Part shown: piece after piece, positions 1 to 64,000 of the stretch
Numbering within the stretch: position 1 is the first letter of the stretch
Layout of the letters: the number at the start of each line of letters is the position of its first letter
Source of the DNA: an uncultured Clostridia bacterium
GTDB taxonomy: Bacteria; Bacillota; Clostridia; Lachnospirales; CAG-274
DNA length: 64,000 bases
Direction: 5' to 3'
Assembly (NCBI GenBank): GCA_944384235.1
Contig: CALWSP010000025.1
Location: forward strand, 124,001-188,000
Translations under genes and position numbers: made by a program
Notes under the pieces: generated by a model
What the model saw: the letters and a program-made list of their open reading frames with translations, nothing else
Told to the model about the DNA's origin: nothing
The model's database searches: none

Positions 1-861
1 TCAGCAGTTTTATGGGAAAGTTTCTACAATAAAATTGCAAAAAAACAAAACACAGTAAAAGACTTTTCTGCAGTAATCACAGGTCTTTTGCTTGCTCTTA
101 ATATCCCTGCTCTTTCCTTTAACGAGCACCCAATAGCAATTTTTGCTCTTCCTATTCTTGGAACAGGCTTTGCAATTATAATAGCAAAAATGCTTTTTGG
201 TGGTTTAGGTCAAAACTTCATTAACCCAGCTCTAGCTGGTAGAGCTTTTTTAGTTGCTTCCTACCCAACGCTAGTAACAGGTTCAGTTTTTAAAGAGTCA
301 AACTTTATGCCAGTAATATCTAGTGCAACAGTAGACACAGCAAGCTATGCAACACCACTTTCAAACATTAAAGCTGGTGCTAGCTATGGAGCAGACTTAA
401 TGCAAGGTCTACTTGGAAACACAGGCGGAACAATAGGCGAAACTTGTGCAATAGCGCTAATATTAGGTGGCATATACCTCATATACAAAAAAGTAATTTC
501 TTGGAAAATTCCAGTAACATTTATTTTAACAGTTTTAGTCTTTACATATATCTTCAAATTCTGTGGAATTGAAGGTGCTTTAAACAGAAACTACACAGAG
601 CTTTTTTATGGTGGTCTTATGCTTGGTGCGTTTTTTATGGCAACAGACTATGCTTCCTCTCCAGTCACTCCAATAGGTCAATACATTATGGGCTTTGGTT
701 GTGGTTTTATAACAGTTTTAATAAGAATTTTTGGTGGCTATCCTGAAGGCGTGTCCTACTCTATTCTTCTTATGAACCTTTGCGTGCCTTTAATTGACAG
801 ATGGACTTTCCCAAGAACATTTGGCCATAAAAGCCCAGCAAAAGCTAAGGAGGTGAAATAA
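1..861 (+). CDS. rnfD: RnfD, electron transport complex membrane subunit (5' end outside window)
   Basis: This is an integral membrane subunit of the Rnf complex, which couples ferredoxin:NAD+ oxidoreduction to ion transport. The frame is open from base 1, so the gene starts upstream; the TTG at 88 is internal. Several hydrophobic segments are visible, including one near the C-terminus with GFGCGF. The RnfD/NqrB family carries a covalent FMN on the Thr of a Dxx(S/T)GAT motif. Here the equivalent appears to be DTASYAT, with the Thr codon at 352-354, so Tyr stands where Gly is usual. The gene ends one base before rnfG and heads the order D-G-E-A-B typical of clostridial rnf operons; rnfC is expected just upstream. 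Confidence 0.95.
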   Translation, partial: SAVLWESFYNKIAKKQNTVKDFSAVITGLLLALNIPALSFNEHPIAIFALPILGTGFAIIIAKMLFGGLGQNFINPALAGRAFLVASYPTLVTGSVFKESNFMPVISSATVDTASYATPLSNIKAGASYGADLMQGLLGNTGGTIGETCAIALILGGIYLIYKKVISWKIPVTFILTVLVFTYIFKFCGIEGALNRNYTELFYGGLMLGAFFMATDYASSPVTPIGQYIMGFGCGFITVLIRIFGGYPEGVSYSILLMNLCVPLIDRWTFPRTFGHKSPAKAKEVK

Positions 862-862
862 T

Positions 863-1420
863 ATGTCAAATATTATTAAACCAGCTGTTGTTTTGTTAAT
901 CTTCTCTGTTGTTGCTGCAGGTCTTTTAGGCTATGTAAACCAAATAACTGCAGAACCTATTGCAGCAAGAGAATTAGAGGCAACTCAAAGCAGTATGAAA
1001 GCAGTTTTGCCAAATGCTGATAGCTTTGGAGAAACAATAGAAGTAAATGAAGGTGATGTATCTTCTGTTACACCAGCCTTTGATGCAAATAAAAACGAAA
1101 TAGGCTACGCAGTAGCAATAACAACAAAAGGCTTTTCTGCTGGCTTAAAATTAATGTATGGTGTTGATTCTAACGGCGTAATTACAGGCCTTTCAATAGT
1201 AGATTGCTCAAATGAAACTCCAGGTCTTGGTGCAAATGCAGCAAATGAAAGTTTTTATTCCCTTTTCACAGGCAAAACATCAGGTGTAGCTGTTGATAAA
1301 GACGGTGGCGAAATTGAATCCATAACAGGTGCTACAATAACATCAAGAGCTGTTGCAAACGCTGCAAACACAGCAATAGACTATGTTAAAGAAAACTATT
1401 TGATTGGAGGAGTGAATTAA
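863..1420 (+). CDS. rnfG: RnfG, FMN-carrying subunit of Rnf complex
   Basis: RnfG is a membrane-anchored flavoprotein that passes electrons within the Rnf complex on the outer face of the membrane. The 185-residue product has one N-terminal transmembrane helix (about residues 6-26), then an FMN-binding domain. The flavinylation motif TGATITS is near residue 155, and Thr158 is the likely covalent FMN site. The SD AAGGAGG lies inside the end of rnfD, and the stop codon overlaps the rnfE start by one base, so translational coupling is likely. The length is normal for the family. Confidence 0.96.
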   Translation: MSNIIKPAVVLLIFSVVAAGLLGYVNQITAEPIAARELEATQSSMKAVLPNADSFGETIEVNEGDVSSVTPAFDANKNEIGYAVAITTKGFSAGLKLMYGVDSNGVITGLSIVDCSNETPGLGANAANESFYSLFTGKTSGVAVDKDGGEIESITGATITSRAVANAANTAIDYVKENYLIGGVN

Positions 1421-2022
1421 TGAATCCAGCTAAAATAATAAAAAACGGAATAATAAATGAAAACCCAACTTTTGTTCAAGTAATAGGTATGTGTCCAACT
1501 TTGGCAGTAACTTCCTCTGCTGAAAACGGAATTGGTATGGGGCTTTCTACAACAGCAGTTCTTATCTGTTCAAACTTTGTTATTTCTTTAATTAGAAAAA
1601 TAGTTCCAGATTCAGTAAGAATACCTTGCTATGTAGTTGTAATCGCTTCCTTTGTAACGTTGGTTCAAATGCTTTTAAAAGCTTATGTTCCAGCCCTTGA
1701 TAAAAGCTTAGGCGTTTATATCCCTCTTATTGTAGTAAACTGCCTTATTCTTGCAAGAGCAGAAGCATATGCAAGCAAAAACAACCCAGTTTCTTCACTT
1801 TTTGATGGAATTGGTATGGGCTTAGGCTTCACTTTAGCTTTAACAGTTCTTGGCACAGTAAGAGAATTTTTAGGAAATGGCAGTGTTTTTGGCTTTGCTA
1901 TTTTGCCAGAAAATTGCAAAACATTACTTATGATTTTACCTCCAGGTGCTTTCATCACATTAGCATTTTTAATGGTATTAGTTAATTTAATTAAAAACAA
2001 AAAGCAGGAGGTGGCTAAATAA
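1420..2022 (+). CDS. rnfE: RnfE, membrane subunit of Rnf complex
   Basis: This polytopic subunit of about 200 residues belongs to the RnfA/RnfE (NqrD/NqrE) family, whose two members form an inverted pair in the membrane around an Fe-S centre. The N-terminal ENPTFVQVIGMCPTLAVT is the family signature with its conserved Cys, and about six hydrophobic helices follow. The start overlaps the rnfG stop by one base and the stop overlaps the rnfA start in the same way. A GGAGG is well placed before the ATG. Confidence 0.96.
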   Translation: MNPAKIIKNGIINENPTFVQVIGMCPTLAVTSSAENGIGMGLSTTAVLICSNFVISLIRKIVPDSVRIPCYVVVIASFVTLVQMLLKAYVPALDKSLGVYIPLIVVNCLILARAEAYASKNNPVSSLFDGIGMGLGFTLALTVLGTVREFLGNGSVFGFAILPENCKTLLMILPPGAFITLAFLMVLVNLIKNKKQEVAK

Positions 2023-2594
2023 TGAGTTTGTTTGTTACCTTAATGGCTGCAATTTTTGTAAATAACTTTATTTTTTCTAAATTCTTAGGTATATGCCCTT
2101 TCCTTGGCGTGTCAAAAAAAGTAGAAACAGCCGCTGGTATGGGTGTTGCGGTAATTTTCGTTATTGCCCTTGCTTCTGCAGCAACTTGGTTGGTATATAA
2201 CTTCATTTTAGTAAAACTTGGCTTAGAATATTTATATAACATAGCCTTTATTTTAATAATTGCATCTTTAGTTCAGTTTGTAGAAATGTTTATAAAAAAG
2301 AGCTCACCATCTCTCTATCAAGCTCTTGGTGTTTATCTTCCCCTTATAACAACAAACTGTGCTGTTCTTGGTGTAACAGTTACAAATATGGAAAGTGGCT
2401 ATAACTTTATAACATCTTTAGTTAATGGTGTTGGTGCTGCTGTTGGTTTTGCTCTTGCAATTGTGTTGTTTGCAGGCGTAAGAGAAAGAATTGAAAAAGC
2501 TCCAATTCCAAAAGCTTTCCAAGGCTTTCCTATTGCACTTATAACTGCTGGTCTTATGTCAATTGCCTTTTTAGGCTTTTCAGGTATGTTATAA
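2022..2594 (+). CDS. rnfA: RnfA, membrane subunit of Rnf complex
   Basis: RnfA is the partner of RnfE in the membrane core of the Rnf complex. The 190-residue product has about six transmembrane segments and the signature NNFIFSKFLGICPFLGVSKK near the N-terminus, with the conserved Cys that is taken to ligate an Fe-S centre with its RnfE counterpart. The start overlaps the rnfE stop by one base, and the SD AGGAGG sits in the end of rnfE. It is 15 bases upstream of rnfB in the same operon. Confidence 0.96.
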   Translation: MSLFVTLMAAIFVNNFIFSKFLGICPFLGVSKKVETAAGMGVAVIFVIALASAATWLVYNFILVKLGLEYLYNIAFILIIASLVQFVEMFIKKSSPSLYQALGVYLPLITTNCAVLGVTVTNMESGYNFITSLVNGVGAAVGFALAIVLFAGVRERIEKAPIPKAFQGFPIALITAGLMSIAFLGFSGML

Positions 2595-2609
2595 TAAGGA
2601 GGGTGAAAA

Positions 2610-3428
2610 ATGGAATTATCAAGTATTTTATTTCCTGTACTTGTTTTAGGCAGTATGGGTGTATTATTTGGTGTTGTTTTAGGCTTTGCCTCAATAATTT
2701 TTAAAGTTGAGCAAGACCCAAAAATACCTTTAGTTAGAGAATGTTTGCCAGGAGCTAACTGTGGTGGTTGTGGCTATGCTGGTTGTGATGCTTTAGCCGA
2801 AGCAATAGCAAAAGGAGATGCAAAAGTAACAGCTTGCCCTGTTGGTGGCCAGTCAACTGCTGAGAAAATTGCAGAGGTTATGGGGGTTGAAGCTTCAGCA
2901 ACTGAAAGAACAACTGCCTTTGTAAAATGTAACGGAGATTGTGAAAAAGCTAATTCAAAATATGAATACTATGGTGCAAAAGATTGTAGCTTTGAAAACA
3001 CTATTTCTGGCGGACATAAATCCTGCTCCTACGGCTGTCTTGGTGATGGTAGCTGTGTAGCTGTTTGTGAATTTGACGCTATTCATATTGTAAATGGCGT
3101 AGCTGTTGTAGATATGGAAAAATGTGTGTCTTGTGGAGCTTGTATTAACGCTTGCCCTAAAAACCTCATTGAATTAGTTCCATATAACAAAAAAATCAGA
3201 GTTGCTTGTAACTCCCTTGACCAAGGTGCAGTGGCTATGAAAGCTTGTAAAGTTTCTTGCATAGGGTGTAGTAAATGTGCAAACACTTGCCCATCTCAAG
3301 CAATAGATATGATTTCAAAAACTAACCTTACACCTCCAGCTAAACTAGCTAAAATTGACTACGAAAAATGTACTCAATGCGAACAATGTGTAAGCGTTTG
3401 TCCAAAAAATGCAATAGTTAAATTATAA
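2610..3428 (+). CDS. rnfB: RnfB, iron-sulfur subunit of Rnf complex
   Basis: RnfB is the expected entry point for electrons from reduced ferredoxin. The 272-residue protein has an N-terminal membrane helix (about residues 5-30), then an Fe-S domain with the CLPGANCGGCGYAGC motif, then a C-terminal part with repeated ferredoxin-type cysteine motifs such as CVSCGACINACP and CTQCEQCVSVCP. It follows rnfA by 15 bases with a strong GGAGG and is the last gene of the operon; a clear terminator follows about 35 bases later. Confidence 0.96.
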   Translation: MELSSILFPVLVLGSMGVLFGVVLGFASIIFKVEQDPKIPLVRECLPGANCGGCGYAGCDALAEAIAKGDAKVTACPVGGQSTAEKIAEVMGVEASATERTTAFVKCNGDCEKANSKYEYYGAKDCSFENTISGGHKSCSYGCLGDGSCVAVCEFDAIHIVNGVAVVDMEKCVSCGACINACPKNLIELVPYNKKIRVACNSLDQGAVAMKACKVSCIGCSKCANTCPSQAIDMISKTNLTPPAKLAKIDYEKCTQCEQCVSVCPKNAIVKL

Positions 3429-3461
3429 TAATTTTATTTAACTATTAATTAAACTTTAAAC

Positions 3462-3495
3462 AAAAAGTACCACTATAATGGTACTTTTTGTTTTT
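3462..3495 (+). terminator. Rho-independent terminator of the rnf operon
   Basis: An 11-bp perfect stem (3462-3472 with 3479-3489) with a 6-base loop is followed by a run of T. It lies just after rnfB. Confidence 0.85.
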
Positions 3496-3531
3496 CGAAA
3501 ATTTATATTATTTAACAAGGAATTTATAATT

Positions 3532-3968
3532 ATGATAGAAATAAAAGAAAGAAACAATAAACTAATTGAACAACTGCTTGATGTTTGGGAAAAATCCGTA
3601 AAAGAAACACACCTTTTTTTGTCAAATGAAGAAATTAAAAATATAAAACAATATGTCCCTTTTGCTCTAAAATCTGTCCCTAATCTTATTATTGAAACAG
3701 ATGAAAACAATCTTCCTGTTGCCTTTATGGGAATTGATAACGAAAAATTAGAATGTTGTTTTTAAGTCCATCAAAGCGTGGTAAAGGAATAGGAAAAACT
3801 TTGCTAGAATATGGCTTTAAAAAATATAATGTAAAAGAAGTTGTTGTTAATGAACAAAATCCTTCTGCAAAAGCATTTTATGAACATTTAGGCTTTAAAG
3901 TCTATAAAAGGTCAGAAGTTGATGAACAAGGAAATCCTTATCCAATCCTGTTTATGAAAATAAAATAA
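3532..3968 (+). pseudogene. YjaB-like GNAT acetyltransferase, split by a -1 frameshift
   Basis: The two halves of a GNAT N-acetyltransferase lie in different frames. The first half starts at ATG 3532 (SD AAGG at 3517-3520) and contains the SVKETHLFLS segment. The second half contains the acetyl-CoA loop RGKGIGK and the C-terminal VNEQNPSAKAFYEHLGFK and EVDEQGNPYP segments, a pattern I recognise from E. coli YjaB. The first frame ends at a TAA in 3763-3765, but one extra A near 3753 would join it to KLEMLFLSP, the usual beta-4 sequence before the loop. Either the gene is inactivated or one base is missing from the assembly. All other conserved parts look intact, so any inactivation is recent. 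Confidence 0.85.
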
Positions 3969-4028
3969 AAGGTGATTATACCAAAAATTTAATTTCTACA
4001 CAACCACCTTTTTATCCCCAAATATAAA

Positions 4029-4277
4029 CTACTTCTTTTTATGTGCAGTAATAATTGTATAGCTACTTGCATTTACAGTTATTACATACCTATCCACACT
4101 AATATACCAGTTTTTACCCTTTCTTTCAATTTCTGCTTCTTGTAAACAAATTTTGTCCTTACACCAGTTAACAACATCTTCTATTTCTAATGAAATGTTC
4201 TTTATAATACGAATTTCTCCTAATTCAGTTGTATGAATTTTATCAATATTTTTTAATAACTCATACTTATTATACAT
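4029..4277 (-). CDS. Small DUF3781-like protein
   Basis: This 82-residue soluble protein has a good SD (AAGGGGAAATTAAA before ATG). Its layout, LLKNIDKIHTTELG followed by ERKGKNWYISVDRYVITVN and SYTIITAHK, resembles the DUF3781 family, small proteins of unknown function in Firmicutes. The resemblance is recalled by eye, not searched. It sits alone between the GNAT relic and pyk; a terminator upstream separates it from pyk. I do not infer a function. Confidence 0.6.
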   Translation of the reverse strand: MYNKYELLKNIDKIHTTELGEIRIIKNISLEIEDVVNWCKDKICLQEAEIERKGKNWYISVDRYVITVNASSYTIITAHKKK

Positions 4278-4301
4278 TTTAATTTCCCCTTTTATTTCAA
4301 T

Positions 4302-4334
4302 AAAAAAGCTGTAATTTGTTAATTACAGCTTTTT
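4302..4334 (-). terminator. Terminator downstream of pyruvate kinase
   Basis: A 13-bp perfect stem (4303-4315 with 4322-4334) is flanked by A/T runs that read as U on the minus transcript. It lies between the pyk stop (4349) and the next gene. Confidence 0.85.
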
Positions 4335-4348
4335 GTCTATCTTAAATA

Positions 4349-6118
4349 TTATCTTTTCTCAATGCTAACAGTGCCCTTCTTGCTGTCAATATGAACAAGT
4401 AACTTCTCTGGCATAATTGTGTCAACATTGCTGTCGCAAATAATGCAAGGAATGTTTAACTCCTTAGCTAAATCTACTGCGTGAGTAAAGTCAGCTTTAA
4501 CACTTTCAGAACCAGCAATAATAGCACTAGCTTTCATCATATAAGGAATAAGAGCCTTGTCATCGTTAGATGTAACAAAAATATCTCCAGCTTTAAATCT
4601 AAGCTTAGCATCTTCAAAAGTAGCACAAACATTAGTGTGAGCAGTAACATCATCAGCGTTAACCATTGACTTACCCTTTAATAAAACATCGCCAACAATA
4701 CCAACTTTAATAGTGTTAGTAGAGCCAGTTGTGCCAAGAGGAGTACCGCCTGTAAACACCATAAGGTCGCCTTCGTTCACTAAACCAAGGTCAAGAGCCT
4801 TGTCAGCTAAAGCGTCAAATAATGTAGACATACTCTTTTTCTCTAAATCAATCATCATAGGAGTAGTGCCCCAGATAAGGTTAAGCTGTCTGCAAGTTCT
4901 TTCGTTAGGAGAGCAACCTAAAATGTCAGTAGCTGGTCTATACTTAGATACAGCTCTAACAGCTCTACCAGTTAAAGTAATAGTAGAAATAACAGAAGCA
5001 TTTAAATCGTTAGCAGTTGTGCAAGCAGAGTGGCTAACAGCACTTGTAATGTTTCTTACTCTGCAACAATCTGTATAATCTTCATTAAATCTCTTAGCAT
5101 AGTCAATAGATGCTTCAATTTGTCTAGCAATTCTGTCCATAGCCTTAACAGCTTCAACTGGGTAATCACCCTGAGCAGTTTCTCCAGAAAGCATAATAGC
5201 GTCTGTAAAGTCAAAAATAGAGTTAGCTACGTCGTTAACCTCAGCTCTTGTTGGTCTAGGGTTGTCAATCATAGAGTTAAGCATTTGAGTTGCAGTAATA
5301 ACTGGCTTGCCCTTTTCCATACATTTTTTAATAAGCATCTTCTGAACAAGAGGAACTTCCTCAAAAGGAATTTCAACACCAAGGTCACCTCTAGCAACCA
5401 TAATACCGTCAGTAACTTCAAGAATTTCATCAATGTTATCCACACCATCTCTGTTTTCAATTTTAGAGATAATATGAATATCACTACCACCACATTCTTC
5501 AAGTACCTTTTTAATTTCTAAAACGTCCTTAGCAGAACGGATAAAGGAAGCAGCGATATAGTCAACACCAACACTTACACCAAATTTAATGTCAGCAATA
5601 TCCTTTTCTGTAAGAGCTGGAAGGTTAATGTGAACATTAGGAAGGTTAACACCTTTCTTAGTTCCAAGAAGGCCAGAGTTAACAACCTTACAAATAACAT
5701 CATTACCCTTAATTTCAGTAACAGTAAGCTCAATAAGACCATCGTCAATAAGAACTGTTGAACCAACACTTAAATCCTTAGCAAAATCAGCGTAAGTAAC
5801 AGCAACTCTAGTGTTGTCACCAACAATGTCATCAGTAGTGATAGTAAAAGTTTGTCCAACTTCAAGCTGAACTTTCTTGCCATCTACTAAATCTCTTGTT
5901 CTAATTTCTGGGCCTTTAGTGTCAAGAATAATAGGAATAGCAGCCCCAAGTTCTTCTCTAGCCTGCTTTACATTTGCAATTCTAGCACCGTGTTCTTCGT
6001 GGTCACCGTGAGAGAAGTTTAATCTTACTGCACTAATGCCAGCTTCAATAAGGGCCTTAATTTGCTCAACACTATTAGATGCTGGGCCTAAAGTGGAAAC
6101 AATTTTAGTTTTACGCAT
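4349..6118 (-). CDS. pyk: Pyruvate kinase with extra C-terminal domain
   Basis: Pyruvate kinase makes pyruvate and ATP from phosphoenolpyruvate and ADP. The start at 6118 is chosen because it follows AAAGGAGAA and gives the standard MRKTKIVSTLGPAS; an upstream in-frame ATG at 6151 lacks a good SD. At 589 residues it is longer than the approximately 470 of the basic enzyme and matches the long bacillary type with an extra C-terminal domain related to PEP-utilising phospho-carrier domains (roughly residues 477-589). Active-site segments are visible: SKIENRDGV, MVARGDLGVEIP and MLSGETAQGDYP. It appears monocistronic, with a terminator on each side. Confidence 0.97.
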   Translation of the reverse strand: MRKTKIVSTLGPASNSVEQIKALIEAGISAVRLNFSHGDHEEHGARIANVKQAREELGAAIPIILDTKGPEIRTRDLVDGKKVQLEVGQTFTITTDDIVGDNTRVAVTYADFAKDLSVGSTVLIDDGLIELTVTEIKGNDVICKVVNSGLLGTKKGVNLPNVHINLPALTEKDIADIKFGVSVGVDYIAASFIRSAKDVLEIKKVLEECGGSDIHIISKIENRDGVDNIDEILEVTDGIMVARGDLGVEIPFEEVPLVQKMLIKKCMEKGKPVITATQMLNSMIDNPRPTRAEVNDVANSIFDFTDAIMLSGETAQGDYPVEAVKAMDRIARQIEASIDYAKRFNEDYTDCCRVRNITSAVSHSACTTANDLNASVISTITLTGRAVRAVSKYRPATDILGCSPNERTCRQLNLIWGTTPMMIDLEKKSMSTLFDALADKALDLGLVNEGDLMVFTGGTPLGTTGSTNTIKVGIVGDVLLKGKSMVNADDVTAHTNVCATFEDAKLRFKAGDIFVTSNDDKALIPYMMKASAIIAGSESVKADFTHAVDLAKELNIPCIICDSNVDTIMPEKLLVHIDSKKGTVSIEKR

Positions 6119-6301
6119 AATATTCTCCTTTACCATATACATTTTATTCATACTAAATTCATTTTAACACAATAGCTTATAAATTTCTACTATTTTTTTT
6201 CATTTTTACAAACTTTATACTTAATTATATTCTTAACAAAATATCTTATAAATATTGCATAAAAATTATATAAATAATATTATACTTAGTATTATTTATA
6301 A

Positions 6302-6335
6302 TAAAAAGCTGTAAGAACATTCCATTTCTTACAGC
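6302..6335 (-). terminator. Terminator of the ilv-leu cluster
   Basis: A 10-bp stem (6308-6317 with 6326-6335) with an 8-base loop is followed on the minus strand by TTTTTATTAT. It lies immediately after ilvB. The remaining bases up to the pyk start (about 6119-6300) are AT-rich and hold no gene I can see. Confidence 0.85.
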
Positions 6336-6343
6336 CTCTTAAA

Positions 6344-8023
6344 TCATTTCTTATATTCATCTAATGTAATCATATCATCACAAGCCTTGCCAGCAGGTAT
6401 CATAGGAAATACTTTTTCATCTTTTCCTATTTCACAAATAATAAGAGCAGGTCTTTTTGAAGCAATAGCCGCCTTAATAGCGTCATCAACTTCCTCTTCC
6501 CTTGTAACATTAAATGTAACTGCCTTGTAAGCCTCGCCTAATTTAACAAAATCAGTAGCTTTGTCTAAGTTAGTGCTAGAATATCTTGCGTCATAAAATA
6601 AATTTTGCCACTGTCTAACCATTCCAAGAACGTGGTTGTTAATAACAACTTCAATAATTGGAACATCGTTAGCAACAGCAGTAGCCATTTCAATGTGGTT
6701 CATATAAAAACAACCATCTCCAGCTATGTTAAAAACAACCTTGTCTGGCTGGCCAACTTTAGCACCAATTGCAGCTCCAAGGCCATAGCCCATTGTTCCT
6801 AAACCACCAGAAGTTAAGAAATGCCTTGGGTATTTGTTTTCAATAAATTGACAAGCCCACATTTGGTGCTGGCCAACTTCAGTAACAATAATTTCTTCGC
6901 CTTTGCAAATTGCGTTAATTCTCTCCATAATAAACTGAGGCTTTAAAGAACCATCTTTTTCATACTTTAAAGGATAGTCCTTTTTATATTCCTTAGCTTT
7001 TTCTATCCAGCTACTATGCTCAGTTTTTTCTAGCCTAGAATTTAGGATTTTAACAACTTCTCCAACATCTCCAATAATAGAGTTTGTTGTTAATATGTTT
7101 TTGTTTATTTCAGCAGGGTCAATGTCAATATGTAAAATTTTAGCATTAGGTGCAAACTTGTTAAAATTAGTAGCAACTCTGTCACTAAATCTAGCACCCA
7201 TAGCTATAAATAAATCACATTCGTTAGCTAAAAGGTTGCTTGTCTTTGTTCCGTGCATACCAATCATACCTGTGTAGTTAGGGTGGCTAGATGGAATAAC
7301 ACCAAGTCCCATAACAGAACAAGAAACAGGAATGTCTTGGCTTTCAACAAACTTAATTATTTCACTAGACGCTTCAGAAGCAATGCAACCGCCACCACAA
7401 TATAAAAATGGCTTTTGAGCCTTTTTAATAAGCTCAATAGCATTAACTAAGTCTTCTTCTAAAATAGAACTAGTTTTCTTTTCTACAACCTGCGGTTTTT
7501 CAGGTGTATATTCACACATATCTGCCGTAACATCTTTTGTAATGTCAATAAGCACAGGTCCTGGTCTGCCCTTTTTAGCTATATAAAAAGCTTTTCTAAC
7601 AGTTTCAGCTAAATCCTTAACATCTTTTACAATAAAGTTGTGCTTAGTTATAGGCATAGTCACACCAGTAATGTCAATTTCTTGGAAACTATCTCTACCT
7701 AGATATGGTAAAGCAACATTTCCAGTAATAGCAACAATTGGTATACTGTCCATATACGCAGTAGCAATTCCAGTAACAAGGTTGCACGCACCTGGGCCAC
7801 TAGTTGCAATGCAAACACCAACCTTGCCAGTAGCACGAGCATAACCATCAGCTGCGTGAGCAGCTCCTTGCTCGTGAGCTGTTAAATAGTGCTTAATTTC
7901 ATTTTGGTGTTTGTATAAAGCGTCATATATGTTTAAAACTGCACCACCTGGATAACCAAAGACTGTGTCAACGCCCTGCTCTTTTAGACATTCAACCAAA
8001 ATTTCAGAACCGTTTAATAACAT
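6344..8023 (-). CDS. ilvB: Acetolactate synthase, large (catalytic) subunit
   Basis: This TPP-dependent enzyme condenses two pyruvates to acetolactate, or pyruvate with 2-oxobutyrate, at the first shared step of valine, leucine and isoleucine synthesis. The start at 8023 is preferred: GAAAGGG is 8 bases upstream, whereas ATG 8029 and GTG 8032 are too close to it. The 559-residue protein shows the catalytic Glu region TAHEQGAAHAADGYARATG near residue 50 and the TPP/Mg motif GDGCFYMN in the C-terminal domain. It is the last gene of the ilv-leu cluster, 16 bases after ilvD. The context with ilvN favours the biosynthetic rather than the catabolic type. Confidence 0.96.
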   Translation of the reverse strand: MLLNGSEILVECLKEQGVDTVFGYPGGAVLNIYDALYKHQNEIKHYLTAHEQGAAHAADGYARATGKVGVCIATSGPGACNLVTGIATAYMDSIPIVAITGNVALPYLGRDSFQEIDITGVTMPITKHNFIVKDVKDLAETVRKAFYIAKKGRPGPVLIDITKDVTADMCEYTPEKPQVVEKKTSSILEEDLVNAIELIKKAQKPFLYCGGGCIASEASSEIIKFVESQDIPVSCSVMGLGVIPSSHPNYTGMIGMHGTKTSNLLANECDLFIAMGARFSDRVATNFNKFAPNAKILHIDIDPAEINKNILTTNSIIGDVGEVVKILNSRLEKTEHSSWIEKAKEYKKDYPLKYEKDGSLKPQFIMERINAICKGEEIIVTEVGQHQMWACQFIENKYPRHFLTSGGLGTMGYGLGAAIGAKVGQPDKVVFNIAGDGCFYMNHIEMATAVANDVPIIEVVINNHVLGMVRQWQNLFYDARYSSTNLDKATDFVKLGEAYKAVTFNVTREEEVDDAIKAAIASKRPALIICEIGKDEKVFPMIPAGKACDDMITLDEYKK

Positions 8024-8039
8024 ACACATCACCCTTTCT

Positions 8040-9698
8040 TTAACTTAAAACTGCTCCCTTGTCTGCTGAGCTAACAAGTTTAGCATATCTAGCTAAGTAA
8101 CCTTTTTTAATCTTAGGTTCAGGAATTACCCAATTTTTTCTTCTCTCAGCAAGTTCTTCATCGCTAATTAAAACATTTATTTTGCCTTCATTTATATCAA
8201 TTTCAATAATATCCCCTTCTCTAACAAGGCCAATATTACCGCCAGCTGCTGCCTCAGGAGAAACGTGGCCAATGCTAGCACCTCTTGATGCGCCAGAAAA
8301 TCTACCATCTGTAATAAGAGCAACATCTTTGTCAAGTTTCATACCAGCAAGAGCAGATGTAGGAGATAACATTTCTCTCATACCAGGCCCACCCTTAGGT
8401 CCTTCATAAACAATAACAACAACATCGCCTTTAACAATTTTTCCACCAAAAATAGCGTTAATAGCTTCTTCTTCAGAGTTAAACACTCTAGCAGGTCCGC
8501 TGTGTTTAAGCATTTCTTCAGCAACTGCACTTCTTTTAACAACACAACCATCTAAAGCAATGTTTCCCTTTAAAACTGCAATGCCACCTGTGCTAGAATA
8601 TGGGTTTTCCACAGTTCTAATTATGTTTCCGTCAGCATAATTTACATTTTCAAGGTTTTCCCCAACAGTTTTTAACGTAACAGTTAAATTGTCTTTTTCA
8701 ATTAAACCAAGTTTGCTAATTTCTTTCATAACCGCTGGAATACCACCAACTTCATTAAGCTCCTCTATGTAATTTGAGCCAGCTGGAGCTAAATGGCAAA
8801 GGTTAGGTGTTTTTGCACTAATTTCGTTAGCCATATCTAAATTTAATTCTATTCCAGCTTCGTGAGCAATTGCTGGCAAATGAAGCATAGAGTTTGTAGA
8901 ACAGCCAAGTGCCATATCCATAGTAAGAGCGTTTTTAAAAGCTTTTTCGTTCATAATATCTCTAGGCTTAATATCTTTTTCAACTAATTTCATAATTTGC
9001 ATACCAGCTCTTTTTGCTAACCCAATTCTGTCGCCATAAACAGCAGGAATAGTTCCATTTCCTGGAAGTGCCATACCAATTACTTCAGATAAACAGTTCA
9101 TAGAATTAGCAGTATACATACCAGAGCAAGAACCACAACTAGGGCAAGATTTGTTTTCAAACTCTTTTAACTCTTTGTCGTCAATAAGTCCAGCTTCATA
9201 AGCACCAACAGCCTCAAAAGTTTTAGAAAGAGAAAGTTTTTCATTTCCTTTTCTACCAGCAAGCATAGGCCCACCAGAACAAACAATAGATGGAATGTTT
9301 AATCTAGCTGCTGCCATAAGCATACCAGGAACAATTTTGTCACAGTTAGGTATTAAAACTAAACCGTCAAATGCGTGAGCAGTTGCTTGACACTCAACAG
9401 AGTCAGCAATTAATTCTCTTGTAGGTAGAGAATAGTGCATACCTATATGGCCCATTGCAATACCGTCACAAACGCCAATAGCTGGAACTTCAATAGGTGT
9501 GCCACCTGCTGCTAAAATACCAGCTTTAACAGCCTTTGCAATATCATCAAGGTGTGTATGCCCTGGAATAACTTCATTTTGTGCGTTTACAACGCCAATT
9601 AACGGCTTAGACAATTCTTCGTCAGTATAACCCATTGCCTTAAATAAGGAACGGTGTGGAGTTTTGTCTGGGCCTTTTTTTACTCTATCACTTATCAC
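8040..9698 (-). CDS. ilvD: Dihydroxy-acid dehydratase
   Basis: IlvD converts the dihydroxy acids of the valine and isoleucine branches to 2-oxo acids. The start is GTG 9698, preceded by AGGAGG; the next codons give the family N-terminus with [15 protein letters not shown]. Iron-sulfur cysteine segments are PNCDKIVPG and [19 protein letters not shown]. The 552-residue length is normal. It precedes ilvB by 16 bases and follows leuB after a hairpin-bearing gap of about 107 bases. Confidence 0.97.
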
Positions 9699-9765
9699 TT
9701 TTCTTTCCTCCTAACAATAAAACTTTAATTTATGTGCTTTAAAAACAAAATAAATTTGTAAAATC

Positions 9766-9790
9766 TAAGGGTGGAGCTTTCCACCCTTTA
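9766..9790 (-). terminator. Hairpin between leuB and ilvD, possible partial terminator
   Basis: A 9-bp perfect stem (9767-9775 with 9780-9788) with a GCTT loop is followed on the minus strand by TAGATTTTA, a weak U tract. It may reduce expression of ilvD-ilvB relative to the upstream genes, or end a shorter leu transcript. Confidence 0.55.
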
Positions 9791-9805
9791 ATTATAAATC
9801 AATAA

Positions 9806-10876
9806 TTATAAATTTTCAATAATAAGCTGGCCCATTTCCTTGCAACCAACTTTTTTCATACCTTCGCTCATTATATCCCCAGTTCTGTAACCTAAGTCAA
9901 GAACTTTAGTAACAGCTTTTTCAATGCAGTTTGCTTCTTCAATTAAACCAAAACTATATTTTAACATCATAGCGCCAGATAAAATAGTTGCAATAGGGTT
10001 TGCAATATCCTTTCCAGCAATATCAGGTGCAGAACCGTGAACAGGCTCATACATACCAAGAGAACCTTCTCCTAAACTAGCTGATGGTAACATACCAATA
10101 GAACCAGTTAATTGTGACGCCTCATCAGATAAAATGTCGCCAAAAATATTGCCTGTTAAAATAACATCAAAAGTAGATGGACGCATAATTAATTGCATAC
10201 TAGCATTGTCAATATATAAATGGTCAAGCTCAACATCAGGATAATCCTTAGCCACTTCTAAAACAACTCTTCTCCAAAGCCTTGAAGACTCTAAAACATT
10301 TTGCTTATCCACGCTAGTAACTTTTTTGTTTCTTTTTCTAGCAATTTCAAAAGCTGTCTTAGCTATTCTTTCCACCTCTTTAACAGCATACTGTTCAATA
10401 TCATAAGCAGCCTCGCCAAGCTCAGTTTCTTTTCTGCCTTTTTCGCCAAAATACATACCGCCAGTAAGCTCTCTAACAACCATAATGTCAACACCATCAG
10501 CAACATATTCTGGTTTTAAAGGGCAAGCGTCTTTTAAAGCATTGTGTAAAGTAGCTGGCCTTAAATTTGCATATAAACCTAAAGCCTCTCTTAAACCAAG
10601 TAAAGCTCTCTCAGGCCTTTTATCCCCAGGTAATGTGTCCCATTGCCAGCCACCAACTGCACCTAAAAGAACAGAATCACTAGCCTTGCAAACCTCAATA
10701 GTTTCTTTAGGCAATGGCTCGCCATATTTGTCAATAGCACAGCCACCACCTAAAACATAAGTGTATTCAAAACTGTGTCCAAACTTTTTTCCAATAGCAT
10801 TTAAAACATTAATATTTTGCTCCATTACTTCTGGGCCAATACCATCTCCAGCTACTACTGCAATCTTAAAATCCAT
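9806..10876 (-). CDS. leuB: 3-isopropylmalate dehydrogenase
   Basis: LeuB oxidatively decarboxylates 3-isopropylmalate with NAD+ in leucine synthesis. The start at 10876 follows AGAGGTG with a 7-base spacer and gives [18 protein letters not shown]; the longer frame to 10915 adds an unlikely leader. The 356-residue product has the metal/substrate segments [27 protein letters not shown] and the [18 protein letters not shown] nucleotide loop. It lies after leuD in the usual C-D-B order. Confidence 0.97.
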
Positions 10877-10929
10877 TTTTAAACACCTCTTTATATAATT
10901 AGTAAAACCGAACAAATTCCCCTGAATAT

Positions 10930-11436
10930 TTACTTTAATCCTAACTTAACTTTAGTCTGCTCAATAAGTCCGCCCACTTTAAACATTTCCTGCATAAATT
11001 CTGGAAAAGGCTCAGCTTGATAAGTTTCGTTTTTAGTCTTGTTTGTAATAACACCTGTGCTAAAATCAACCTCAACCTCGTCACCCATTTCAATTTTTTC
11101 AGCAGCTTCCTCACACTCAAGAATTGGAAGCCCAATGTTAATAGCATTTCTGTAAAAAATTCTAGCAAAAGTTTTAGCAATAACACAAGAAATTCCACTA
11201 GCCTTAATAGCAATTGGTGCGTGCTCCCTTGATGAACCACAGCCAAAATTCTTTTCAGCCACAATAATATCCCCATTTTTAACATTTTCAACAAAATTCA
11301 CGCTAGAATGAATAGCATCTTCCATACAATGCTTTGCTAACTCCTTAGGGTCAGAAGAATTTAAGTATCTAGCTGGAATTATAACATCTGTATCAATATT
11401 GTCACCATATTTAAAAACCTTACCACAAGCATTCAT
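10930..11436 (-). CDS. leuD: 3-isopropylmalate dehydratase, small subunit
   Basis: LeuD is the swivelling-domain subunit that completes the isomerase with LeuC. The 168-residue protein begins [20 protein letters not shown] and contains the substrate loop [12 protein letters not shown], both diagnostic for the prokaryotic LeuD/homoaconitase small-subunit family. A strong AAGGAGG precedes the start, 13 bases after leuC. Confidence 0.97.
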
Positions 11437-11449
11437 ATTTGTATCCTCC

Positions 11450-12712
11450 TTATTTAATATCTTCTGGGTCTGTAATTTCGCCAGTTATAGCAGATGCAGC
11501 TGCAACTGCTGGCGAACAAAGATAAACTTCAGATTCAGGGTGTCCCATACGACCAATAAAGTTTCTGTTAGTCGTAGATAATGATCTTTCACCTTTAGCA
11601 AGAATACCCATATGGCCACCAAGACAAGGTCCACAAGTAGGTGTAGAAAATACACAACCTGCTTCAACAAAAATTTTAGCTAAGCCTTCCTCAACACATT
11701 CTAACCAAATCTTTTGAGTACCTGGTAAAATAATAGCCCTCATATTAGGAGCAATTTTCTTTCCCTTTAAAATTTCAGCTGCTGCTCTCATATCTCCAAT
11801 TCTACCATTAGTACAAGAACCGATAACGACTTGGTCAATTTTTACCCCCTTAGCTTCGTCAATAGTTTTAGTGTTTTCTGGCAAATGAGGGAAAGCAACA
11901 GTTGATCTTAAAGTTGCTAAATCAATTTCATAAACCTCATCATACTCTGCATCATCATCAGCCTCAAAAACAACAGGAGTTTTCTTAGAATGTTCCTTAA
12001 CATATTCTAAAGTTTTTTCATCAACTGGGAAAATACCATTTTTACCACCAGCTTCAATAGCCATATTAGCAATTGTAAACCTGTCGTCCATAGATAAATA
12101 CTTAATGCCATCTCCTACAAACTCCATAGACTTATATAATGCACCGTCCACACCAATCATACCAATAATGTGTAAAATAATATCTTTACCACTTACAAAC
12201 TTAGCAGGCTTGTTTTTTAACACAAATTTTAAAGCACTAGGCACCTTAAACCAAGCCACACCTCTAGCCATACCAACAGCCATATCAGTTGAACCTACGC
12301 CTGTTGAAAAAGCACCTAAAGCACCATAAGTACAAGTATGCGAATCTGCGCCAATAATTACATCGCCTGGCACAGCAAGACCAGCCTCAGGAATTAAACA
12401 ATGTTCAATGCCCATTTGGCCAACTTCAAAATAATTTTCAATTTCCTTTTCGTTAGCAAATTCCCTTACACATTTGCAATGCTCAGCTGACTTAATGTCT
12501 TTGTTAGGTGTAAAATGGTCTGGAACAATTGCCACCTTATTTTTGTCAAAAACCTTATTAACACCAATTTTGTTAAACTCTGTAATTGCCACAGGAGTTG
12601 TAACATCGTTTCCAAGAACAAGGTCTAAATTAGCTTCAATAAGCTGACCTGCCTTAACAGATTCAAGACCAGCGTGAGCTGCTAAAATTTTTTGAGTCAT
12701 CGTCATACCCAT
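11450..12712 (-). CDS. leuC: 3-isopropylmalate dehydratase, large subunit
   Basis: LeuC is the [4Fe-4S] catalytic subunit that isomerises 2- to 3-isopropylmalate. The 420-residue length fits the short LeuC type common in Clostridia and Archaea. Cluster cysteines are in [10 protein letters not shown] and [10 protein letters not shown], and an active-site segment is [20 protein letters not shown]. The start has GGGAGG 9 bases upstream. Short LeuCD can also act in the citramalate route, which matters because a synthase relic lies just upstream. Confidence 0.96.
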
Positions 12713-12768
12713 AACTACATTCCTCCCAATTCTTTCTAAAATATCAAAACCAACAATATTTATCCCTT

Positions 12769-12817
12769 TTTATAGCATAAACCTAGCCTTCAAAATCTGA
12801 GGGTGAAATGCTATAAA
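12769..12817 (-). repeat. 10-bp inverted repeat upstream of leuC
   Basis: TTTATAGCAT at 12769-12778 pairs with ATGCTATAAA at 12808-12817, giving a stem with a 29-base loop in the leuC leader. A second inverted pair, CTGAGGGTG at 12797-12805 and CACCCTCAG at 12854-12862, overlaps it. The two foldings exclude each other in part, so this could be a simple attenuator or debris of the deleted gene. I see no U tract strong enough to call a terminator. Confidence 0.4.
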
Positions 12818-12827
12818 TTAATAACTA

Positions 12828-12899
12828 TTAAAAACAATCTACACTAAAAGATACACCCTCAGCATTAGCTCCATCTCTTAATGTAGATAAATAGCCATT
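12828..12899 (-). pseudogene. N-terminal relic of a citramalate/2-isopropylmalate synthase gene
   Basis: Reading the minus strand from about 12899, one frame encodes GYLSTLRDGANAEGVSFSVD and then stops at 12828-12830. The core TLRDGA-x-x-EG-(V/I)-SFSV is the N-terminal signature of the DRE-TIM synthase family, best matching CimA/LeuA-like proteins (DTTLRDGA..EG.SFS). There is no in-frame ATG and SD, and nothing of the remaining several hundred codons is present before leuC. The position between ilvC and leuC is where many clostridial clusters carry leuA or cimA, so I read this as the stump of a deleted gene. It cannot be functional. Confidence 0.7.
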
Positions 12900-12910
12900 T
12901 TTATAATATA

Positions 12911-12929
12911 GGGCGTCACAAGGACGCCC
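12911..12929 (-). terminator. Hairpin downstream of ilvC, possible weak terminator
   Basis: A perfect 7-bp GC-rich stem (GGGCGTC 12911-12917 with GACGCCC 12923-12929) and 5-base loop lies 16 bases after the ilvC stop. The bases after it on the minus strand (TATATTATAAAAA) are not a good U tract, so it may protect the ilvN-ilvC mRNA 3' end rather than terminate it fully. Confidence 0.5.
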
Positions 12930-12945
12930 AAAAATTTTATTTAAA

Positions 12946-14019
<1,074 letters not shown>

Positions 14020-14065
14020 TTAATAATATATATAATTGCAGCAAACTGTGTCGTTGCAAACTATA

Positions 14066-14572
14066 TTAATATTCCCTAACCTTTTTAATTGGGTTTTCTC
14101 CTCTGCAAAGAGCAGTCAGGCCAGTTCTAACCACCTCTTTAACCCCATATGGCTCCATAAGAGCTATAAAAGCCTCAATTTTACTTGGCTTGCCAGTCAT
14201 TTCAATAGTCAAAGCTCCGTTTGAAACATCAACAATGTTAGCTCTGTAAATATCCACCATACTAGCAATTTCAGACCTTTGATTTGGCTTAACACTAACC
14301 TTTATTAAAGCAAGCTCTCTAAAAACTCCTCTGTCTGTTTTAATTTCAACAACTCTAATTACATCAATTAGCTTTTCAACTTGCTTAATAATTTGCTCAA
14401 TAGTTAAGTCGTCACAATGCACCTGAATAGTAATTCTAGAAATTTTTTCATCTTCAGTCACGCCAACACTTAAAGTAGCAATGTTGTAACCTCGTCTTGA
14501 AAAAAGCCCACAAATTCTGCTTAAAACACCAGCGTTGTTGTCAACTAAAATAGATATAATATGCCTATTCAT
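14066..14572 (-). CDS. ilvN: Acetolactate synthase, small regulatory subunit
   Basis: This ACT-domain subunit binds valine and controls the IlvB catalytic subunit. The 168-residue protein opens with the ACT signature ISILVDNNAGVLSRICGLFS followed by RRGYNIATLSVG, then the C-terminal small-subunit domain. An AAGGAGG precedes ATG 14572. It is the first gene after the Ile-type T-box. The gap to ilvC has a small palindrome, ACTTGC-4-GCAAGT at 14005-14020. ilvH is an equally valid symbol. Confidence 0.95.
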   Translation of the reverse strand: MNRHIISILVDNNAGVLSRICGLFSRRGYNIATLSVGVTEDEKISRITIQVHCDDLTIEQIIKQVEKLIDVIRVVEIKTDRGVFRELALIKVSVKPNQRSEIASMVDIYRANIVDVSNGALTIEMTGKPSKIEAFIALMEPYGVKEVVRTGLTALCRGENPIKKVREY

Positions 14573-14622
14573 TTACATTACCTCCTTATATATTTCAACA
14601 AATTTTTTCCCTAAAAATAAAC

Positions 14623-14893
14623 AAAAAAGCCCCTGACTATAAAAAGTCAGGGACGAATTATCGTGTTACCACCCTAGTTCAAGTGCACATCACTGTACAC
14701 TCCTTAACAGGTTCAATCAAACCTTGGCCTATAACGGGGCTACCGTTCCACTCCTACTAAATTCTGAGGGAAAGCTCCTGAGTGATAAATAAAATCTAAG
14801 ACTTAATGTCTTTCAGCAAACGACATCTCTCTGGAAAGCCTTTTTGAAATTACCTGTATCTCAATCAACACTTTTAAAACAATTAAATAATTA
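14623..14893 (-). promoter_or_regulatory. T-box leader, predicted tRNA-Ile responsive, upstream of ilvN-ilvC
   Basis: The minus-strand leader has all hallmarks of a T-box. These are a stem I with the AGAGAGATGTCG arm and its partner GACAT, the T-box sequence AGGGTGGTAACACG at 14662-14675, and an intrinsic terminator (8-bp stem, 14631-14638 with 14645-14652, then six U). Aligning the strand after stem I with the valS T-box in this window (ATC-A-CTCAGGAGC against GTA-G-CTCTGGAG) places the specifier at 14784-14786, reading ATC for isoleucine. Uncharged tRNA-Ile would favour the antiterminator and read-through into ilvN. Confidence 0.93.
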
Positions 14894-14898
14894 AAAGT

Positions 14899-14927
14899 AT
14901 TCTAACAGATATAAACGCTTTTGTCAA
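14899..14927 (-). promoter_or_regulatory. Sigma-A-type promoter of the ilv T-box transcript
   Basis: TTGACA (14922-14927) and TAGAAT (14899-14904) are 17 bases apart on the minus strand. This places the start point near 14892, just before T-box stem I. Confidence 0.85.
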
Positions 14928-14939
14928 GTAAAAAGTTCC

Positions 14940-15155
14940 ACTTTTTTAATAATTTATTTTATACAAAAAACACATATTTATACAAAACTTACAACAAAAT
15001 ATCTTTTTATTATTAGCTAAAATTATATAAAATGTCTATAACATTACAAAAATATTAATAAAAATGTATATTAATTAAATTTATAAACTATTTAAACAAA
15101 ATTAATAATATTTAATATATACAAATGCACTTAATTAATTTTATTTAAACCAAAT
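14940..15155. other. AT-rich intergenic stretch without a recognisable gene
   Basis: About 215 bases of very AT-rich sequence separate the ilv promoter from the pectate lyase terminator. No open frame with an SD, no stable stem and no repeat stands out to me. Confidence 0.6.
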
Positions 15156-15185
15156 AAAAAAAGGACGCTTATACGTCCTTTTTTT
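15156..15185 (-). terminator. Terminator of the pectate lyase gene
   Basis: A 12-bp perfect stem (15156-15167 with 15174-15185) of A7-GGACG type with a 6-base loop abuts the gene's stop. The U run is good in both directions. Confidence 0.88.
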
Positions 15186-15186
15186 G

Positions 15187-18100
15187 TTATTTAAAACTAT
15201 AACTCGAATCAAGCACCTTCTGTAAAATTTTTGCAACATCTTCACTTGTAATTTCTGCCTTGCCAGAAACTTTAGCTCTTTCAAGCTGTTCTTCTGTTAA
15301 TGGGTTTTTCTCTGGATTTAAAACATAAGATAAAGTAATTTCTGCATCGTTTATATCCACAACACCATTAAGGTTTACATCTCCAAGGGTTGATGTAATA
15401 TTATCTAACTTAATTTCGCTAAATACAGTGCCGTTGTATTTTACAAGAGGCATTGTATCTTGAGCAGCATCTGTTGCAAAACCAACAAAAACGCTTTCTC
15501 CTAAAGTTGTTTTAAATGTGTCCATTTCATACCAGTTCACACCGTTTAAAGAAGCAGATAAAGTAACTTTGTCCCCACTTCTTTCAACCTTTGCCCAGCC
15601 ATAATTTCTTTCTTGGTCCACTCTAACAACTGGAACACCTAACATATTGTTAGTGTAGCTAACTCCAGAGCCTTGGCTCTTTCTATACATAGTTCTAACA
15701 TTTTTAGCCTTAACAGGAGAACCAGAAATGTCCTTAACGCCATCATAATCTTCTCCCTTAATGTATGTAAGAGAAGCCATATAAAATTCACTGTCAGCAT
15801 CTAAAGAGTTTCTAACCATAAGGCCTGATTGTTGCATATAGTCAAGTTTAGCAAGGTTATCCATTTTTGCTACAAAACTAAAGTCGCCTTTTACTTCTTT
15901 GTAGTTAAAGTGGAAAGCATCTGGGTTTTGGTTTGAACTTGTGTTTAAAATACCAATATGTCCAGCACCTGTTGAAACAAGAGTGTTTTTATCCTTGTCA
16001 TAATAGTCGTTACCCTTAGCTCTAACACCACCAATGTCAGTTGAAGTAAAGCCCTCAAGGTTTCCATTTTGACCACTTTCAATAACAGTAACTAAAACAG
16101 GAGTTGAAATACCTGTTCCATTTTTGCCATAAGCCTTTACACTAAGATAATACATTCCAACTTCAACATCGCTTGGAATACTAAAATCATCAGTGTTTTC
16201 AGCTATAACCTTGTCATTTAATAAAATCTTGTAATTGTCATAACTACCAGAAATGTTTTTGCTAACACTATAAACATTTCCCTTAACTAATGTTGTGTTA
16301 ACATCTATGCCATTTGTGTTGTCATCGCCAGTAATGTCGTTAATTACAATAACTGGGTTTTGAGCTTTAACAGGTTTAACACTGCTCTCTTTCCACTCGC
16401 CTAATAACTCGTTTGCATAAATTTCAACATTAGTGTAACCACAATAAGACTTAGTTTCATCAGTAACAATTAAAGTAGCGTCAGCTTTGTTGTTAGGGTC
16501 AAGGCCGTGGCTAATTTCCCACTCGTCAGGAATACCGTCTAAGTCGCTATCTGCCTTAACACTGCCAGCTATAACATCAGTTTCAATGCCGCCAGCTTCA
16601 AACTGGTCGTTAATAAATCTACCAGTGCCATTTACAACTTCGTTAACAAGCCTTGAGTCTTGTGCATCTCTAAAATAACTAGCACCAACTTCATCAATAA
16701 CCTTGTCATAAGCCTCGTTTGCACTGCTTGCAGTGTAACCGTTTTTAAGCTCAACAGGTTTAGCTAAAATATCGTTATTATTTATTTGATAAAAACCTAA
16801 TAAATTGTTGTTTGTAACATCTTGGCTAGATGTCATAACATTGTCTTTAAAGTAATACTTACTAGTAGTTCCATCTACATCAAAAATTCTAGTGTTTACT
16901 TTTTCAAGAGTGTTAGGGCCTGGCTTATAGTAGTTTCCAATAAAGTTAGTGTTTCCACTTCCTCTTTCTCCACCATAACCAGAGTTATGACCCCAGTTGT
17001 AAATAACATTGTTTGAAAATTCTACTTTGTTTCCATAATTTGTGGAATTGTAAGAAAAACCACCTTCAAATCTTGGGTTTCTAGTTCCGTGGTTAGCCCA
17101 AAGGTTGTGAGTAAAAGATACTTCATAACCATTTAAAATAGAACCCATACCGTGCTTAGCTTCGCTTTCGCCAGCCATAATTTCAGCGTCGTTGTTTTTA
17201 ATGCCAGTTTTGTCTGGAAAAGCCATACTGTTTGCAATAATGTTGTACTGAATACTAGAATTTATAATTTCTTTAGCAGTAAAACACTCGTCAACGCCCC
17301 AAGTAAATGTACAATGGTCAATAACAATGTTTTCACCAGTTGCAGTTGCAGCGTCTAAGTCATATCCCTCACCAAGACGGAACCTTAAATGTCTAGCTAT
17401 AATGTTAGTTCCACTAAATTTAGCAGAAGCACCATATATTGTAATACCCTCGCCAGGAGCAGTTTGACCTAAAATTGTAGTGTTGCTACCTATGTTAAAT
17501 CTTCTGTTGCTCTTGCTAGCTTCTGGGTCAATGTTTATAACACCACTTACAGCAAATGTTATAATTCTTGGATATTCAGTGTTGCCATCTTTTCTGTCTT
17601 TTCTAAGTAAACCATATCTTAAAGAACCTGGCTCTGGGTTAGTTACAGAGTCAGATAAATTAGTAACTACATACACATCAGCTTGCTTTTCAACACTACC
17701 TCTACCACCCTGAGAATACATACCGCCACCTTCAACAGTTGGGAAAGCTGGGTATTTAACAGCACCCTTTGGAGTAGTAATTTTAGTTTCAAATGTTTTG
17801 TAAACTAAACTAGTGTTTTTAGCACTTGTTGCAGTAACTCTAATATAATATTCTGTGTCGTCTTCAAAACTGCCTTGTAAAGTTTCAACATACTGGTCTT
17901 CTAAGAAGAAAGTGTTTAATCTGTCGTTAGCAGTTGTTCCATCGTCTTTGTATCTAGTTAATTTTTTTCCGTGGTTAATAGTGCTCATAATATGGTCTTG
18001 AGTCCAAGTTTGGCCATCTTTTGAGTACTCAATTTTGTAAGCGTCAGCAAAACTGCTTGCAACCACAGTGCCATCAATGTAAACATCTTTAACATTTTGG

Positions 18101-18507
18101 GAAGTCTTAGGGTCAATACAAGCCACCTTGTATGGTGTTTCTTTTTCCACAAGACCCATAATAATTTCACAATCTCCATTAACACTTTGGTTAGGGTTTG
18201 AAGTTGTGCTTCCGTCAATTTTCCAGTTAGGGTATGCAATAATCATACCTGCTGTTGGCACAGTCCAGCCTCCAGTTGGGTTGCCGTAAGCTGATGTCGA
18301 TTTTAATGGGTTAGCGTCAATTAATGCACCATTTTTGTCAACAGCTGGCCAAGTTATAACAATTTTGCCATCTTCAATACTAGCTTCAACATCTTTAGTT
18401 TTTCTGTAATTGTAGCCCTCAACATCGTACCTAGCAAATACATTCATAGGCACTAAGGATAAAACAATAACAAAACTAAGCATTAAAGCTATAAACTTTT
18501 TTGTCAT
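15187..18507 (-). CDS. Secreted multidomain pectate lyase (PL1-like) with dockerin-like C-terminus
   Basis: The 1106-residue protein has a signal peptide (residues 1-25, ending VFA) and an N-terminal fibronectin-like region. A pectate-lyase beta-helix follows from about residue 250, with segments GSLRYGLLRKD, TTILGQTAPGEGITIYG, IIARHLRFRLG and IVIDHCTFTWGVDE typical of PL1-related lyases. After it come a calcium-binding DSDLDGIPDEWE segment, an Ig/Fn-like part and a DUF1349-like beta-sandwich. The last 65 residues look like a dockerin type I domain: the first repeat GDVNLNGVVDINDAE keeps the Ca-loop spacing, while the second is degenerate. It should cleave pectin outside the cell. It is monocistronic with its own promoter and terminator. 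Confidence 0.88.
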   Translation of the reverse strand: MTKKFIALMLSFVIVLSLVPMNVFARYDVEGYNYRKTKDVEASIEDGKIVITWPAVDKNGALIDANPLKSTSAYGNPTGGWTVPTAGMIIAYPNWKIDGSTTSNPNQSVNGDCEIIMGLVEKETPYKVACIDPKTSQNVKDVYIDGTVVASSFADAYKIEYSKDGQTWTQDHIMSTINHGKKLTRYKDDGTTANDRLNTFFLEDQYVETLQGSFEDDTEYYIRVTATSAKNTSLVYKTFETKITTPKGAVKYPAFPTVEGGGMYSQGGRGSVEKQADVYVVTNLSDSVTNPEPGSLRYGLLRKDRKDGNTEYPRIITFAVSGVINIDPEASKSNRRFNIGSNTTILGQTAPGEGITIYGASAKFSGTNIIARHLRFRLGEGYDLDAATATGENIVIDHCTFTWGVDECFTAKEIINSSIQYNIIANSMAFPDKTGIKNNDAEIMAGESEAKHGMGSILNGYEVSFTHNLWANHGTRNPRFEGGFSYNSTNYGNKVEFSNNVIYNWGHNSGYGGERGSGNTNFIGNYYKPGPNTLEKVNTRIFDVDGTTSKYYFKDNVMTSSQDVTNNNLLGFYQINNNDILAKPVELKNGYTASSANEAYDKVIDEVGASYFRDAQDSRLVNEVVNGTGRFINDQFEAGGIETDVIAGSVKADSDLDGIPDEWEISHGLDPNNKADATLIVTDETKSYCGYTNVEIYANELLGEWKESSVKPVKAQNPVIVINDITGDDNTNGIDVNTTLVKGNVYSVSKNISGSYDNYKILLNDKVIAENTDDFSIPSDVEVGMYYLSVKAYGKNGTGISTPVLVTVIESGQNGNLEGFTSTDIGGVRAKGNDYYDKDKNTLVSTGAGHIGILNTSSNQNPDAFHFNYKEVKGDFSFVAKMDNLAKLDYMQQSGLMVRNSLDADSEFYMASLTYIKGEDYDGVKDISGSPVKAKNVRTMYRKSQGSGVSYTNNMLGVPVVRVDQERNYGWAKVERSGDKVTLSASLNGVNWYEMDTFKTTLGESVFVGFATDAAQDTMPLVKYNGTVFSEIKLDNITSTLGDVNLNGVVDINDAEITLSYVLNPEKNPLTEEQLERAKVSGKAEITSEDVAKILQKVLDSSYSFK

Positions 18508-18540
18508 AATTTTATTCTCCTTTCTTTTTATAACAAACTA

Positions 18541-18568
18541 ATTATAGCATAAATAATAAGAATTGCAA
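18541..18568 (-). promoter_or_regulatory. Promoter of the PL1-like pectate lyase gene
   Basis: On the minus strand, TTGCAA (18563-18568) and TATAAT (18541-18546) are 16 bases apart. AGAAAGGAGAA precedes the start codon at 18507. Confidence 0.7.
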
Positions 18569-18694
18569 TAAAAATTATATATTTTTTATAATTTTATACT
18601 AAACTATTGATATTTTTTTATGTTTTAAATCTTAAACTATTTCAAATAAATGCTTTCACATTAAGTAATATATATTAATTTTGCTACATATTAG

Positions 18695-18723
18695 TTGACA
18701 TAAGCAAAAACTAAATATATAAT
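18695..18723 (+). promoter_or_regulatory. Consensus promoter of murG
   Basis: TTGACA (18695-18700) and TATAAT (18718-18723) are 17 bases apart, giving a short leader before the SD CGGAGG and ATG 18752. Confidence 0.88.
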
Positions 18724-18751
18724 TGTTATATATAATCTGTCGGAGGTAAAT

Positions 18752-19816
18752 ATGAAAAAAATAGTTTTAACTGGCGGTGGAACTGCTGGCCACGTAACTC
18801 CAAACATAGCTCTTATACCCTACCTTCAAAAAGAAGGCTATGAAATATATTACATAGGTAGTAAAGGTGGTATGGAAGAAGAACTAGTTAAAAATTGTGG
18901 CGTAAAATACTACGGTGTTAGCTCTGGAAAGTTAAGAAGATATATAGACAAAAAAAATATATCTGACATTTTTAAAGTTATAAAAGGAATTATGGAAGCA
19001 AAACGCCTAATTAAAAAAATTAAGCCTAATGTAGTTTTTTCAAAAGGTGGTTTTGTTGCTGTTCCTGTTGTTGTTGGAGCCGCCTTAAATAAAATCCCCG
19101 TAATATCCCACGAGTCAGATATTACGCCAGGCTTAGCAAATAAACTTGCTATGCCCTTTTCAAAAGCAGTCTGCACAACTTTTCCAGAAGCAGTAAAACA
19201 TATAAAAGACAATAAAGGAATTTTCACTGGCACGCCAATAAGAGATTCTCTTTTTAACGGAAACAGAGAAAAAGGCCTTTCCCTTTGTTCTTTTTCAGGC
19301 AATAAGCCTGTTTTGCTAATAATGGGTGGCTCTCAAGGCTCTGTAAAAATTAATACTTCAATAAGAGAACTTTTAAACAAATTAACACCAAAATATGATA
19401 TAATTCACCTTTGTGGTAAAGGTAATTTAGATAAAAGCCTTTTAGATAATAAAAGCTATAAACAATTTGAATATGTGTCTGATGAGCTAAAAGACATTTT
19501 TGCAATTACAGATATGGTAATTTCAAGAGCAGGCTCTAATGCAATTTGTGAGTTTTTAGCCTTAAAAAAGCCAATGCTTTTAATTCCACTTGGGAAAAAC
19601 GCAAGTAGAGGCGACCAAATTTTAAACGCAAATAGCTTTAAATCTCAAGGCTTTGCTGAAGTTTTAGACGAAGATAAAATGACAAAAGGTAGCCTTTTTG
19701 ACACAATAAATAAAGTCTTTGACAATAAAAATGAATACATTAAAAATATGGAAAATTCAAAAGCGTCAAATGGCATAAATTCAGTTCTTGAAATTATAAA
19801 GGCTGCTTCAAAATAA
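18752..19816 (+). CDS. murG: UDP-GlcNAc:lipid I N-acetylglucosaminyltransferase
   Basis: MurG adds GlcNAc to lipid I to make lipid II on the cytoplasmic face of the membrane. The 354-residue GT-B protein has the N-terminal loop GGGTAGHVTPN, the acceptor-site segment SHESDITPGLANKLA, the GGSQGS linker loop, and the donor-binding SRAGSNAICEFLALKKP with the later RGDQILNA. It stands apart from a division cluster here, with its own promoter. A small secreted-protein gene follows 20 bases later. Confidence 0.96.
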   Translation: MKKIVLTGGGTAGHVTPNIALIPYLQKEGYEIYYIGSKGGMEEELVKNCGVKYYGVSSGKLRRYIDKKNISDIFKVIKGIMEAKRLIKKIKPNVVFSKGGFVAVPVVVGAALNKIPVISHESDITPGLANKLAMPFSKAVCTTFPEAVKHIKDNKGIFTGTPIRDSLFNGNREKGLSLCSFSGNKPVLLIMGGSQGSVKINTSIRELLNKLTPKYDIIHLCGKGNLDKSLLDNKSYKQFEYVSDELKDIFAITDMVISRAGSNAICEFLALKKPMLLIPLGKNASRGDQILNANSFKSQGFAEVLDEDKMTKGSLFDTINKVFDNKNEYIKNMENSKASNGINSVLEIIKAASK

Positions 19817-19836
19817 TATTTTTAGGGGGTTTTCAA

Positions 19837-20313
19837 ATGAAAAAATTTGTTTTATTAACTTTTTTAATCTTTTCTTTTTCTTTTCCCGCTTTTGCAAATA
19901 ACAACATAAAAGTTGTTTTAAATAATAACCCAATAAATGCAGAAGCAACAATTGTAGAAGGAAGAACATTAGTTGCTGTAAGAGGTGTTTTTGAAAATAT
20001 GGGGTATAATATTAACTTTGATGCAAACACAAAAACAGCAACAATCTCAAATGAAAAAAATGTAATTAAATTAACAAATGGGAATACTTATTTCACTTTA
20101 AATGATAATATAATAACCCCAGATGTCCCTCAACAAATAATAAATGGCAGGTTTATGCTTCCTTTAAGAGCCATAAGCGAAGCCATTAACGCCGATGTTA
20201 GTTGGGATAATAACACAAAAACTGTTTCTATAAAAACTGGTCTTAAAATTGAAAATTCACTAAATTTAGACTTAATTGATTTAGAGCAAAATAATATAGT
20301 AGAATGTCATTAA
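19837..20313 (+). CDS. Secreted copper-amine-oxidase-N-like domain protein
   Basis: The 158-residue product has a signal peptide (about residues 1-20, PAFA cut site) and a domain with the pattern of PF07833. This comprises VKVVLNNNPI-like strands, GRTLVAVRGVFENMGY, TKTATIS, NGRFMLPLRAISEAI and a final WDNNTKTVSI. Such domains are common in clostridial envelope proteins and are thought to bind wall or substrates; no catalytic residues are seen. An AGGGGG SD precedes it and it is probably cotranscribed with murG. Its own function is unknown. Confidence 0.8.
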   Translation: MKKFVLLTFLIFSFSFPAFANNNIKVVLNNNPINAEATIVEGRTLVAVRGVFENMGYNINFDANTKTATISNEKNVIKLTNGNTYFTLNDNIITPDVPQQIINGRFMLPLRAISEAINADVSWDNNTKTVSIKTGLKIENSLNLDLIDLEQNNIVECH

Positions 20314-20346
20314 ATTTAGACCAGCTTTAAAAATAAATATTAAAAT

Positions 20347-20470
20347 TTATGCTAGGGGAGTTTATTTACTGAGACGTTTCATACGGACCCTTATTACTTG
20401 AACCAGATAATACTGGCGTAAGGAAGCAAATAAAAATCCTTTTAGCATAAAAACTAAGGAGGATTTTTTT
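20347..20470 (+). promoter_or_regulatory. TPP (thi-box) riboswitch controlling thiT
   Basis: The core of the thi-box is present: GGGGAG, then ACTGAGA in the pyrimidine-sensing arm, then ACCC, TTGAACC and CTGGCGTAAGGAAGC, ending about 20427. Two competing helices follow from the sequence. TTATGCTA (20347-20354) pairs exactly with TAGCATAA (20443-20450), while AAAAATCC (20432-20439) can pair with GGATTTTT (20461-20468), which covers the SD AAGGAGG and resembles a terminator with a U run. TPP binding would therefore be expected to turn thiT off by sequestering the SD, by early termination, or both. Confidence 0.9.
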
Positions 20471-21157
20471 ATGAAAAATTTATGGGCTTTGCCTACAACA
20501 AACGATTGGAATGAAAATGTGTTTAAAGTGACACCATTTGGTTTTATAACAATAATTGTTTTAATAATTGTTTTAATAAACCTAGCAAATGTAGTTCATT
20601 CAAAAGATTTAAAGGAAAATAAAGTTTCCACAAAACGCCTTGTTTTTTCATCAGCTGCAATTGCAATAGCTTTTATAAGCTCAACAATTAAAATCATAGA
20701 TATGCCTTTAGGTGGCTCTGTAACTCTTTTAAGTATGTTTTTTATAACTTTAATTGGCTATTGGTATGGTCTTAAAACTGGCATAATAACAGGCATAGCA
20801 TACGGCCTTTTACAATTCATAGTAGACCCAGTTTTTTACTCCATACCTCAACTAATTGTAGACTATCCTTTAGCTTTTGGAGCTCTTGGCTTGTCTGGGC
20901 TTTTTTCAAACCAAAAATATGGCCTACATATTGGGTATATAATAGGAATTTTGGGTAGGCTTTTCTTTGCTTTTCTTTCAGGTTTAATATTTTTTGCCTC
21001 TTATGCAAGTAGCTACAATCTTTCTGCTCCTGCATATTCCTTTTTATATAACGCCTCATACATTTTTACAGAGGGTTTAATAACAATAATTGTAATATCT
21101 ATTCCATCTGTTTCAAAGGCAATTTCACACATTAAAAAACTTGCAATATCAAATTAA
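20471..21157 (+). CDS. thiT: Thiamine ECF transporter S component
   Basis: ThiT is the thiamine-binding membrane subunit of an ECF importer and works with shared EcfA/A'/T parts not in this window. The 228-residue protein has about six or seven hydrophobic helices. GSVTLLSMFFITLIGYWYG and GIAYGLLQFIVDPVFYSIPQ match the substrate-binding core of the family. An extra N-terminal helix of about 40 residues lengthens it relative to the usual 190. The TPP riboswitch upstream independently supports thiamine specificity. Confidence 0.93.
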   Translation: MKNLWALPTTNDWNENVFKVTPFGFITIIVLIIVLINLANVVHSKDLKENKVSTKRLVFSSAAIAIAFISSTIKIIDMPLGGSVTLLSMFFITLIGYWYGLKTGIITGIAYGLLQFIVDPVFYSIPQLIVDYPLAFGALGLSGLFSNQKYGLHIGYIIGILGRLFFAFLSGLIFFASYASSYNLSAPAYSFLYNASYIFTEGLITIIVISIPSVSKAISHIKKLAISN

Positions 21158-21161
21158 TTTA

Positions 21162-21190
21162 TAGGCTATCTTTTTAGATAGCCTAATTTT
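21162..21190 (+). terminator. Terminator after thiT
   Basis: A 10-bp perfect stem (21162-21171 with 21176-21185) with a TTTT loop is followed by ATTTT. The U tract is short, so some read-through to the next gene is possible. Confidence 0.7.
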
Positions 21191-21202
21191 AGGAGAATAA
21201 AA

Positions 21203-22060
21203 ATGACAAAAAAACAAAAAGCTATAATATATATAATGACATCTGCTTTTTTCTTTGCTCTTATGAATTGCTTTGTAAGGTTGTCTGGAGATATTCCAAC
21301 AATTCAAAAAAGTTTTTTCAGAAATTTCATAGCAATGCTAGTAGCAGGCGTTATATTAATAAAAAACAACGAAAAAATTTCATACAAAAAAAAGGATTTG
21401 CCTCTTTTACTAATTCGCTCAACAATGGGAACTTTAGGCATTTTATGCAATTTTTATGCAATAGATAATTTAAACATTGCAGATGCCTCTATGCTAAATA
21501 AACTTTCCCCATTTTTTGCAATAATATTTTCAATGTTATTTTTAAACGAAAAACCAAAATTTATTCAAAACTTGGGAATTTTAATTGCTTTTTTAGGTAG
21601 CCTTTTCATAATTAAACCAACAATGGATTTTTCCTCTACCCTTCCTGCACTTATGGGAGCTTTTGGTGGTATGGCTGCTGGTGCTGCCTATACAGCAGTT
21701 CGAGCTTTAGGTCAAAGAGGTGTTAAAGGCCCGTTAATTGTGTTTTTCTTTTCAGGCTTTAGTAGTTTAGTTGTTCTACCACATATAATTTTAAACTATG
21801 CCCCAATGAATTTAACACAAACTTTATACCTTCTTTTAGCAGGAGTTTCTGCTGCTGGTGGACAATTTAGCATAACAGCTGCCTATTCAAACGCTCCAGC
21901 AAAAGAAATATCCATCTTCGATTACACTCAAATTGTTTTTTCAGCCCTTTTAGGCTTTTTCCTTTTTAGCCAAACTCCAGATTTATATAGTATCTTAGGC
22001 TATTTTATAATTTGCTTGGCTTCGTTTTTACTATTTTTGTATAACAATAGACAAAATTAG
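21203..22060 (+). CDS. EamA/DMT-family transporter
   Basis: This 285-residue inner-membrane protein has about ten hydrophobic helices in two EamA halves. The first half includes RNFIAMLVAG, DASMLNKLSPFFAIIFSMLF and NEKP; the second includes AGVSAAGGQFSITAAYSNAPAKEIS. Members move small metabolites out of or into the cell, and specificity cannot be read from sequence. It lies just after the thiT terminator, so a link to thiamine is possible but unproven. Confidence 0.88.
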   Translation: MTKKQKAIIYIMTSAFFFALMNCFVRLSGDIPTIQKSFFRNFIAMLVAGVILIKNNEKISYKKKDLPLLLIRSTMGTLGILCNFYAIDNLNIADASMLNKLSPFFAIIFSMLFLNEKPKFIQNLGILIAFLGSLFIIKPTMDFSSTLPALMGAFGGMAAGAAYTAVRALGQRGVKGPLIVFFFSGFSSLVVLPHIILNYAPMNLTQTLYLLLAGVSAAGGQFSITAAYSNAPAKEISIFDYTQIVFSALLGFFLFSQTPDLYSILGYFIICLASFLLFLYNNRQN

Positions 22061-22176
22061 TAAATTTAATTTTATTGTAATATAAAACATTAAATTTTCT
22101 GATATAATGTTTTTATGGTATAATTAAGATATTTATACAATTTTTTTAAACCGTAACATAGGAGAGTGAAATTTAT

Positions 22177-23940
22177 ATGAAAAAATCAACTAGAAAGCTG
22201 GCAATAACACTAGCTTTTGCAATGACTTTGTCATCAACAAACTTCACAGTAAACACATTTGCTAGAACAATTAAAGGAACAACACATAACTATGTTCCCA
22301 CAACCACAACAACTACTGAAACATCAACAGAAGTAACAACTGAAACAACAACTGAAAAACAAACCTTTCAGTCCTTGTCCTCAAACAATAAAAAAACTAC
22401 TTCTACAACAACAACTGAAACAACAACTGAAAAACAAACAGAAACAACTACAATAGATAAATCAAAATATGAAAGCCCTGTTGAAATCTCAACAATAGAG
22501 CTTCCTAGCTATAGCGATAACCCTGTTGATAAAAACGGAGTTCCATTAACAGGAAATAAGCTTGAAGCATACAATGTAATGAAAAATACACATAAAGATA
22601 AATGGAAAGCTATCACAGCTCCAAAAATAGAAGAAACTGTTTCTACAAACGATGAGTTTAAAACAGTAAAAGAAAAATCCTTTACCTTTGATAATAAAGA
22701 TGTATTTAAAATTAAAAGATATACCTTTAACAAGCTTTTGCCAGAAAGATACACTGAAACAATAACTATTGAAGGCAACACATTAGAAATGAGGTATGTA
22801 AACCCAGAAACAAAACAATGGTATATGTCTGCTAACCCTCAAAATGTAGCAAAAGAAACATTATACCTAGACACAGATAAAACATCTATAATCGTAAGTT
22901 TGCCATCTGTCTATACAAACAATAAATTTGAAAATAACACTCAAGAATATAATCCAGAGCTTGAAGAAGCTGTAACAATAACAAAAAATGACGATTCAAC
23001 ATTTTCAATAACTTTTTCTTTCCCACATAACCCAGATTATGTTGGAGAAATTTGGTTTTTACAATCAGGTGGCCAGAAATTAGCAGATTGGAATAACATT
23101 AACCACTTTAATGTTTTAAAAAATGAATTAGCAGGAGATAGAAGATTTTCTTGGGACGGCTACTATTTTAGAACACCATATAATTACTTGCCTTATAGCG
23201 AAACAATGCTTTATAGACACCCTTCAAATTATGTTGGTGCAAGTATGACAAAATATGGAGATTTTCTAGCAGCTTATGACCTTGGTTTTGTCTTTACCTA
23301 TACTTGTATGCAAAACCAAAATGACCTTGGCTATTGGGCAACAGGCCCAAAATCTGGCTGGTTGTCCCTTGACTTTAACATTGGTGCTAACTTCTATGAC
23401 ACAAGGTTCAACACAGACTTTGCTTTTAACCTTATAGACGCATATAAAAGATATAATAACGATGAGTTTTTGCTTGCCGTTTGTAACTACGCAGAATACT
23501 TCATAGACCACGCAACAAATAACCACTATGAAACTAAAAACGGTGGCTGGCTAGTTGAAGACTATGGCTATGATTATGAACACCATAGAACTCACGTTTC
23601 TTTAAACCATCAGCTTGCTGAATTAAATGTTTTTTATAAACTTTATCAAACAACAAGAGAAACAAAATATAAAGACTTGGCAGATAAAATGCTTTTAGCT
23701 GTTGAAGATACAAAAGATGAATGGGTTTTAGCAAACAACAACCTTAACTATGCCCTTCACTACACAGCTTGCACAAACACTATGGTTGACTATCCATATT
23801 TAACTTATAACGACCTTTTTGAAACACAGTTAATATATAAGTCAATATACGGCAAAGAAAATGATGTTGTTAAATACCTAATGGATTGTAAAATGGAATG
23901 GATGTTAGCAAATAATGTAACTGGGTACAGAACAAAGTAA
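22177..23940 (+). CDS. Secreted protein with Thr-rich linker and probable alpha/alpha-toroid domain
   Basis: The 587-residue product has a signal peptide (about residues 1-29, ending TFA) and a linker of repeated TTET/TTEK units (residues about 45-95) that would be extended and perhaps glycosylated. A beta-rich middle part follows. The C-terminal half is rich in aromatic helices (HVSLNHQLAELNVFYKLYQ, YKDLADKML, YPYLTYNDLFETQLIYKS) that suggest an alpha/alpha barrel. The pattern is faintly like the C-terminal domain of D-glucuronyl C5-epimerases or other uronate-active enzymes. Given two pectate lyases in this window, a polysaccharide role is plausible, but I do not name a reaction. ribU follows after 12 bases. 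Confidence 0.6.
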   Translation: MKKSTRKLAITLAFAMTLSSTNFTVNTFARTIKGTTHNYVPTTTTTTETSTEVTTETTTEKQTFQSLSSNNKKTTSTTTTETTTEKQTETTTIDKSKYESPVEISTIELPSYSDNPVDKNGVPLTGNKLEAYNVMKNTHKDKWKAITAPKIEETVSTNDEFKTVKEKSFTFDNKDVFKIKRYTFNKLLPERYTETITIEGNTLEMRYVNPETKQWYMSANPQNVAKETLYLDTDKTSIIVSLPSVYTNNKFENNTQEYNPELEEAVTITKNDDSTFSITFSFPHNPDYVGEIWFLQSGGQKLADWNNINHFNVLKNELAGDRRFSWDGYYFRTPYNYLPYSETMLYRHPSNYVGASMTKYGDFLAAYDLGFVFTYTCMQNQNDLGYWATGPKSGWLSLDFNIGANFYDTRFNTDFAFNLIDAYKRYNNDEFLLAVCNYAEYFIDHATNNHYETKNGGWLVEDYGYDYEHHRTHVSLNHQLAELNVFYKLYQTTRETKYKDLADKMLLAVEDTKDEWVLANNNLNYALHYTACTNTMVDYPYLTYNDLFETQLIYKSIYGKENDVVKYLMDCKMEWMLANNVTGYRTK

Positions 23941-23952
23941 CGGAGGAAGCAA

Positions 23953-24555
23953 ATGAACACTACAAAATCTAAAACAAAAAAGCTTGTAATAACATCTATG
24001 CTTGGTGCTATTTCTGCAATTTTAATGCTTTTTAAGTTTCCACTACCATTTTCCCCTAGCTTTATAACAATGGACTTTTCTGAGCTTCCAGTTGTTTTAG
24101 GTGGTTTTATATTAGGCCCAATATATGGCATAACTATTTCATTTATAAAAATTTTTATAAATTTAATTATGAATGGAACAACTACATTTTATGTAGGCGA
24201 ATTAGCAAATTTTCTTTATAGCGTAGCATATATTTTGCCAGCTATTTTAATTTATAAAAAAAATAAAACTAAGAAAAATGCTGTTTTAGGCTTAATAATT
24301 GGAACATTAGTGGCAACTTTTGTTGCCATCACATTAAATTTAATAATTATCTTCCCTCTTTACGCAAAACTAATGGGCGTTAGCTTAGAAGATATAATAT
24401 TAATGGTAACAAGTGTAAACCCTTATGTAAAAAATATGGTTTCTTTAATGATATTTTCTCTTTTACCATTTAACCTTTTTAAATATGGTTTAACTTCTCT
24501 TATAACATTTGTTTTATATAAAAAATTAAGCCACATTATTAAAAACTACTTTTAA
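23953..24555 (+). CDS. ribU: ECF transporter S component, riboflavin type
   Basis: The 200-residue membrane protein has about six helices. The run LMLFKFPLPFSPSFITMDFS then ELPVVLGGFILGPIYG, and later NGTTTFYVGELANFLYSV, is the signature of RibU-type riboflavin-binding subunits. It works with EcfA/A'/T encoded elsewhere. It starts 12 bases after the secreted-protein gene with a CGGAGG SD, an odd partner for a vitamin transporter, and no FMN riboswitch is visible. Confidence 0.85.
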   Translation: MNTTKSKTKKLVITSMLGAISAILMLFKFPLPFSPSFITMDFSELPVVLGGFILGPIYGITISFIKIFINLIMNGTTTFYVGELANFLYSVAYILPAILIYKKNKTKKNAVLGLIIGTLVATFVAITLNLIIIFPLYAKLMGVSLEDIILMVTSVNPYVKNMVSLMIFSLLPFNLFKYGLTSLITFVLYKKLSHIIKNYF

Positions 24556-24590
24556 ATAAAAAATCCAACCAAAAGGTTGGATTTTTTATT
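24555..24590. terminator. Bidirectional terminator between ribU and a hydrolase gene
   Basis: A 16-bp perfect stem (24555-24570 with 24575-24590) with an AAAA loop has A/T runs on both sides. It overlaps the stops of the convergent genes. Confidence 0.9.
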
Positions 24591-25290
24591 TTATATATTC
24601 TTTTATAACTTTGCTTGCTTCTTCTGGATTTTTATATATCCAAAAATGGTCGCCTTTAACAACCTTTAAACTGGCTTTTTTTATAGACTTTGCAATGTTT
24701 TTGCTGTGTGAATATTTAATCATATCCTTGTCGCTACAAATAACTAAAGTGTCAGCGTTAATGTAGTTTAAAGAGCTTCTTTTTAAATTAGGCTCTTTAA
24801 ACATTAAAGAAAAATATTCTTTGTTAAATTTGTTTCTACTATCCACAAAACCACCTAAAAAACTGCAATAATAACCTATTGCCACCATTAAGGCATATAA
24901 AGGCTTCATTCCCCAAAAATTGTAGTTTCCACTAACTAAAACCATCTTCTCTATAACATCGCTGTTTTTAATTCCAGCAATCATTGCAATGTTCGCTCCG
25001 TCGCTAAAGCCAACTATGTTCACCTTTTTAAGCCCTAAAGCATCAATAACGTTCATTAAATCCACAGCCATAGTGCCTATTGAAAGGCTGTTTCCACCAA
25101 AGTCAGACCTTCCGTGTCCTCTGCTGTCAATAGCTATAACTTTGTATTTGTCTGCAAGCAAAGGTATTAATTTTTTGTAATGTCTGCTACTTTCATTGTT
25201 TCCGTGAAGAAGAATTAAACTTTTTTCATTTTCTTCACCAAATATTTCATAAAAAATGTTAGCACTGCCTGATTTTATATAACCTTCCAT
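24586..25290 (-). CDS. Alpha/beta hydrolase
   Basis: The 234-residue soluble protein has the fold's standard features: oxyanion segment LLHGNNESSRHY, DSRGHGRSDF, nucleophile elbow GFSDG (Ser near residue 96), an acidic residue after VICSDKD, and a C-terminal KGDHFWIY His. The substrate is unknown. It stands 9 bases after a YlbF-like gene and may be cotranscribed with the coaX-panT group. Confidence 0.88.
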   Translation of the reverse strand: MEGYIKSGSANIFYEIFGEENEKSLILLHGNNESSRHYKKLIPLLADKYKVIAIDSRGHGRSDFGGNSLSIGTMAVDLMNVIDALGLKKVNIVGFSDGANIAMIAGIKNSDVIEKMVLVSGNYNFWGMKPLYALMVAIGYYCSFLGGFVDSRNKFNKEYFSLMFKEPNLKRSSLNYINADTLVICSDKDMIKYSHSKNIAKSIKKASLKVVKGDHFWIYKNPEEASKVIKEYIK

Positions 25291-25299
25291 AAATAACTC

Positions 25300-25647
25300 C
25301 TAAATAAAAATATTTAAAGAACACTTTTCTGAAACAATAAAATAAATGTCAGTAACTAACTTAACTAACTTTTCCTCATTTTTAAAAAATGTTCTAGCAT
25401 CTTCATTTAACATAATTTTATATAACTCTTGAGAAATATATTTTTCTTTGTTAAAGTCGTTAATGCCTCTTTTTCTTTCCTCAGCAAATTCCAAATGTTT
25501 TTGTTTAATTTGCCTTATTTTTTCCATAAGCTCGCTATCTTTTTCAATTCTCTCTAAAGCTCTTTTATAGTCTTTATATACTTGACTTTCGTTAATTTTT
25601 TCTGCTATTTCGTCAGCAAGCATAGTAGTTTCTTTTAAAATGTCCAT
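25300..25647 (-). CDS. YlbF/YmcA-family protein
   Basis: The 115-residue, highly charged, mostly helical protein matches the Com_YlbF family pattern: LADEIAEKINESQVYKDYKRA, a central IRQIKQKHLEF and a C-terminal FFKNEEKLVKLVTDIYFIV. In Bacillus, YlbF and YmcA with YaaT form an Fe-S-bearing complex affecting RNase Y and Spo0A phosphorylation. The role of this copy is not known. It follows coaX by 5 bases. Confidence 0.75.
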   Translation of the reverse strand: MDILKETTMLADEIAEKINESQVYKDYKRALERIEKDSELMEKIRQIKQKHLEFAEERKRGINDFNKEKYISQELYKIMLNEDARTFFKNEEKLVKLVTDIYFIVSEKCSLNIFI

Positions 25648-25652
25648 AATCT

Positions 25653-26417
25653 CTACCTGTTCTTTTTATAAATTATGTAAAGCCCTTTTAACAATAACTC
25701 CTCGTTGTAAATATAATCACCTTTGCAAATTTCAGCAAAGTTTTTTCCAAGACCGCCAGTAATAACAACTTGACACTTTTCTCCAACTTCGCTTTCAATT
25801 CTTTCCACACAGCCATCAATCATACCAGCTGTTCCAAAAACAACACCGCTACGCATACACTCTATTGTGTTTTTCCCAATTGCCTTTTTAGGCTTTTCAA
25901 GGCTAATTGCTGGCAATTGAGCAGCCCCAGCTGATAAAGCCTGTAAACTTATGTTCACCCCAGGCATAATTGCTCCACCTATGTAATTTCTGTTTTTGTC
26001 AACAACTGCAATAGTAGTTGCTGTTCCCATATCCACCACAATAATTGGTGGCTTAAATTCATCTAAAGCAGCAACAGCAGAAACAATTAAATCGCTTCCA
26101 ACTGCAGATGGGTTGTCCATTAAAATGTTAAGCCCTGTTTTAACTCCAGGCCCAACAACTAAAGGCTCTTGCCCAATAACCTTTTTCACAGCAAGCTTTA
26201 TAGCGCTTGTAATTGGTGGAACAACTGATGCAATAATTCCGCCTTCAATTTTTTTTCTATCCACAGAATATAACTTTAATATATTCATAATATCAATTCC
26301 ATATTCGTCTTCAGTCTTTATTCTGTTTGTAGAAAGCCTCGCCATAAAATCAACTTTGCCCTCTGTAATTCCACCTAAAACTATGTTTGTATTCCCAATG
26401 TCAATAACTAAAATCAT
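25653..26417 (-). CDS. coaX: Type III pantothenate kinase
   Basis: CoaX phosphorylates pantothenate, the first step of CoA synthesis. The 254-residue start at 26417 (GGAG six bases upstream) gives the phosphate-binding MILVIDIGNTN. Further family motifs are the ADP/metal-binding VVDMGTATTIAVV, the Gly-rich GGAIMPGVNISLQAL and GTAGMIDGC. It belongs to the ASKHA kinases, distinct from CoaA. The adjacent ECF subunit supports a shared vitamin B5 uptake and capture function. Confidence 0.96.
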   Translation of the reverse strand: MILVIDIGNTNIVLGGITEGKVDFMARLSTNRIKTEDEYGIDIMNILKLYSVDRKKIEGGIIASVVPPITSAIKLAVKKVIGQEPLVVGPGVKTGLNILMDNPSAVGSDLIVSAVAALDEFKPPIIVVDMGTATTIAVVDKNRNYIGGAIMPGVNISLQALSAGAAQLPAISLEKPKKAIGKNTIECMRSGVVFGTAGMIDGCVERIESEVGEKCQVVITGGLGKNFAEICKGDYIYNEELLLKGLYIIYKKNR

Positions 26418-26438
26418 ATTAATCTCCAATTTAAAAAA

Positions 26439-27047
26439 CTATTTTTTTGAAATTGATAATAACGCAACTCCAACTGCCGAAGAAATAAGCCCTGCAACTA
26501 AGGCCTCTGGCACACCCTGAACCAAAATAACAGTCATTATAGACTTAAAAACTAAATCCTTTGACACACCAATAGCATTTGCATAAGGCGTAGCAAAGAA
26601 AACATATGCCATTAACATAACTAAAATAGTGTTTGTAAGAGAACCTAAAACACCTGCTATAAAAGCTGAAACGCTTTTAACTTTAATAATTTTCATAAGA
26701 CTTTTAAAAACTATAAAAGCCACAACGCCTATTAAAATTCTTGGCACAAAAGCTATAACTAAACTCCATATATTTCCATAAGGTAATAGTGGGCAAAATA
26801 AAAACGATGTTGCATTAGGCCTAACAATAGCATTTATAACACTTGAAAACCCAAATATAAAGCCACATATAGCCCCTTGCCTCATTCCTAAAACAATTCC
26901 AGCAATAATAACTGGTATATGAATAGTTGTTGCATTTAAAAACCCTAGCGGAATATAACCTAAAGGAGTTTGAGATAATACAATAATTATCGCAACTAAA
27001 AGTGCCATTTCCACTAATTCTCTAGTTTGATATCCTTTTTTGTTCAT
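26439..27047 (-). CDS. panT: ECF transporter S component, probably pantothenate (PanT-like)
   Basis: The 202-residue membrane protein has about six helices and starts at 27047 after AGGAGG; a longer frame to 27104 lacks an SD. Segments SQTPLGYIPLGF, ATTIHIPVIIAGIVLG and GFIFGFSSVINAI are typical of the S-component family that includes PanT. The pantothenate assignment rests on its position directly upstream of coaX with a 21-base gap. Confidence 0.82.
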   Translation of the reverse strand: MNKKGYQTRELVEMALLVAIIIVLSQTPLGYIPLGFLNATTIHIPVIIAGIVLGMRQGAICGFIFGFSSVINAIVRPNATSFLFCPLLPYGNIWSLVIAFVPRILIGVVAFIVFKSLMKIIKVKSVSAFIAGVLGSLTNTILVMLMAYVFFATPYANAIGVSKDLVFKSIMTVILVQGVPEALVAGLISSAVGVALLSISKK

Positions 27048-27128
27048 AAAATCCTCCTTGCTGTTGTTCTTAAAAAGATACAACGCATAATTAACATAAA
27101 ACAATTATATATTATGATTAACAAAAAA

Positions 27129-27902
27129 TCAAATCTTTTGACAATAATCTCTTTTACTAACCTGAATGTGGTAACAGGCAATAAGCACAATTCTTAATGG
27201 AGATACCTTGCATAAAAAGGCAACAATTTTTTCCCTTAAAGACGGAATAATAACCATCTTTTTTCTAAACATTCCTCTAATAGCTATTTCACTAGCTTCT
27301 CTGCTACTTAAAGCCTTCATTTTAAATTCAAGCCCAGCCCTTTTGTTAAACTCTGTGTTCACAGGCCCAGGGCAAAAAACAGAAACCCTAACCTTAGACC
27401 TTCTAACTCTAAGCTCTTCGTTAATTGCAGTGCTAAGTTTTAAAACATAAGCCTTTGTAGCGTAATAAGTTGCCATTAAAGGCCCTGAACCAAACCCTGC
27501 TAAAGAAGCAACATTTAAAATATAGCCTTTGTTCTTTCTAACAAAATCCCTTAAATATAACTTTGTTAAAATGTGTAAGCAACTAATATTTAAATCAATC
27601 ATATTAAGTTCTTTTTTTAGGCTAGTGTAATAAAACTCTCCAAACTCTCCAAACTCTCCAAAACCTGCATTGTTAATTAAAATGTCAATGTTTCTAACTT
27701 TTTTATATAATTTAAAACAGTTTTCTCTTTTACTTAAATCTAGAGATATAACTTCAACTTTTGTTTTTAAACTCTTTTTTATAAAATTTAATCTTTTTTC
27801 ATCTCTTGCTACAAGAACTAAATCATATCCCATTTCAGATAAAATAAAAGCCATATCTTTTCCCATACCTGAACTTGCGCCTGTAATTAATGCTTTTGCC
27901 AT
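27129..27902 (-). CDS. Short-chain dehydrogenase/reductase
   Basis: The 257-residue SDR has the nucleotide loop TGASSGMGKDMA, NNAG, the catalytic Ser in NVASLAGFGSG and the YYATKAY motif (Tyr-x-x-x-Lys). After NNAG it reads GFGEFGEFGEF, from three tandem 9-base units, where related enzymes have one or two; this suggests slipped-strand expansion in a loop. The start overlaps the end of cca by 16 bases. The substrate is unknown. Confidence 0.9.
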   Translation of the reverse strand: MAKALITGASSGMGKDMAFILSEMGYDLVLVARDEKRLNFIKKSLKTKVEVISLDLSKRENCFKLYKKVRNIDILINNAGFGEFGEFGEFYYTSLKKELNMIDLNISCLHILTKLYLRDFVRKNKGYILNVASLAGFGSGPLMATYYATKAYVLKLSTAINEELRVRRSKVRVSVFCPGPVNTEFNKRAGLEFKMKALSSREASEIAIRGMFRKKMVIIPSLREKIVAFLCKVSPLRIVLIACYHIQVSKRDYCQKI

Positions 27903-29065
27903 TTAAACTCCCCCTTAATAAACTCAATTAAAACGCTTTTTTCGTTTTTTTCTGGATACTTCATAACATAATCTAAAGCACTATTTAATGCCACACCAAT
28001 ATCCTTTCCACTAATTCCAATTTCTATAATATCTTTTCCATTTATATCCAGCTCAGCTAAAGAACAACAGTCTTTTTTAATAAACTCAATTAAATTAAGC
28101 TCTTTTTCCATACTAGAGTTTTTAATTGCCCCAATAACTTCAATTAACCTAAAAAGGTTTTCTTCTACAAGGCTTTTTAATTTTCTTAAATCATATAAAC
28201 TCTCTATTTTATAATCTCTATATTTAGCTATTGTTACCATAGCTGAAATAGTCTTGTTGTCAGCTTTAAGTCTTTTCATAATCTTTTTAATTTGGTTAAA
28301 ATCAATTTCTTTAAATAAATATGATAGCCTAACAACTATGTCTTGACTTAATTTGTTTAAAACAAAATAGTCATTTTCCTTCCCTAAAATTTCAGGTAGA
28401 AAAAATTCTGTCATACCAGAGTTTAGTAAAATCTCCATTCTCTCGTTGTGGCTTGATAAAATCAACTTAAAAAACTCATCTCTAATTCTTTCTATGCTAA
28501 TATTTTTTATAAGACTAGCATTTTCTTTTAAAGCCTTTAATGTTTCATCTTCAATAATAAAATCAAGTTGAGCCGAAAATCTAACAGCTCTCATCATTCT
28601 AAGAGCATCTTCTTGAAACCTTTTAGCAGGCTCGCCAACGCCTTTTATAACTTTGTTTTTAATGTCCTCTTGTCCACCAAAGTAGTCAACAAAACCATTT
28701 TTTTCATTGTAAGCTATTGCATTTACAGTAAAATCTCTCCTTGATAAATCACCAGAAAGCTTGTCCGTAAAAATAACTTCCTCGGGGTGTCTGTTGTCCT
28801 TATACTCTCCATCAATTCTGTAAGTTGTAACTTCGTATGCAACTTTGTCAATAACAACGCTAACAGTTCCGTGTTCAATGCCAGTATCAACAGTATGGTG
28901 AAATATTTTTTTAACATCTTCAGGAAGTGCAGATGTAGTTATATCGTAGTCGTGAGGGTTTTTACCCATTAAATAGTCCCTAACACAACCTCCCACAATA
29001 TATGCTTCAAAGCCATTTTTGTTTAAACTATCTAAAATAAATTTAACACTTTCTGGTAAATTCAT
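27887..29065 (-). CDS. cca: CCA tRNA nucleotidyltransferase
   Basis: The 392-residue class II nucleotidyltransferase adds or repairs the CCA end of tRNAs. The N-terminal YIVGGCVRDYLMGKNPHDYD carries the GG and DxD metal site, followed by GTVSVVIDKVAYEVTTYRIDGEY and RRDFTVNAIAYNE. The helical neck motif EDALRMMRAVRFSAQLDF selects bases. I see no HD phosphohydrolase domain. SDR overlap at the 3' end suggests cotranscription. Confidence 0.95.
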   Translation of the reverse strand: MNLPESVKFILDSLNKNGFEAYIVGGCVRDYLMGKNPHDYDITTSALPEDVKKIFHHTVDTGIEHGTVSVVIDKVAYEVTTYRIDGEYKDNRHPEEVIFTDKLSGDLSRRDFTVNAIAYNEKNGFVDYFGGQEDIKNKVIKGVGEPAKRFQEDALRMMRAVRFSAQLDFIIEDETLKALKENASLIKNISIERIRDEFFKLILSSHNERMEILLNSGMTEFFLPEILGKENDYFVLNKLSQDIVVRLSYLFKEIDFNQIKKIMKRLKADNKTISAMVTIAKYRDYKIESLYDLRKLKSLVEENLFRLIEVIGAIKNSSMEKELNLIEFIKKDCCSLAELDINGKDIIEIGISGKDIGVALNSALDYVMKYPEKNEKSVLIEFIKGEFKWQKH

Positions 29066-29133
29066 AACCTAATAACTCCTTTTAAAAATCTAAGTTAATA
29101 TTACCACATTTAAATAATAATATCAATCAACTA

Positions 29134-29162
29134 TTGATAAATAGCGAAAAAATGATTATAAT
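29134..29162 (+). promoter_or_regulatory. Promoter of walR-walK
   Basis: TTGATA (29134-29139) and TATAAT (29157-29162) are 17 bases apart. A strong AGGAGG precedes ATG 29189. Confidence 0.8.
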
Positions 29163-29188
29163 TATATTATAGAATAGGAGGTTTAAAA

Positions 29189-29875
29189 ATGGCAAAAGTT
29201 TTAGTAGTAGATGATGAAATTAGCATTGTAAACATAATTTCGCTTAATCTAAAAAAAGAAGGCTATGAAGTTTTAACAGCCCTTGATGGCGAAGAAGGTT
29301 TGTCCCTTGCTCTAAATAAAAATCCAGATTTAATTCTTTTAGACATAATGATGCCAAAAATGGACGGCTACGAAGTTTGTAGAAAAATAAGAGAAAAAAG
29401 TAATGTCCCAATAATTATGTTAACAGCAAGAGCTGATGAAGTAGATAAAGTAATAGGTCTTGAAATGGGAGCAGATGACTATGTTACAAAGCCTTTTGGC
29501 AACAGAGAACTTATGGCAAGAGTTAAAGCACACTTAAGAAGAAGCTCCGCAAAAGAAATCTCTAAAGAACAGTCAAATGTTCAAACCTTTGGCGATATAA
29601 CAATAGATTTTGAAAGATATGAAGTAACAAAAAGAGGCGAACAAATTAACCTCACAATGAGAGAATTTGAGCTTTTATCCTTTTTAGCCACTCAAAGCCC
29701 TCAAATTTTTAATAGAGAAACTCTTTTAGAAAAAGTTTGGGGCTATGAATATTTTGGTGATGTTAGAGCAGTTGATGTAACAATAAGAAGATTAAGAGAA
29801 AAAATAGAAGATGATGATAAAAAGCCAAAATATATAATCACAAAAAGAGGCATCGGCTATTACTTTAGCTCATAA
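29189..29875 (+). CDS. walR: OmpR-family response regulator, WalR-like
   Basis: The 228-residue protein has a receiver domain (DDE near residue 10, phosphoacceptor in LDIMMPKMDGYE, Thr in MLTARADEVDK, Lys in VTKPF). A winged-helix domain with REFELLSFLA and VDVTIRRLREKIE follows. Overall it is closest to WalR/YycF and PhoP-type regulators, which in low-GC Gram-positives control wall metabolism. The partner kinase follows 12 bases later. The walHIJ accessory genes are not present, so the symbol is a best guess. Confidence 0.85.
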   Translation: MAKVLVVDDEISIVNIISLNLKKEGYEVLTALDGEEGLSLALNKNPDLILLDIMMPKMDGYEVCRKIREKSNVPIIMLTARADEVDKVIGLEMGADDYVTKPFGNRELMARVKAHLRRSSAKEISKEQSNVQTFGDITIDFERYEVTKRGEQINLTMREFELLSFLATQSPQIFNRETLLEKVWGYEYFGDVRAVDVTIRRLREKIEDDDKKPKYIITKRGIGYYFSS

Positions 29876-29887
29876 TAGAGGTAAAAT

Positions 29888-31675
29888 ATGAAAAGCATTC
29901 GTTGGCGACTAGTTTTTATGTACCTTTCTTTAGTTTTCATAGTAATGATAATGACAGGCACATTTATAATAGTTAGCACAGAAAACCAAGAAAATAAAAA
30001 AGCATCAAACGAACTAAGGCAATGTGCAATTTACATTCAAGAACAAGTAATAGAGCAATACGACTCTAGATACTATCAAGATAGCCTTGTAAACTTGTCC
30101 ATTGTAAGTTCAACACTTAGAAACATTAACGCAAGCATAATAGACATTAAAGGCAACACAGTTGCAAGCTCAACTAACACTGAACAGTCAGACTTTCAAC
30201 AATATAAAAACTCTGCTGTTATTTCAGCCTTAAACGGAAACGAGGAATTTTCCCCAAAAAGTAAAATAATAGATTCTTTAGGCCAAGAAAAACTAGTAAT
30301 GAGCTATGCCTATCCTTGCTTAAATGAGGAAAATAAAGTAGAATATGTGGTCTTTGTTCAAATGTCCTCAGAGGCAATACAAGAAACCATACTTCAAACA
30401 ACTAGAACAATTTTAATAGGAATTACAATCTCTCTTTTTGTAACAGCCATTTTAGGCTTGCTCTTTGCAAACACAATAACAACACCAATAGCAATGTTAA
30501 CAAAAAAAGCAAATCTTATGGCTAAAGGCCACTTAAACCAAAAAGCGGTTGTTAAAGGAAGCGATGAAATAGGCCAGCTAACAAAAAGCTTTAACACTAT
30601 GGCAAAAGAATTAAGAAAAAAAATTGCCGAAAGTGAGGACCAAAGAAACAAACTAGAAATTGTTCTCCACAATATGACAGACGGCATTTTAGCCTTTGAT
30701 GAAAATGGAAATTTAATTCATATAAACCGTTCTGTTTATGATATGCTAGAAATAGATAACATAAAAATAACTTTAAATTGGCTTTTATCCCTTTTAAACA
30801 TTAATTTAAACGATGTAAATAACGACACAATAAAAGAATATGTAATAAACGGGAAAGAAGATAAATACATCTCTGTTGCAATAATTCCATATACAATTAA
30901 TAAAAAGAAAAAAAATATTAACGGAGTTGTGGCAGTTTTGCACGATATAACAAAACATAGGCAGCTAGATAATATGCGTCAGGAATTTGTTGCAAATGTT
31001 AGCCACGAAATTGGAACGCCTTTAACAACAATAAAAGGCTACACAGAGCTTTTGTTAGATGGTGCTGTTGATGATAAAAATATGGCAATGGAATTTTTAA
31101 AAGAAATAAATGTTGCAGCAGATAGAATGAAACTTTTAAGAGATGATTTGCTAGATTTATCTAGGTTTGATACAAAAGTAAACAAATTAAATATGGAAGA
31201 TGTAAATTTAGTGTCCCTTGTTTCTAGTTGTTGCAGACAAAATCTAATTGTAGCAGAAAATAAAGAACAAAATATAATCTTTAATCCACCAAAAAAACCT
31301 ATGTATATTTATGCTGACGCAGCAAGAATAAACCAAGTTATAACAAATATTCTTTCAAATGCCCTTAAATATAGCGAAAAAAGAACAAATGTCAACATTC
31401 GCTTAAAAGAAATAAATAATACCTACCACCTTGAAATAGAAGATAACGGAATAGGTATGCCTAAAGAAGCTCTTGAAAGAATATTTGATAGGTTTTATAG
31501 AGTAGATAAAGCAAGAAGTAGAGCTATGGGCGGAAACGGCCTTGGCCTAGCCATAGTAAAAGAAATAATGGACGCACATAACGGAAAAATAGAAGTAGAT
31601 TCTATCCTAGGAATAGGAACTATAATGACCTTAATTTTCCCAAAAAGCGACTTAGCAGATGAATATTATGTATAA
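29888..31675 (+). CDS. walK: Sensor histidine kinase, WalK-like
   Basis: The 595-residue membrane kinase has helix 1 at about 8-28, an extracellular sensor domain, helix 2 at about 173-195, HAMP (TTPIAMLTKKANLMA and following), a PAS domain at about 255-355, HisKA, and HATPase with N box ITNILSNALKYS, DNGIGMP and GGNGLGLAI. The H box reads FVANVSHEIGTPLTT: the phosphoacceptor His is kept, but Gly replaces the Arg/Leu usual in HE(I/L)RTPLT. It forms a two-gene unit with walR. Confidence 0.87.
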   Translation: MKSIRWRLVFMYLSLVFIVMIMTGTFIIVSTENQENKKASNELRQCAIYIQEQVIEQYDSRYYQDSLVNLSIVSSTLRNINASIIDIKGNTVASSTNTEQSDFQQYKNSAVISALNGNEEFSPKSKIIDSLGQEKLVMSYAYPCLNEENKVEYVVFVQMSSEAIQETILQTTRTILIGITISLFVTAILGLLFANTITTPIAMLTKKANLMAKGHLNQKAVVKGSDEIGQLTKSFNTMAKELRKKIAESEDQRNKLEIVLHNMTDGILAFDENGNLIHINRSVYDMLEIDNIKITLNWLLSLLNINLNDVNNDTIKEYVINGKEDKYISVAIIPYTINKKKKNINGVVAVLHDITKHRQLDNMRQEFVANVSHEIGTPLTTIKGYTELLLDGAVDDKNMAMEFLKEINVAADRMKLLRDDLLDLSRFDTKVNKLNMEDVNLVSLVSSCCRQNLIVAENKEQNIIFNPPKKPMYIYADAARINQVITNILSNALKYSEKRTNVNIRLKEINNTYHLEIEDNGIGMPKEALERIFDRFYRVDKARSRAMGGNGLGLAIVKEIMDAHNGKIEVDSILGIGTIMTLIFPKSDLADEYYV

Positions 31676-31724
31676 TTAAATAAAACTATATCCCTTTTTA
31701 TCTAACATTGGCGTACAAAATAGT

Positions 31725-31753
31725 TTGACATTTATAAATTTGTATGCTATCCT
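31725..31753 (+). promoter_or_regulatory. Promoter of the cold-shock gene
   Basis: TTGACA (31725-31730) and TATCCT (31748-31753) are 17 bases apart, leaving a leader of about 45 bases. Confidence 0.75.
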
Positions 31754-31805
31754 TATTTTGTAATCAATCAATTGATTATAAGTTTATTTTTAGGAGGAAC
31801 TGTTA

Positions 31806-32006
31806 ATGAATAAGGGAACAGTTAAATGGTTTAACGCTGAAAAAGGCTTTGGTTTTATTTCTGTTGACGGTGGAAATGATGTTTTTGTACACTTTTCAGC
31901 AATAAACACAGATGGCTACAAAACTTTAGAAGAAGGCCAAAAAGTAGAATTTGACATTGTAGATGGTGCAAAAGGCCCACAAGCAGCAAATGTCACTCGT
32001 TTATAA
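31806..32006 (+). CDS. cspA: Cold-shock-domain RNA/DNA-binding protein
   Basis: The 66-residue OB-fold protein has [15 protein letters not shown] with RNP1 and VFVHFSAI with RNP2. It is of normal length for bacterial Csp proteins, which act as RNA chaperones. An AGGAGG SD lies 7 bases before the ATG. It is monocistronic between its own promoter and a strong terminator. Confidence 0.97.
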
Positions 32007-32074
32007 TCGCAATTTGATTTAACATAGATTTTAATTTTATAGATTTATTTTAACATTACATTCTGGTTATAACA

Positions 32075-32108
32075 AAAAGGAGGTTCTTAGAACCTCCTTT
32101 CTTTTTTT
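32075..32108. terminator. Bidirectional terminator between csp and the glycosyltransferase gene
   Basis: A long perfect stem (about 32076-32086 with 32090-32100, sequence AAAGGAGGTT type) with a very short loop has U-type runs on both strands (CTTTTTTT and TTTTTG). Confidence 0.87.
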
Positions 32109-33042
32109 ACATATCTTTACTTTGGTTTTTAGCTACTTCATTTAACCTATATTCAAAAGTTTGCTTGTCCTTGCTAACAATAGTGCTTAAAATCATTCCA
32201 CTAAAATAACACTGTATAGCGGCCACAAATGTAAACCCACAAACAATTAGTGTCGGGAAGTTTGGCACAGCACCAATTTTTAAATACGTTATAAAAACTG
32301 GCACAAAAAAGGCTAAAGCTAAAATAGCTAATATAAAGGCAATAAACCCAAAAAATTTAGCTGGCTTGTAGTTTTTGTAAAGCCTAATAATTGTTAAAAT
32401 AACTTTCATACCATCTGAATAAGTGTTTAACTTAGACTCACTGCCTTCTACCCTGTCCCTGTAATCAACAACAACATTTTCCACAAACATATTTTTATCA
32501 ATAGCGTGAATAGTCATTTCTGTTTCAATTTCAAATCCCTTTGATAAAACTGGATATGTTTTAACAAAGTTGTAGCTAAAAGCTCTTAAACCTGTCATTA
32601 TGTCTTTAATGTCGCTTTTAAACAAAAAGTTAATACTGCTTCTAACTATGGAATTGCCAAAGTTGTGAAAAGGTCTTTTGTTTTCAGTAAAATAAGTAGA
32701 AGATAACCTGTCCCCAACAACCATATCAACTTTTTTCTTTAACACTAAATCCACCATTTCTGGCACAGGCTCAACAGGGTATGTGTCGTCGCCATCAGTC
32801 ATAATGTAACACATAGCATCTATTTCTCTAAACATTCTCCTAATAACATTGCCCTTTCCCTGCTGATATTCGTATCTAACAATAGCCCCAGCCTGCCTTG
32901 CAATTTCGTCAGTTCCATCGTTAGAATTGTTGTCATAAACATAAATTTTAGCCTCAGGCAAAATTCTTTTATAATCTTCTACAACCTTTTTTATAGTCTT
33001 GCTTTCATTATAACAAGGTATTAAAACTGCAATCTTGTCCAA
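32107..33042 (-). CDS. Family 2 glycosyltransferase, dolichol-phosphate-type, membrane anchored
   Basis: The 311-residue protein has a GT-A domain with IPCYNESKTIKKVV, the DNNSNDGT loop, TDGDDTYP (DxD metal site) and a FEIETEMTIHA segment. Two C-terminal membrane helices follow (about residues 228-250 and 258-285). The layout resembles DPM1/GtrB-like polyprenyl-phosphate sugar transferases. It lies 12 bases after a large membrane protein gene that could use its lipid-linked sugar. Confidence 0.88.
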   Translation of the reverse strand: MDKIAVLIPCYNESKTIKKVVEDYKRILPEAKIYVYDNNSNDGTDEIARQAGAIVRYEYQQGKGNVIRRMFREIDAMCYIMTDGDDTYPVEPVPEMVDLVLKKKVDMVVGDRLSSTYFTENKRPFHNFGNSIVRSSINFLFKSDIKDIMTGLRAFSYNFVKTYPVLSKGFEIETEMTIHAIDKNMFVENVVVDYRDRVEGSESKLNTYSDGMKVILTIIRLYKNYKPAKFFGFIAFILAILALAFFVPVFITYLKIGAVPNFPTLIVCGFTFVAAIQCYFSGMILSTIVSKDKQTFEYRLNEVAKNQSKDM

Positions 33043-33054
33043 TTTAAAATCCTC

Positions 33055-35169
33055 CTATGCCCAAAATTGAATTAAAGATGCTATCTTCCAAAAAACAGAT
33101 GGGTTTGTATCTGCTGGGTTAAAATACTCTCCACCAACTGCTATTGCAAATGCAACATACATAGAAATAATAAACCCAATAAATATAAAACTCTTTAAAA
33201 CTTTTAATAGCTCGCCTTTTAAATATTTGTTGTAAAGAGCATATATAATAATTATACTAGCAAGCATTAAAAGCCAGCAAAAATCTAAGAAATATCTTGA
33301 CAAAATTCCTGCCATAATTGAGTCAGCACAAGCAATAACAACAGAAAATATAATTAATAATAAACTAAATGCCCATAAATTAACTTTTTTAATTTCATCT
33401 TTTGCTTTAAAAATTAAAAACACTATAAATATAATTGGCGTAAAAAAGAATGCACCACCATAAGTTGCTTCTCTTATGTTCGTTCCCATAAAATATGTTT
33501 CAAATTTAGTTGAAGAAACATAAGGGAATATACCTTTAATATTAAGTGGCTGAATAAAATAATAAAATAATCCTTGAGGTATTCTAAATATGTTAACTCC
33601 TCTAGATGTCATATCATTTGTTGTTAAGTTGTAATTTGCTCCAAAGTCAAATATTGAACCAAACCTTGCATAGTTGTAATAAAACATAAATAAAGCAAAA
33701 ACTACAATAGGTAAAGCAAAAGAAACGCTTTCTAACACACTGCTTTTAGAAAATAATCTTCTTTCTTTAAAAACAACTTTCCAAAAAATTGGAATTGCAA
33801 GAAATAAAGAAAGTAATAGTTGAGGTCTACAACCAGCAATTAAAGCCATAAATAAAGACCCTAAAAATAACTTTTTCTTGCTTAATTTTCCGTTTTTACT
33901 TTCTTCATCAACTGCCTCAATCCATAAATGTAAGCCCATAATTGCAAAGGTAAGAGCCATAAAAATAGGTAATGTGTATAAATCTGGCCAAATAACTACA
34001 CAAGCAGTTCCAATGCAATTAATAAATAAAGTTGTCATAATTATATATAATAAAAACGGAATTTTAAAGCCCTTTTCTATAAAACGCCTTGTAACGCTAT
34101 ACATAAGTAAATAACTAAATAAAATAAAAAATGGTATTATAGCTAAAATACAATTAAAAGGAATTAACTCCATATCTCCAAATAATTTTGCTGGAACATT
34201 AAAAATAAGTGCTGGAACAATTCCAAAATAAACATAATACTTTCCTTCAAAATAAGCGTGGTCCCAACTAGCGTGAACATCTTTTTCATATCTTTCTTCC
34301 TTGTCGTAAGGGTTGTCAAGCTCAGCAAGTTTTGAATCTGGAACTTCATCTAAATAAAAATGTCCGTCTATAATAGCCTCAGCAAGCCTATTATACTGTT
34401 TTTGATGATAAACTGTGTTGTAAACATAAGTTGGGTTAATAAACGAAGCACTCATCATAATAATAGACTGAATAATAACTAAAATAAAAAGTAAAATACA
34501 TTGTTTTGGCCTTTTAAAATTTAACTCATATTCATAAAACTTTGACTTTGGCCTAATTATATATAAAATTGAAATAATAAAAAACAAAGCAAATACCCTT
34601 ATAAAACTAAAATTAAATGGAATAGGCTTGTTTATTGCTATCGAATTTATTCTAAACTCCTTGTTTTCAAGGTTTTTAAACTCAATAGTCATATTTTTTG
34701 TTTCGCCTTTTAAATAAACAGGTATGTACTTAGTTCTTTCAACGTCGCTAACAACACTTCTTTCAGGCATATAAATGCCCTTTTTGTTGCTTTTGTCGTC
34801 AATAATTAACTTGGCTTTAACAAGTTTGTTTGCCTTTGATTTTTTAATTTCATAAAAATCTTTTTTCTTTTGGCTTTTTGAACTTTCTTCGTTAAAAACC
34901 ATATCTATATAAACATTTTTAACTTCTTTATTTATGTCTTTAAAAAATATTTTTGCATCATTGTCTTTAAAATAAAAAACTGAATTTCCCTTAGCCTCAA
35001 TTGAAGAATTAATATCAGCATCGTTTAAATATGTAACATCATAAGAAAAACTTTGATAAAATCTAAAATTAAATAATGTAACTTCAAGAAAAACAACTAA
35101 AACAAAAAAATATATATAAACCACATTTCTGTTTTTTATCATTTTCTTTAAAAAATCTTTGTTTAACAT
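33055..35169 (-). CDS. Large multi-pass membrane protein, possible GT-C-type glycosyltransferase
   Basis: The 704-residue protein starts at 35169 after AAAGGAGG; an upstream frame to 35220 has no SD. One N-terminal helix is followed by an extracytoplasmic domain of about 150 residues, then about ten or more hydrophobic helices. A hydrophilic loop after the second helix carries DEVPDSKLAELDNPYDKEER. Pairing with a dolichol-phosphate-type transferase suggests it moves a sugar to a wall polymer or protein, as in GtrABC-like or Pmt-like systems. I do not recognise a specific family, so the function is an inference from context only. Confidence 0.7.
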   Translation of the reverse strand: MLNKDFLKKMIKNRNVVYIYFFVLVVFLEVTLFNFRFYQSFSYDVTYLNDADINSSIEAKGNSVFYFKDNDAKIFFKDINKEVKNVYIDMVFNEESSKSQKKKDFYEIKKSKANKLVKAKLIIDDKSNKKGIYMPERSVVSDVERTKYIPVYLKGETKNMTIEFKNLENKEFRINSIAINKPIPFNFSFIRVFALFFIISILYIIRPKSKFYEYELNFKRPKQCILLFILVIIQSIIMMSASFINPTYVYNTVYHQKQYNRLAEAIIDGHFYLDEVPDSKLAELDNPYDKEERYEKDVHASWDHAYFEGKYYVYFGIVPALIFNVPAKLFGDMELIPFNCILAIIPFFILFSYLLMYSVTRRFIEKGFKIPFLLYIIMTTLFINCIGTACVVIWPDLYTLPIFMALTFAIMGLHLWIEAVDEESKNGKLSKKKLFLGSLFMALIAGCRPQLLLSLFLAIPIFWKVVFKERRLFSKSSVLESVSFALPIVVFALFMFYYNYARFGSIFDFGANYNLTTNDMTSRGVNIFRIPQGLFYYFIQPLNIKGIFPYVSSTKFETYFMGTNIREATYGGAFFFTPIIFIVFLIFKAKDEIKKVNLWAFSLLLIIFSVVIACADSIMAGILSRYFLDFCWLLMLASIIIIYALYNKYLKGELLKVLKSFIFIGFIISMYVAFAIAVGGEYFNPADTNPSVFWKIASLIQFWA

Positions 35170-35247
35170 ATATCTATACCTCCTTTGAATAATTATAAAG
35201 CATTTAAAATTTAGTGTCAATAAAAAACACCTTTTTAGAATAATAAC

Positions 35248-35276
35248 TTGAAATATATATAAATAAATGTTAAAAT
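35248..35276 (+). promoter_or_regulatory. Promoter of yebC
   Basis: TTGAAA (35248-35253) and TAAAAT (35271-35276) are 17 bases apart upstream of the SD TTGGAGG and ATG 35317. Confidence 0.7.
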
Positions 35277-35316
35277 TATATTGTTTTTAAATTTTAAAAA
35301 AATTGGAGGTTTGAAA

Positions 35317-36042
35317 ATGAGTGGACATTCTAAGTTTGCTAACATAAAACATAAAAAAGAAAAAAATGATGCTGCAAAAGGTAAAATATTCACAGTAATT
35401 GGTAGAGAACTTGCAGTTGCAGTTAAGGCAGGCGGTCCAGACCCCAATAGCAATTCAAGGTTAAGAGATGCAATTGCAAAAGCAAAATCTAATAATATGC
35501 CTAATGATACAATCGAAAGAAGCATTAAAAAGGCCGCTGGCGACCTTGAAGCAGTAAACTACGAAGCAATCACATACGAAGGATATGGCCCAAAAGGCGT
35601 TGCTGTAATTGTTGAAACCTTAACAGATAATAAAAACCGTTCTGCTGCTAATGTAAGAAGTGCTTTCACAAAAGGCGGCGGAAATATGGGAACAACTGGC
35701 TGTGTTAGCTTTATGTTTGACGAAAAAGGCCAAATAATAATCGAAAAAAATGAAGATTTAAATATGGAAAATTTAGAAATGCTTGCAATTGAAGCTGGAG
35801 CTGAAGATATAATAGAAGAAGAGGATAGTGTTGAAGTTTTAACTTCCCCTGAAGATTTTTCTGCGGTAAGAGAAGCTCTTGAAAAAGCTGGAATAGAAAT
35901 GGTACAAGCTGAAATTTCTATGATTCCACAAACATACACAGCTTTAACTGATGAAGAAGACATTAAAAAAATGAATAAACTTCTTGATTTATTAGACGCT
36001 GATGATGATGTTAAAAATGTATACCATAATTTAGAACAATAA
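35317..36042 (+). CDS. yebC: YebC/PmpR family protein
   Basis: The 241-residue soluble protein begins [20 protein letters not shown], the strict family signature, with the start at 35317 behind GGAGG. A three-domain acidic protein follows, including [20 protein letters not shown] and GCVSFMF. Family members were described as transcriptional regulators and more recently as ribosome-associated factors for difficult peptide sequences, so the role is not settled. It is a single gene ended by a strong terminator. Confidence 0.95.
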
Positions 36043-36043
36043 T

Positions 36044-36069
36044 AAAACCCCCTTTTAAAGGGGGTTTTT
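36044..36069. terminator. Bidirectional terminator between yebC and valS
   Basis: AAAACCCCC (36044-36052) pairs with GGGGGTTTT from 36060, with further pairing possible in between. Each side has A/T runs, and both flanking genes end here convergently. Confidence 0.88.
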
Positions 36070-36070
36070 G

Positions 36071-38698
36071 TTAATTAAATTTAGCTAATTGTTCTTCAAC
36101 GCTTTTAAGCATACCGCTATATTTTTCAAATTTAGCCTTTTCTTCCTTAATTACCTTCTCAGGTGCTTTAGCAACAAAGCCCTCGTTAGATAATTTCTTT
36201 TCAACTCTTTCCACTTCTTTAATAAGTTTTTCTCTTTCCTTGTTAAGTCTTTCTTTTTCTTTTTCAATGTCCACAAGCTCAGCAAATGGCATATAAATTA
36301 CACCACTGTTAATAGGTGTAGAAATTGCATCTTCTTCAATTCCAACCTTGTCAGTTTGAACAAAAACTTCACTAGCATAAGCAAGAGGTGCAAAGAAAAC
36401 TTTTCCTTTTTCAAAAATGTTTCTAACTTCTTCGCTTTCACTAACAACAAAAACGTTAGTTTTTCTGCTTGGAACAACATTCATTTCAGCTCTAATGTTT
36501 CTAATAGACTTAATAGCCTCTTTCATAAGCTCAATAGATTTTTCGTCTTCTTCAAAGGAAAATCTTTCTTCAAATTCTGGCCATTTAGAATACATAATAG
36601 TTTCTTCTTCGCTCTGAACTGCTGTAAATATTTCCTCTGTAACAAAAGGCATAAATGGGTGTAACATTTTTAAAGCATTAATAAGAACAGTCTTTAAAGT
36701 CCATAAAGCAGCGTTTCTAGTTGGGTCCTCTTGGTTATATAATCTAGGCTTAACCATTTCTATATACCAGTCGCAATACTCGTCCCAAATAAAATCATAT
36801 ACATTTTGAACTGCAATACCAAGCTCGTAAGAATCAAGGTTTGAAGTAACATTTTTAGCTAAAGAGTTAACCTTGCTAAGAATCCACTTGTCAGCAGCTG
36901 TAAGCTCAGATAACTCGCAACTAGGGTTTTCATCACCAATGTGCATCATAACAAACCTAGAAGCATTCCATAACTTGTTAGCAAAGTTTTTGCTGCTTTC
37001 AACTCTTTCGTTGTAAAATCTCATATCATTACCAGGAGCATTTCCTGTAATTAAAGTTAATCTTAAAGCATCAGCTCCAGATTCTCTAATAATTTCAAGA
37101 GGGTCAATGCCGTTGCCAAGAGATTTACTCATCTTTCTACCTTGGCTATCTCTAACAAGGCCGTGAATAAGAACTGTTTTAAATGGAACTTCGCCCATTT
37201 GCTCCATAGCAGAAAATACCATTCTAACAACCCAGAAGAAAATAATATCATATCCTGTAACAAGAACACTTGTAGGGTAGAAATGCTCTAATTCTTCTGT
37301 CTTTTCAGGCCAACCTAAAGTTGAAAATGGCCATAAAGCTGAAGAAAACCAAGTATCTAAACAGTCCTCGTCTTGCTTTAAACTTGTGCTGCTACATTTT
37401 GGGCAACAACTTGGCTTGTCCTTGCTAACAATAACATTGCCACACTCACAATAATAAGCTGGAATTCTATGACCCCACCAAAGCTGACGAGATATACACC
37501 AATCGTGAATATCCTCTAACCAATGGGTATAAATTTTACCAAATCTGTCTGGAACAAACTTTAAATCCCCTTTGTAATAAGCGTTAAGAGCTGGCTTAGC
37601 AAGTTCCTCCATTTTAACAAACCATTGTTTTTTAATAAGAGGCTCAATAACAGCACCACACCTGTCGTGGGTACCAACAGAGTGGTTAATATCTTCTTTC
37701 TCAATAAAAAGACCCATTTCATCAAGCTCAGCAATAATCTGCTTTCTAGCTTCATATCTATCTAAACCTGCAAACTTGCCACCATTTTCGTTTATAGTTC
37801 CATCGTCATTTAAAATGTTAATCTTCTCAAGGTTGTGTCTTTCTCCAACCTCAAAGTCGTTAGGGTCGTGAGCTGGTGTAATCTTAACAACGCCTGTACC
37901 AAATTCCTTGTCAACATAACTGTCAGCAATAATAGGAATTTCTCTGTCAACAAAAGGAACAATACAAACCTTTCCAACTAAATCAGCGTATCTTTCATCT
38001 TCAGGGTTAACTGCTATTGCTGTGTCGCCTAACATAGTTTCTGGTCTAGTTGTAGCAAACTCTAAAAACATATCAGTGTCTTTAATAGGGTATTTAATGT
38101 GCCAGAAACCACCTTGCTTGTCCTCGTGTTCAACCTCTGCGTCAGAAATAGTAGTTTGGCAAGTTGGGCACCAGTTTATTAACTTCTCGCCCTGGTAAAT
38201 ATATCCTTTTTCATATAAATTGCAAAATACAGTTAAAACAGCGTCAGAAAGACCCTCGTCCATAGTAAATCTTTCTCTCTCCCAGTCACAAGAAGCACCT
38301 AACTTCTTTAACTGGTTTAAAATAGTTCCACCATATTCTTCTTTCCATTCCCAAGCTCTTTTCAAAAAGCCTTCTCTACCAAGAGTTTCTTTGTCAAGGC
38401 CTTCTTCACGCATTTTATTAACAATTTTAACTTCAGTTGAAATTGCAGCGTGGTCAGTTCCAGGAACCCAAAGTGCGTTGTATCCCTGCATTCTTTTCCA
38501 TCTAATAAGAATATCCTGCATAGTTTCGTCAAGAGCGTGACCCATATGAAGATGACCAGTTATATTTGGAGGTGGAATAACAATAGTAAAAGGTTCTTTA
38601 CTTTTGTCTACCTCAGCGTGAAAATAGCCTTTTTCCATCCAATGTTTGTATATTCTTTCTTCAATGGACGGGTCATAGCTTTTTGCCATTTCTCTCAT
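36071..38698 (-). CDS. valS: Valyl-tRNA synthetase
   Basis: The 875-residue class I synthetase charges tRNA-Val. The HIGH motif is [14 protein letters not shown] and the KMSKS motif [12 protein letters not shown]. The editing domain contains [15 protein letters not shown], and a C-terminal coiled coil is rich in Glu/Lys ([18 protein letters not shown]). The start at 38698 has AGGAGG ten bases upstream; the longer frame to 38731 runs into the leader. It is controlled by its own T-box. Confidence 0.97.
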
Positions 38699-38732
38699 TT
38701 TTTTATTTCCTCCTAAAATTATATATTTCAAT

Positions 38733-38965
38733 AAAAAAAGGACACTTCCATCTTTAAGGACGAAAGTATCCGTGGTACCACCTTAATTCCCTTTAACAAG
38801 GGCACTTAAAATCTTTAACGCAGAAATACGCTAAACCTACTACTACTTCAGCTTAGAAACTCCAGAGCTACCTTCAATACCCAATTCCACAAAGCACCTT
38901 TCAGCCACGAGTGCTTCTCTCTAAGAGTTTGGAATATCTACTCCTCTCCTTCAAAGTCAAAATCT
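38733..38965 (-). promoter_or_regulatory. T-box leader, predicted tRNA-Val responsive, upstream of valS
   Basis: The minus-strand leader shows an AGAGAGAAGCAC arm with its GGTGCT partner (stem I) and the T-box AAGGTGGTACCACGG at 38770-38784. A terminator stem follows (38740-38749 with 38762-38771) with a seven-U run. By alignment with the ilvN T-box, the specifier is at 38879-38881, reading GTA for valine, which fits the downstream gene. A second GTA lies nine bases upstream on the transcript at 38888-38890. The promoter probably lies within the end of the HPr-like gene, but I see no clear -35/-10 pair. Confidence 0.93.
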
Positions 38966-38968
38966 ATA

Positions 38969-39211
38969 TTAACTTAAAAATTCAACAATAGCGTCAAGGG
39001 CCTCGCCCTCATCACTTCCGTGGGCAGTTATTGTAACTACTTGGTCAGTTAATGTTCCAATTGAAATAACCCCCATAATGCTTTTTAAGTTTATTTCTTT
39101 ATCGTCCATAGCTAGTTTAATTTCGCTAGAATACCTGCCTGCTGTTTGAACCAACATAGGAATAGGTCTTTCAACCAAACTTGTGCCAACTAAAATTTCT
39201 TTCTTAACCAT
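38969..39211 (-). CDS. crh: Crh-like HPr paralogue lacking the active-site His
   Basis: The 80-residue protein has the HPr fold, but the active-site stretch reads TSLVERPIPMLVQ where HPr has TGLHARPAALLVQ, so the EI-phosphorylated His is Val13. The regulatory serine motif NLKSIMGV is intact (Ser44, equivalent to Ser46). This is the pattern of B. subtilis Crh, which acts only in catabolite control through HprK and CcpA. The position directly after whiA also matches Crh. hprK lies about 3.7 kb upstream on the same strand. Confidence 0.85.
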   Translation of the reverse strand: MVKKEILVGTSLVERPIPMLVQTAGRYSSEIKLAMDDKEINLKSIMGVISIGTLTDQVVTITAHGSDEGEALDAIVEFLS

Positions 39212-39212
39212 T

Positions 39213-40124
39213 TTAATTATCCCCCTTTAAGCTTTCTGCAATGTTATGAATTTTTTTTAATCTATGATTAACACCATATTTACTAATGTTAGGAGAAAGA
39301 TATTCACCTAATTCCTTTAAACTAGCCTCAGGATATTTTAACCTTAAACTAGCAATATCTTTTAAGTTTGTAGGCAAATAATCTAAACCTTTTAATTCTA
39401 AAATTAGCTTAATATCTTCTATTTGCTTAATTGCTGTGTTCACAACCCTGTTTATATTTGCAGTTTCACAGTTGACAATTCTGTTAACATTGTTTCTAAC
39501 TTCTTTTATTACCCTCATATTTTCAAGCTCAAGTAAAGCCTTGTGAGCAGAAATAACGTTTAAAAAATCAACTATTTGCTCAGCTTCTTTGCAATAAAGG
39601 GTATATTTTCCCTTTCTAGTAATAACTCTCATTTCAATTTTAAAGTCACTAATTAATTCAAGAAGCTCTTGACAAATTTTATAATCATTTAAATTAATCT
39701 CTAAATGATACTGCTTGTTAGGGTCGTTTATATAGCCACAACAAAGAAAAGCCATACCTATATATGCTCTTTTGCAACAATTTTTAGAAATAGCGTTTGA
39801 AAAACCCTCAAACATAGGAATACACCCCTTGCTATTAAGCCCCACTAAAACTGCAATTTTGTCAACATCTTCTTCTTTTTCTATAACAATTTCGTTTTCT
39901 ATTATATCAGTTTTAATTCCACAAACCTCAAAAAGAAGAACCTTTGCAATTTTAACTATTTCTAAATTTTCATTATGTAAAGCAACAAATTTATCATAAG
40001 TTTCTAAGCTAATAAATCCACTCATATTAATAATAGATATAAGCACAGCCGTTTTGCAATGCTTAGAATCTAAACTCTTAATAAAAGTAAGAAGCTCAGC
40101 CTTTACATCGCTAGAAAAAGACAT
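39213..40124 (-). CDS. whiA: WhiA, DNA-binding protein
   Basis: The 303-residue protein has an N-terminal degenerate LAGLIDADG homing-endonuclease-like domain (MSFSSDVKAELL, RAYIGMAFLCCGYINDPNK, YHLEI). Its C-terminal helix-turn-helix includes LRLKYPEASLKELGEYLSP followed by KYGVNHRLKKI. In Bacillus, WhiA affects division and chromosome segregation. It lies one base before the crh-like gene. A 7-bp inverted repeat (40140-40146 with 40166-40172) precedes its SD. Confidence 0.95.
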   Translation of the reverse strand: MSFSSDVKAELLTFIKSLDSKHCKTAVLISIINMSGFISLETYDKFVALHNENLEIVKIAKVLLFEVCGIKTDIIENEIVIEKEEDVDKIAVLVGLNSKGCIPMFEGFSNAISKNCCKRAYIGMAFLCCGYINDPNKQYHLEINLNDYKICQELLELISDFKIEMRVITRKGKYTLYCKEAEQIVDFLNVISAHKALLELENMRVIKEVRNNVNRIVNCETANINRVVNTAIKQIEDIKLILELKGLDYLPTNLKDIASLRLKYPEASLKELGEYLSPNISKYGVNHRLKKIHNIAESLKGDN

Positions 40125-40188
40125 TTTATACCTCCAAAGTGGGTTTATATTAACCTAGAACTATAAAACCCATTATAAATTTAGTATA

Positions 40189-41061
40189 CTACCTCTTATT
40201 ACTTTTGTCAATATCTCTATGTGCGATTATTACACTATGCCCATTATCTTTTAAATGATGATGGAGTTCATTGGCTAAAGTGACACTTCTATGCTTTCCG
40301 CCAGTGCAACCAATGGCAATAACCAACTGATTTTTTCCCTCTTTAATATAATTAGGTATCAAAAATTCACATAAATCAATTAATTTATTTCTAAATATTT
40401 TTGCTTCCTCCCATTTCATAACATAATCTCTAACAGCAACATCGTTTCCAGTTAAATCCTTTAACTCATCAATATAAAATGGGTTAGGAATAAATCTAAC
40501 GTCAAACACCATATCAGCATCACTAGGTAACCCATACTTAAAGCCAAAACTTAAAACAGTAATCATAAGAGATTCAAACTTCTTTTCCTCAAGGAAAATG
40601 TCACTTAACTGAGTTCTAAGCTCTCTAGTAAGCATATGAGATGTGTCTATAATATAGTCAGACATTTTTTTAATCTTTTCAAGGTGCTTTCTTTCGCTTT
40701 TAATTCCGTCAATTAGCCTCTCCCCCTTTAAATTTAAAGGGTGTTGCCTTCTAGACTCTTTGTATCTTTTTAAAAGCACCTCGTTTTCACTTTCTAAAAA
40801 CAAAATTTCAAAATCTTTGTTGTCCTCGTTTTTAATTTCAGAAAGGAAACTTGTTAAGTCACCAAAAAGCCTACCGCCTCTAATATCAACACCTATTGCA
40901 ACGTTTGATAAATCAGAGTTTCTATTTGAAAAAAGCTCAATAAACTTGGGAATAAGGCTAGGTGGCAAGTTGTCAACACAAAAATATCCAATATCCTCTA
41001 AAAACTTTAAAACTGTACTTTTGCCAGCACCTGACATACCTGTTACAATTACGCACCTCAT
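40189..41061 (-). CDS. rapZ: RapZ-family nucleotide-binding protein
   Basis: The 290-residue P-loop protein starts at 41061 after GGGAG and opens MRCVIVTGMSGAGKST (Walker A). The C-terminal domain has the signature IGCTGGKHRSVTLANEL. In E. coli, RapZ is the RNase adaptor sensing GlcN6P; in Bacillus, YvcJ affects competence. The usual neighbour yvcK, commonly between rapZ and whiA, is absent here. Confidence 0.95.
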   Translation of the reverse strand: MRCVIVTGMSGAGKSTVLKFLEDIGYFCVDNLPPSLIPKFIELFSNRNSDLSNVAIGVDIRGGRLFGDLTSFLSEIKNEDNKDFEILFLESENEVLLKRYKESRRQHPLNLKGERLIDGIKSERKHLEKIKKMSDYIIDTSHMLTRELRTQLSDIFLEEKKFESLMITVLSFGFKYGLPSDADMVFDVRFIPNPFYIDELKDLTGNDVAVRDYVMKWEEAKIFRNKLIDLCEFLIPNYIKEGKNQLVIAIGCTGGKHRSVTLANELHHHLKDNGHSVIIAHRDIDKSNKR

Positions 41062-41084
41062 ATTCTCACTCCCATTTTCTTTTG

Positions 41085-41984
41085 TCATTCACCAATTATT
41101 CTAACCTCTGGCTCTAAAAGAACACCAAATTCATCTTTAACCTTTTTGCTAACAATTTCCATAAGCTTTAACACATCGCAAGCACTTGCATTTTTGTTGT
41201 TCACAACAAAGCCACAATGCTTTTTGCTAACTTCTGCGTCGCCAACACTAAAGCCTCTTAACCCACAATCGTCAATTAACTTTGCCGCAAAATAACCCTC
41301 AGGCCTTTTAAACGTACTTCCTGCGCTAGGCAAGTTCACAGGTTGTTTTTCATTTCTTTGAGCCATAAGGAGCTTCATTTTTTCTTGAATTTCTTCCTTG
41401 TTTCCTTTTTCAAGCTCTAAAACAACTTCTAAAACAACCATTTTTTCTCTCATTATTTTGCTGTTTCTGTATGAAAATTCAGCCTCGTCTTTTGTTAATT
41501 TTTTAATAACTCCGTTTTCAAGCACAGTAATGTCTTTTACTATGTCCTTAATTTCTCCGCCATAAGCACCAGCATTCATACAAATAGCTCCGCCAATAGT
41601 CCCAGGTATTCCACTTAAACATTCCATACCAGCTAAAGAACTTTGCATTGCCTTTTTTGCAACAGCTGATAAAGTCGCACCTGCCTCAGCTTTAATTAAA
41701 CAACCATCAACATCTACTTTAGAAAAATCTTTAAATAATTTAACAATAACTCCTCTAAAACCGTTGTCTTTAACAAGTAGGTTGCTACCATTTCCAATCA
41801 CATAATAATTTATGGAATTATCGCTTAAATATGAAATAATATCTTTTACATTTTCTATATTTTTTGGGCAAACTAAAAAATCTGCCTTGCCACCTATTCT
41901 AAATGTTGTGTGTTTATTCATAGGTTCATTAACAAAAACATTTTCTTCACCTAAAATAGACTTTAAATCTTCAAAAATATTCAT
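41085..41984 (-). CDS. murB: UDP-N-acetylenolpyruvoylglucosamine reductase
   Basis: MurB reduces UDP-GlcNAc-enolpyruvate to UDP-MurNAc with NADPH and FAD. The 299-residue protein is of the type with GNGSNLLV, SGIPGTIGGAICMNAGAYGG and SYRNSKI. The proton-donor Ser is in NLPSAGSTFKRP and the C-terminal segment is KKHCGFVVNN. The reading frame ends 23 bases before rapZ, and an alternative rapZ start would overlap it. Confidence 0.96.
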   Translation of the reverse strand: MNIFEDLKSILGEENVFVNEPMNKHTTFRIGGKADFLVCPKNIENVKDIISYLSDNSINYYVIGNGSNLLVKDNGFRGVIVKLFKDFSKVDVDGCLIKAEAGATLSAVAKKAMQSSLAGMECLSGIPGTIGGAICMNAGAYGGEIKDIVKDITVLENGVIKKLTKDEAEFSYRNSKIMREKMVVLEVVLELEKGNKEEIQEKMKLLMAQRNEKQPVNLPSAGSTFKRPEGYFAAKLIDDCGLRGFSVGDAEVSKKHCGFVVNNKNASACDVLKLMEIVSKKVKDEFGVLLEPEVRIIGE

Positions 41985-41986
41985 TG

Positions 41987-42946
41987 TTAAATTTCCTCTC
42001 TATTTATTCTGCCAAGCATAGCTGCTCCAACAACACCTGCATCGTTTCCTAGTGTTGCTACACAAATTTTAGTTTTAAGCTCTCCACCATAAACTCTTTC
42101 GTTAAGAATTTTAATTAAAGGCTCAATAACTTTGTCCCCTTGAGCACAAACACCTCCACCAATAATAATTGCTTCTGGCTGGAAAATGTTCACAAGGTTC
42201 ACAAGGCCAATTGCTAAATATTTAATGTACTTGTCAATAATTTTTAATGCAATTTCATCTCCTAAATCATAGGCGTCAAACACAGTCTTTGCGTCAATTA
42301 ACTTTATATTTCCATCTACAAGGTCATATATTTTGCTGTTAGGATATTTTGCAGCAGCAATTCTACCCTCTCTCCTTAAAGCTGAAGCTGAAGCATAAGC
42401 CTCCCAACAGCCTTTTCTACCACAAGTACATTCTTCGCCCTCTGCAACAATAACCATATGCCCAGCTTCTCCGCCTCCACCAAAAGAGCCGTCAAAAACT
42501 TTTCCATTTATAATAATGCCAGCACCAACGCCAGTGCCAATAGTTATATAAATAAGGTTTTTGCTTCCATAAGCTATACCACAAACATTTTCACCAATAG
42601 CAGCACAGTTTGCATCGTTTTCAATGTAACAAGGCAAGTCAATTCTCTTTCTCATCTCGTCTATAACATTTACATTTCTAAAATTCAAATTATTAGCATA
42701 AATAGAGATACCTTTTTGCTTATCCATAGTTCCTGGCATACCAATGCCAATAGATTCAATGTCGCTAACTTCAATTTGTAATTCCTTAATTAAAGCTTTT
42801 GCAAGCTCTGCCATATCATCTAAAATATCTTCAGCAGTTCTACCGTTCATTGTTGGCGTTTCTTTTTTAACTAAAATGTTTCCGTTTTCGTCAACAATGC
42901 CAGCAGAAATGTTAGTACCACCTAAATCTATACCAATATAATACAT
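41987..42946 (-). CDS. glcK: ROK-family kinase, probable glucokinase
   Basis: The 319-residue protein opens MYYIGIDLGGTNISAGI (phosphate loop). It shows the ROK zinc motif CTCGRKGCWEAYAS, the sugar-binding GEAGHMVI region and the catalytic Asp segment IENDANCAAIGE. The pattern fits Gram-positive glucokinases, but ROK kinases also phosphorylate other hexoses or GlcNAc/ManNAc. The start at 42946 is favoured by AAGGG spacing. Position beside murB and hprK links it to sugar flux and carbon control. Confidence 0.88.
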   Translation of the reverse strand: MYYIGIDLGGTNISAGIVDENGNILVKKETPTMNGRTAEDILDDMAELAKALIKELQIEVSDIESIGIGMPGTMDKQKGISIYANNLNFRNVNVIDEMRKRIDLPCYIENDANCAAIGENVCGIAYGSKNLIYITIGTGVGAGIIINGKVFDGSFGGGGEAGHMVIVAEGEECTCGRKGCWEAYASASALRREGRIAAAKYPNSKIYDLVDGNIKLIDAKTVFDAYDLGDEIALKIIDKYIKYLAIGLVNLVNIFQPEAIIIGGGVCAQGDKVIEPLIKILNERVYGGELKTKICVATLGNDAGVVGAAMLGRINREEI

Positions 42947-42951
42947 AATCA

Positions 42952-43875
42952 TCAACCCTTCATAGCATTATTCATTATAGCGTCATTTAACGCCTTTGCA
43001 GCGTTATAACCCATTTTCTTCTGACGACAGTTTACAGCAGCAGACTCACATATAATAGCTAAGTTTCTACCAGGTCTAACAGGAATAGAGTGACATATAA
43101 CTTTATTACCTAATATGTCCATATATTCCTCTTTAATACCTAATCTGTCATAGGCTTTTCCCTTTTCCCAGTATTCTAATTTAATAATAAGGTCAATTTC
43201 CTGGCTGTCCTTAACAGATTGCACACCAAACATTTGCTTAACATTTATAATGCCTATACCACGAACTTCAATAAAATATCTAATTAATTCTGGGCAAGTA
43301 CCAATTAAAGAGTTGTGAGAAACCTTTTTAATTTCAACTGCGTCATCAGCAACAAGACGGTGTCCTCTTTTAACAAGCTCTAAAGCGGCCTCACTTTTGC
43401 CTATACCACTTTCGCCTGTAATTAAAACACCCTCTCCATATACGTCAACTAACACTCCGTGAATAGTTGTTCTAGGAGCAAGCTCCATTTTAAGCCATTT
43501 TAAAAGCTCTGATGTAAATTCTGAAGTTTTTTCCTCTGTTTGTAAAATAGGAATATTTTTTTCTCTAGCATAAAATAACATTTCAGGGTGAGGAGTTAAC
43601 CCCCTTGAAATAATAACAGCCGGCATTTTATACTGAAAAAGTTTTTCAAGTGTTTCTTGCCTAAATTCAGGAGTTAATTTTGACAAATAGCTGTATTCTA
43701 CAAGGCCAATCACCTGTATTCGCTCGCTGTCAAAATAATCAAAAAAACCAGCCAGCTGTATAGCCGGCCTGTTCACTCCTGCTGTTTCTATATCTATATT
43801 TTCTATATTAATATCTTCTGTCAAATTTTTAAGATTAAATTCTTTTATAATTTCTTTTAAACTAACTGAATACAT
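42952..43875 (-). CDS. hprK: HPr kinase/phosphorylase
   Basis: This bifunctional enzyme phosphorylates or dephosphorylates the regulatory serine of HPr and Crh in response to glycolytic state. The 307-residue protein has an N-terminal substrate-recognition domain, Walker A GESGIGKSEAALELVKRGH and the family signature VRGIGIINVKQMFG. A C-terminal helix follows. The start at 43875 is preferred over the in-frame ATG 43896, which overlaps the SD. It co-occurs with the crh-like gene in the same locus. Confidence 0.96.
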   Translation of the reverse strand: MYSVSLKEIIKEFNLKNLTEDINIENIDIETAGVNRPAIQLAGFFDYFDSERIQVIGLVEYSYLSKLTPEFRQETLEKLFQYKMPAVIISRGLTPHPEMLFYAREKNIPILQTEEKTSEFTSELLKWLKMELAPRTTIHGVLVDVYGEGVLITGESGIGKSEAALELVKRGHRLVADDAVEIKKVSHNSLIGTCPELIRYFIEVRGIGIINVKQMFGVQSVKDSQEIDLIIKLEYWEKGKAYDRLGIKEEYMDILGNKVICHSIPVRPGRNLAIICESAAVNCRQKKMGYNAAKALNDAIMNNAMKG

Positions 43876-43979
43876 ACATTCTGCCCCACCTTTCATTATA
43901 TTTATATTTTACCCCAAATCAACTTCTTTTTCAATGACTTTAACCAAATTTTTATTAATTTTTAACAAAATTCATAATA

Positions 43980-44020
43980 AAAAAGGCTAAGGTAAATTTT
44001 ATGTTTACCTTAGCCTTTTT
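43980..44020 (-). terminator. Terminator of the DUF3793-flavodoxin operon
   Basis: A 17-bp perfect stem (43980-43996 with 44004-44020) with a 7-base loop lies 20 bases after the flavodoxin stop. The U run is present on the minus strand. Confidence 0.9.
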
Positions 44021-44040
44021 CACTTTAATTAATAAATTTT

Positions 44041-44457
44041 TTAACCTAACATTTCTCCTAGCTTTTTACATTCTTCTAACACTTCATCATCAGGAGCTTC
44101 GTTGCAAATAACGCTTTTAGAAACTAATTTTGCACCTTTTTCGCCACAAACTTCTTCCCAGCTGTTCATCCACTCTCCGCCTCCCCAGCCATAAGAGCCA
44201 AATAAGGCAATATTTTTTCCATTTAAATCACATTCAGAAAAAACTGGTTCAAACTCCACTTCTTCTAAAGCTTCAGCACCCATAGCAGGGCAACCAAAAG
44301 CAATAGCATCAAAATCTGAAACCATATCTTTGTTAAATTCGCTAACATCAAACAAAGTTGCCTCTAAACCTTTGTTTTTAGCCCCTTCTAAAACTGCCTC
44401 AGCCATAATCTTTGTGTTTCCTGTTCCACTCCAATAAACAATTGCTACTTTACTCAT
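44041..44457 (-). CDS. Flavodoxin
   Basis: The 138-residue FMN protein starts at 44457 (TGGAGG eight bases upstream). It has the phosphate loop YWSGTGNTKIMAE and the later GCPAMGAEALEE and FGSYGWGGGEWMN flavin-contact loops of short clostridial flavodoxins. Flavodoxin replaces ferredoxin as electron carrier when iron is scarce. It is cotranscribed with the DUF3793 gene, 20 bases downstream of it, from the promoter and operators at about 45143-45257. Confidence 0.93.
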   Translation of the reverse strand: MSKVAIVYWSGTGNTKIMAEAVLEGAKNKGLEATLFDVSEFNKDMVSDFDAIAFGCPAMGAEALEEVEFEPVFSECDLNGKNIALFGSYGWGGGEWMNSWEEVCGEKGAKLVSKSVICNEAPDDEVLEECKKLGEMLG

Positions 44458-44477
44458 ATAAAAAACCTCCATTTCTT

Positions 44478-45029
44478 TTATACACCAACAGTTAAATGGT
44501 TAATTGTTAAACCCTCATTTAACTTTTTGCAATATACATCTGTGCATTTTTTAAACTTGTTAAAAATTTTTCTAGCTTCACATTCATCTCCATAAACTTT
44601 CCAACAGCCAGTACACTTAGCATTTTTCCCTTTGTTTTCAATAAAACCAACAACATCTTCTAAAGGATAGCCAAGAAAAAGCCCTATTTCGTGAGGAAAT
44701 TCCTCGTTTGCAGAAATTCTCCCAGCTAAACAACCAATAAAGTCGTTTAAACACTCACCCTTGTATCCATTTTCTTTTAAAAGAGTTAAAGCCTTTTCCC
44801 CGTTTAAATCCTCTGACAATTTACTAGGTCTAAAAACATAAATCAAAGCTCTGTTTATAAACAATTTTAAAATATAAACATAAACTCCCTTTGGATTAAG
44901 TATCTTGTTAATATTTTCAATTTTTTTAACTAATTTTTTTGAACAATCTATTTTACAACTAAAAAGATTAGCTGTTTTAATTCCTGCAAGTGTAGGCGAA
45001 CAATACCTAACTAAAACTTCTTCAGACAT
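44478..45029 (-). CDS. DUF3793 family protein
   Basis: The 183-residue soluble protein shows the DUF3793 pattern: an N-terminal PTLAGIKTANLFS segment, HEIGLFLGYPLEDVVGF and the Cys-rich CTGCWKVYGDECEA followed by a helical tail with Cys residues. The function is unknown; family members are common in gut Clostridia and I recall them beside flavodoxin and iron-uptake genes. The cysteines could bind metal. The upstream operators suggest that iron or manganese controls it. Confidence 0.85.
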   Translation of the reverse strand: MSEEVLVRYCSPTLAGIKTANLFSCKIDCSKKLVKKIENINKILNPKGVYVYILKLFINRALIYVFRPSKLSEDLNGEKALTLLKENGYKGECLNDFIGCLAGRISANEEFPHEIGLFLGYPLEDVVGFIENKGKNAKCTGCWKVYGDECEARKIFNKFKKCTDVYCKKLNEGLTINHLTVGV

Positions 45030-45142
45030 AAAAACCCTCCAAATTTAAACTTTAATTTATGTATTTAATATTCCCAAAATTCTATTAAAATTTACAAATT
45101 CTAAAATGCAAATTATATGCTATTATCCATATTTATGGTTTA

Positions 45143-45222
45143 ATATCATTAAGTTAGCTAAAGCTAACCTAACCTCAAAAAAAATTTTTTGTTTTTAGTT
45201 AGGCTTTGCTAACTCAATGATT
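45143..45222 (-). promoter_or_regulatory. Candidate DtxR/IdeR-type operators in an imperfect 75-base palindrome
   Basis: Plus-strand 45154-45172 reads TTAGCTAAAGCTAACCTAA. Its complement matches the DtxR/IdeR consensus TTAGGTTAGSCTAACCTAA at 16 of 19 positions by my count. A second, weaker copy (about 14 of 19) is at 45199-45217. The two sites are arms of one long imperfect inverted repeat (ATCATT-AGTTAGC on one side, GCTAACT-AATGAT on the other), about 80 bases wide. They lie just after the predicted start point of the DUF3793-flavodoxin transcript, where a bound repressor would block it. Confidence 0.65.
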
Positions 45223-45228
45223 AATTTG

Positions 45229-45257
45229 ATTATACACTACAAAATTCCTCTTGTCAA
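45229..45257 (-). promoter_or_regulatory. Consensus promoter of the DUF3793-flavodoxin operon
   Basis: On the minus strand, TTGACA (45252-45257) and TATAAT (45229-45234) are exactly 17 bases apart. Such a strong promoter would need tight repression, in line with the operators just downstream. Confidence 0.88.
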
Positions 45258-45297
45258 TATCCTTTTAAATTCTTTTTTATTAAAATTTTTTTAACAA

Positions 45298-45329
45298 AAA
45301 GGAGATATACTTTTTTGTATATCTCCTTT
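45298..45329 (-). terminator. Terminator of the second flavodoxin gene
   Basis: A 13-bp perfect stem (45298-45310 with 45317-45329) with a 6-base loop and TTTTTG on the minus strand follows the stop at 45333. Confidence 0.87.
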
Positions 45330-45332
45330 GTT

Positions 45333-45812
45333 TTAAGCCTCAACTTTTTTTGCCCATTCCTTTAATTCTTCTTCGGATAAATCCTCTGAAATGACGTCAC
45401 CATCTTTTAAAATAGCACCTTTACAAGATGGAGCTAACCCCTCGTTTGTATCCTCCATTTCACTTCCACCAGATGTAGCAAAAGGAATAATAGTTTTTCC
45501 CTTTAAATCATATTCTTCTAAAAAGCTGTTTACAATGTTAGGAGCACCGTACCACCAAATAGGAAACCCTAAATAAATAATGTCATATTTTGAAATATCT
45601 TCAACCTTGTTTAAAACATCAGGTCTAAAACCTCTATTGCTCATTTCTAAACTAGAACGGCTGCTTCTATCCAGCCAGTCAAGGTCCTCTTTTGTGTATG
45701 GCTTTTCTGGAACAATTTCAAACAAATCTCCCTCAATAGCATTAGCCAACTTTTCAGCCAATTTTTTAGTATTTCCAGTTGGGCTAAAGTATGCAATTAA
45801 CCTTTCACTCAT
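45333..45812 (-). CDS. Flavodoxin-like protein (NAD(P)H-type flavodoxin family)
   Basis: The 159-residue protein starts at 45812 (GGAGG seven bases upstream). It has the phosphate loop YFSPTGNTKKLAEKLA, the acidic substrate-side region DLDWLDRSSRSS, the FMN loop GFPIWWYGAPNIV and ATSGGSEMEDT. The layout is that of the flavodoxin_4 group, which often acts as a small flavoprotein reductase rather than a classical electron carrier. It has its own promoter and terminator and no DtxR-like site nearby. Confidence 0.9.
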   Translation of the reverse strand: MSERLIAYFSPTGNTKKLAEKLANAIEGDLFEIVPEKPYTKEDLDWLDRSSRSSLEMSNRGFRPDVLNKVEDISKYDIIYLGFPIWWYGAPNIVNSFLEEYDLKGKTIIPFATSGGSEMEDTNEGLAPSCKGAILKDGDVISEDLSEEELKEWAKKVEA

Positions 45813-45874
45813 AACCATTCCTCCAATTCATTTATTAACACATTACAAAACATAAATTACTATAATTTAGTTCT

Positions 45875-45903
45875 ATTATACCATATAAAAATGAATTTGT
45901 CAG
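45875..45903 (-). promoter_or_regulatory. Promoter of the second flavodoxin gene
   Basis: On the minus strand, CTGACA (45898-45903) and TATAAT (45875-45880) are 17 bases apart. The -35 box directly abuts the stop codon of gltB. Confidence 0.75.
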
Positions 45904-48900
45904 TTATTTTTTTACATTTTTAACTAAATTAGAACCACTCACCCTAATAAAAGCATCAAATACAGCCTCCTCCTCGTTTAAACCCTTAGCCTTAGATTTT
46001 TCAATTTCCATAAGCATATTTTTGTAAGCTTTTGGAATGATTTTAACAAATTTTTTAACTTCGTTTTCAAAATCATCTAAAATTTCTTTAGCTCTTTTAG
46101 AAGATGTGTATTTAAAATGTTTTTCAACCATCTCTTTAAACTCTAATACATCAGTTTTGTCCTCTAAAGCCTCAATTAATATAAGCTCTTTGTTGCATCT
46201 TTTTTCTAAATCCTTTTCACCGTTATATACATAAGCAACGCCACCAGACATTCCTGCTCCAAAGTTTCTGCCAGTTCTGCCTAAAATAGCAACCTTTCCA
46301 CCTGTCATATATTCGCAACCGTGTTGCCCAACTCCCTCTACAACTGCACTAATTCCAGAGTTTCTAACACAAAATCTTTCTCCTGCAACACCGTTTATAT
46401 AGGCTTCTCCCTTTGTAGCCCCATAAAAAGCAACATTTCCTATAATAACATTTTCTTCAGCTTTAAACCTTGCTTTTTTATCTGGCATAACAACAATTTT
46501 TCCACCAGATAAACCCTTTCCAATGTAATCATTTGCATCGCCATATAGCTTCATAGTCACACCTTTGGTTTGAAATGCTCCAAAACTTTGTCCAGCACTG
46601 CCCTCAAATTCAAGGTTAATGGTATCCTCCTCTAAACCCTTAGCCCCACACTTTTTGTTAATTTCACTAGCTAAAATAGTTCCACAAACTCTGTCTGTGT
46701 TTGATATTTTAAGAGAAGCATTAATCTTCTTTCCACTTTCAATAGCCACTTGACAAAGCCTAACAAGAGCGTTTACATCAATACACTTTTCAAGCTCGTG
46801 GTCTTGTGGAATGTTAAAATACCTTTCAATGTCATTTGAGCAAATCTTAGGCTGATACAATATGCTGTTTAAATCAACTTCCCTAGCTTTCCAATGGCTT
46901 ATTTTTTTAGGCGCTAACTTCTCAACGTGCCCAATCATTTCGTTAATAGTTTTACAGCCAATTTTTGCCATAATCTCTCTTAAATCTTGAGCAATAAATC
47001 TCATAAAATTTTCAACATACTCAGGCTTACCCCTAAATTTACATCTAAGCTCAGGGTTTTGAGTTGCAACTCCAACTGGACAAGTGTCTAAATCACAAAT
47101 TCTCATCATAACACAACCTATGGCAATAAGTGGGCCTGTTGCAAAACCAAACTCCTCAGCTCCAAGCAAACAAGCAATAGCAACATCTCTGCCAGTTAAT
47201 AACTTTCCGTCTGTTTCAATAACAACTCTGTTTCTTAAATTGTTCATTAAAAGTGCTTGGTGAGTTTCTGCAACGCCAAGCTCCCAAGGAAGCCCTGCGT
47301 GTTTTATACTAGTTCTAGGTGCTGCTCCTGTTCCTCCATCATAACCACTAACTAAAATAACATCAGCTCTGCCCTTAGCCACACCAACAGCAATAGTTCC
47401 AACACCAGCCTCGCTAACTAACTTAACAGATATTCTAGCTTTTTGGTTTGCATTTTTAAGGTCGTGAATAAGCTGAGCTAAATCTTCAATAGAATATATA
47501 TCGTGGTGAGGCGGTGGAGATATAAGGCTAACACCTGGAGTTGAGTTTCTAGCCTTTGCAATCCAAGGATAAACCTTTTTTCCTGGCAAATGTCCTCCCT
47601 CACCAGGCTTAGCACCTTGTGCCATTTTAATTTGAATTTCTAAAGCATTTTGTAAATAATTAATGTCAACTCCAAATCTACCTGAAGCCACCTGCTTAAT
47701 AGCAGAACATCTTAAATCCCCATTTTCGTCAGCTTTATACCTTTGTTCTTCCTCTCCGCCTTCACCAGAATTAGACTTTCCCCCTAATCTGTTCATAGCA
47801 ATAGCCATACATTCGTGAGCTTCTTTAGAAATAGAACCATAGCTCATAGCCCCAGTTTTAAACCTTTTTACTATGCTTTCAACAGACTCAACTTCGTCTA
47901 TGTTAATTGGCTTGTCAATAGTCCTAATGTCAAGTAAACCTCTAATAGTGCATAACTGCTCGTTTGTGTTGTTTTGCATTTTAGCAAACTCTTTAAATAA
48001 ACTATAATCTCCTTCTCTACAAGCCCTTTGTAATAAATAAATAGACCTTGGGTTAAACATATGGTATTCCCCATCTTTTTTCCATTTGTAATCCCCGCCT
48101 GGCTCCAAAACATCAACTTTGTTTAAAACATCAAAAGCCTTTTTGTGACGCATTTTAGCCTCTTTGTCTATGTGGTATAAATCAATTCCGCCAATTCTAG
48201 TAACAGTCCCCCTAAAAAATCTATCCACAACATTTTCACTAACACCAAGTGCCTCAAAAATTTGAGCGCCCCTATAACTTTGTATAGTTGAAATACCCAT
48301 TTTAGACATAATTTTTACAATTCCGTGTGTTATAACATCAATGTAAATTTCCTTTGCCTTGTAAATATCCTTGTCAATATATTCATTTTCCACCATATCT
48401 TTTAAAGTTTCAAAAACTAAATATGGGTTAATTGCATCAACGCCATATCCTAAAAGTAAAGCAAAATGGTGAACTTCTCTAGGCTCTCCACTTTCTAAAA
48501 CAATAGATACTTTCATTCTAGTCCCATTTTTTATTAAATGGTGGTGTAAACCAGCTCCAGCTAATAAAGCAGGTATAGCACACTTTCTTTCGTTAACACC
48601 TTTGTCTGATAAAACAATAATGTTAAAACCTCTCTCAATAGCTATGTCAACTGCCTTAAATATGTTTTCAATAGCCACCTCTAAACCATTTTCTTCCTTA
48701 ACATTGTAAAGCATAGGTATAGTAATAGCCTTGTATCCTTCGTTGCTAATTTCCTTAATAGCCTTTATGCTTTCATCACTTAAAATTGGTGTGTCACATT
48801 TAATTCTTCTGCAATTTTCTGCCTTAATATCTAATATATTTTTTTCTCCACCTAAATACATAAGTGTGCTTGTCACAATTTTTTCTCTAATAGCATCAAT

Positions 48901-50631
48901 AGGCGGATTTGTAACCTGAGCAAATAATTGCTTAAAATAGTTGTATAAAAGCTGAGGCTTGCTTGATAAAACCGCTAAAGGAGAGTCTGTTCCCATTGCA
49001 GAAATTGGGTCAGTTTCAGTTTCAATCATTCCCTTTAAAGTTAAGTCAATATCCTCTAAAGTGTAGCCAAAAGCCTTTTGTTTTGTCAACAAATCGGTTT
49101 TCTCATTAAATTCATTTTCTGTGTCCACAAATAGTTTTTCAAGCCCAATTAGTTTATCTGCTAAGCTTTCCCCGTTCTCTTTCTTTGTGTTTTCTTCCCT
49201 TATCTCATCAATTAAATTTTTCCACGTTAAAGGCCTTTTTTCCCCTTTAATTTCTTTAATATCTAAAATATTTTCATCAACCCATTTTTCATAAGGATAT
49301 TTAGAACACACTTCCTCTTTTAAAACTTCATCACTTATAATTTCACCCTTTTTAATGTCTATAAGCAACATTTTTCCAGGCTCAAGCCTATCCTTTTTAA
49401 TAACCTTTTCTTCTTCAATGTTTAAAACACCAACTTCTGATGATAAAATAAGCATATCATCGTCAGTAATAACATACCTAGCAGGTCTTAAACCATTTCT
49501 ATCTAAAGTAGCTCCAACAACTAAACCGTCTGTAAAAGCAATGGCAGCTGGTCCGTCCCAAGGCTCTGAACAAGTTGAGTTATATCTATAAAAAGCTCTT
49601 TTCTTGCTATCCATTAGCTCGTCATTTTCCCAAGGTTCTGGCATAGCCATCATAACAGCTTGCTGAATTGGAATTCCTGATAATGTAAGCATATTCAAAT
49701 AATTATCTAGCATAGCTGAGTCTGAACCATCTTCGTTTATCACAGGGTAAATTTTTGATATATCCTCCCCAAAAATATCTGTTTCAAACATTTGCTGCCT
49801 AGCATTTGTCCAGTTCACATTTCCTCTAATAGTGTTTATTTCACCGTTATGAATTATATATCTGTTAGGGTGAGCTCTTTCCCAGCTCGGAAAAGTGTTT
49901 GTTGAAAATCTGCTGTGAACTAAAGCAATAGCACTTTTCATATCTAAATCCATAAGGTCAAGGTAAAACCTTGAAACCTGCTCAGGAGTTAACATTCCTT
50001 TGTAAACAATAGTCCTAGATGATAAAGAGGCAAAATAAAAATAACTATCAATGTCGCTACAAAATTCATCATCACTTTTAGCGTATCTAATCTCTTTTTC
50101 AGCTCTTTTTAAAACAACAAATAACTTTCTTTCAAATTCAATTCCTCTCTTGAAATCATTTCCCTTTTTAATAAAAACTTGAACAATATGTGGCATAGCC
50201 TCTTTTGCAGATTTTCCAATACACTTTGAATAAGTTGGAACTTCTCTAAACCCTAAATACTCCATACCCTCTTGCTCAATAATTTCTCTAAGTTTTAAAA
50301 TACTTCTCTTTCTTGTTTCAAAGTCAGGAGATGCAAATAACATACCCACGCCATAATCCCCTTCTTCAGGAAGGTCAATGCCTTCGTTTAAACAAACCTT
50401 TTTCATAAATTCGTGAGGAATTTGAATAAGAATACCAGCGCCATCACCTGTGTCAACTTCGCTTCCAACACCACCTCTGTGTGTCAAGTTCTTTAAAATT
50501 TCAATAGCGTCGTTTACAATCTTGTGCGATTTAACACCCTTTATATTAACAAGACAACCAATACCACAGTTATCGTGTTCAAAACTTGGGTCATATAAAC
50601 CTTGCTTTTTAGGAAAACCATTTTCTACCAT
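45904..50631 (-). CDS. gltB: Glutamate synthase, large subunit
   Basis: The 1575-residue GOGAT large subunit makes glutamate from glutamine and 2-oxoglutarate. After a 21-residue propeptide comes the nucleophile Cys22 in DNCGIGCLVN of the glutaminase domain. The central and FMN domains show GEGGEEEQRYK, GGHLPGKKVYPWIAKAR and SPPPHHDIYSIEDL. The Fe-S cluster motif is CVMMRICDLDTCPVGVAT. The C-terminal GXGXG helix is rich in Gly (GLSGGKIVVMPD, GGVAYVYN). AAAGGGTGG precedes the ATG. No gltD partner lies nearby, so the electron donor is encoded elsewhere or is ferredoxin. The mRNA leader has an unusual 5'-end terminator. Confidence 0.95.
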   Translation of the reverse strand: MVENGFPKKQGLYDPSFEHDNCGIGCLVNIKGVKSHKIVNDAIEILKNLTHRGGVGSEVDTGDGAGILIQIPHEFMKKVCLNEGIDLPEEGDYGVGMLFASPDFETRKRSILKLREIIEQEGMEYLGFREVPTYSKCIGKSAKEAMPHIVQVFIKKGNDFKRGIEFERKLFVVLKRAEKEIRYAKSDDEFCSDIDSYFYFASLSSRTIVYKGMLTPEQVSRFYLDLMDLDMKSAIALVHSRFSTNTFPSWERAHPNRYIIHNGEINTIRGNVNWTNARQQMFETDIFGEDISKIYPVINEDGSDSAMLDNYLNMLTLSGIPIQQAVMMAMPEPWENDELMDSKKRAFYRYNSTCSEPWDGPAAIAFTDGLVVGATLDRNGLRPARYVITDDDMLILSSEVGVLNIEEEKVIKKDRLEPGKMLLIDIKKGEIISDEVLKEEVCSKYPYEKWVDENILDIKEIKGEKRPLTWKNLIDEIREENTKKENGESLADKLIGLEKLFVDTENEFNEKTDLLTKQKAFGYTLEDIDLTLKGMIETETDPISAMGTDSPLAVLSSKPQLLYNYFKQLFAQVTNPPIDAIREKIVTSTLMYLGGEKNILDIKAENCRRIKCDTPILSDESIKAIKEISNEGYKAITIPMLYNVKEENGLEVAIENIFKAVDIAIERGFNIIVLSDKGVNERKCAIPALLAGAGLHHHLIKNGTRMKVSIVLESGEPREVHHFALLLGYGVDAINPYLVFETLKDMVENEYIDKDIYKAKEIYIDVITHGIVKIMSKMGISTIQSYRGAQIFEALGVSENVVDRFFRGTVTRIGGIDLYHIDKEAKMRHKKAFDVLNKVDVLEPGGDYKWKKDGEYHMFNPRSIYLLQRACREGDYSLFKEFAKMQNNTNEQLCTIRGLLDIRTIDKPINIDEVESVESIVKRFKTGAMSYGSISKEAHECMAIAMNRLGGKSNSGEGGEEEQRYKADENGDLRCSAIKQVASGRFGVDINYLQNALEIQIKMAQGAKPGEGGHLPGKKVYPWIAKARNSTPGVSLISPPPHHDIYSIEDLAQLIHDLKNANQKARISVKLVSEAGVGTIAVGVAKGRADVILVSGYDGGTGAAPRTSIKHAGLPWELGVAETHQALLMNNLRNRVVIETDGKLLTGRDVAIACLLGAEEFGFATGPLIAIGCVMMRICDLDTCPVGVATQNPELRCKFRGKPEYVENFMRFIAQDLREIMAKIGCKTINEMIGHVEKLAPKKISHWKAREVDLNSILYQPKICSNDIERYFNIPQDHELEKCIDVNALVRLCQVAIESGKKINASLKISNTDRVCGTILASEINKKCGAKGLEEDTINLEFEGSAGQSFGAFQTKGVTMKLYGDANDYIGKGLSGGKIVVMPDKKARFKAEENVIIGNVAFYGATKGEAYINGVAGERFCVRNSGISAVVEGVGQHGCEYMTGGKVAILGRTGRNFGAGMSGGVAYVYNGEKDLEKRCNKELILIEALEDKTDVLEFKEMVEKHFKYTSSKRAKEILDDFENEVKKFVKIIPKAYKNMLMEIEKSKAKGLNEEEAVFDAFIRVSGSNLVKNVKK

Positions 50632-50662
50632 TTGCTATCCACCCTTTCTTTTAAACAAAAAT

Positions 50663-50700
50663 AAAAAAGGGCGTAGATAGAACATATCTATCTAGCCCCT
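50663..50700 (-). terminator. Intrinsic terminator in the gltB leader (candidate attenuator)
   Basis: On the minus strand a stem of about 11 bp (50669-50680 with 50688-50698, one bulged base) with a 7-base loop is followed by TTTTTTATTTTT. It lies between the gltB promoter and its SD, within about 45 bases of the predicted start point. No other minus-strand gene is upstream for it to serve. Read-through control of gltB is the simplest reading. Confidence 0.7.
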
Positions 50701-50712
50701 TTGCTTAAATAT

Positions 50713-50741
50713 ATATTAACACATCAAATTCATAAAATCAA
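50713..50741 (-). promoter_or_regulatory. Promoter of gltB
   Basis: On the minus strand, TTGATT (50736-50741) and TAATAT (50713-50718) are 17 bases apart. The predicted start near 50706 puts the attenuator hairpin at the very 5' end of the message. The rest of the gap to the next gene (about 50745-50980) is AT-rich with no gene visible. Confidence 0.7.
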
Positions 50742-50987
50742 GTAAAATTTCAATTTTATTTAATTTTTTTAAGTTTTTTATATTTTTATTTTATTATTTT
50801 AATTTTTAACCAATTTCTTAATCTTTTTTAAATAATTATAATCCCCTTTAAACACCCTTTTAGTAATTTTTTCCAAAAACTTGTTAATTTTTTTGTAAAC
50901 TTTGTTCATTTACATATTTAAAGTTTTATTATATATTTATTCTATGCAATGGTATTTTTTTCCATTATTTTTTTTAGGAGGTATTTT

Positions 50988-52898
50988 ATGAAAAATTTCA
51001 AAACAACTTTATCCCTAGCATTAAGTGTTGCTTTAACAATGTCTACAACAATTGGTGCTATGTCTGTAAATGCTTTTGCCGACACACAAGAAAACATTAG
51101 CATTTTAAGCGAAGAAGCTATAAGCCCTAGAGCTGCTTCAAAAAGCTGGAACATTAGCGACTTAAGTTTTAGAAACTTAGGAACTATTTCTTCTAGCGTA
51201 AAATTAGACGGTTTAAACCTTATAGCTACCTCAGCTAAAACTATGCTTGTAAAAGCAGAAGATGCAACTGTTGGCTCCTCAACTTTTACATACGCTTTAG
51301 CTTTAAGCGGAAGTGGTTCAACATCATATAGAGCTGTTGCCTTAGATGTTAGTGGAACTTCCACACTAAAAATAACAGCAAAATCTTCTGGCTCAACAAC
51401 AAGAACATTAAACATTGCTGATTCAAACAATAATATTTTAGGCACAATTGAATGTGGAACAACTGCTGCACTTGGCCAAGTAAGCATTAACTACACAGGA
51501 ACTGTCTACATCTACTCAGCAAATAGTGGAATAAACATCTATAAAGTTCAGCTTGACACAACTGGCTCGTTGCCAGAAGGTTCTACTGGCTCAAACGGCT
51601 CAAACTCAGGTAGCTCTGGTGGAACAACTGACACTACTCCAGATACATCAAATGGCACAACTGTAACAAACTACTCTCAATTGCAGTCAGCAGTAAAAAA
51701 CCTAGCTTCTACTGGTGGAACAATTTATGTAAATGCAAAAGAACTTAGTTGTGATAGCCAGCTTGCTTTAAATAGCACAAAAGGCAAAACAATAAATATA
51801 ATTGGTTTAAAACAAAGCGATGGCACATACCCTGTTTTAAACTTCAAGCCAATGCGTGATAGCTTAATAGGCACATCTGGAACTAGCTTAGTTTCAAGCA
51901 GTGATAATGCTGTTGGTGTTAGAATTACAGGCTCAAACTATGTTCTTAAAAATTTAATCATAGAAAAAGCTGGTGATAATGGCGTTCAAATAAAAGGCTC
52001 TAATGCAAATAATAACAAAATAGAAAATTGCATAATTAGATATAATAACGATGCAGGTTTGCAAATAACAAATGGTGCAAGCAATAACACAATAAGGTTT
52101 GTTTATAGTTATAGAAACTGTGATGTTTACTCTCTTGGTGGCAATGCAGATGGTTTTGCTCCTAAACTTGGTGCAACAACTGGCAACTCTTTTTATGGTT
52201 GCTATGCTTGGGATAACTCTGACGATGGCTGGGATTCCTACGACAAAACAGATAGTGGCTACACTTATGATTTAAGCTATGAACAGTCTGCTTGCTGGAA
52301 TAACGGAAACCCAGATGTATTTACTGGCAAATACGACTTTGACAATGGTAACTCTCTAGACACAGACTTGTTCCTTGTTGAACTTATAACAAAAGAAAAT
52401 TCAAACTTTAAAACAAACTATCAAAATGGCAAGTTCTCCCTTCCAACTTCTAAGTTTATTAAAACAAGTGCAGGCACAATAGACTTAAGTAGCTGGACAG
52501 GCTCAAACTACGATGGAAACCCAAATGGCTTTAAATTTGGTTCAATAAACTCAAAATCAAATTTAACTAGAACAGTGAAAAATTGTCTTTCTTTTAACCA
52601 CTCATCAAAAGGCTTTGACAATAACAATAGCTCTTGCACTGGTAGCTTTGAAAACTGTATATCCTTTGATAATGGCTATAACTACTACTTACCAACATAC
52701 ACACTTAATAAATGGTCTAATATAATAAGTTTTGACGGTAAAAACAGCAATAAACTTCCAAGCGGAATAAACACATCTACACCAAGCTCAACTCAGGAAA
52801 ACAATATAAGAAATAGTGTAGAAAGCACAAGAAAATCAATTGTAGATAAATGTAATAAAGACATAATTCCAGGAGAAGTATATTTTAACATTTACTAA
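50988..52898 (+). CDS. Secreted pectate lyase, PL9-like
   Basis: The 636-residue protein starts at 50988 after AGGAGG and has a signal peptide (to about residue 31, NAFA). An N-terminal beta-sandwich domain (about residues 55-200), perhaps carbohydrate binding, is joined by a Gly/Ser-rich linker to a right-handed beta-helix. The segments ADGFAPKLGATTGNSFYGCY and AWDNSDDGWDSYD, followed by RTVKNCLSFNHSSKGFDNN, are characteristic of PL9 (PelL/PelX/Pel9A) lyases, whose acidic residues bind calcium. It should cleave polygalacturonate outside the cell. It is monocistronic, with no dockerin. Confidence 0.88.
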   Translation: MKNFKTTLSLALSVALTMSTTIGAMSVNAFADTQENISILSEEAISPRAASKSWNISDLSFRNLGTISSSVKLDGLNLIATSAKTMLVKAEDATVGSSTFTYALALSGSGSTSYRAVALDVSGTSTLKITAKSSGSTTRTLNIADSNNNILGTIECGTTAALGQVSINYTGTVYIYSANSGINIYKVQLDTTGSLPEGSTGSNGSNSGSSGGTTDTTPDTSNGTTVTNYSQLQSAVKNLASTGGTIYVNAKELSCDSQLALNSTKGKTINIIGLKQSDGTYPVLNFKPMRDSLIGTSGTSLVSSSDNAVGVRITGSNYVLKNLIIEKAGDNGVQIKGSNANNNKIENCIIRYNNDAGLQITNGASNNTIRFVYSYRNCDVYSLGGNADGFAPKLGATTGNSFYGCYAWDNSDDGWDSYDKTDSGYTYDLSYEQSACWNNGNPDVFTGKYDFDNGNSLDTDLFLVELITKENSNFKTNYQNGKFSLPTSKFIKTSAGTIDLSSWTGSNYDGNPNGFKFGSINSKSNLTRTVKNCLSFNHSSKGFDNNNSSCTGSFENCISFDNGYNYYLPTYTLNKWSNIISFDGKNSNKLPSGINTSTPSSTQENNIRNSVESTRKSIVDKCNKDIIPGEVYFNIY

Positions 52899-52901
52899 AC
52901 A

Positions 52902-52929
52902 AAAAATCCCCTTAAATAAGGGGATTTTT
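52902..52929. terminator. Bidirectional terminator between pectate lyase and hpt
   Basis: A 13-bp perfect stem (52902-52914 with 52917-52929) with a 2-base minimal loop has A/T runs on both sides and separates two convergent genes. Confidence 0.88.
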
Positions 52930-52938
52930 ATTTATATA

Positions 52939-53472
52939 TTATTCTTCTTCATCAAAATGTAATACACCTATATAAGGTAAGTTTCTGTATCTTTGAGCAT
53001 AGTCTAAACCATATCCAACAATAAACTCGTCAGGAATGTCAAAACCAGTCCAGTCCACCTTAACATCAAACTCTCGCCTTTCTGGCTTGTCAAAAAGAGT
53101 ACATAACTTAATAGACTTAGGATTTTTGCTCTTTAAGTAATCAATTAAATAACTTAAAGTTCTACCGCTGTCAATAATATCTTCAACAATAAGAACATTC
53201 TCTCCTTCAATAGGGTCGTCTAAGTCCTTTAAAATCTTTATAGTGCCACTAGATGTTGTTCCATCACCATAGCTAGATACAGCCATAAAATCAAACTTAA
53301 CAGGTAAGTCAATGTTTTTAACAAGGTCAACCATAAACATAACAGCACCTTTTAAAACACAAATAGTTTTAACTTCCTCGCCATCATAAGCCTCTGTAAT
53401 TTCTTTAGCTATTTCAAGAACTCTCTTTTTTAACTTTTCTTCAGAAATAAGAGTTGTAACTCTCTCTTTCAT
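52939..53472 (-). CDS. hpt: Hypoxanthine phosphoribosyltransferase
   Basis: The 177-residue enzyme salvages hypoxanthine and guanine with PRPP. The start at 53472 has GGGAGG nine bases upstream, lying in the end of tilS. The PRPP loop is VLIVEDIIDSGRTLSYL, and further motifs are VLKGAVMFMVDLV and SSYGDGTTSSG. The tilS-hpt order is conserved in Firmicutes (often before ftsH). Confidence 0.97.
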   Translation of the reverse strand: MKERVTTLISEEKLKKRVLEIAKEITEAYDGEEVKTICVLKGAVMFMVDLVKNIDLPVKFDFMAVSSYGDGTTSSGTIKILKDLDDPIEGENVLIVEDIIDSGRTLSYLIDYLKSKNPKSIKLCTLFDKPERREFDVKVDWTGFDIPDEFIVGYGLDYAQRYRNLPYIGVLHFDEEE

Positions 53473-53476
53473 CTTT

Positions 53477-54820
53477 TTAAACCTCCCATAGATGTAAATA
53501 CAAAATATTCCTACTATTCTCATTAGCCATAAAGTAAGAAGATGTCTTTAAATCCTTTATCCAAATAACATTGCTATCAACTGCTAATAAAGGTATGCTA
53601 TCTCTCTTACTTGCTGGAATTTTTTCGTCAATAAACAACCTTTTAACACTTTTGCTCCCAGCTAAAAGGTTAATCTTATCCCCAGCTTTTCTACTTCTGA
53701 GAACTATATCCGAATTTATTTTATCACAATCTATGTCAATAGTATAGCTTTTTTTGCAATTTTCTAGATTTTTCTCCCTACTGAGCAAAATTCCAACACC
53801 AATTTCATCAAAACTATACATTTTATCCACATCTATTTTATAATTAAAACTATTTTTTTCCTCCTCTTTGTAAAAATAAATGCAGTTATGCTCCCTTTTT
53901 GCCCTTAAACCCTTAGGCAATTCTATAACTTTTCCACTTTCCTTTTCAATAAGAGCTAAAACACTTTCTGTGTGTTCATATGATATGTCGTATAAATCTG
54001 GTGTAAATTCTAAAAAACCAATTCTAATAATTCTTCTTTGTAAAACCCTGTCAATTTCCTTTAATTTTTCAATGTCTATTCTGTTTTTTTCAACTTCACA
54101 CTTTTCATAAAATTTTTTTGCCTCTTTGTTTAAAAATTCTTCCTCCTCTCTCATAATTTCAGAACATCTAGCCATTGTGTTTACAATGTTTTTGTTAAAT
54201 TCTTTTTTAATCATAGGTATTAAATTTAACCTAATTTTGTTTCTAGTATATTTTTCAACACTATTAGTAGAGTCCTCACAATAATCTAAATTGTTTTCTA
54301 AACAATATCTTTCTATTTCTTCTCGGCTAAGTTCAATAAGTGGCCTAATAATGTTTTCCCTTTTGGCTGCTATGCCACCTAAGCCTTTAATTCCAGTTCC
54401 TCTAAAAAACCTCATAATCATTGTCTCACAGTTGTCATTTAAATTGTGGGCAACAGCAATTTTCCCTTTTTCTAATGCAACGCTGTTAAAAGCTTCATAC
54501 CTTAACTTTCTACCCATTTCTTCAACAGTTAGAGATTTTTCTTTAGCTAATTTTTCCACATCATAACTAAAAACTTTAACTAAATTGTTATACTTTTTCC
54601 CAAGCTCAATAACAAAGTTTTCATCTCTTTTAGCCTCTTCCCCTCTAATGTTGTGGTTAATATGAACAAGTATAATTTCAATTTCTATTTCCTTTTTAAC
54701 TTTGTTTAATATATCCGTTAGACAAACAGAATCAGCTCCACCTGATACACCAATAACAATTTTGTCGCCTTTTTCAATCATATTATATTTTTTAATAGTA
54801 GCTAAAACCTTGTCTAACAT
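53477..54820 (-). CDS. tilS: tRNA(Ile)-lysidine synthase
   Basis: TilS makes lysidine at the wobble base of the AUA-reading tRNA-Ile. The 447-residue protein has the PP-loop GVSGGADSVCLTDIL, HINHNIRGEEAKRDE and AHNLNDNCETMIMRFFRGTG. A C-terminal tRNA-binding part contains RSRKAGDKINL and KRLFIDEKIPASKRD. It precedes hpt with overlapping signals and follows spoIIE, the usual clostridial order. Confidence 0.96.
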   Translation of the reverse strand: MLDKVLATIKKYNMIEKGDKIVIGVSGGADSVCLTDILNKVKKEIEIEIILVHINHNIRGEEAKRDENFVIELGKKYNNLVKVFSYDVEKLAKEKSLTVEEMGRKLRYEAFNSVALEKGKIAVAHNLNDNCETMIMRFFRGTGIKGLGGIAAKRENIIRPLIELSREEIERYCLENNLDYCEDSTNSVEKYTRNKIRLNLIPMIKKEFNKNIVNTMARCSEIMREEEEFLNKEAKKFYEKCEVEKNRIDIEKLKEIDRVLQRRIIRIGFLEFTPDLYDISYEHTESVLALIEKESGKVIELPKGLRAKREHNCIYFYKEEEKNSFNYKIDVDKMYSFDEIGVGILLSREKNLENCKKSYTIDIDCDKINSDIVLRSRKAGDKINLLAGSKSVKRLFIDEKIPASKRDSIPLLAVDSNVIWIKDLKTSSYFMANENSRNILYLHLWEV

Positions 54821-54879
54821 AATAATTCCCTTTCAACATTTTTTATATATTTTAACACGAAAAGCAATTATTTACAACA

Positions 54880-56718
54880 TCACACAACAACTGCAACTAA
54901 AACAGTCATATCATCACCTAAAACTCCACTGTAATTTTCCCTCGCTTTTTTAATAATGCTCTCTGCTATTTTTTTAGGGTTGTTGTTAGCCCTGTTTTTA
55001 ATTAGCTCTAATATCCATTCTTCGTTTCTTAATATGCTTCCTGATGAATCAATAACACCATCTGTCATCATAACAATAACATCATTTTTTCTAACTTGCC
55101 TTGTAAACACTTCTTTGTCCACCTGCCCTAATATGCCAACTGGTAGAGATGATGCTCTTAATATTTCTATGTTTTTGCCTCTAGCAATTATAGTTGAAAC
55201 TGCTCCAATTTTAATAAATTCAGCCATACCAGAATAAAGGTCAACAGTGCAAATATCAAGAGTAGAAAAACACTCTCTCCCCTCGTCTAATAAAAGGACA
55301 GAGTTAATTGCATCTAAAATGATTTCTCTGTTAAAACCTGCCACAGCAAAATCTTCATACATCTCAATTGAAACTGCACTTTCCTCCCTAGCCATTTCTC
55401 CACTACCCATACCATCGGCTAAAGCTAGTAAATACCTGCTTTTATCCAGCTGAAAATATGTGTAGCTATCTCCAGATATACTGCTTTTGTCCTTGTGTAA
55501 ACTGTCAGAATATATGTTTAACCTAAGTTTTGGCTTTTCAACTAAATGTAATATACAAGCCTTTCCACTTAAATTACACTCACTACTCACACTCACAAAC
55601 TCTTTTTCTAAAAGCTCATTTAACCTTGGAATAATTTCTAAATTGCAAACATTACAGTTGTGACAGTTTTTAATTTTTAAATATACCTCTAGCCTACTAC
55701 CACTATATATTGCAATAGCGCTTTTAACCATCTTGCTTGTTAAACCCTTGTATATTTTTGTGCTAAGCTCATTGTCAATATTCATATTGTTTGTAACTTC
55801 AATCATTAAATCTTCTATAACTCTCCCAGCATCTTCAATTTGTTTAACAGATAATTGCTTAACACTTTGAATTTTTTTCTGCCATTTTTCTTTTTCTCTG
55901 TATCTATCAATATATCCGCAAGATGCTGCCGCTATTTCATTGCAATGTAAACAATGGCTTCTAAACTTGTCGCCAAAATCTAAAACATTAACTGCCCCAG
56001 AACTTATCCATTGATTAATAGCCCCTGAAATAGCCTGATAACTTTCAACACAGTTCTCGCTCCAACACTTGTCTACATTTACACAACTTTTGCAACTATA
56101 TTCTGTTATTTTGTCAAATATTTCTTGTTTGTCCTCAATTTGTAAATCTCTAATAGCTTCACTTTGAGCCTTTAAACAACTTTTAGAAACCCTGTTAAAA
56201 GCATTTGAAATGGTTTTAAGCCTTTCTCCAACAATTCTTTGTATCTCCTTTGGGTAATCTTCAATTTGGTTAACTTCTAAATCTATAAAATTTAAAATAG
56301 CTAAATTTTCTGATAATATGTGGTTTAATGCCATAGCTAAAACAGCCTCTACAATAGAAATTAACGCAAAAACAAAAGAAAAATTATAATACATAGCAAA
56401 CATAAGCCCTCCACTTAATGTGCATAAAGCAGCAACAAGGTCTTGCCTATATTTACTTTTACCTAAAATATGTAAAAAACTAATTAAAAATAAAATTAAA
56501 ATATATCTGTATAAAAAAATGTTTTTATATAATGTTAAAATTCCTAATATAGAACCAACTAATATAGGAAAAAAACCAGACCTAAAACAAAAAACTGAAA
56601 CATACCCAATTATAATAGGGTTAATCATTCCAAAAACTTCAAACCTTCCAAGAATAAAAGCAATTATACTGTAATTAAATTTATAACTTTTCGCCATTTC
56701 ATACATTTTATTTATCAT
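54880..56718 (-). CDS. spoIIE: SpoIIE-type PP2C phosphatase with shortened membrane domain
   Basis: The 612-residue protein has about five or six hydrophobic helices in the first 135 residues, a linker and regulatory region with several Cys-pairs (SCKSCVNVDKCWSENC, CHNCNVCNLEI), and a C-terminal PP2C domain. The domain shows SGDSYTYFQLD, LLALADGMGSGEMAREES and the metal-site segment VMMTDGVIDSSG. SpoIIE dephosphorylates SpoIIAA to activate sigma-F in the forespore. Bacillus SpoIIE has about ten membrane helices and about 830 residues, so this form is short at the N-terminus. A GGGGAGG SD supports the start. Confidence 0.9.
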   Translation of the reverse strand: MINKMYEMAKSYKFNYSIIAFILGRFEVFGMINPIIIGYVSVFCFRSGFFPILVGSILGILTLYKNIFLYRYILILFLISFLHILGKSKYRQDLVAALCTLSGGLMFAMYYNFSFVFALISIVEAVLAMALNHILSENLAILNFIDLEVNQIEDYPKEIQRIVGERLKTISNAFNRVSKSCLKAQSEAIRDLQIEDKQEIFDKITEYSCKSCVNVDKCWSENCVESYQAISGAINQWISSGAVNVLDFGDKFRSHCLHCNEIAAASCGYIDRYREKEKWQKKIQSVKQLSVKQIEDAGRVIEDLMIEVTNNMNIDNELSTKIYKGLTSKMVKSAIAIYSGSRLEVYLKIKNCHNCNVCNLEIIPRLNELLEKEFVSVSSECNLSGKACILHLVEKPKLRLNIYSDSLHKDKSSISGDSYTYFQLDKSRYLLALADGMGSGEMAREESAVSIEMYEDFAVAGFNREIILDAINSVLLLDEGRECFSTLDICTVDLYSGMAEFIKIGAVSTIIARGKNIEILRASSLPVGILGQVDKEVFTRQVRKNDVIVMMTDGVIDSSGSILRNEEWILELIKNRANNNPKKIAESIIKKARENYSGVLGDDMTVLVAVVV

Positions 56719-56818
56719 TAGTAAAACCTCCCCTTAATATATACACCAATTATAAAATATATGCTAATTTTTATTTGTCGAAGTGCATAAATCAAATATA
56801 AAAATTTTATTTTAATTA

Positions 56819-56847
56819 TTGACAATCTAACTAATTATAATTATATT
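56819..56847 (+). promoter_or_regulatory. Promoter of the pseudouridine synthase gene
   Basis: TTGACA (56819-56824) and TATATT (56842-56847) are 17 bases apart, with AAGGAG before ATG 56880. Confidence 0.75.
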
Positions 56848-56879
56848 TATACTAGATACTTACACTAAAAGGAGATATT

Positions 56880-57515
56880 ATGAACATTTTATACGAAGAT
56901 GATTATTTAATTGTGGCTTTTAAAGAAGCTAAAATTTCTTCCCAAAAAGATAAAACAAACTCTGAAAGCCTTGAGCAAATGCTTGAAAAAAAGTTAAATA
57001 CAAAACTACATATAATAACTAGGCTTGATAAAACTGTAATGGGCTTATCTCTTTTTGCTAAAAATAAAGAAATAGCAAATAAATTAACTAAAATGCTAAC
57101 AGAAGATAAAATTAAAAAAACATACCACGCAATTATAGACGGACTAATTCCAGAAGAAAATAAAATTGAAAGCTATATACTAAAAGATTCAAGGCTAAAC
57201 CTTTCAAAAATAGTTAATAAAGGAAATGTAGGTGCAAAATACGCCCTTTTATACTATAAAACTTTAGAAGTTTATAAAAACTACACAAAAGTAGAAATTG
57301 ACCTTAAAACAGGTAGACACCACCAAATAAGGGTTCAATTCGCTTCCATATCAAACGGCCTTTATGGCGACACAAAATATAACAAAAACTTTAAACATAA
57401 GAAAAATGTATACCCTGCCCTTTGTGCTTGCAAATTAGAATTTAACCACCCAATAACAAATAAAAAACTCTCAATTAAGTGTGATGATAATTTAAATATA
57501 AAAGATATAAAATAA
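56880..57515 (+). CDS. RluA-family pseudouridine synthase
   Basis: The 211-residue protein lacks an S4 domain and opens directly with YEDDYLIVAFKEAKIS. The catalytic Asp is in ITRLDKTVMGLSLFAKN, and RTGRHHQIRVQF-like KTGRHHQIRVQFAS, YGDTKY and a final CACKLEFNHP are the other family motifs. It isomerises uridine in rRNA or tRNA; which site cannot be told by sequence alone. It is monocistronic. Confidence 0.9.
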   Translation: MNILYEDDYLIVAFKEAKISSQKDKTNSESLEQMLEKKLNTKLHIITRLDKTVMGLSLFAKNKEIANKLTKMLTEDKIKKTYHAIIDGLIPEENKIESYILKDSRLNLSKIVNKGNVGAKYALLYYKTLEVYKNYTKVEIDLKTGRHHQIRVQFASISNGLYGDTKYNKNFKHKKNVYPALCACKLEFNHPITNKKLSIKCDDNLNIKDIK

Positions 57516-57545
57516 AATATATAAAATAAAATATATAAAATAAAA
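57507..57545. repeat. Short AT-rich tandem repeat
   Basis: A 14-base unit, ATAAAATAAAATAT, occurs about 2.5 times at the 3' end of the pseudouridine synthase gene and into the spacer. It includes the stop codon. Confidence 0.8.
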
Positions 57546-57569
57546 AAACAGCCTAAAGGCTGTTTTTTT
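57542..57569. terminator. Bidirectional terminator between pseudouridine synthase and ABC genes
   Basis: A perfect stem of 13 bp (57542-57554 with 57557-57569) of A7-CAGCC type with an AA loop has U-type runs on both strands and overlaps the stop of the ABC gene. Confidence 0.9.
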
Positions 57570-58362
57570 AACTTAATAACATTCTATCGTTGTTAATTTC
57601 TTCACCACTTGCTTTTTCAAACATTTTAAGCAAGTCAGAAACACCTAGTTTAGCTTTTTCCTCTCCAGAAATGTCTAAAATAATGTTTCCTTTGTGTAGC
57701 ATTATTAATCTGTTTCCAATTTTTAAAGCATCTTTCATATTGTGAGTCACCATAAGAGCAGTCAACTTGTTTTCTCCAACAATTTTAACAGTTAAATCTA
57801 AAACATTTTTAGCAGTTTTAGGGTCTAAAGCTGCCGTATGCTCGTCTAAAAGTAAAATTTTAGGGTGGTGAAAAGAGGCCATAATAAGGGTAAGGGCTTG
57901 TCTTTGCCCGCCAGATAAATATCTAGTTTTGTCTTTTAGTCTGTTTTCAAGGCCTAAATCAAGGCTAGTTAAAAGCTCTTTATACATCTTTCTTTCGCTT
58001 TGGGTAATGCCAACTTTTAAACCTCTAGCCTTGCCCCTTCTGTAAGCTATTGCTAAATTTTCTTCAATAGATAAATCAGAAGCAGTGCCCATTCTAGTGT
58101 CCTGAAAAACTCTTCCTATATATTTAGCCCTTTGATGCTCTTTTGCGTTAGTTAAGTCTATGTTGTCAATAAAAATTTTTCCGCTTGTTATTTGGTTTGA
58201 ACCAGCAATAGCATTTAACATAGTTGACTTTCCAGCACCATTACCACCTATAATAGTAATAAAGTCGCCTTCGTTCACAGTTAAATTAATTCCGTGTAAA
58301 ATATGCTTTTCATTCACTGTTCCAATTTCAAATTTTTGATGTACCTCTTGCAATTTTAACAT
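57568..58362 (-). CDS. ABC transporter ATPase (TrpXYZ-like importer)
   Basis: The 264-residue ATPase starts at ATG 58362 with AGAGGGG upstream in the end of the permease gene. Motifs are Walker A GGNGAGKST, Q-loop VFQDTRMG, signature LSGGQRQAL, Walker B ILLLDEHTAALD and H-loop VTHNMKDA. The GTASDLSIEENLAIAYRRG segment is typical of the amino-acid/nucleoside-related importers in which the binding protein belongs to PF04392. It energises the permease encoded just upstream. Confidence 0.93.
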   Translation of the reverse strand: MLKLQEVHQKFEIGTVNEKHILHGINLTVNEGDFITIIGGNGAGKSTMLNAIAGSNQITSGKIFIDNIDLTNAKEHQRAKYIGRVFQDTRMGTASDLSIEENLAIAYRRGKARGLKVGITQSERKMYKELLTSLDLGLENRLKDKTRYLSGGQRQALTLIMASFHHPKILLLDEHTAALDPKTAKNVLDLTVKIVGENKLTALMVTHNMKDALKIGNRLIMLHKGNIILDISGEEKAKLGVSDLLKMFEKASGEEINNDRMLLS

Positions 58363-58363
58363 T

Positions 58364-59260
58364 TTATTTTCCACCCCTCTGAATAGAATTTTTTAAGTTT
58401 CTAGTTGCAATATTTCTAATGTTAGGGAAACATAATGCAACAGCAAGAAGAATAGAACTAATAAGTTTCATATCATCTGTCTTTAAACCAAGCTCTAAAA
58501 CAAGAGCAATAATAATTCTATACAAAACAGAACCTAATGCAACTGCAATAAGAGAGCGTAAAATAGTTCTTTTTCCAAAAACAACCTCGCCAATAATAAC
58601 TGAAGCAAGTCCAATAACAATAGAACCAACGCCCATTTGAATATCAGCAAAATTGTTAAATTGAGCAACTAATGAAGCAGATAAAGCAATTAAACCGTTT
58701 CCAAGCATAACACCTAAAATAGTAACCTTGTCTGTGTCAACACCGTTAGCTCTAATCATATTTTTGTTGTTTCCTGTCGCCCTAAGAGCATATCCAATCT
58801 CTGTTGAGAAAAACCACCATAAAAATAAAATAACAATAGCAGTTAAAATAAGTCCAGAAAAAATAGCAGCATAATTTTTCTCAAAACCTAAACTTTCAAG
58901 CAAAGAAATAATTGTTTTTTCTCTAAGTAAAGGAATGTTAGACTTTCCCATAACTCTAAGGTTTATAGACCATAAACCTGTCATAGTTAAAATACCAGAT
59001 AAAAGAGCGGGTATTTTCAATTTAGTGTGTAAAACCCCAGTGCATAAACCAGCTAATAACCCTCCAACAAGTGCAATTCCAGTTGATAAAAATGGGTTTA
59101 AACCTGATGTAATTAACTTGCAAGTAATGCCAGCACCAAGAGTAAAACAGCCTTCAGCTGTTAAGTCAGCAATGTCTAAAATTCTGTATGTAATATAAAC
59201 ACCTATTGCCATAACTGCCCATAAAAGACCTTGTGCTATTGCTCCAATAAAAAAACTCAT
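58364..59260 (-). CDS. ABC transporter permease (TrpXYZ-like importer)
   Basis: The 298-residue membrane protein has about eight or nine helices and BPD_transp_2-type segments: ITYRILDIADLTAEGCFTLG, LRATGNNKNMIRANGVDTD (the ATPase coupling loop) and GSIVIGLASVIIGEVVFG. This subclass imports amino acids or nucleosides. The ATG 59260 has AAAGGAAG upstream; a TTG three bases earlier is less likely. It lies between the binding protein and the ATPase in one operon. Confidence 0.92.
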   Translation of the reverse strand: MSFFIGAIAQGLLWAVMAIGVYITYRILDIADLTAEGCFTLGAGITCKLITSGLNPFLSTGIALVGGLLAGLCTGVLHTKLKIPALLSGILTMTGLWSINLRVMGKSNIPLLREKTIISLLESLGFEKNYAAIFSGLILTAIVILFLWWFFSTEIGYALRATGNNKNMIRANGVDTDKVTILGVMLGNGLIALSASLVAQFNNFADIQMGVGSIVIGLASVIIGEVVFGKRTILRSLIAVALGSVLYRIIIALVLELGLKTDDMKLISSILLAVALCFPNIRNIATRNLKNSIQRGGK

Positions 59261-59300
59261 CAAAAACTTCCTTTCTTTCTGAAAATATATATTTTCAAAT

Positions 59301-59333
59301 AAAGGGCACTTGTCAAATTTACAAGCACCCTTT
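59301..59333 (-). other. Hairpin between binding-protein and permease genes
   Basis: AAAGGGCACTTGT at 59301-59313 can pair with the inverted ACAAGCACCCTTT at 59321-59333, with two mismatches in the middle. The U tract after it on the minus strand is poor (TTTATTTG). It is probably a 3'-protecting or partly terminating stem that lets the binding protein be made in excess. Confidence 0.5.
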
Positions 59334-59341
59334 AAATTAAA

Positions 59342-60355
59342 TTAATTGTTGTTTGTTTTAACAATTTTAGCATTTGCCTTTATATCTTCTGGCACATTAA
59401 TTCCAAGCTCAGCGGCTACATCTTCGTTAATAACAAGTTGAGGATTTTTCATATATTGAATAGGCATACTCTTAATATCTGCACCTTTAATAATTTCAAC
59501 AGCCATTTCACCAGTTTGTTTGCCTAAACTAGTGTAGTCAATAGCCACAGAAGCTAAACCACCGTTGTTTACAAGCCCCATTTCCCCCACAATAACAGGC
59601 ATACCAGCTGGGTTTGTAATGCTAGCTACTAAAGGCATACTAGATGCCATAACATTGTCAGTTGGAATGTATATAGCGTCGCTATTTCCAATTATGGATT
59701 GAGTAACTTGAGCCACATCGTTGCTGTTAGAAACAGTCTTTTTTTCCATTTCAAGGCCTAAAGCCTTTCCAGCCTCCTCAGCTATATTAGCTTGAATAAG
59801 GGAGTTTTGCTCTCCAGAGCAATATAAAATTGTAACTTTCTTAGCATCTGGCAATAACTTAACTAAAAGGTCCATTTGCTCCTTAATAGGTGTTAAATCA
59901 GATGTTCCTGAAACATTACAATTTGGAAGTTCATTGCTTTGAACAAGCCCTGATTCATAGGGGTCAGTAACAGCTGTAACTAAAATTGGAATTTCACTTG
60001 TTTCTGTTGCAATAGATTGAGCAGATGGAGTAGCAACTGCTAAAATCAAATCTTTTTTATCAGAAACAAATTTTTGTGAAATAGTTTTTAAATTAGACTG
60101 GTCACCTTGAGCATTTAAAATTTCAACTTTCATATTTTGCCCATCTACATATCCAGCTTCGTTTAAAGCTTGTAAAAAACCGTTGCTGGCTTCGTCCATA
60201 GCTTGATGTTCAATAAATTTTATAATACCTATGTCAACAGGCTCTGAAATGCCTGCACTACTGCTATTTTCATCTTTTGCTTCACCACTTCCACACCCTG
60301 CTAAAAGAAGCAAACTAAGCGAAGCTGTAACAAAAGTTAAAAAAAACTTTTTCAT
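59342..60355 (-). CDS. ABC transporter substrate-binding lipoprotein (PF04392, TrpX-like)
   Basis: The 337-residue lipoprotein starts at 60355 after GGAGG and has a lipobox LLLAGC near residue 22. The mature part resembles the ABC_sub_bind (PF04392) family: GIIKFIEHQAMDEASNGFLQ, VATPSAQSIATETSEIPIL, VTDPYESGLV and PNCNVSGTSDLTP. Related systems (TrpXYZ) take up tryptophan or other aromatic amino acids. The actual substrate is not decided by sequence. It has its own consensus promoter. Confidence 0.9.
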   Translation of the reverse strand: MKKFFLTFVTASLSLLLLAGCGSGEAKDENSSSAGISEPVDIGIIKFIEHQAMDEASNGFLQALNEAGYVDGQNMKVEILNAQGDQSNLKTISQKFVSDKKDLILAVATPSAQSIATETSEIPILVTAVTDPYESGLVQSNELPNCNVSGTSDLTPIKEQMDLLVKLLPDAKKVTILYCSGEQNSLIQANIAEEAGKALGLEMEKKTVSNSNDVAQVTQSIIGNSDAIYIPTDNVMASSMPLVASITNPAGMPVIVGEMGLVNNGGLASVAIDYTSLGKQTGEMAVEIIKGADIKSMPIQYMKNPQLVINEDVAAELGINVPEDIKANAKIVKTNNN

Positions 60356-60394
60356 ACATAACCTCCAATAAATAAACAAATACATTTATTCCTA

Positions 60395-60423
60395 ATTTTA
60401 CTTTAAATTAAACTAAATGTCAA
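60395..60423 (-). promoter_or_regulatory. Promoter of the binding-protein operon
   Basis: On the minus strand, TTGACA (60418-60423) and TAAAAT (60395-60400) are 17 bases apart. It lies after the terminator of the candidate small RNA, so the two are separate transcripts. Confidence 0.8.
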
Positions 60424-60460
60424 CTATTTATATCTTTAAAACAAATAAATTAATAAAATA

Positions 60461-60588
60461 GAAAAAAGCAGCCAACGAACAGCTGCTTTTTCCTAAAGAG
60501 AAGGTATTTTTATGGGGTTTACAGTTTAATTTACATATTTGAGGGATGTATAAACTGTAATGTGAAAATATTTAGGGGTTTTCACAGT
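60461..60588 (-). ncRNA. Candidate C-rich-loop regulatory small RNA
   Basis: The stretch between two convergent-free genes on the minus strand reads as a structured RNA of about 125 nt. A TATAAT box lies at 60593-60598. Hairpin 1 has an 8-bp stem (60561-60568 with 60579-60586) and a loop with CCCC. Hairpin 2 has a 9-bp outer stem (60520-60528 with 60551-60559) and a 5-bp inner stem (60532-60536 with 60546-60550) with the loop CCCTCAAAT. Next come an unpaired AAACCCCAT and a CCTTCTC tract. The last element is an intrinsic terminator (60463-60472 with 60482-60491) ending in six U. Unpaired C-rich motifs that can pair with SD sequences are the hallmark of Rsa/RoxS-type Gram-positive sRNAs. No convincing -35 box is seen. 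Confidence 0.6.
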
Positions 60589-60727
60589 CATTATTATAGC
60601 ACCATTCAATAGATAAGTGTTCACAAATAAAAAAGTTTTTTAGCCCTTTTTTTGTTCAACTTTATAACATTTTGTCGAAAACATAAATTTTATACATTTT
60701 TCTACAAAAAATTTAACCATCTTTTGT

Positions 60728-61267
60728 TCAACTTTCAAGACTTTCCAAATACTTAATTAAGTTCACATCTCCGTCAACACTAACCCCTTTTTCAAATAAC
60801 TTTCTATCTTCCACACTTAAAGAGCTAATAGGCGTTGATGTAACTTCCTTTAAAATGTCGCTATCTCTGTAAAAAACAGCAATATACCCCTCGTCTTCCT
60901 TTAATATATAGTGTTGAGAGCTAGTTGAATCCACACTTTTGTTAAAAATAACCTTGTCTTTACTAAATTCAGTCATTTCCCATTGACTGTAAGCCTTTTC
61001 AACTTGCTCTCTGTCCCAACCAACCATAAATTGCTGAGGTAAATCTTGCTTTGTTTCAGAAAAACCGTCTGAATAATTGTATACAAACTCTAAAATAGTG
61101 TTTTCGTTGATAGTGTTTTCTAAACTTGCTTCAGCCATAACCGTGTCATTTTGAAAATTTTTCACACTCTCCTTGTCAAAACTAACAAAATAACCTGCTA
61201 CTCCACCACAAATAGTAAAAACTAGAGAACCAAAAACAATTGCAAACCATTTAATAACTTTTTTCAT
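60728..61267 (-). CDS. Membrane-anchored protein with BofC C-terminal-like domain
   Basis: The 179-residue product has one N-terminal helix (about residues 6-28) and an extracytoplasmic domain. The C-terminal part, YILKEDEGYIAVFYRDSD then ISSLSVEDRKLFEKGVSVDGDVNLIKYLES, resembles the BofC C-terminal family, which in Bacillus restrains the SpoIVB/sigma-K checkpoint. In many clostridia such domains occur outside that pathway. I am not sure of the role, and it is not next to sporulation genes here. Confidence 0.55.
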   Translation of the reverse strand: MKKVIKWFAIVFGSLVFTICGGVAGYFVSFDKESVKNFQNDTVMAEASLENTINENTILEFVYNYSDGFSETKQDLPQQFMVGWDREQVEKAYSQWEMTEFSKDKVIFNKSVDSTSSQHYILKEDEGYIAVFYRDSDILKEVTSTPISSLSVEDRKLFEKGVSVDGDVNLIKYLESLES

Positions 61268-61317
61268 TATATCACCTCTTTCCTATTTTCCCCAATCTAT
61301 TTTTATAATATACATTT

Positions 61318-63513
61318 TTAATTATTTAGTTCTTCCCAAAACTTGTCTGTATTAAATTGTATTTTTTCTAAAATATCTCTGTTTTCCTCTTTTAGTAAAT
61401 GTTTAGTTCTTCCCATAGCCCCTAAAAAACTGCTAACATCTATTTTGTTTTTAGGCTTGTATGTCACCCTTTTAACTCCTCTTTCAATTTCGTATAAAGG
61501 GAAATAGCAACTTTCAACTGCCTTTTTAATAACATCTCTTTCATATCTTGCTTCGTCTTGCCAGTTTAAAGGGCAAGCAGAAATAGCTTTTACATAGGCA
61601 AGCCCAAAGTTGTCTGCATAATATTGAGCTTTTTTAGCTTTAACAATAAAGTCTTGAGGGTTGCTTTCTGCCACAGTTGCAATGTAATTAATTCCAGTAG
61701 CTTCAAATAGCTTAACTGAATTTTTAGGTAAATACTCTTTTCCTCTTTCAACTCCACCAATGTGGCTTGTGCTACTTTTTGCTCCTAAAGGAGTTGTATA
61801 ACTATATTGATAACCTGTGTTCATATACCCACCATTGTCATATTCAAAAATAATCATATTGTGGTTTCTAATAGCAGTAGCTAAGGCTGAACCTAAACCA
61901 ATATCCATTCCACCATCACCACTTACCATAATAAATGTTATTTTTCCTTTTTCTATTTCTCCACGCCTTTGCCTTTCTTTGTACCCCTCTAAAATTCCAG
62001 ATAATGTTGCGGCTCCGTTTTGAAATAAGTTGTGAACATAATTTATGTTAAATGATGTCTTAGGGTAATTTGTTGTAACAACCATACCACAACCTGTTTG
62101 AAATAACATAACAACATTTCCCTCTATCCCCTTTAAAAATAAATTTAAATTCACAGGTATTCCACACCCTGCACAAGCACTATGTCCAGATACAACCCTC
62201 TTTGGCATATTTAAGGCTTTTTTTATGTTTATTTTCTTAACTTTAACTTCTTTTCCATCGTCCTCTATTTCATATCCCATAGAAGAGTTAACTTCGTCAA
62301 TAACATCAAAATATTTCTCTTTTTTAAAGCTTTTTTCTTCACCAATTCCATAATAATCAAATTCTTTAATTTTTTCACCTTTAACCTTGCTAAAACCTAA
62401 GTTGAAAAACTCTTCTACATCTTCAACATATAAATCCTTGCCACCAAGGCCATACACCCTTGAAATAACCTTTCCTTTAACTTTATTGTCAAAAAAACTA
62501 GCCTTTATTTCATTTGATAAACTTCCACCACTATTGTAAGAATCTTGCCTGTCCCCAATTATAATAACACTAGCATTTTTACATCTTTTTGACACTTCCT
62601 CTCTAGGAAATGGTCTTAAAGTATTAAGAGTTAAACAGCCTACTTTCTTCCCTTTTGCCCTCATTTTGTCAACTGCAACTTTAGATGTGTCAAAACTAGA
62701 ACCAAGAGATATAAAAATAACTTCTGCATCTTCTGTAAAATACGAGTTTATAAAAGAATGCTTTCTTCCACTTAATTTATAAAAATTTTCAAACTCATCT
62801 TCAAAAACATCTCTAGCTAAATTAATAGCATTATATAATTGATACTTGTTGTTAATAACATCTGCTTCGTTCATATAAGAACCTATTGTAATTGGCTCTT
62901 TAACATTAATTGCAGTGTATAAAGGCTCGTTTTTCCCAACATAGCTTAAAACATCTTCCTTTTTCTCAAAAACTTGCATATTCCTTTTCTGATGGCTTGT
63001 GAAAAAACCATCGTAAGCAATTATAATAGGCACTTTAACTTTTTCAGAAACCTTTAAACCAATTAAATTAAAATCATATGCCTCTTGGTTGTCCTTTGCA
63101 AACATAATAATCCAACCAGTGTTTAAACAAAACATAATGTCACTATGGTCCCCTTTAATACATAAAGGCCCAGATACAGTTCTTGTTGCAACATTTAAAA
63201 CCATAGGCATTCTAGTTCCAGCTTGCACAGGAAGTTGCTCTAAACAATATAAAAGCCCATTTGCACTTGTAGCGTTTATAACCCTTGCGCCAGATAAACT
63301 TGCACCATAACATATCCCTTGTGCCGAATGTTCTCCCTCGGCACTAATCATAACTGTGCTAACTTCTCCATTGTTTTTCAGCTCGTCTATTCCCTCAGCT
63401 ATTTGGGTAGACGGAGTTATAGGGTAATATCCCATAACGTGAAAATCTATTTGCTTGCTAGCGTAACAAACTGCTTCGTTTCCTGATAAAAAAACTTTCT
63501 TTTGGCAAAACAT
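61318..63513 (-). CDS. porAB: Fused alpha-beta 2-oxoacid:ferredoxin oxidoreductase
   Basis: The 731-residue protein joins two subunits that are usually separate. The first about 430 residues are the alpha subunit (GYYPITPSTQIAEGIDEL, GEHSAQGICYGASLSGARV, GPLCIKGDHSDIM). The rest is the beta subunit with TPP and Fe-S sites: CAGCGIPVNLN, QTGCGMVVTTNYP, MVSGDGGMDIGLGSALA and the final Cys in SACPLNWQDE. The enzyme decarboxylates a 2-oxoacid to an acyl-CoA and reduces ferredoxin, which Rnf could then use. Pyruvate is the likely substrate; 2-oxoisovalerate cannot be excluded. The gene is 17 bases after its ferredoxin-bearing partner. Confidence 0.9.
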   Translation of the reverse strand: MFCQKKVFLSGNEAVCYASKQIDFHVMGYYPITPSTQIAEGIDELKNNGEVSTVMISAEGEHSAQGICYGASLSGARVINATSANGLLYCLEQLPVQAGTRMPMVLNVATRTVSGPLCIKGDHSDIMFCLNTGWIIMFAKDNQEAYDFNLIGLKVSEKVKVPIIIAYDGFFTSHQKRNMQVFEKKEDVLSYVGKNEPLYTAINVKEPITIGSYMNEADVINNKYQLYNAINLARDVFEDEFENFYKLSGRKHSFINSYFTEDAEVIFISLGSSFDTSKVAVDKMRAKGKKVGCLTLNTLRPFPREEVSKRCKNASVIIIGDRQDSYNSGGSLSNEIKASFFDNKVKGKVISRVYGLGGKDLYVEDVEEFFNLGFSKVKGEKIKEFDYYGIGEEKSFKKEKYFDVIDEVNSSMGYEIEDDGKEVKVKKINIKKALNMPKRVVSGHSACAGCGIPVNLNLFLKGIEGNVVMLFQTGCGMVVTTNYPKTSFNINYVHNLFQNGAATLSGILEGYKERQRRGEIEKGKITFIMVSGDGGMDIGLGSALATAIRNHNMIIFEYDNGGYMNTGYQYSYTTPLGAKSSTSHIGGVERGKEYLPKNSVKLFEATGINYIATVAESNPQDFIVKAKKAQYYADNFGLAYVKAISACPLNWQDEARYERDVIKKAVESCYFPLYEIERGVKRVTYKPKNKIDVSSFLGAMGRTKHLLKEENRDILEKIQFNTDKFWEELNN

Positions 63514-63530
63514 AAATTTCCCCCTAAATA

Positions 63531-64000
63531 CTAATTGTTGTTGTAGCTTTCACTATCTATCCAGCCACTTTCACCAACTTTATCAAAATCAAAATCTTTG
63601 TTTAATAAATAAATGTTTCCAATGTTGTCGTAACTTTCTCCCTCTTTTGCCTCAACAAGTGCATTAGTAGGGCAAATTTCTACACACCTTAAACAGCCTT
63701 TGCAGTGGTATAAGTCCATACCTAAATTAACCCCGTTTTTAAATTGAAAAACCATATCAGGGCAAGTAGAGTCGCAAAACCCACAGTCAATACATTTTTC
63801 TCTTATATATTTTGGCAAAAACCCCTCTCTACACCCTTGTAAATCATTTGTTATAGAGTTTCCAAAACTTGAGTTTACTCCACCTATTTCGCAATTTACA
63901 TATCCTCTTAACTCTTTATACTCTCTAACACAGTTTTCATTTTCTATTTTATAAAGCTTAACACTTTCAAAGCCCGTTTTAAAAGCCTTTAAGTTGCTTT
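63531..64000 (-). CDS. porD: 2-oxoacid:ferredoxin oxidoreductase ferredoxin-containing subunit (5' end outside window)
   Basis: The minus-strand frame is open from the window edge (base 64000) to the stop at 63531, so at least 156 codons are coded here and the start lies outside. A TTG at 63818 looks like a start but has in-frame coding sequence before it: RGYVNCEIGGVNSSFGNS then DLQGCREGFLPKYIREKC, which is the conserved lead-in of PorD-type subunits. Two 4Fe-4S motifs follow, CIDCGFCDSTCP and CKGCLRCVEICP. Upstream the gene probably continues into the gamma domain, giving a gamma-delta fusion to match the alpha-beta fusion. Confidence 0.85.
   Translation of the reverse strand, partial: SNLKAFKTGFESVKLYKIENENCVREYKELRGYVNCEIGGVNSSFGNSITNDLQGCREGFLPKYIREKCIDCGFCDSTCPDMVFQFKNGVNLGMDLYHCKGCLRCVEICPTNALVEAKEGESYDNIGNIYLLNKDFDFDKVGESGWIDSESYNNN

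Follow-up and report, generated by a model that had tools for sequence, protein, structure and literature searches.

A probable cimA pseudogene, with a surviving hairpin, in the ilv-leu operon of an uncultured Clostridia bacterium

The interval that separates ilvC from leuC in this uncultured Clostridia bacterium is almost certainly a far-decayed cimA pseudogene, in which two pieces of the former gene can still be aligned (relics 1 and 2, Table 1). The window, by which we mean the whole stretch of 64,000 nucleotides that was analysed (G000:C25:124001-188000), comes from a genome of 1.75 Mb in 29 contigs that is rated 99% complete, and the ilvC-leuC slot sits within a 200-kb contig. The nearest named relatives of its ilvC are from uncultured Lachnospiraceae and other Clostridia MAGs, a listing that may omit records of the genome itself. 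For the most part we regard the find as the ordinary decay of a gene, the hairpin that relic 1 retains being its one curious feature.

Table 1. The ilv-leu operon and the cimA remnants (positions in the window)
Feature	Position	Strand	Basis
T-box leader of ilvN-ilvC, specifier AUC (isoleucine)	14646..14877	minus	RF00230, 100.4 bits against a gathering cut-off of 93
ilvN	14572-14066	minus	gene name by eye and congener order
ilvC, ketol-acid reductoisomerase, intact	12946..13968	minus	340-aa ORF; 92-94% identity to six congeners
ilvC-leuC interval, 233 bp	12713..12945	minus	cimA slot in 6 of 6 congeners
GC-rich hairpin, terminator-like, 3' of ilvC	12911..12929	minus	pattern scan: 1 found against a shuffle mean of 0.1
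Relic 1, cimA 5' end, 7 bases lost near start codon	12838..12901	minus	DNA alignment with L034, L035, L039
Relic ATG, now out of frame with TLRDG motif	12896..12898	minus	comparison with L035
Hairpin in relic 1 (5' arm 12887-12873, loop 12872-12853, 3' arm 12852-12838)	12838..12887	minus	15 of 15 pairs
Relic 2, 16 bp matching the GISPS(E) codons of cimA	12796..12811	minus	exact and collinear in L034, L035, L039
leuC, intact	11450..12712	minus	420-aa ORF; aligned with congeners
leuD	11436-10930	minus	name by eye and congener order
leuB	10915-9806	minus	name by eye and congener order
ilvD	9698-8040	minus	name by eye and congener order
ilvB	8032-6344	minus	name by eye and congener order

All six congeners (G001-G006) carry a cimA that exceeds the curated TIGR00977 cut-off of 450 bits, and in each it shares a contig with ilvC, which it follows, and immediately precedes leuC. 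The genome studied here has none over the cut-off, so cimA is present in six of the seven genomes of the genus; its best TIGR00977 match anywhere reaches 67.5 bits and is leuA. The initial annotation had read this interval as the relic of a DRE-TIM synthase, for citramalate or isopropylmalate; the congener gene in the slot and DNA alignment scores far above shuffles bear this out, and the TIGR00977 assignment in all six makes the lost gene specifically cimA. Relatives thus hold a gene at this place and not the same non-coding leader.

The congener operons run ilvN-ilvC-cimA-leuC-leuD-leuB-ilvD-ilvB, some of them with additional genes in the leuB-ilvB stretch. Their ilvC-leuC intervals measure 1692-1898 bp, or 3495 bp in L039 (the locus of G003), which has an extra transporter-like gene, and cimA is inside all of them. 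That transporter-like gene (L039 3619-5202, 527 aa) stands between ilvC and cimA, as does one in G024 (L015), so this spacer can take insertions; inverted repeats were also seen by eye in the ilvC-cimA spacer of L034 to L038. The cimA product has 528-529 aa in five congeners and 493 aa in G003, which has a frameshift. This gene (G003:C97, L039 5241-6722 onward) is broken near the C-terminus, with its remaining 33 positions in another frame and one TGA; this may be another loss under way or an error of sequencing, the draft being fragmented.

Aligned locally at the DNA level with the corresponding intervals of L034, L035, and L039, the 233-bp gap scored 87, 94, and 92, against maxima of 39, 33, and 39 in 200 shuffles each. 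The part that aligns most strongly, relic 1, corresponds to about the first 20 codons of cimA, and its 50-base core is identical to L034 at 47 of 50 positions and to L039 at 48. The relic frame on the minus strand runs from 12899 to 12828 and ends in a stop after ...GYLSTLRDGANAEGVSFSVDCF; the full stop-to-stop frame around it has 42 codons (12956-12828), and the gap frame ending at 12828 reads STLRDGANAEGVSFSVDCF before its stop. Taken alone, the 23 relic residues matched no NCBIfam model; in a single BLASTP comparison with one congener's CimA, 15 of 17 positions were identical (E 2e-8). The initial annotation held that this frame has no start and stops after the motif. The stop is real, and a start is present too: an ATG that lies 11 bases from the TCT codon, compared with 18 in L035. 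In the upstream part of relic 1, 3, 3, and 1 bases are absent relative to L035, and because these 7 bases are missing between the ATG at 12898 and the motif, the two are out of frame. By eye, the ribosome-binding-like sequence that stands upstream in congeners is absent before the relic ATG. A leader-peptide attenuator was considered: the short frame MAIYLH from 12898 does reach a TAA ahead of the hairpin loop, but it has no such upstream sequence, and the idea was set aside.

LeuA and CimA are both members of the DRE-TIM superfamily, and their N-terminal RDG motifs are related. In the relic the letters TLRDGANAEGVSFSV agree with CimA and are unlike the N-terminus of the genome's own LeuA, SVDLRDGNQALEKPMN, which is of the yeast type, intact and encoded elsewhere.

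The second remnant was missing from the initial annotation. It is collinear with cimA and lies 26 bp from relic 1, where the corresponding distance in L034 is 164 bp. At only 16 bp its score of 32 is by itself inside the shuffle range (maxima 33-39), a point against the pseudogene interpretation; its order, its place, and its identity in three congeners make it a credible candidate for a cimA remnant. In slot and in relic 1 the interval resembles a cimA of an ilv-leu operon, and it differs in being non-functional, a former member only: the frame is disabled, about 1.5 kb of cimA is gone, and a functional copy is absent elsewhere in the draft genome, as befits a pseudogene. The start region of cimA would have been lost by small deletions and most of the body by at least two larger ones.

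Two other observations temper the conclusion that the interval is a cimA pseudogene. The draft is in 29 contigs, which leaves a small chance of a second cimA in its missing part, and the congeners are separate species, with no strain seen in an intermediate state. It is very improbable that the assembler simply dropped an intact cimA, as might happen in a draft of this kind, since a simple misjoin would not produce the small indels, the loss of the ribosome-binding-like sequence, or the more than 100 bp without alignment to cimA. The notion that the interval is an ordinary leader whose motif is a chance open frame, to which the lack of an open gene and of any NCBIfam match might lend some colour, is refuted for practical purposes by an alignment to cimA, at the DNA level, in the orthologous slot.

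A pattern scan found no promoter-like site in 12500-13200, and the relic is therefore probably transcribed through. The specifier register of the T-box that precedes ilvN was taken from the valS T-box (GUA). Its AUC specifier occurs in this genome and in all six congeners, which rules out a change of T-box specificity after the loss of cimA. The window holds other features as well: a T-box at 38753-38963 (specifier GUA) lies before a valyl-tRNA-synthetase-like gene (36071-38731), and a TPP riboswitch (20344-20441) precedes a gene for a thiamine transporter (PF09515, 20471-21157). Adjoining the operon, 15187-18507 encodes a probably secreted 1106-aa protein in which Pfam finds DUF1349 only; by eye its middle is like a pectate-lyase beta-helix and its C-terminus like a dockerin, and L039 has a C-terminal part resembling it in the corresponding position.

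What the loss would mean for the pathway can be read from the rest of the genome, which has only three HMGL-like proteins. L001 (G000:C25:38761-40389) is leuA, an intact 549-aa yeast-type 2-isopropylmalate synthase (TIGR00970, 744 bits; cut-off 697.4). L002 reaches no NCBIfam cut-off and stands before an isocitrate-dehydrogenase-like gene, so we take it for a synthase of the citrate or homocitrate type, and L003 is oxaloacetate decarboxylase alpha. The expectation of the initial annotation that the synthase must lie elsewhere thus holds for leuA, which is on the same contig; its alternative, that the leucine branch or the citramalate route is affected, is right for citramalate, with no cimA over the cut-off in a genome-wide search for both genes, and does not seem to hold for leucine. 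An intact 398-aa threonine ammonia-lyase is also present (TIGR01127, 492 bits; cut-off 378.75), so isoleucine synthesis need not suffer, and genes like those for threonine synthase and homoserine dehydrogenase were recognised by eye. By gene content, then, the citramalate entry to isoleucine would be lost, and the leucine branch and the threonine entry look intact. In a 2022 survey of gut genomes (PMC9026213), IlvA and CimA are treated as alternative first steps, so that one without the other is ordinary. The ancestor of this bacterium may have made 2-oxobutyrate in two ways, from pyruvate (CimA and LeuCDB) and from threonine (IlvA); cimA could have become dispensable in such a two-route ancestor, and LeuCDB would now serve leucine only.

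TrpB is a member of the PALP family. A PF00291 search of the genome returned three PALP proteins only, the threonine ammonia-lyase, a cysteine synthase-like protein, and a threonine synthase-like protein; tryptophan synthase beta was not found by this search, which hints at tryptophan auxotrophy.

Across the family, 36 of 48 genomes have a cimA over the cut-off. The 12 without it are the present genome, G041, G055, and G022, whose completeness (88%, 70%, and 71%) means that the absence may reflect missing sequence, and all eight genomes of genus g7. None of the g7 genomes has a cimA, yeast-type leuA, or TIGR01127 ilvA over the cut-offs, an apparent whole-genus loss of these branched-chain amino acid entries. 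A TIGR01127 threonine ammonia-lyase over the cut-off occurs in all seven genomes of the genus studied here and in only 14 of the 48 in the family. A search with ilvC covered 41 genomes (this one and 40 relatives), of which 31 matched.

The hairpin of relic 1 consists of TCTACATTAAGAGAT, a 20-base loop, and ATCTTTTAGTGTAGA. Relative to L034 there are no changes in its 30 stem bases and three in its 20 loop bases. The 233-bp gap folds better than its dinucleotide shuffles (z -3.88), as does a 111-nt core (z -3.76) in which the flanks of the hairpin add further pairing. The hairpin is not an intrinsic terminator: its stem is AT-rich and its loop has 20 bases, though TTGTTTTT follows it, and the terminator scan reports only the structure 3' of ilvC. 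A 9-base inverted repeat between the hairpin loop (CUGAGGGUG) and relic 2 (CACCCUCAG) occurs in L034, L035, L039, and this genome. A conserved loop-to-relic-2 pseudoknot is not supported, as the repeat has at most 7 bases in the other 15 genes in which the second site was located; in 9 of 27 genes the site was not found.

The same stem is found in intact cimA, with 15 pairs in 11 of 11 genes of genera g1, g4, and g10 and 14 pairs in five of five of g8. Synonymous-codon shuffles of these 16 genes average about 8-10 pairs, and the observed value was reached by 0-6 of 400. Of the 36 family genomes that have a cimA over the cut-off, 26 entered these tests (nine of g5 and one of g9 fell out, as not all of their loci were to hand or the motif pattern did not fit); L159, from another family, was extracted and then dropped from the set. 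By the same test the hairpin was not found in g2, in g3, in the four genes of g11, or in three of the four of g6, the remaining g6 gene (L086) having 12 pairs, equalled by 13 of 400 shuffles. In the alignment of the hairpin 97.8% of cells pair, compared with 34-61% when it is slid, and two stem pairs covary: U-A becomes A-U in g8, and A-U alternates with G-C in g4 with a G-U intermediate. By our reading of the tree of the rest of the CimA protein, these two pairs represent one to three events.

Searched with model R1, this genome has a single match, at the relic hairpin (E 8e-16). Matches occur in 35 of the 48 family genomes and, the relic excepted, lie at cimA 5' ends by contig and position; no copies elsewhere suggestive of a regulon were seen among the best 125 candidates per genome under strict filters. 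At the order level 52 of 295 genomes have a match, and the ten new loci that were read (L201-L210) are all cimA. Among these ten only L206 folds far better than its synonymous shuffles (z -4.63). The cimA start of L206 (G161, from another family of the order) has other codons and 12 of the 15 pairs of the same stem, and is possibly an independent version of the hairpin.

Why the hairpin is still there is a separate question. We consider it an even call whether mutation bias or chance preserved it, with deletions halted at the base of a stable hairpin and no selection. Homology stops exactly at the 3' stem base (12838), an edge that a hairpin-bounded deletion explains equally well, and the inverted repeat between loop and relic 2 could have guided deletions. 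The ends of decaying genes are, in general, often the last scraps to remain. Against chance, an identity of 47/50 is unusual for non-coding sequence: even in the intact neighbour genes, 51-nt windows at least 94% identical number 15 of 1411 for L034, 28 of 1410 for L035, and 35 of 876 for L039 (0 of 1412 and 11 of 874 for the further loci L037 and L043). The unchanged stem, the high stability of the hairpin among windows of cimA, and the rarity of such identity each lean towards retention for structure, but in one genome and with overlapping causes.

A reading that we think less likely than not is that selection keeps this 5' piece as an RNA hairpin which outlived the protein and acts on the ilv-leu mRNA, perhaps by forming a barrier or a processing site in the ilvC-leuC spacer. 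In its favour are the pairing, the covariation, the unchanged relic stem, and the added pairing of the relic flanks described above, together with the conservation of codons. Codon identity over the hairpin ranks first of 510 windows within g1 and for g1-g4, g1-g10, and g4-g10 (0.849 for g1-g4, where the mean is 0.544 and the sd 0.072), and fourth within g8; for g1-g8 it is average (rank 225), and in comparisons with g6 it is low (rank 503). The best g1-g4 values in neighbouring genes are 0.69 for leuC and 0.63 for ilvC; the g10 comparison covers neither ilvC nor leuD. Of all 50-base windows in cimA, the hairpin is also the one with the highest stability in five of seven genes (L034, L039, L036, L041, L083); it falls within the top 0.5% in L078 and the top 1.4% in L035.

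Several controls weigh against selection on the hairpin. Besides its absence from the genera listed above, the average g1-g8 codon identity, and covariation that amounts to two pairs, the start of leuC is equally codon-conserved within g1 (rank 1 of 409), so codon conservation at a gene start is not special within the genus. In a sliding synonymous-shuffle fold test the hairpin window ranks third of 590 in L034 and second of 589 in L035, eighth of 480 in L037 (z -2.68), and outside the top eight of 590 in L041 (z -2.85), and is therefore outside the top three in two of four loci; unrelated windows in ilvB and leuB equal or beat it. That the hairpin survived owing to a job in the ilvC-leuC mRNA is, on balance, a minority prospect.

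For comparison, a report on the reduced genomes of Buchnera (PMC3164680) describes spacers that consist of pseudogenes in decay and, as a distinct observation, hairpins conserved within spacers; the portion considered here gives no hairpin derived from the coding part of a lost gene, and in our case the loss is seen in one genome. Processing of the ilv-leu operon mRNA of Bacillus subtilis is named in PMC5794164, and that operon is alike in being under post-transcriptional control, with no homology of hairpins claimed. Judged by titles and the beginnings of abstracts, neither a cimA relic nor a hairpin in the cimA coding region appears among the few papers returned, which says little about the printed record.

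The fullest version of the RNA argument, which we offer tentatively and think on the whole unlikely, is that the hairpin in the first cimA codons of four Clostridia genera is selected at the RNA level and here has outlived its gene, cimA having been deleted around it, so that it would stand alone between ilvC and leuC as a putative element of regulation or mRNA stability, its flanks newly paired and its tail rich in U. Should this hold, nature would have provided a clean example of an RNA element within a coding sequence that can be separated from the protein, and the ilv-leu mRNA of these bacteria would be expected to have a control point so far unrecognised. For the question of auxotrophy, gene content suggests that this bacterium has kept branched-chain amino acid synthesis, with one of its two entries to isoleucine gone and the threonine entry kept.
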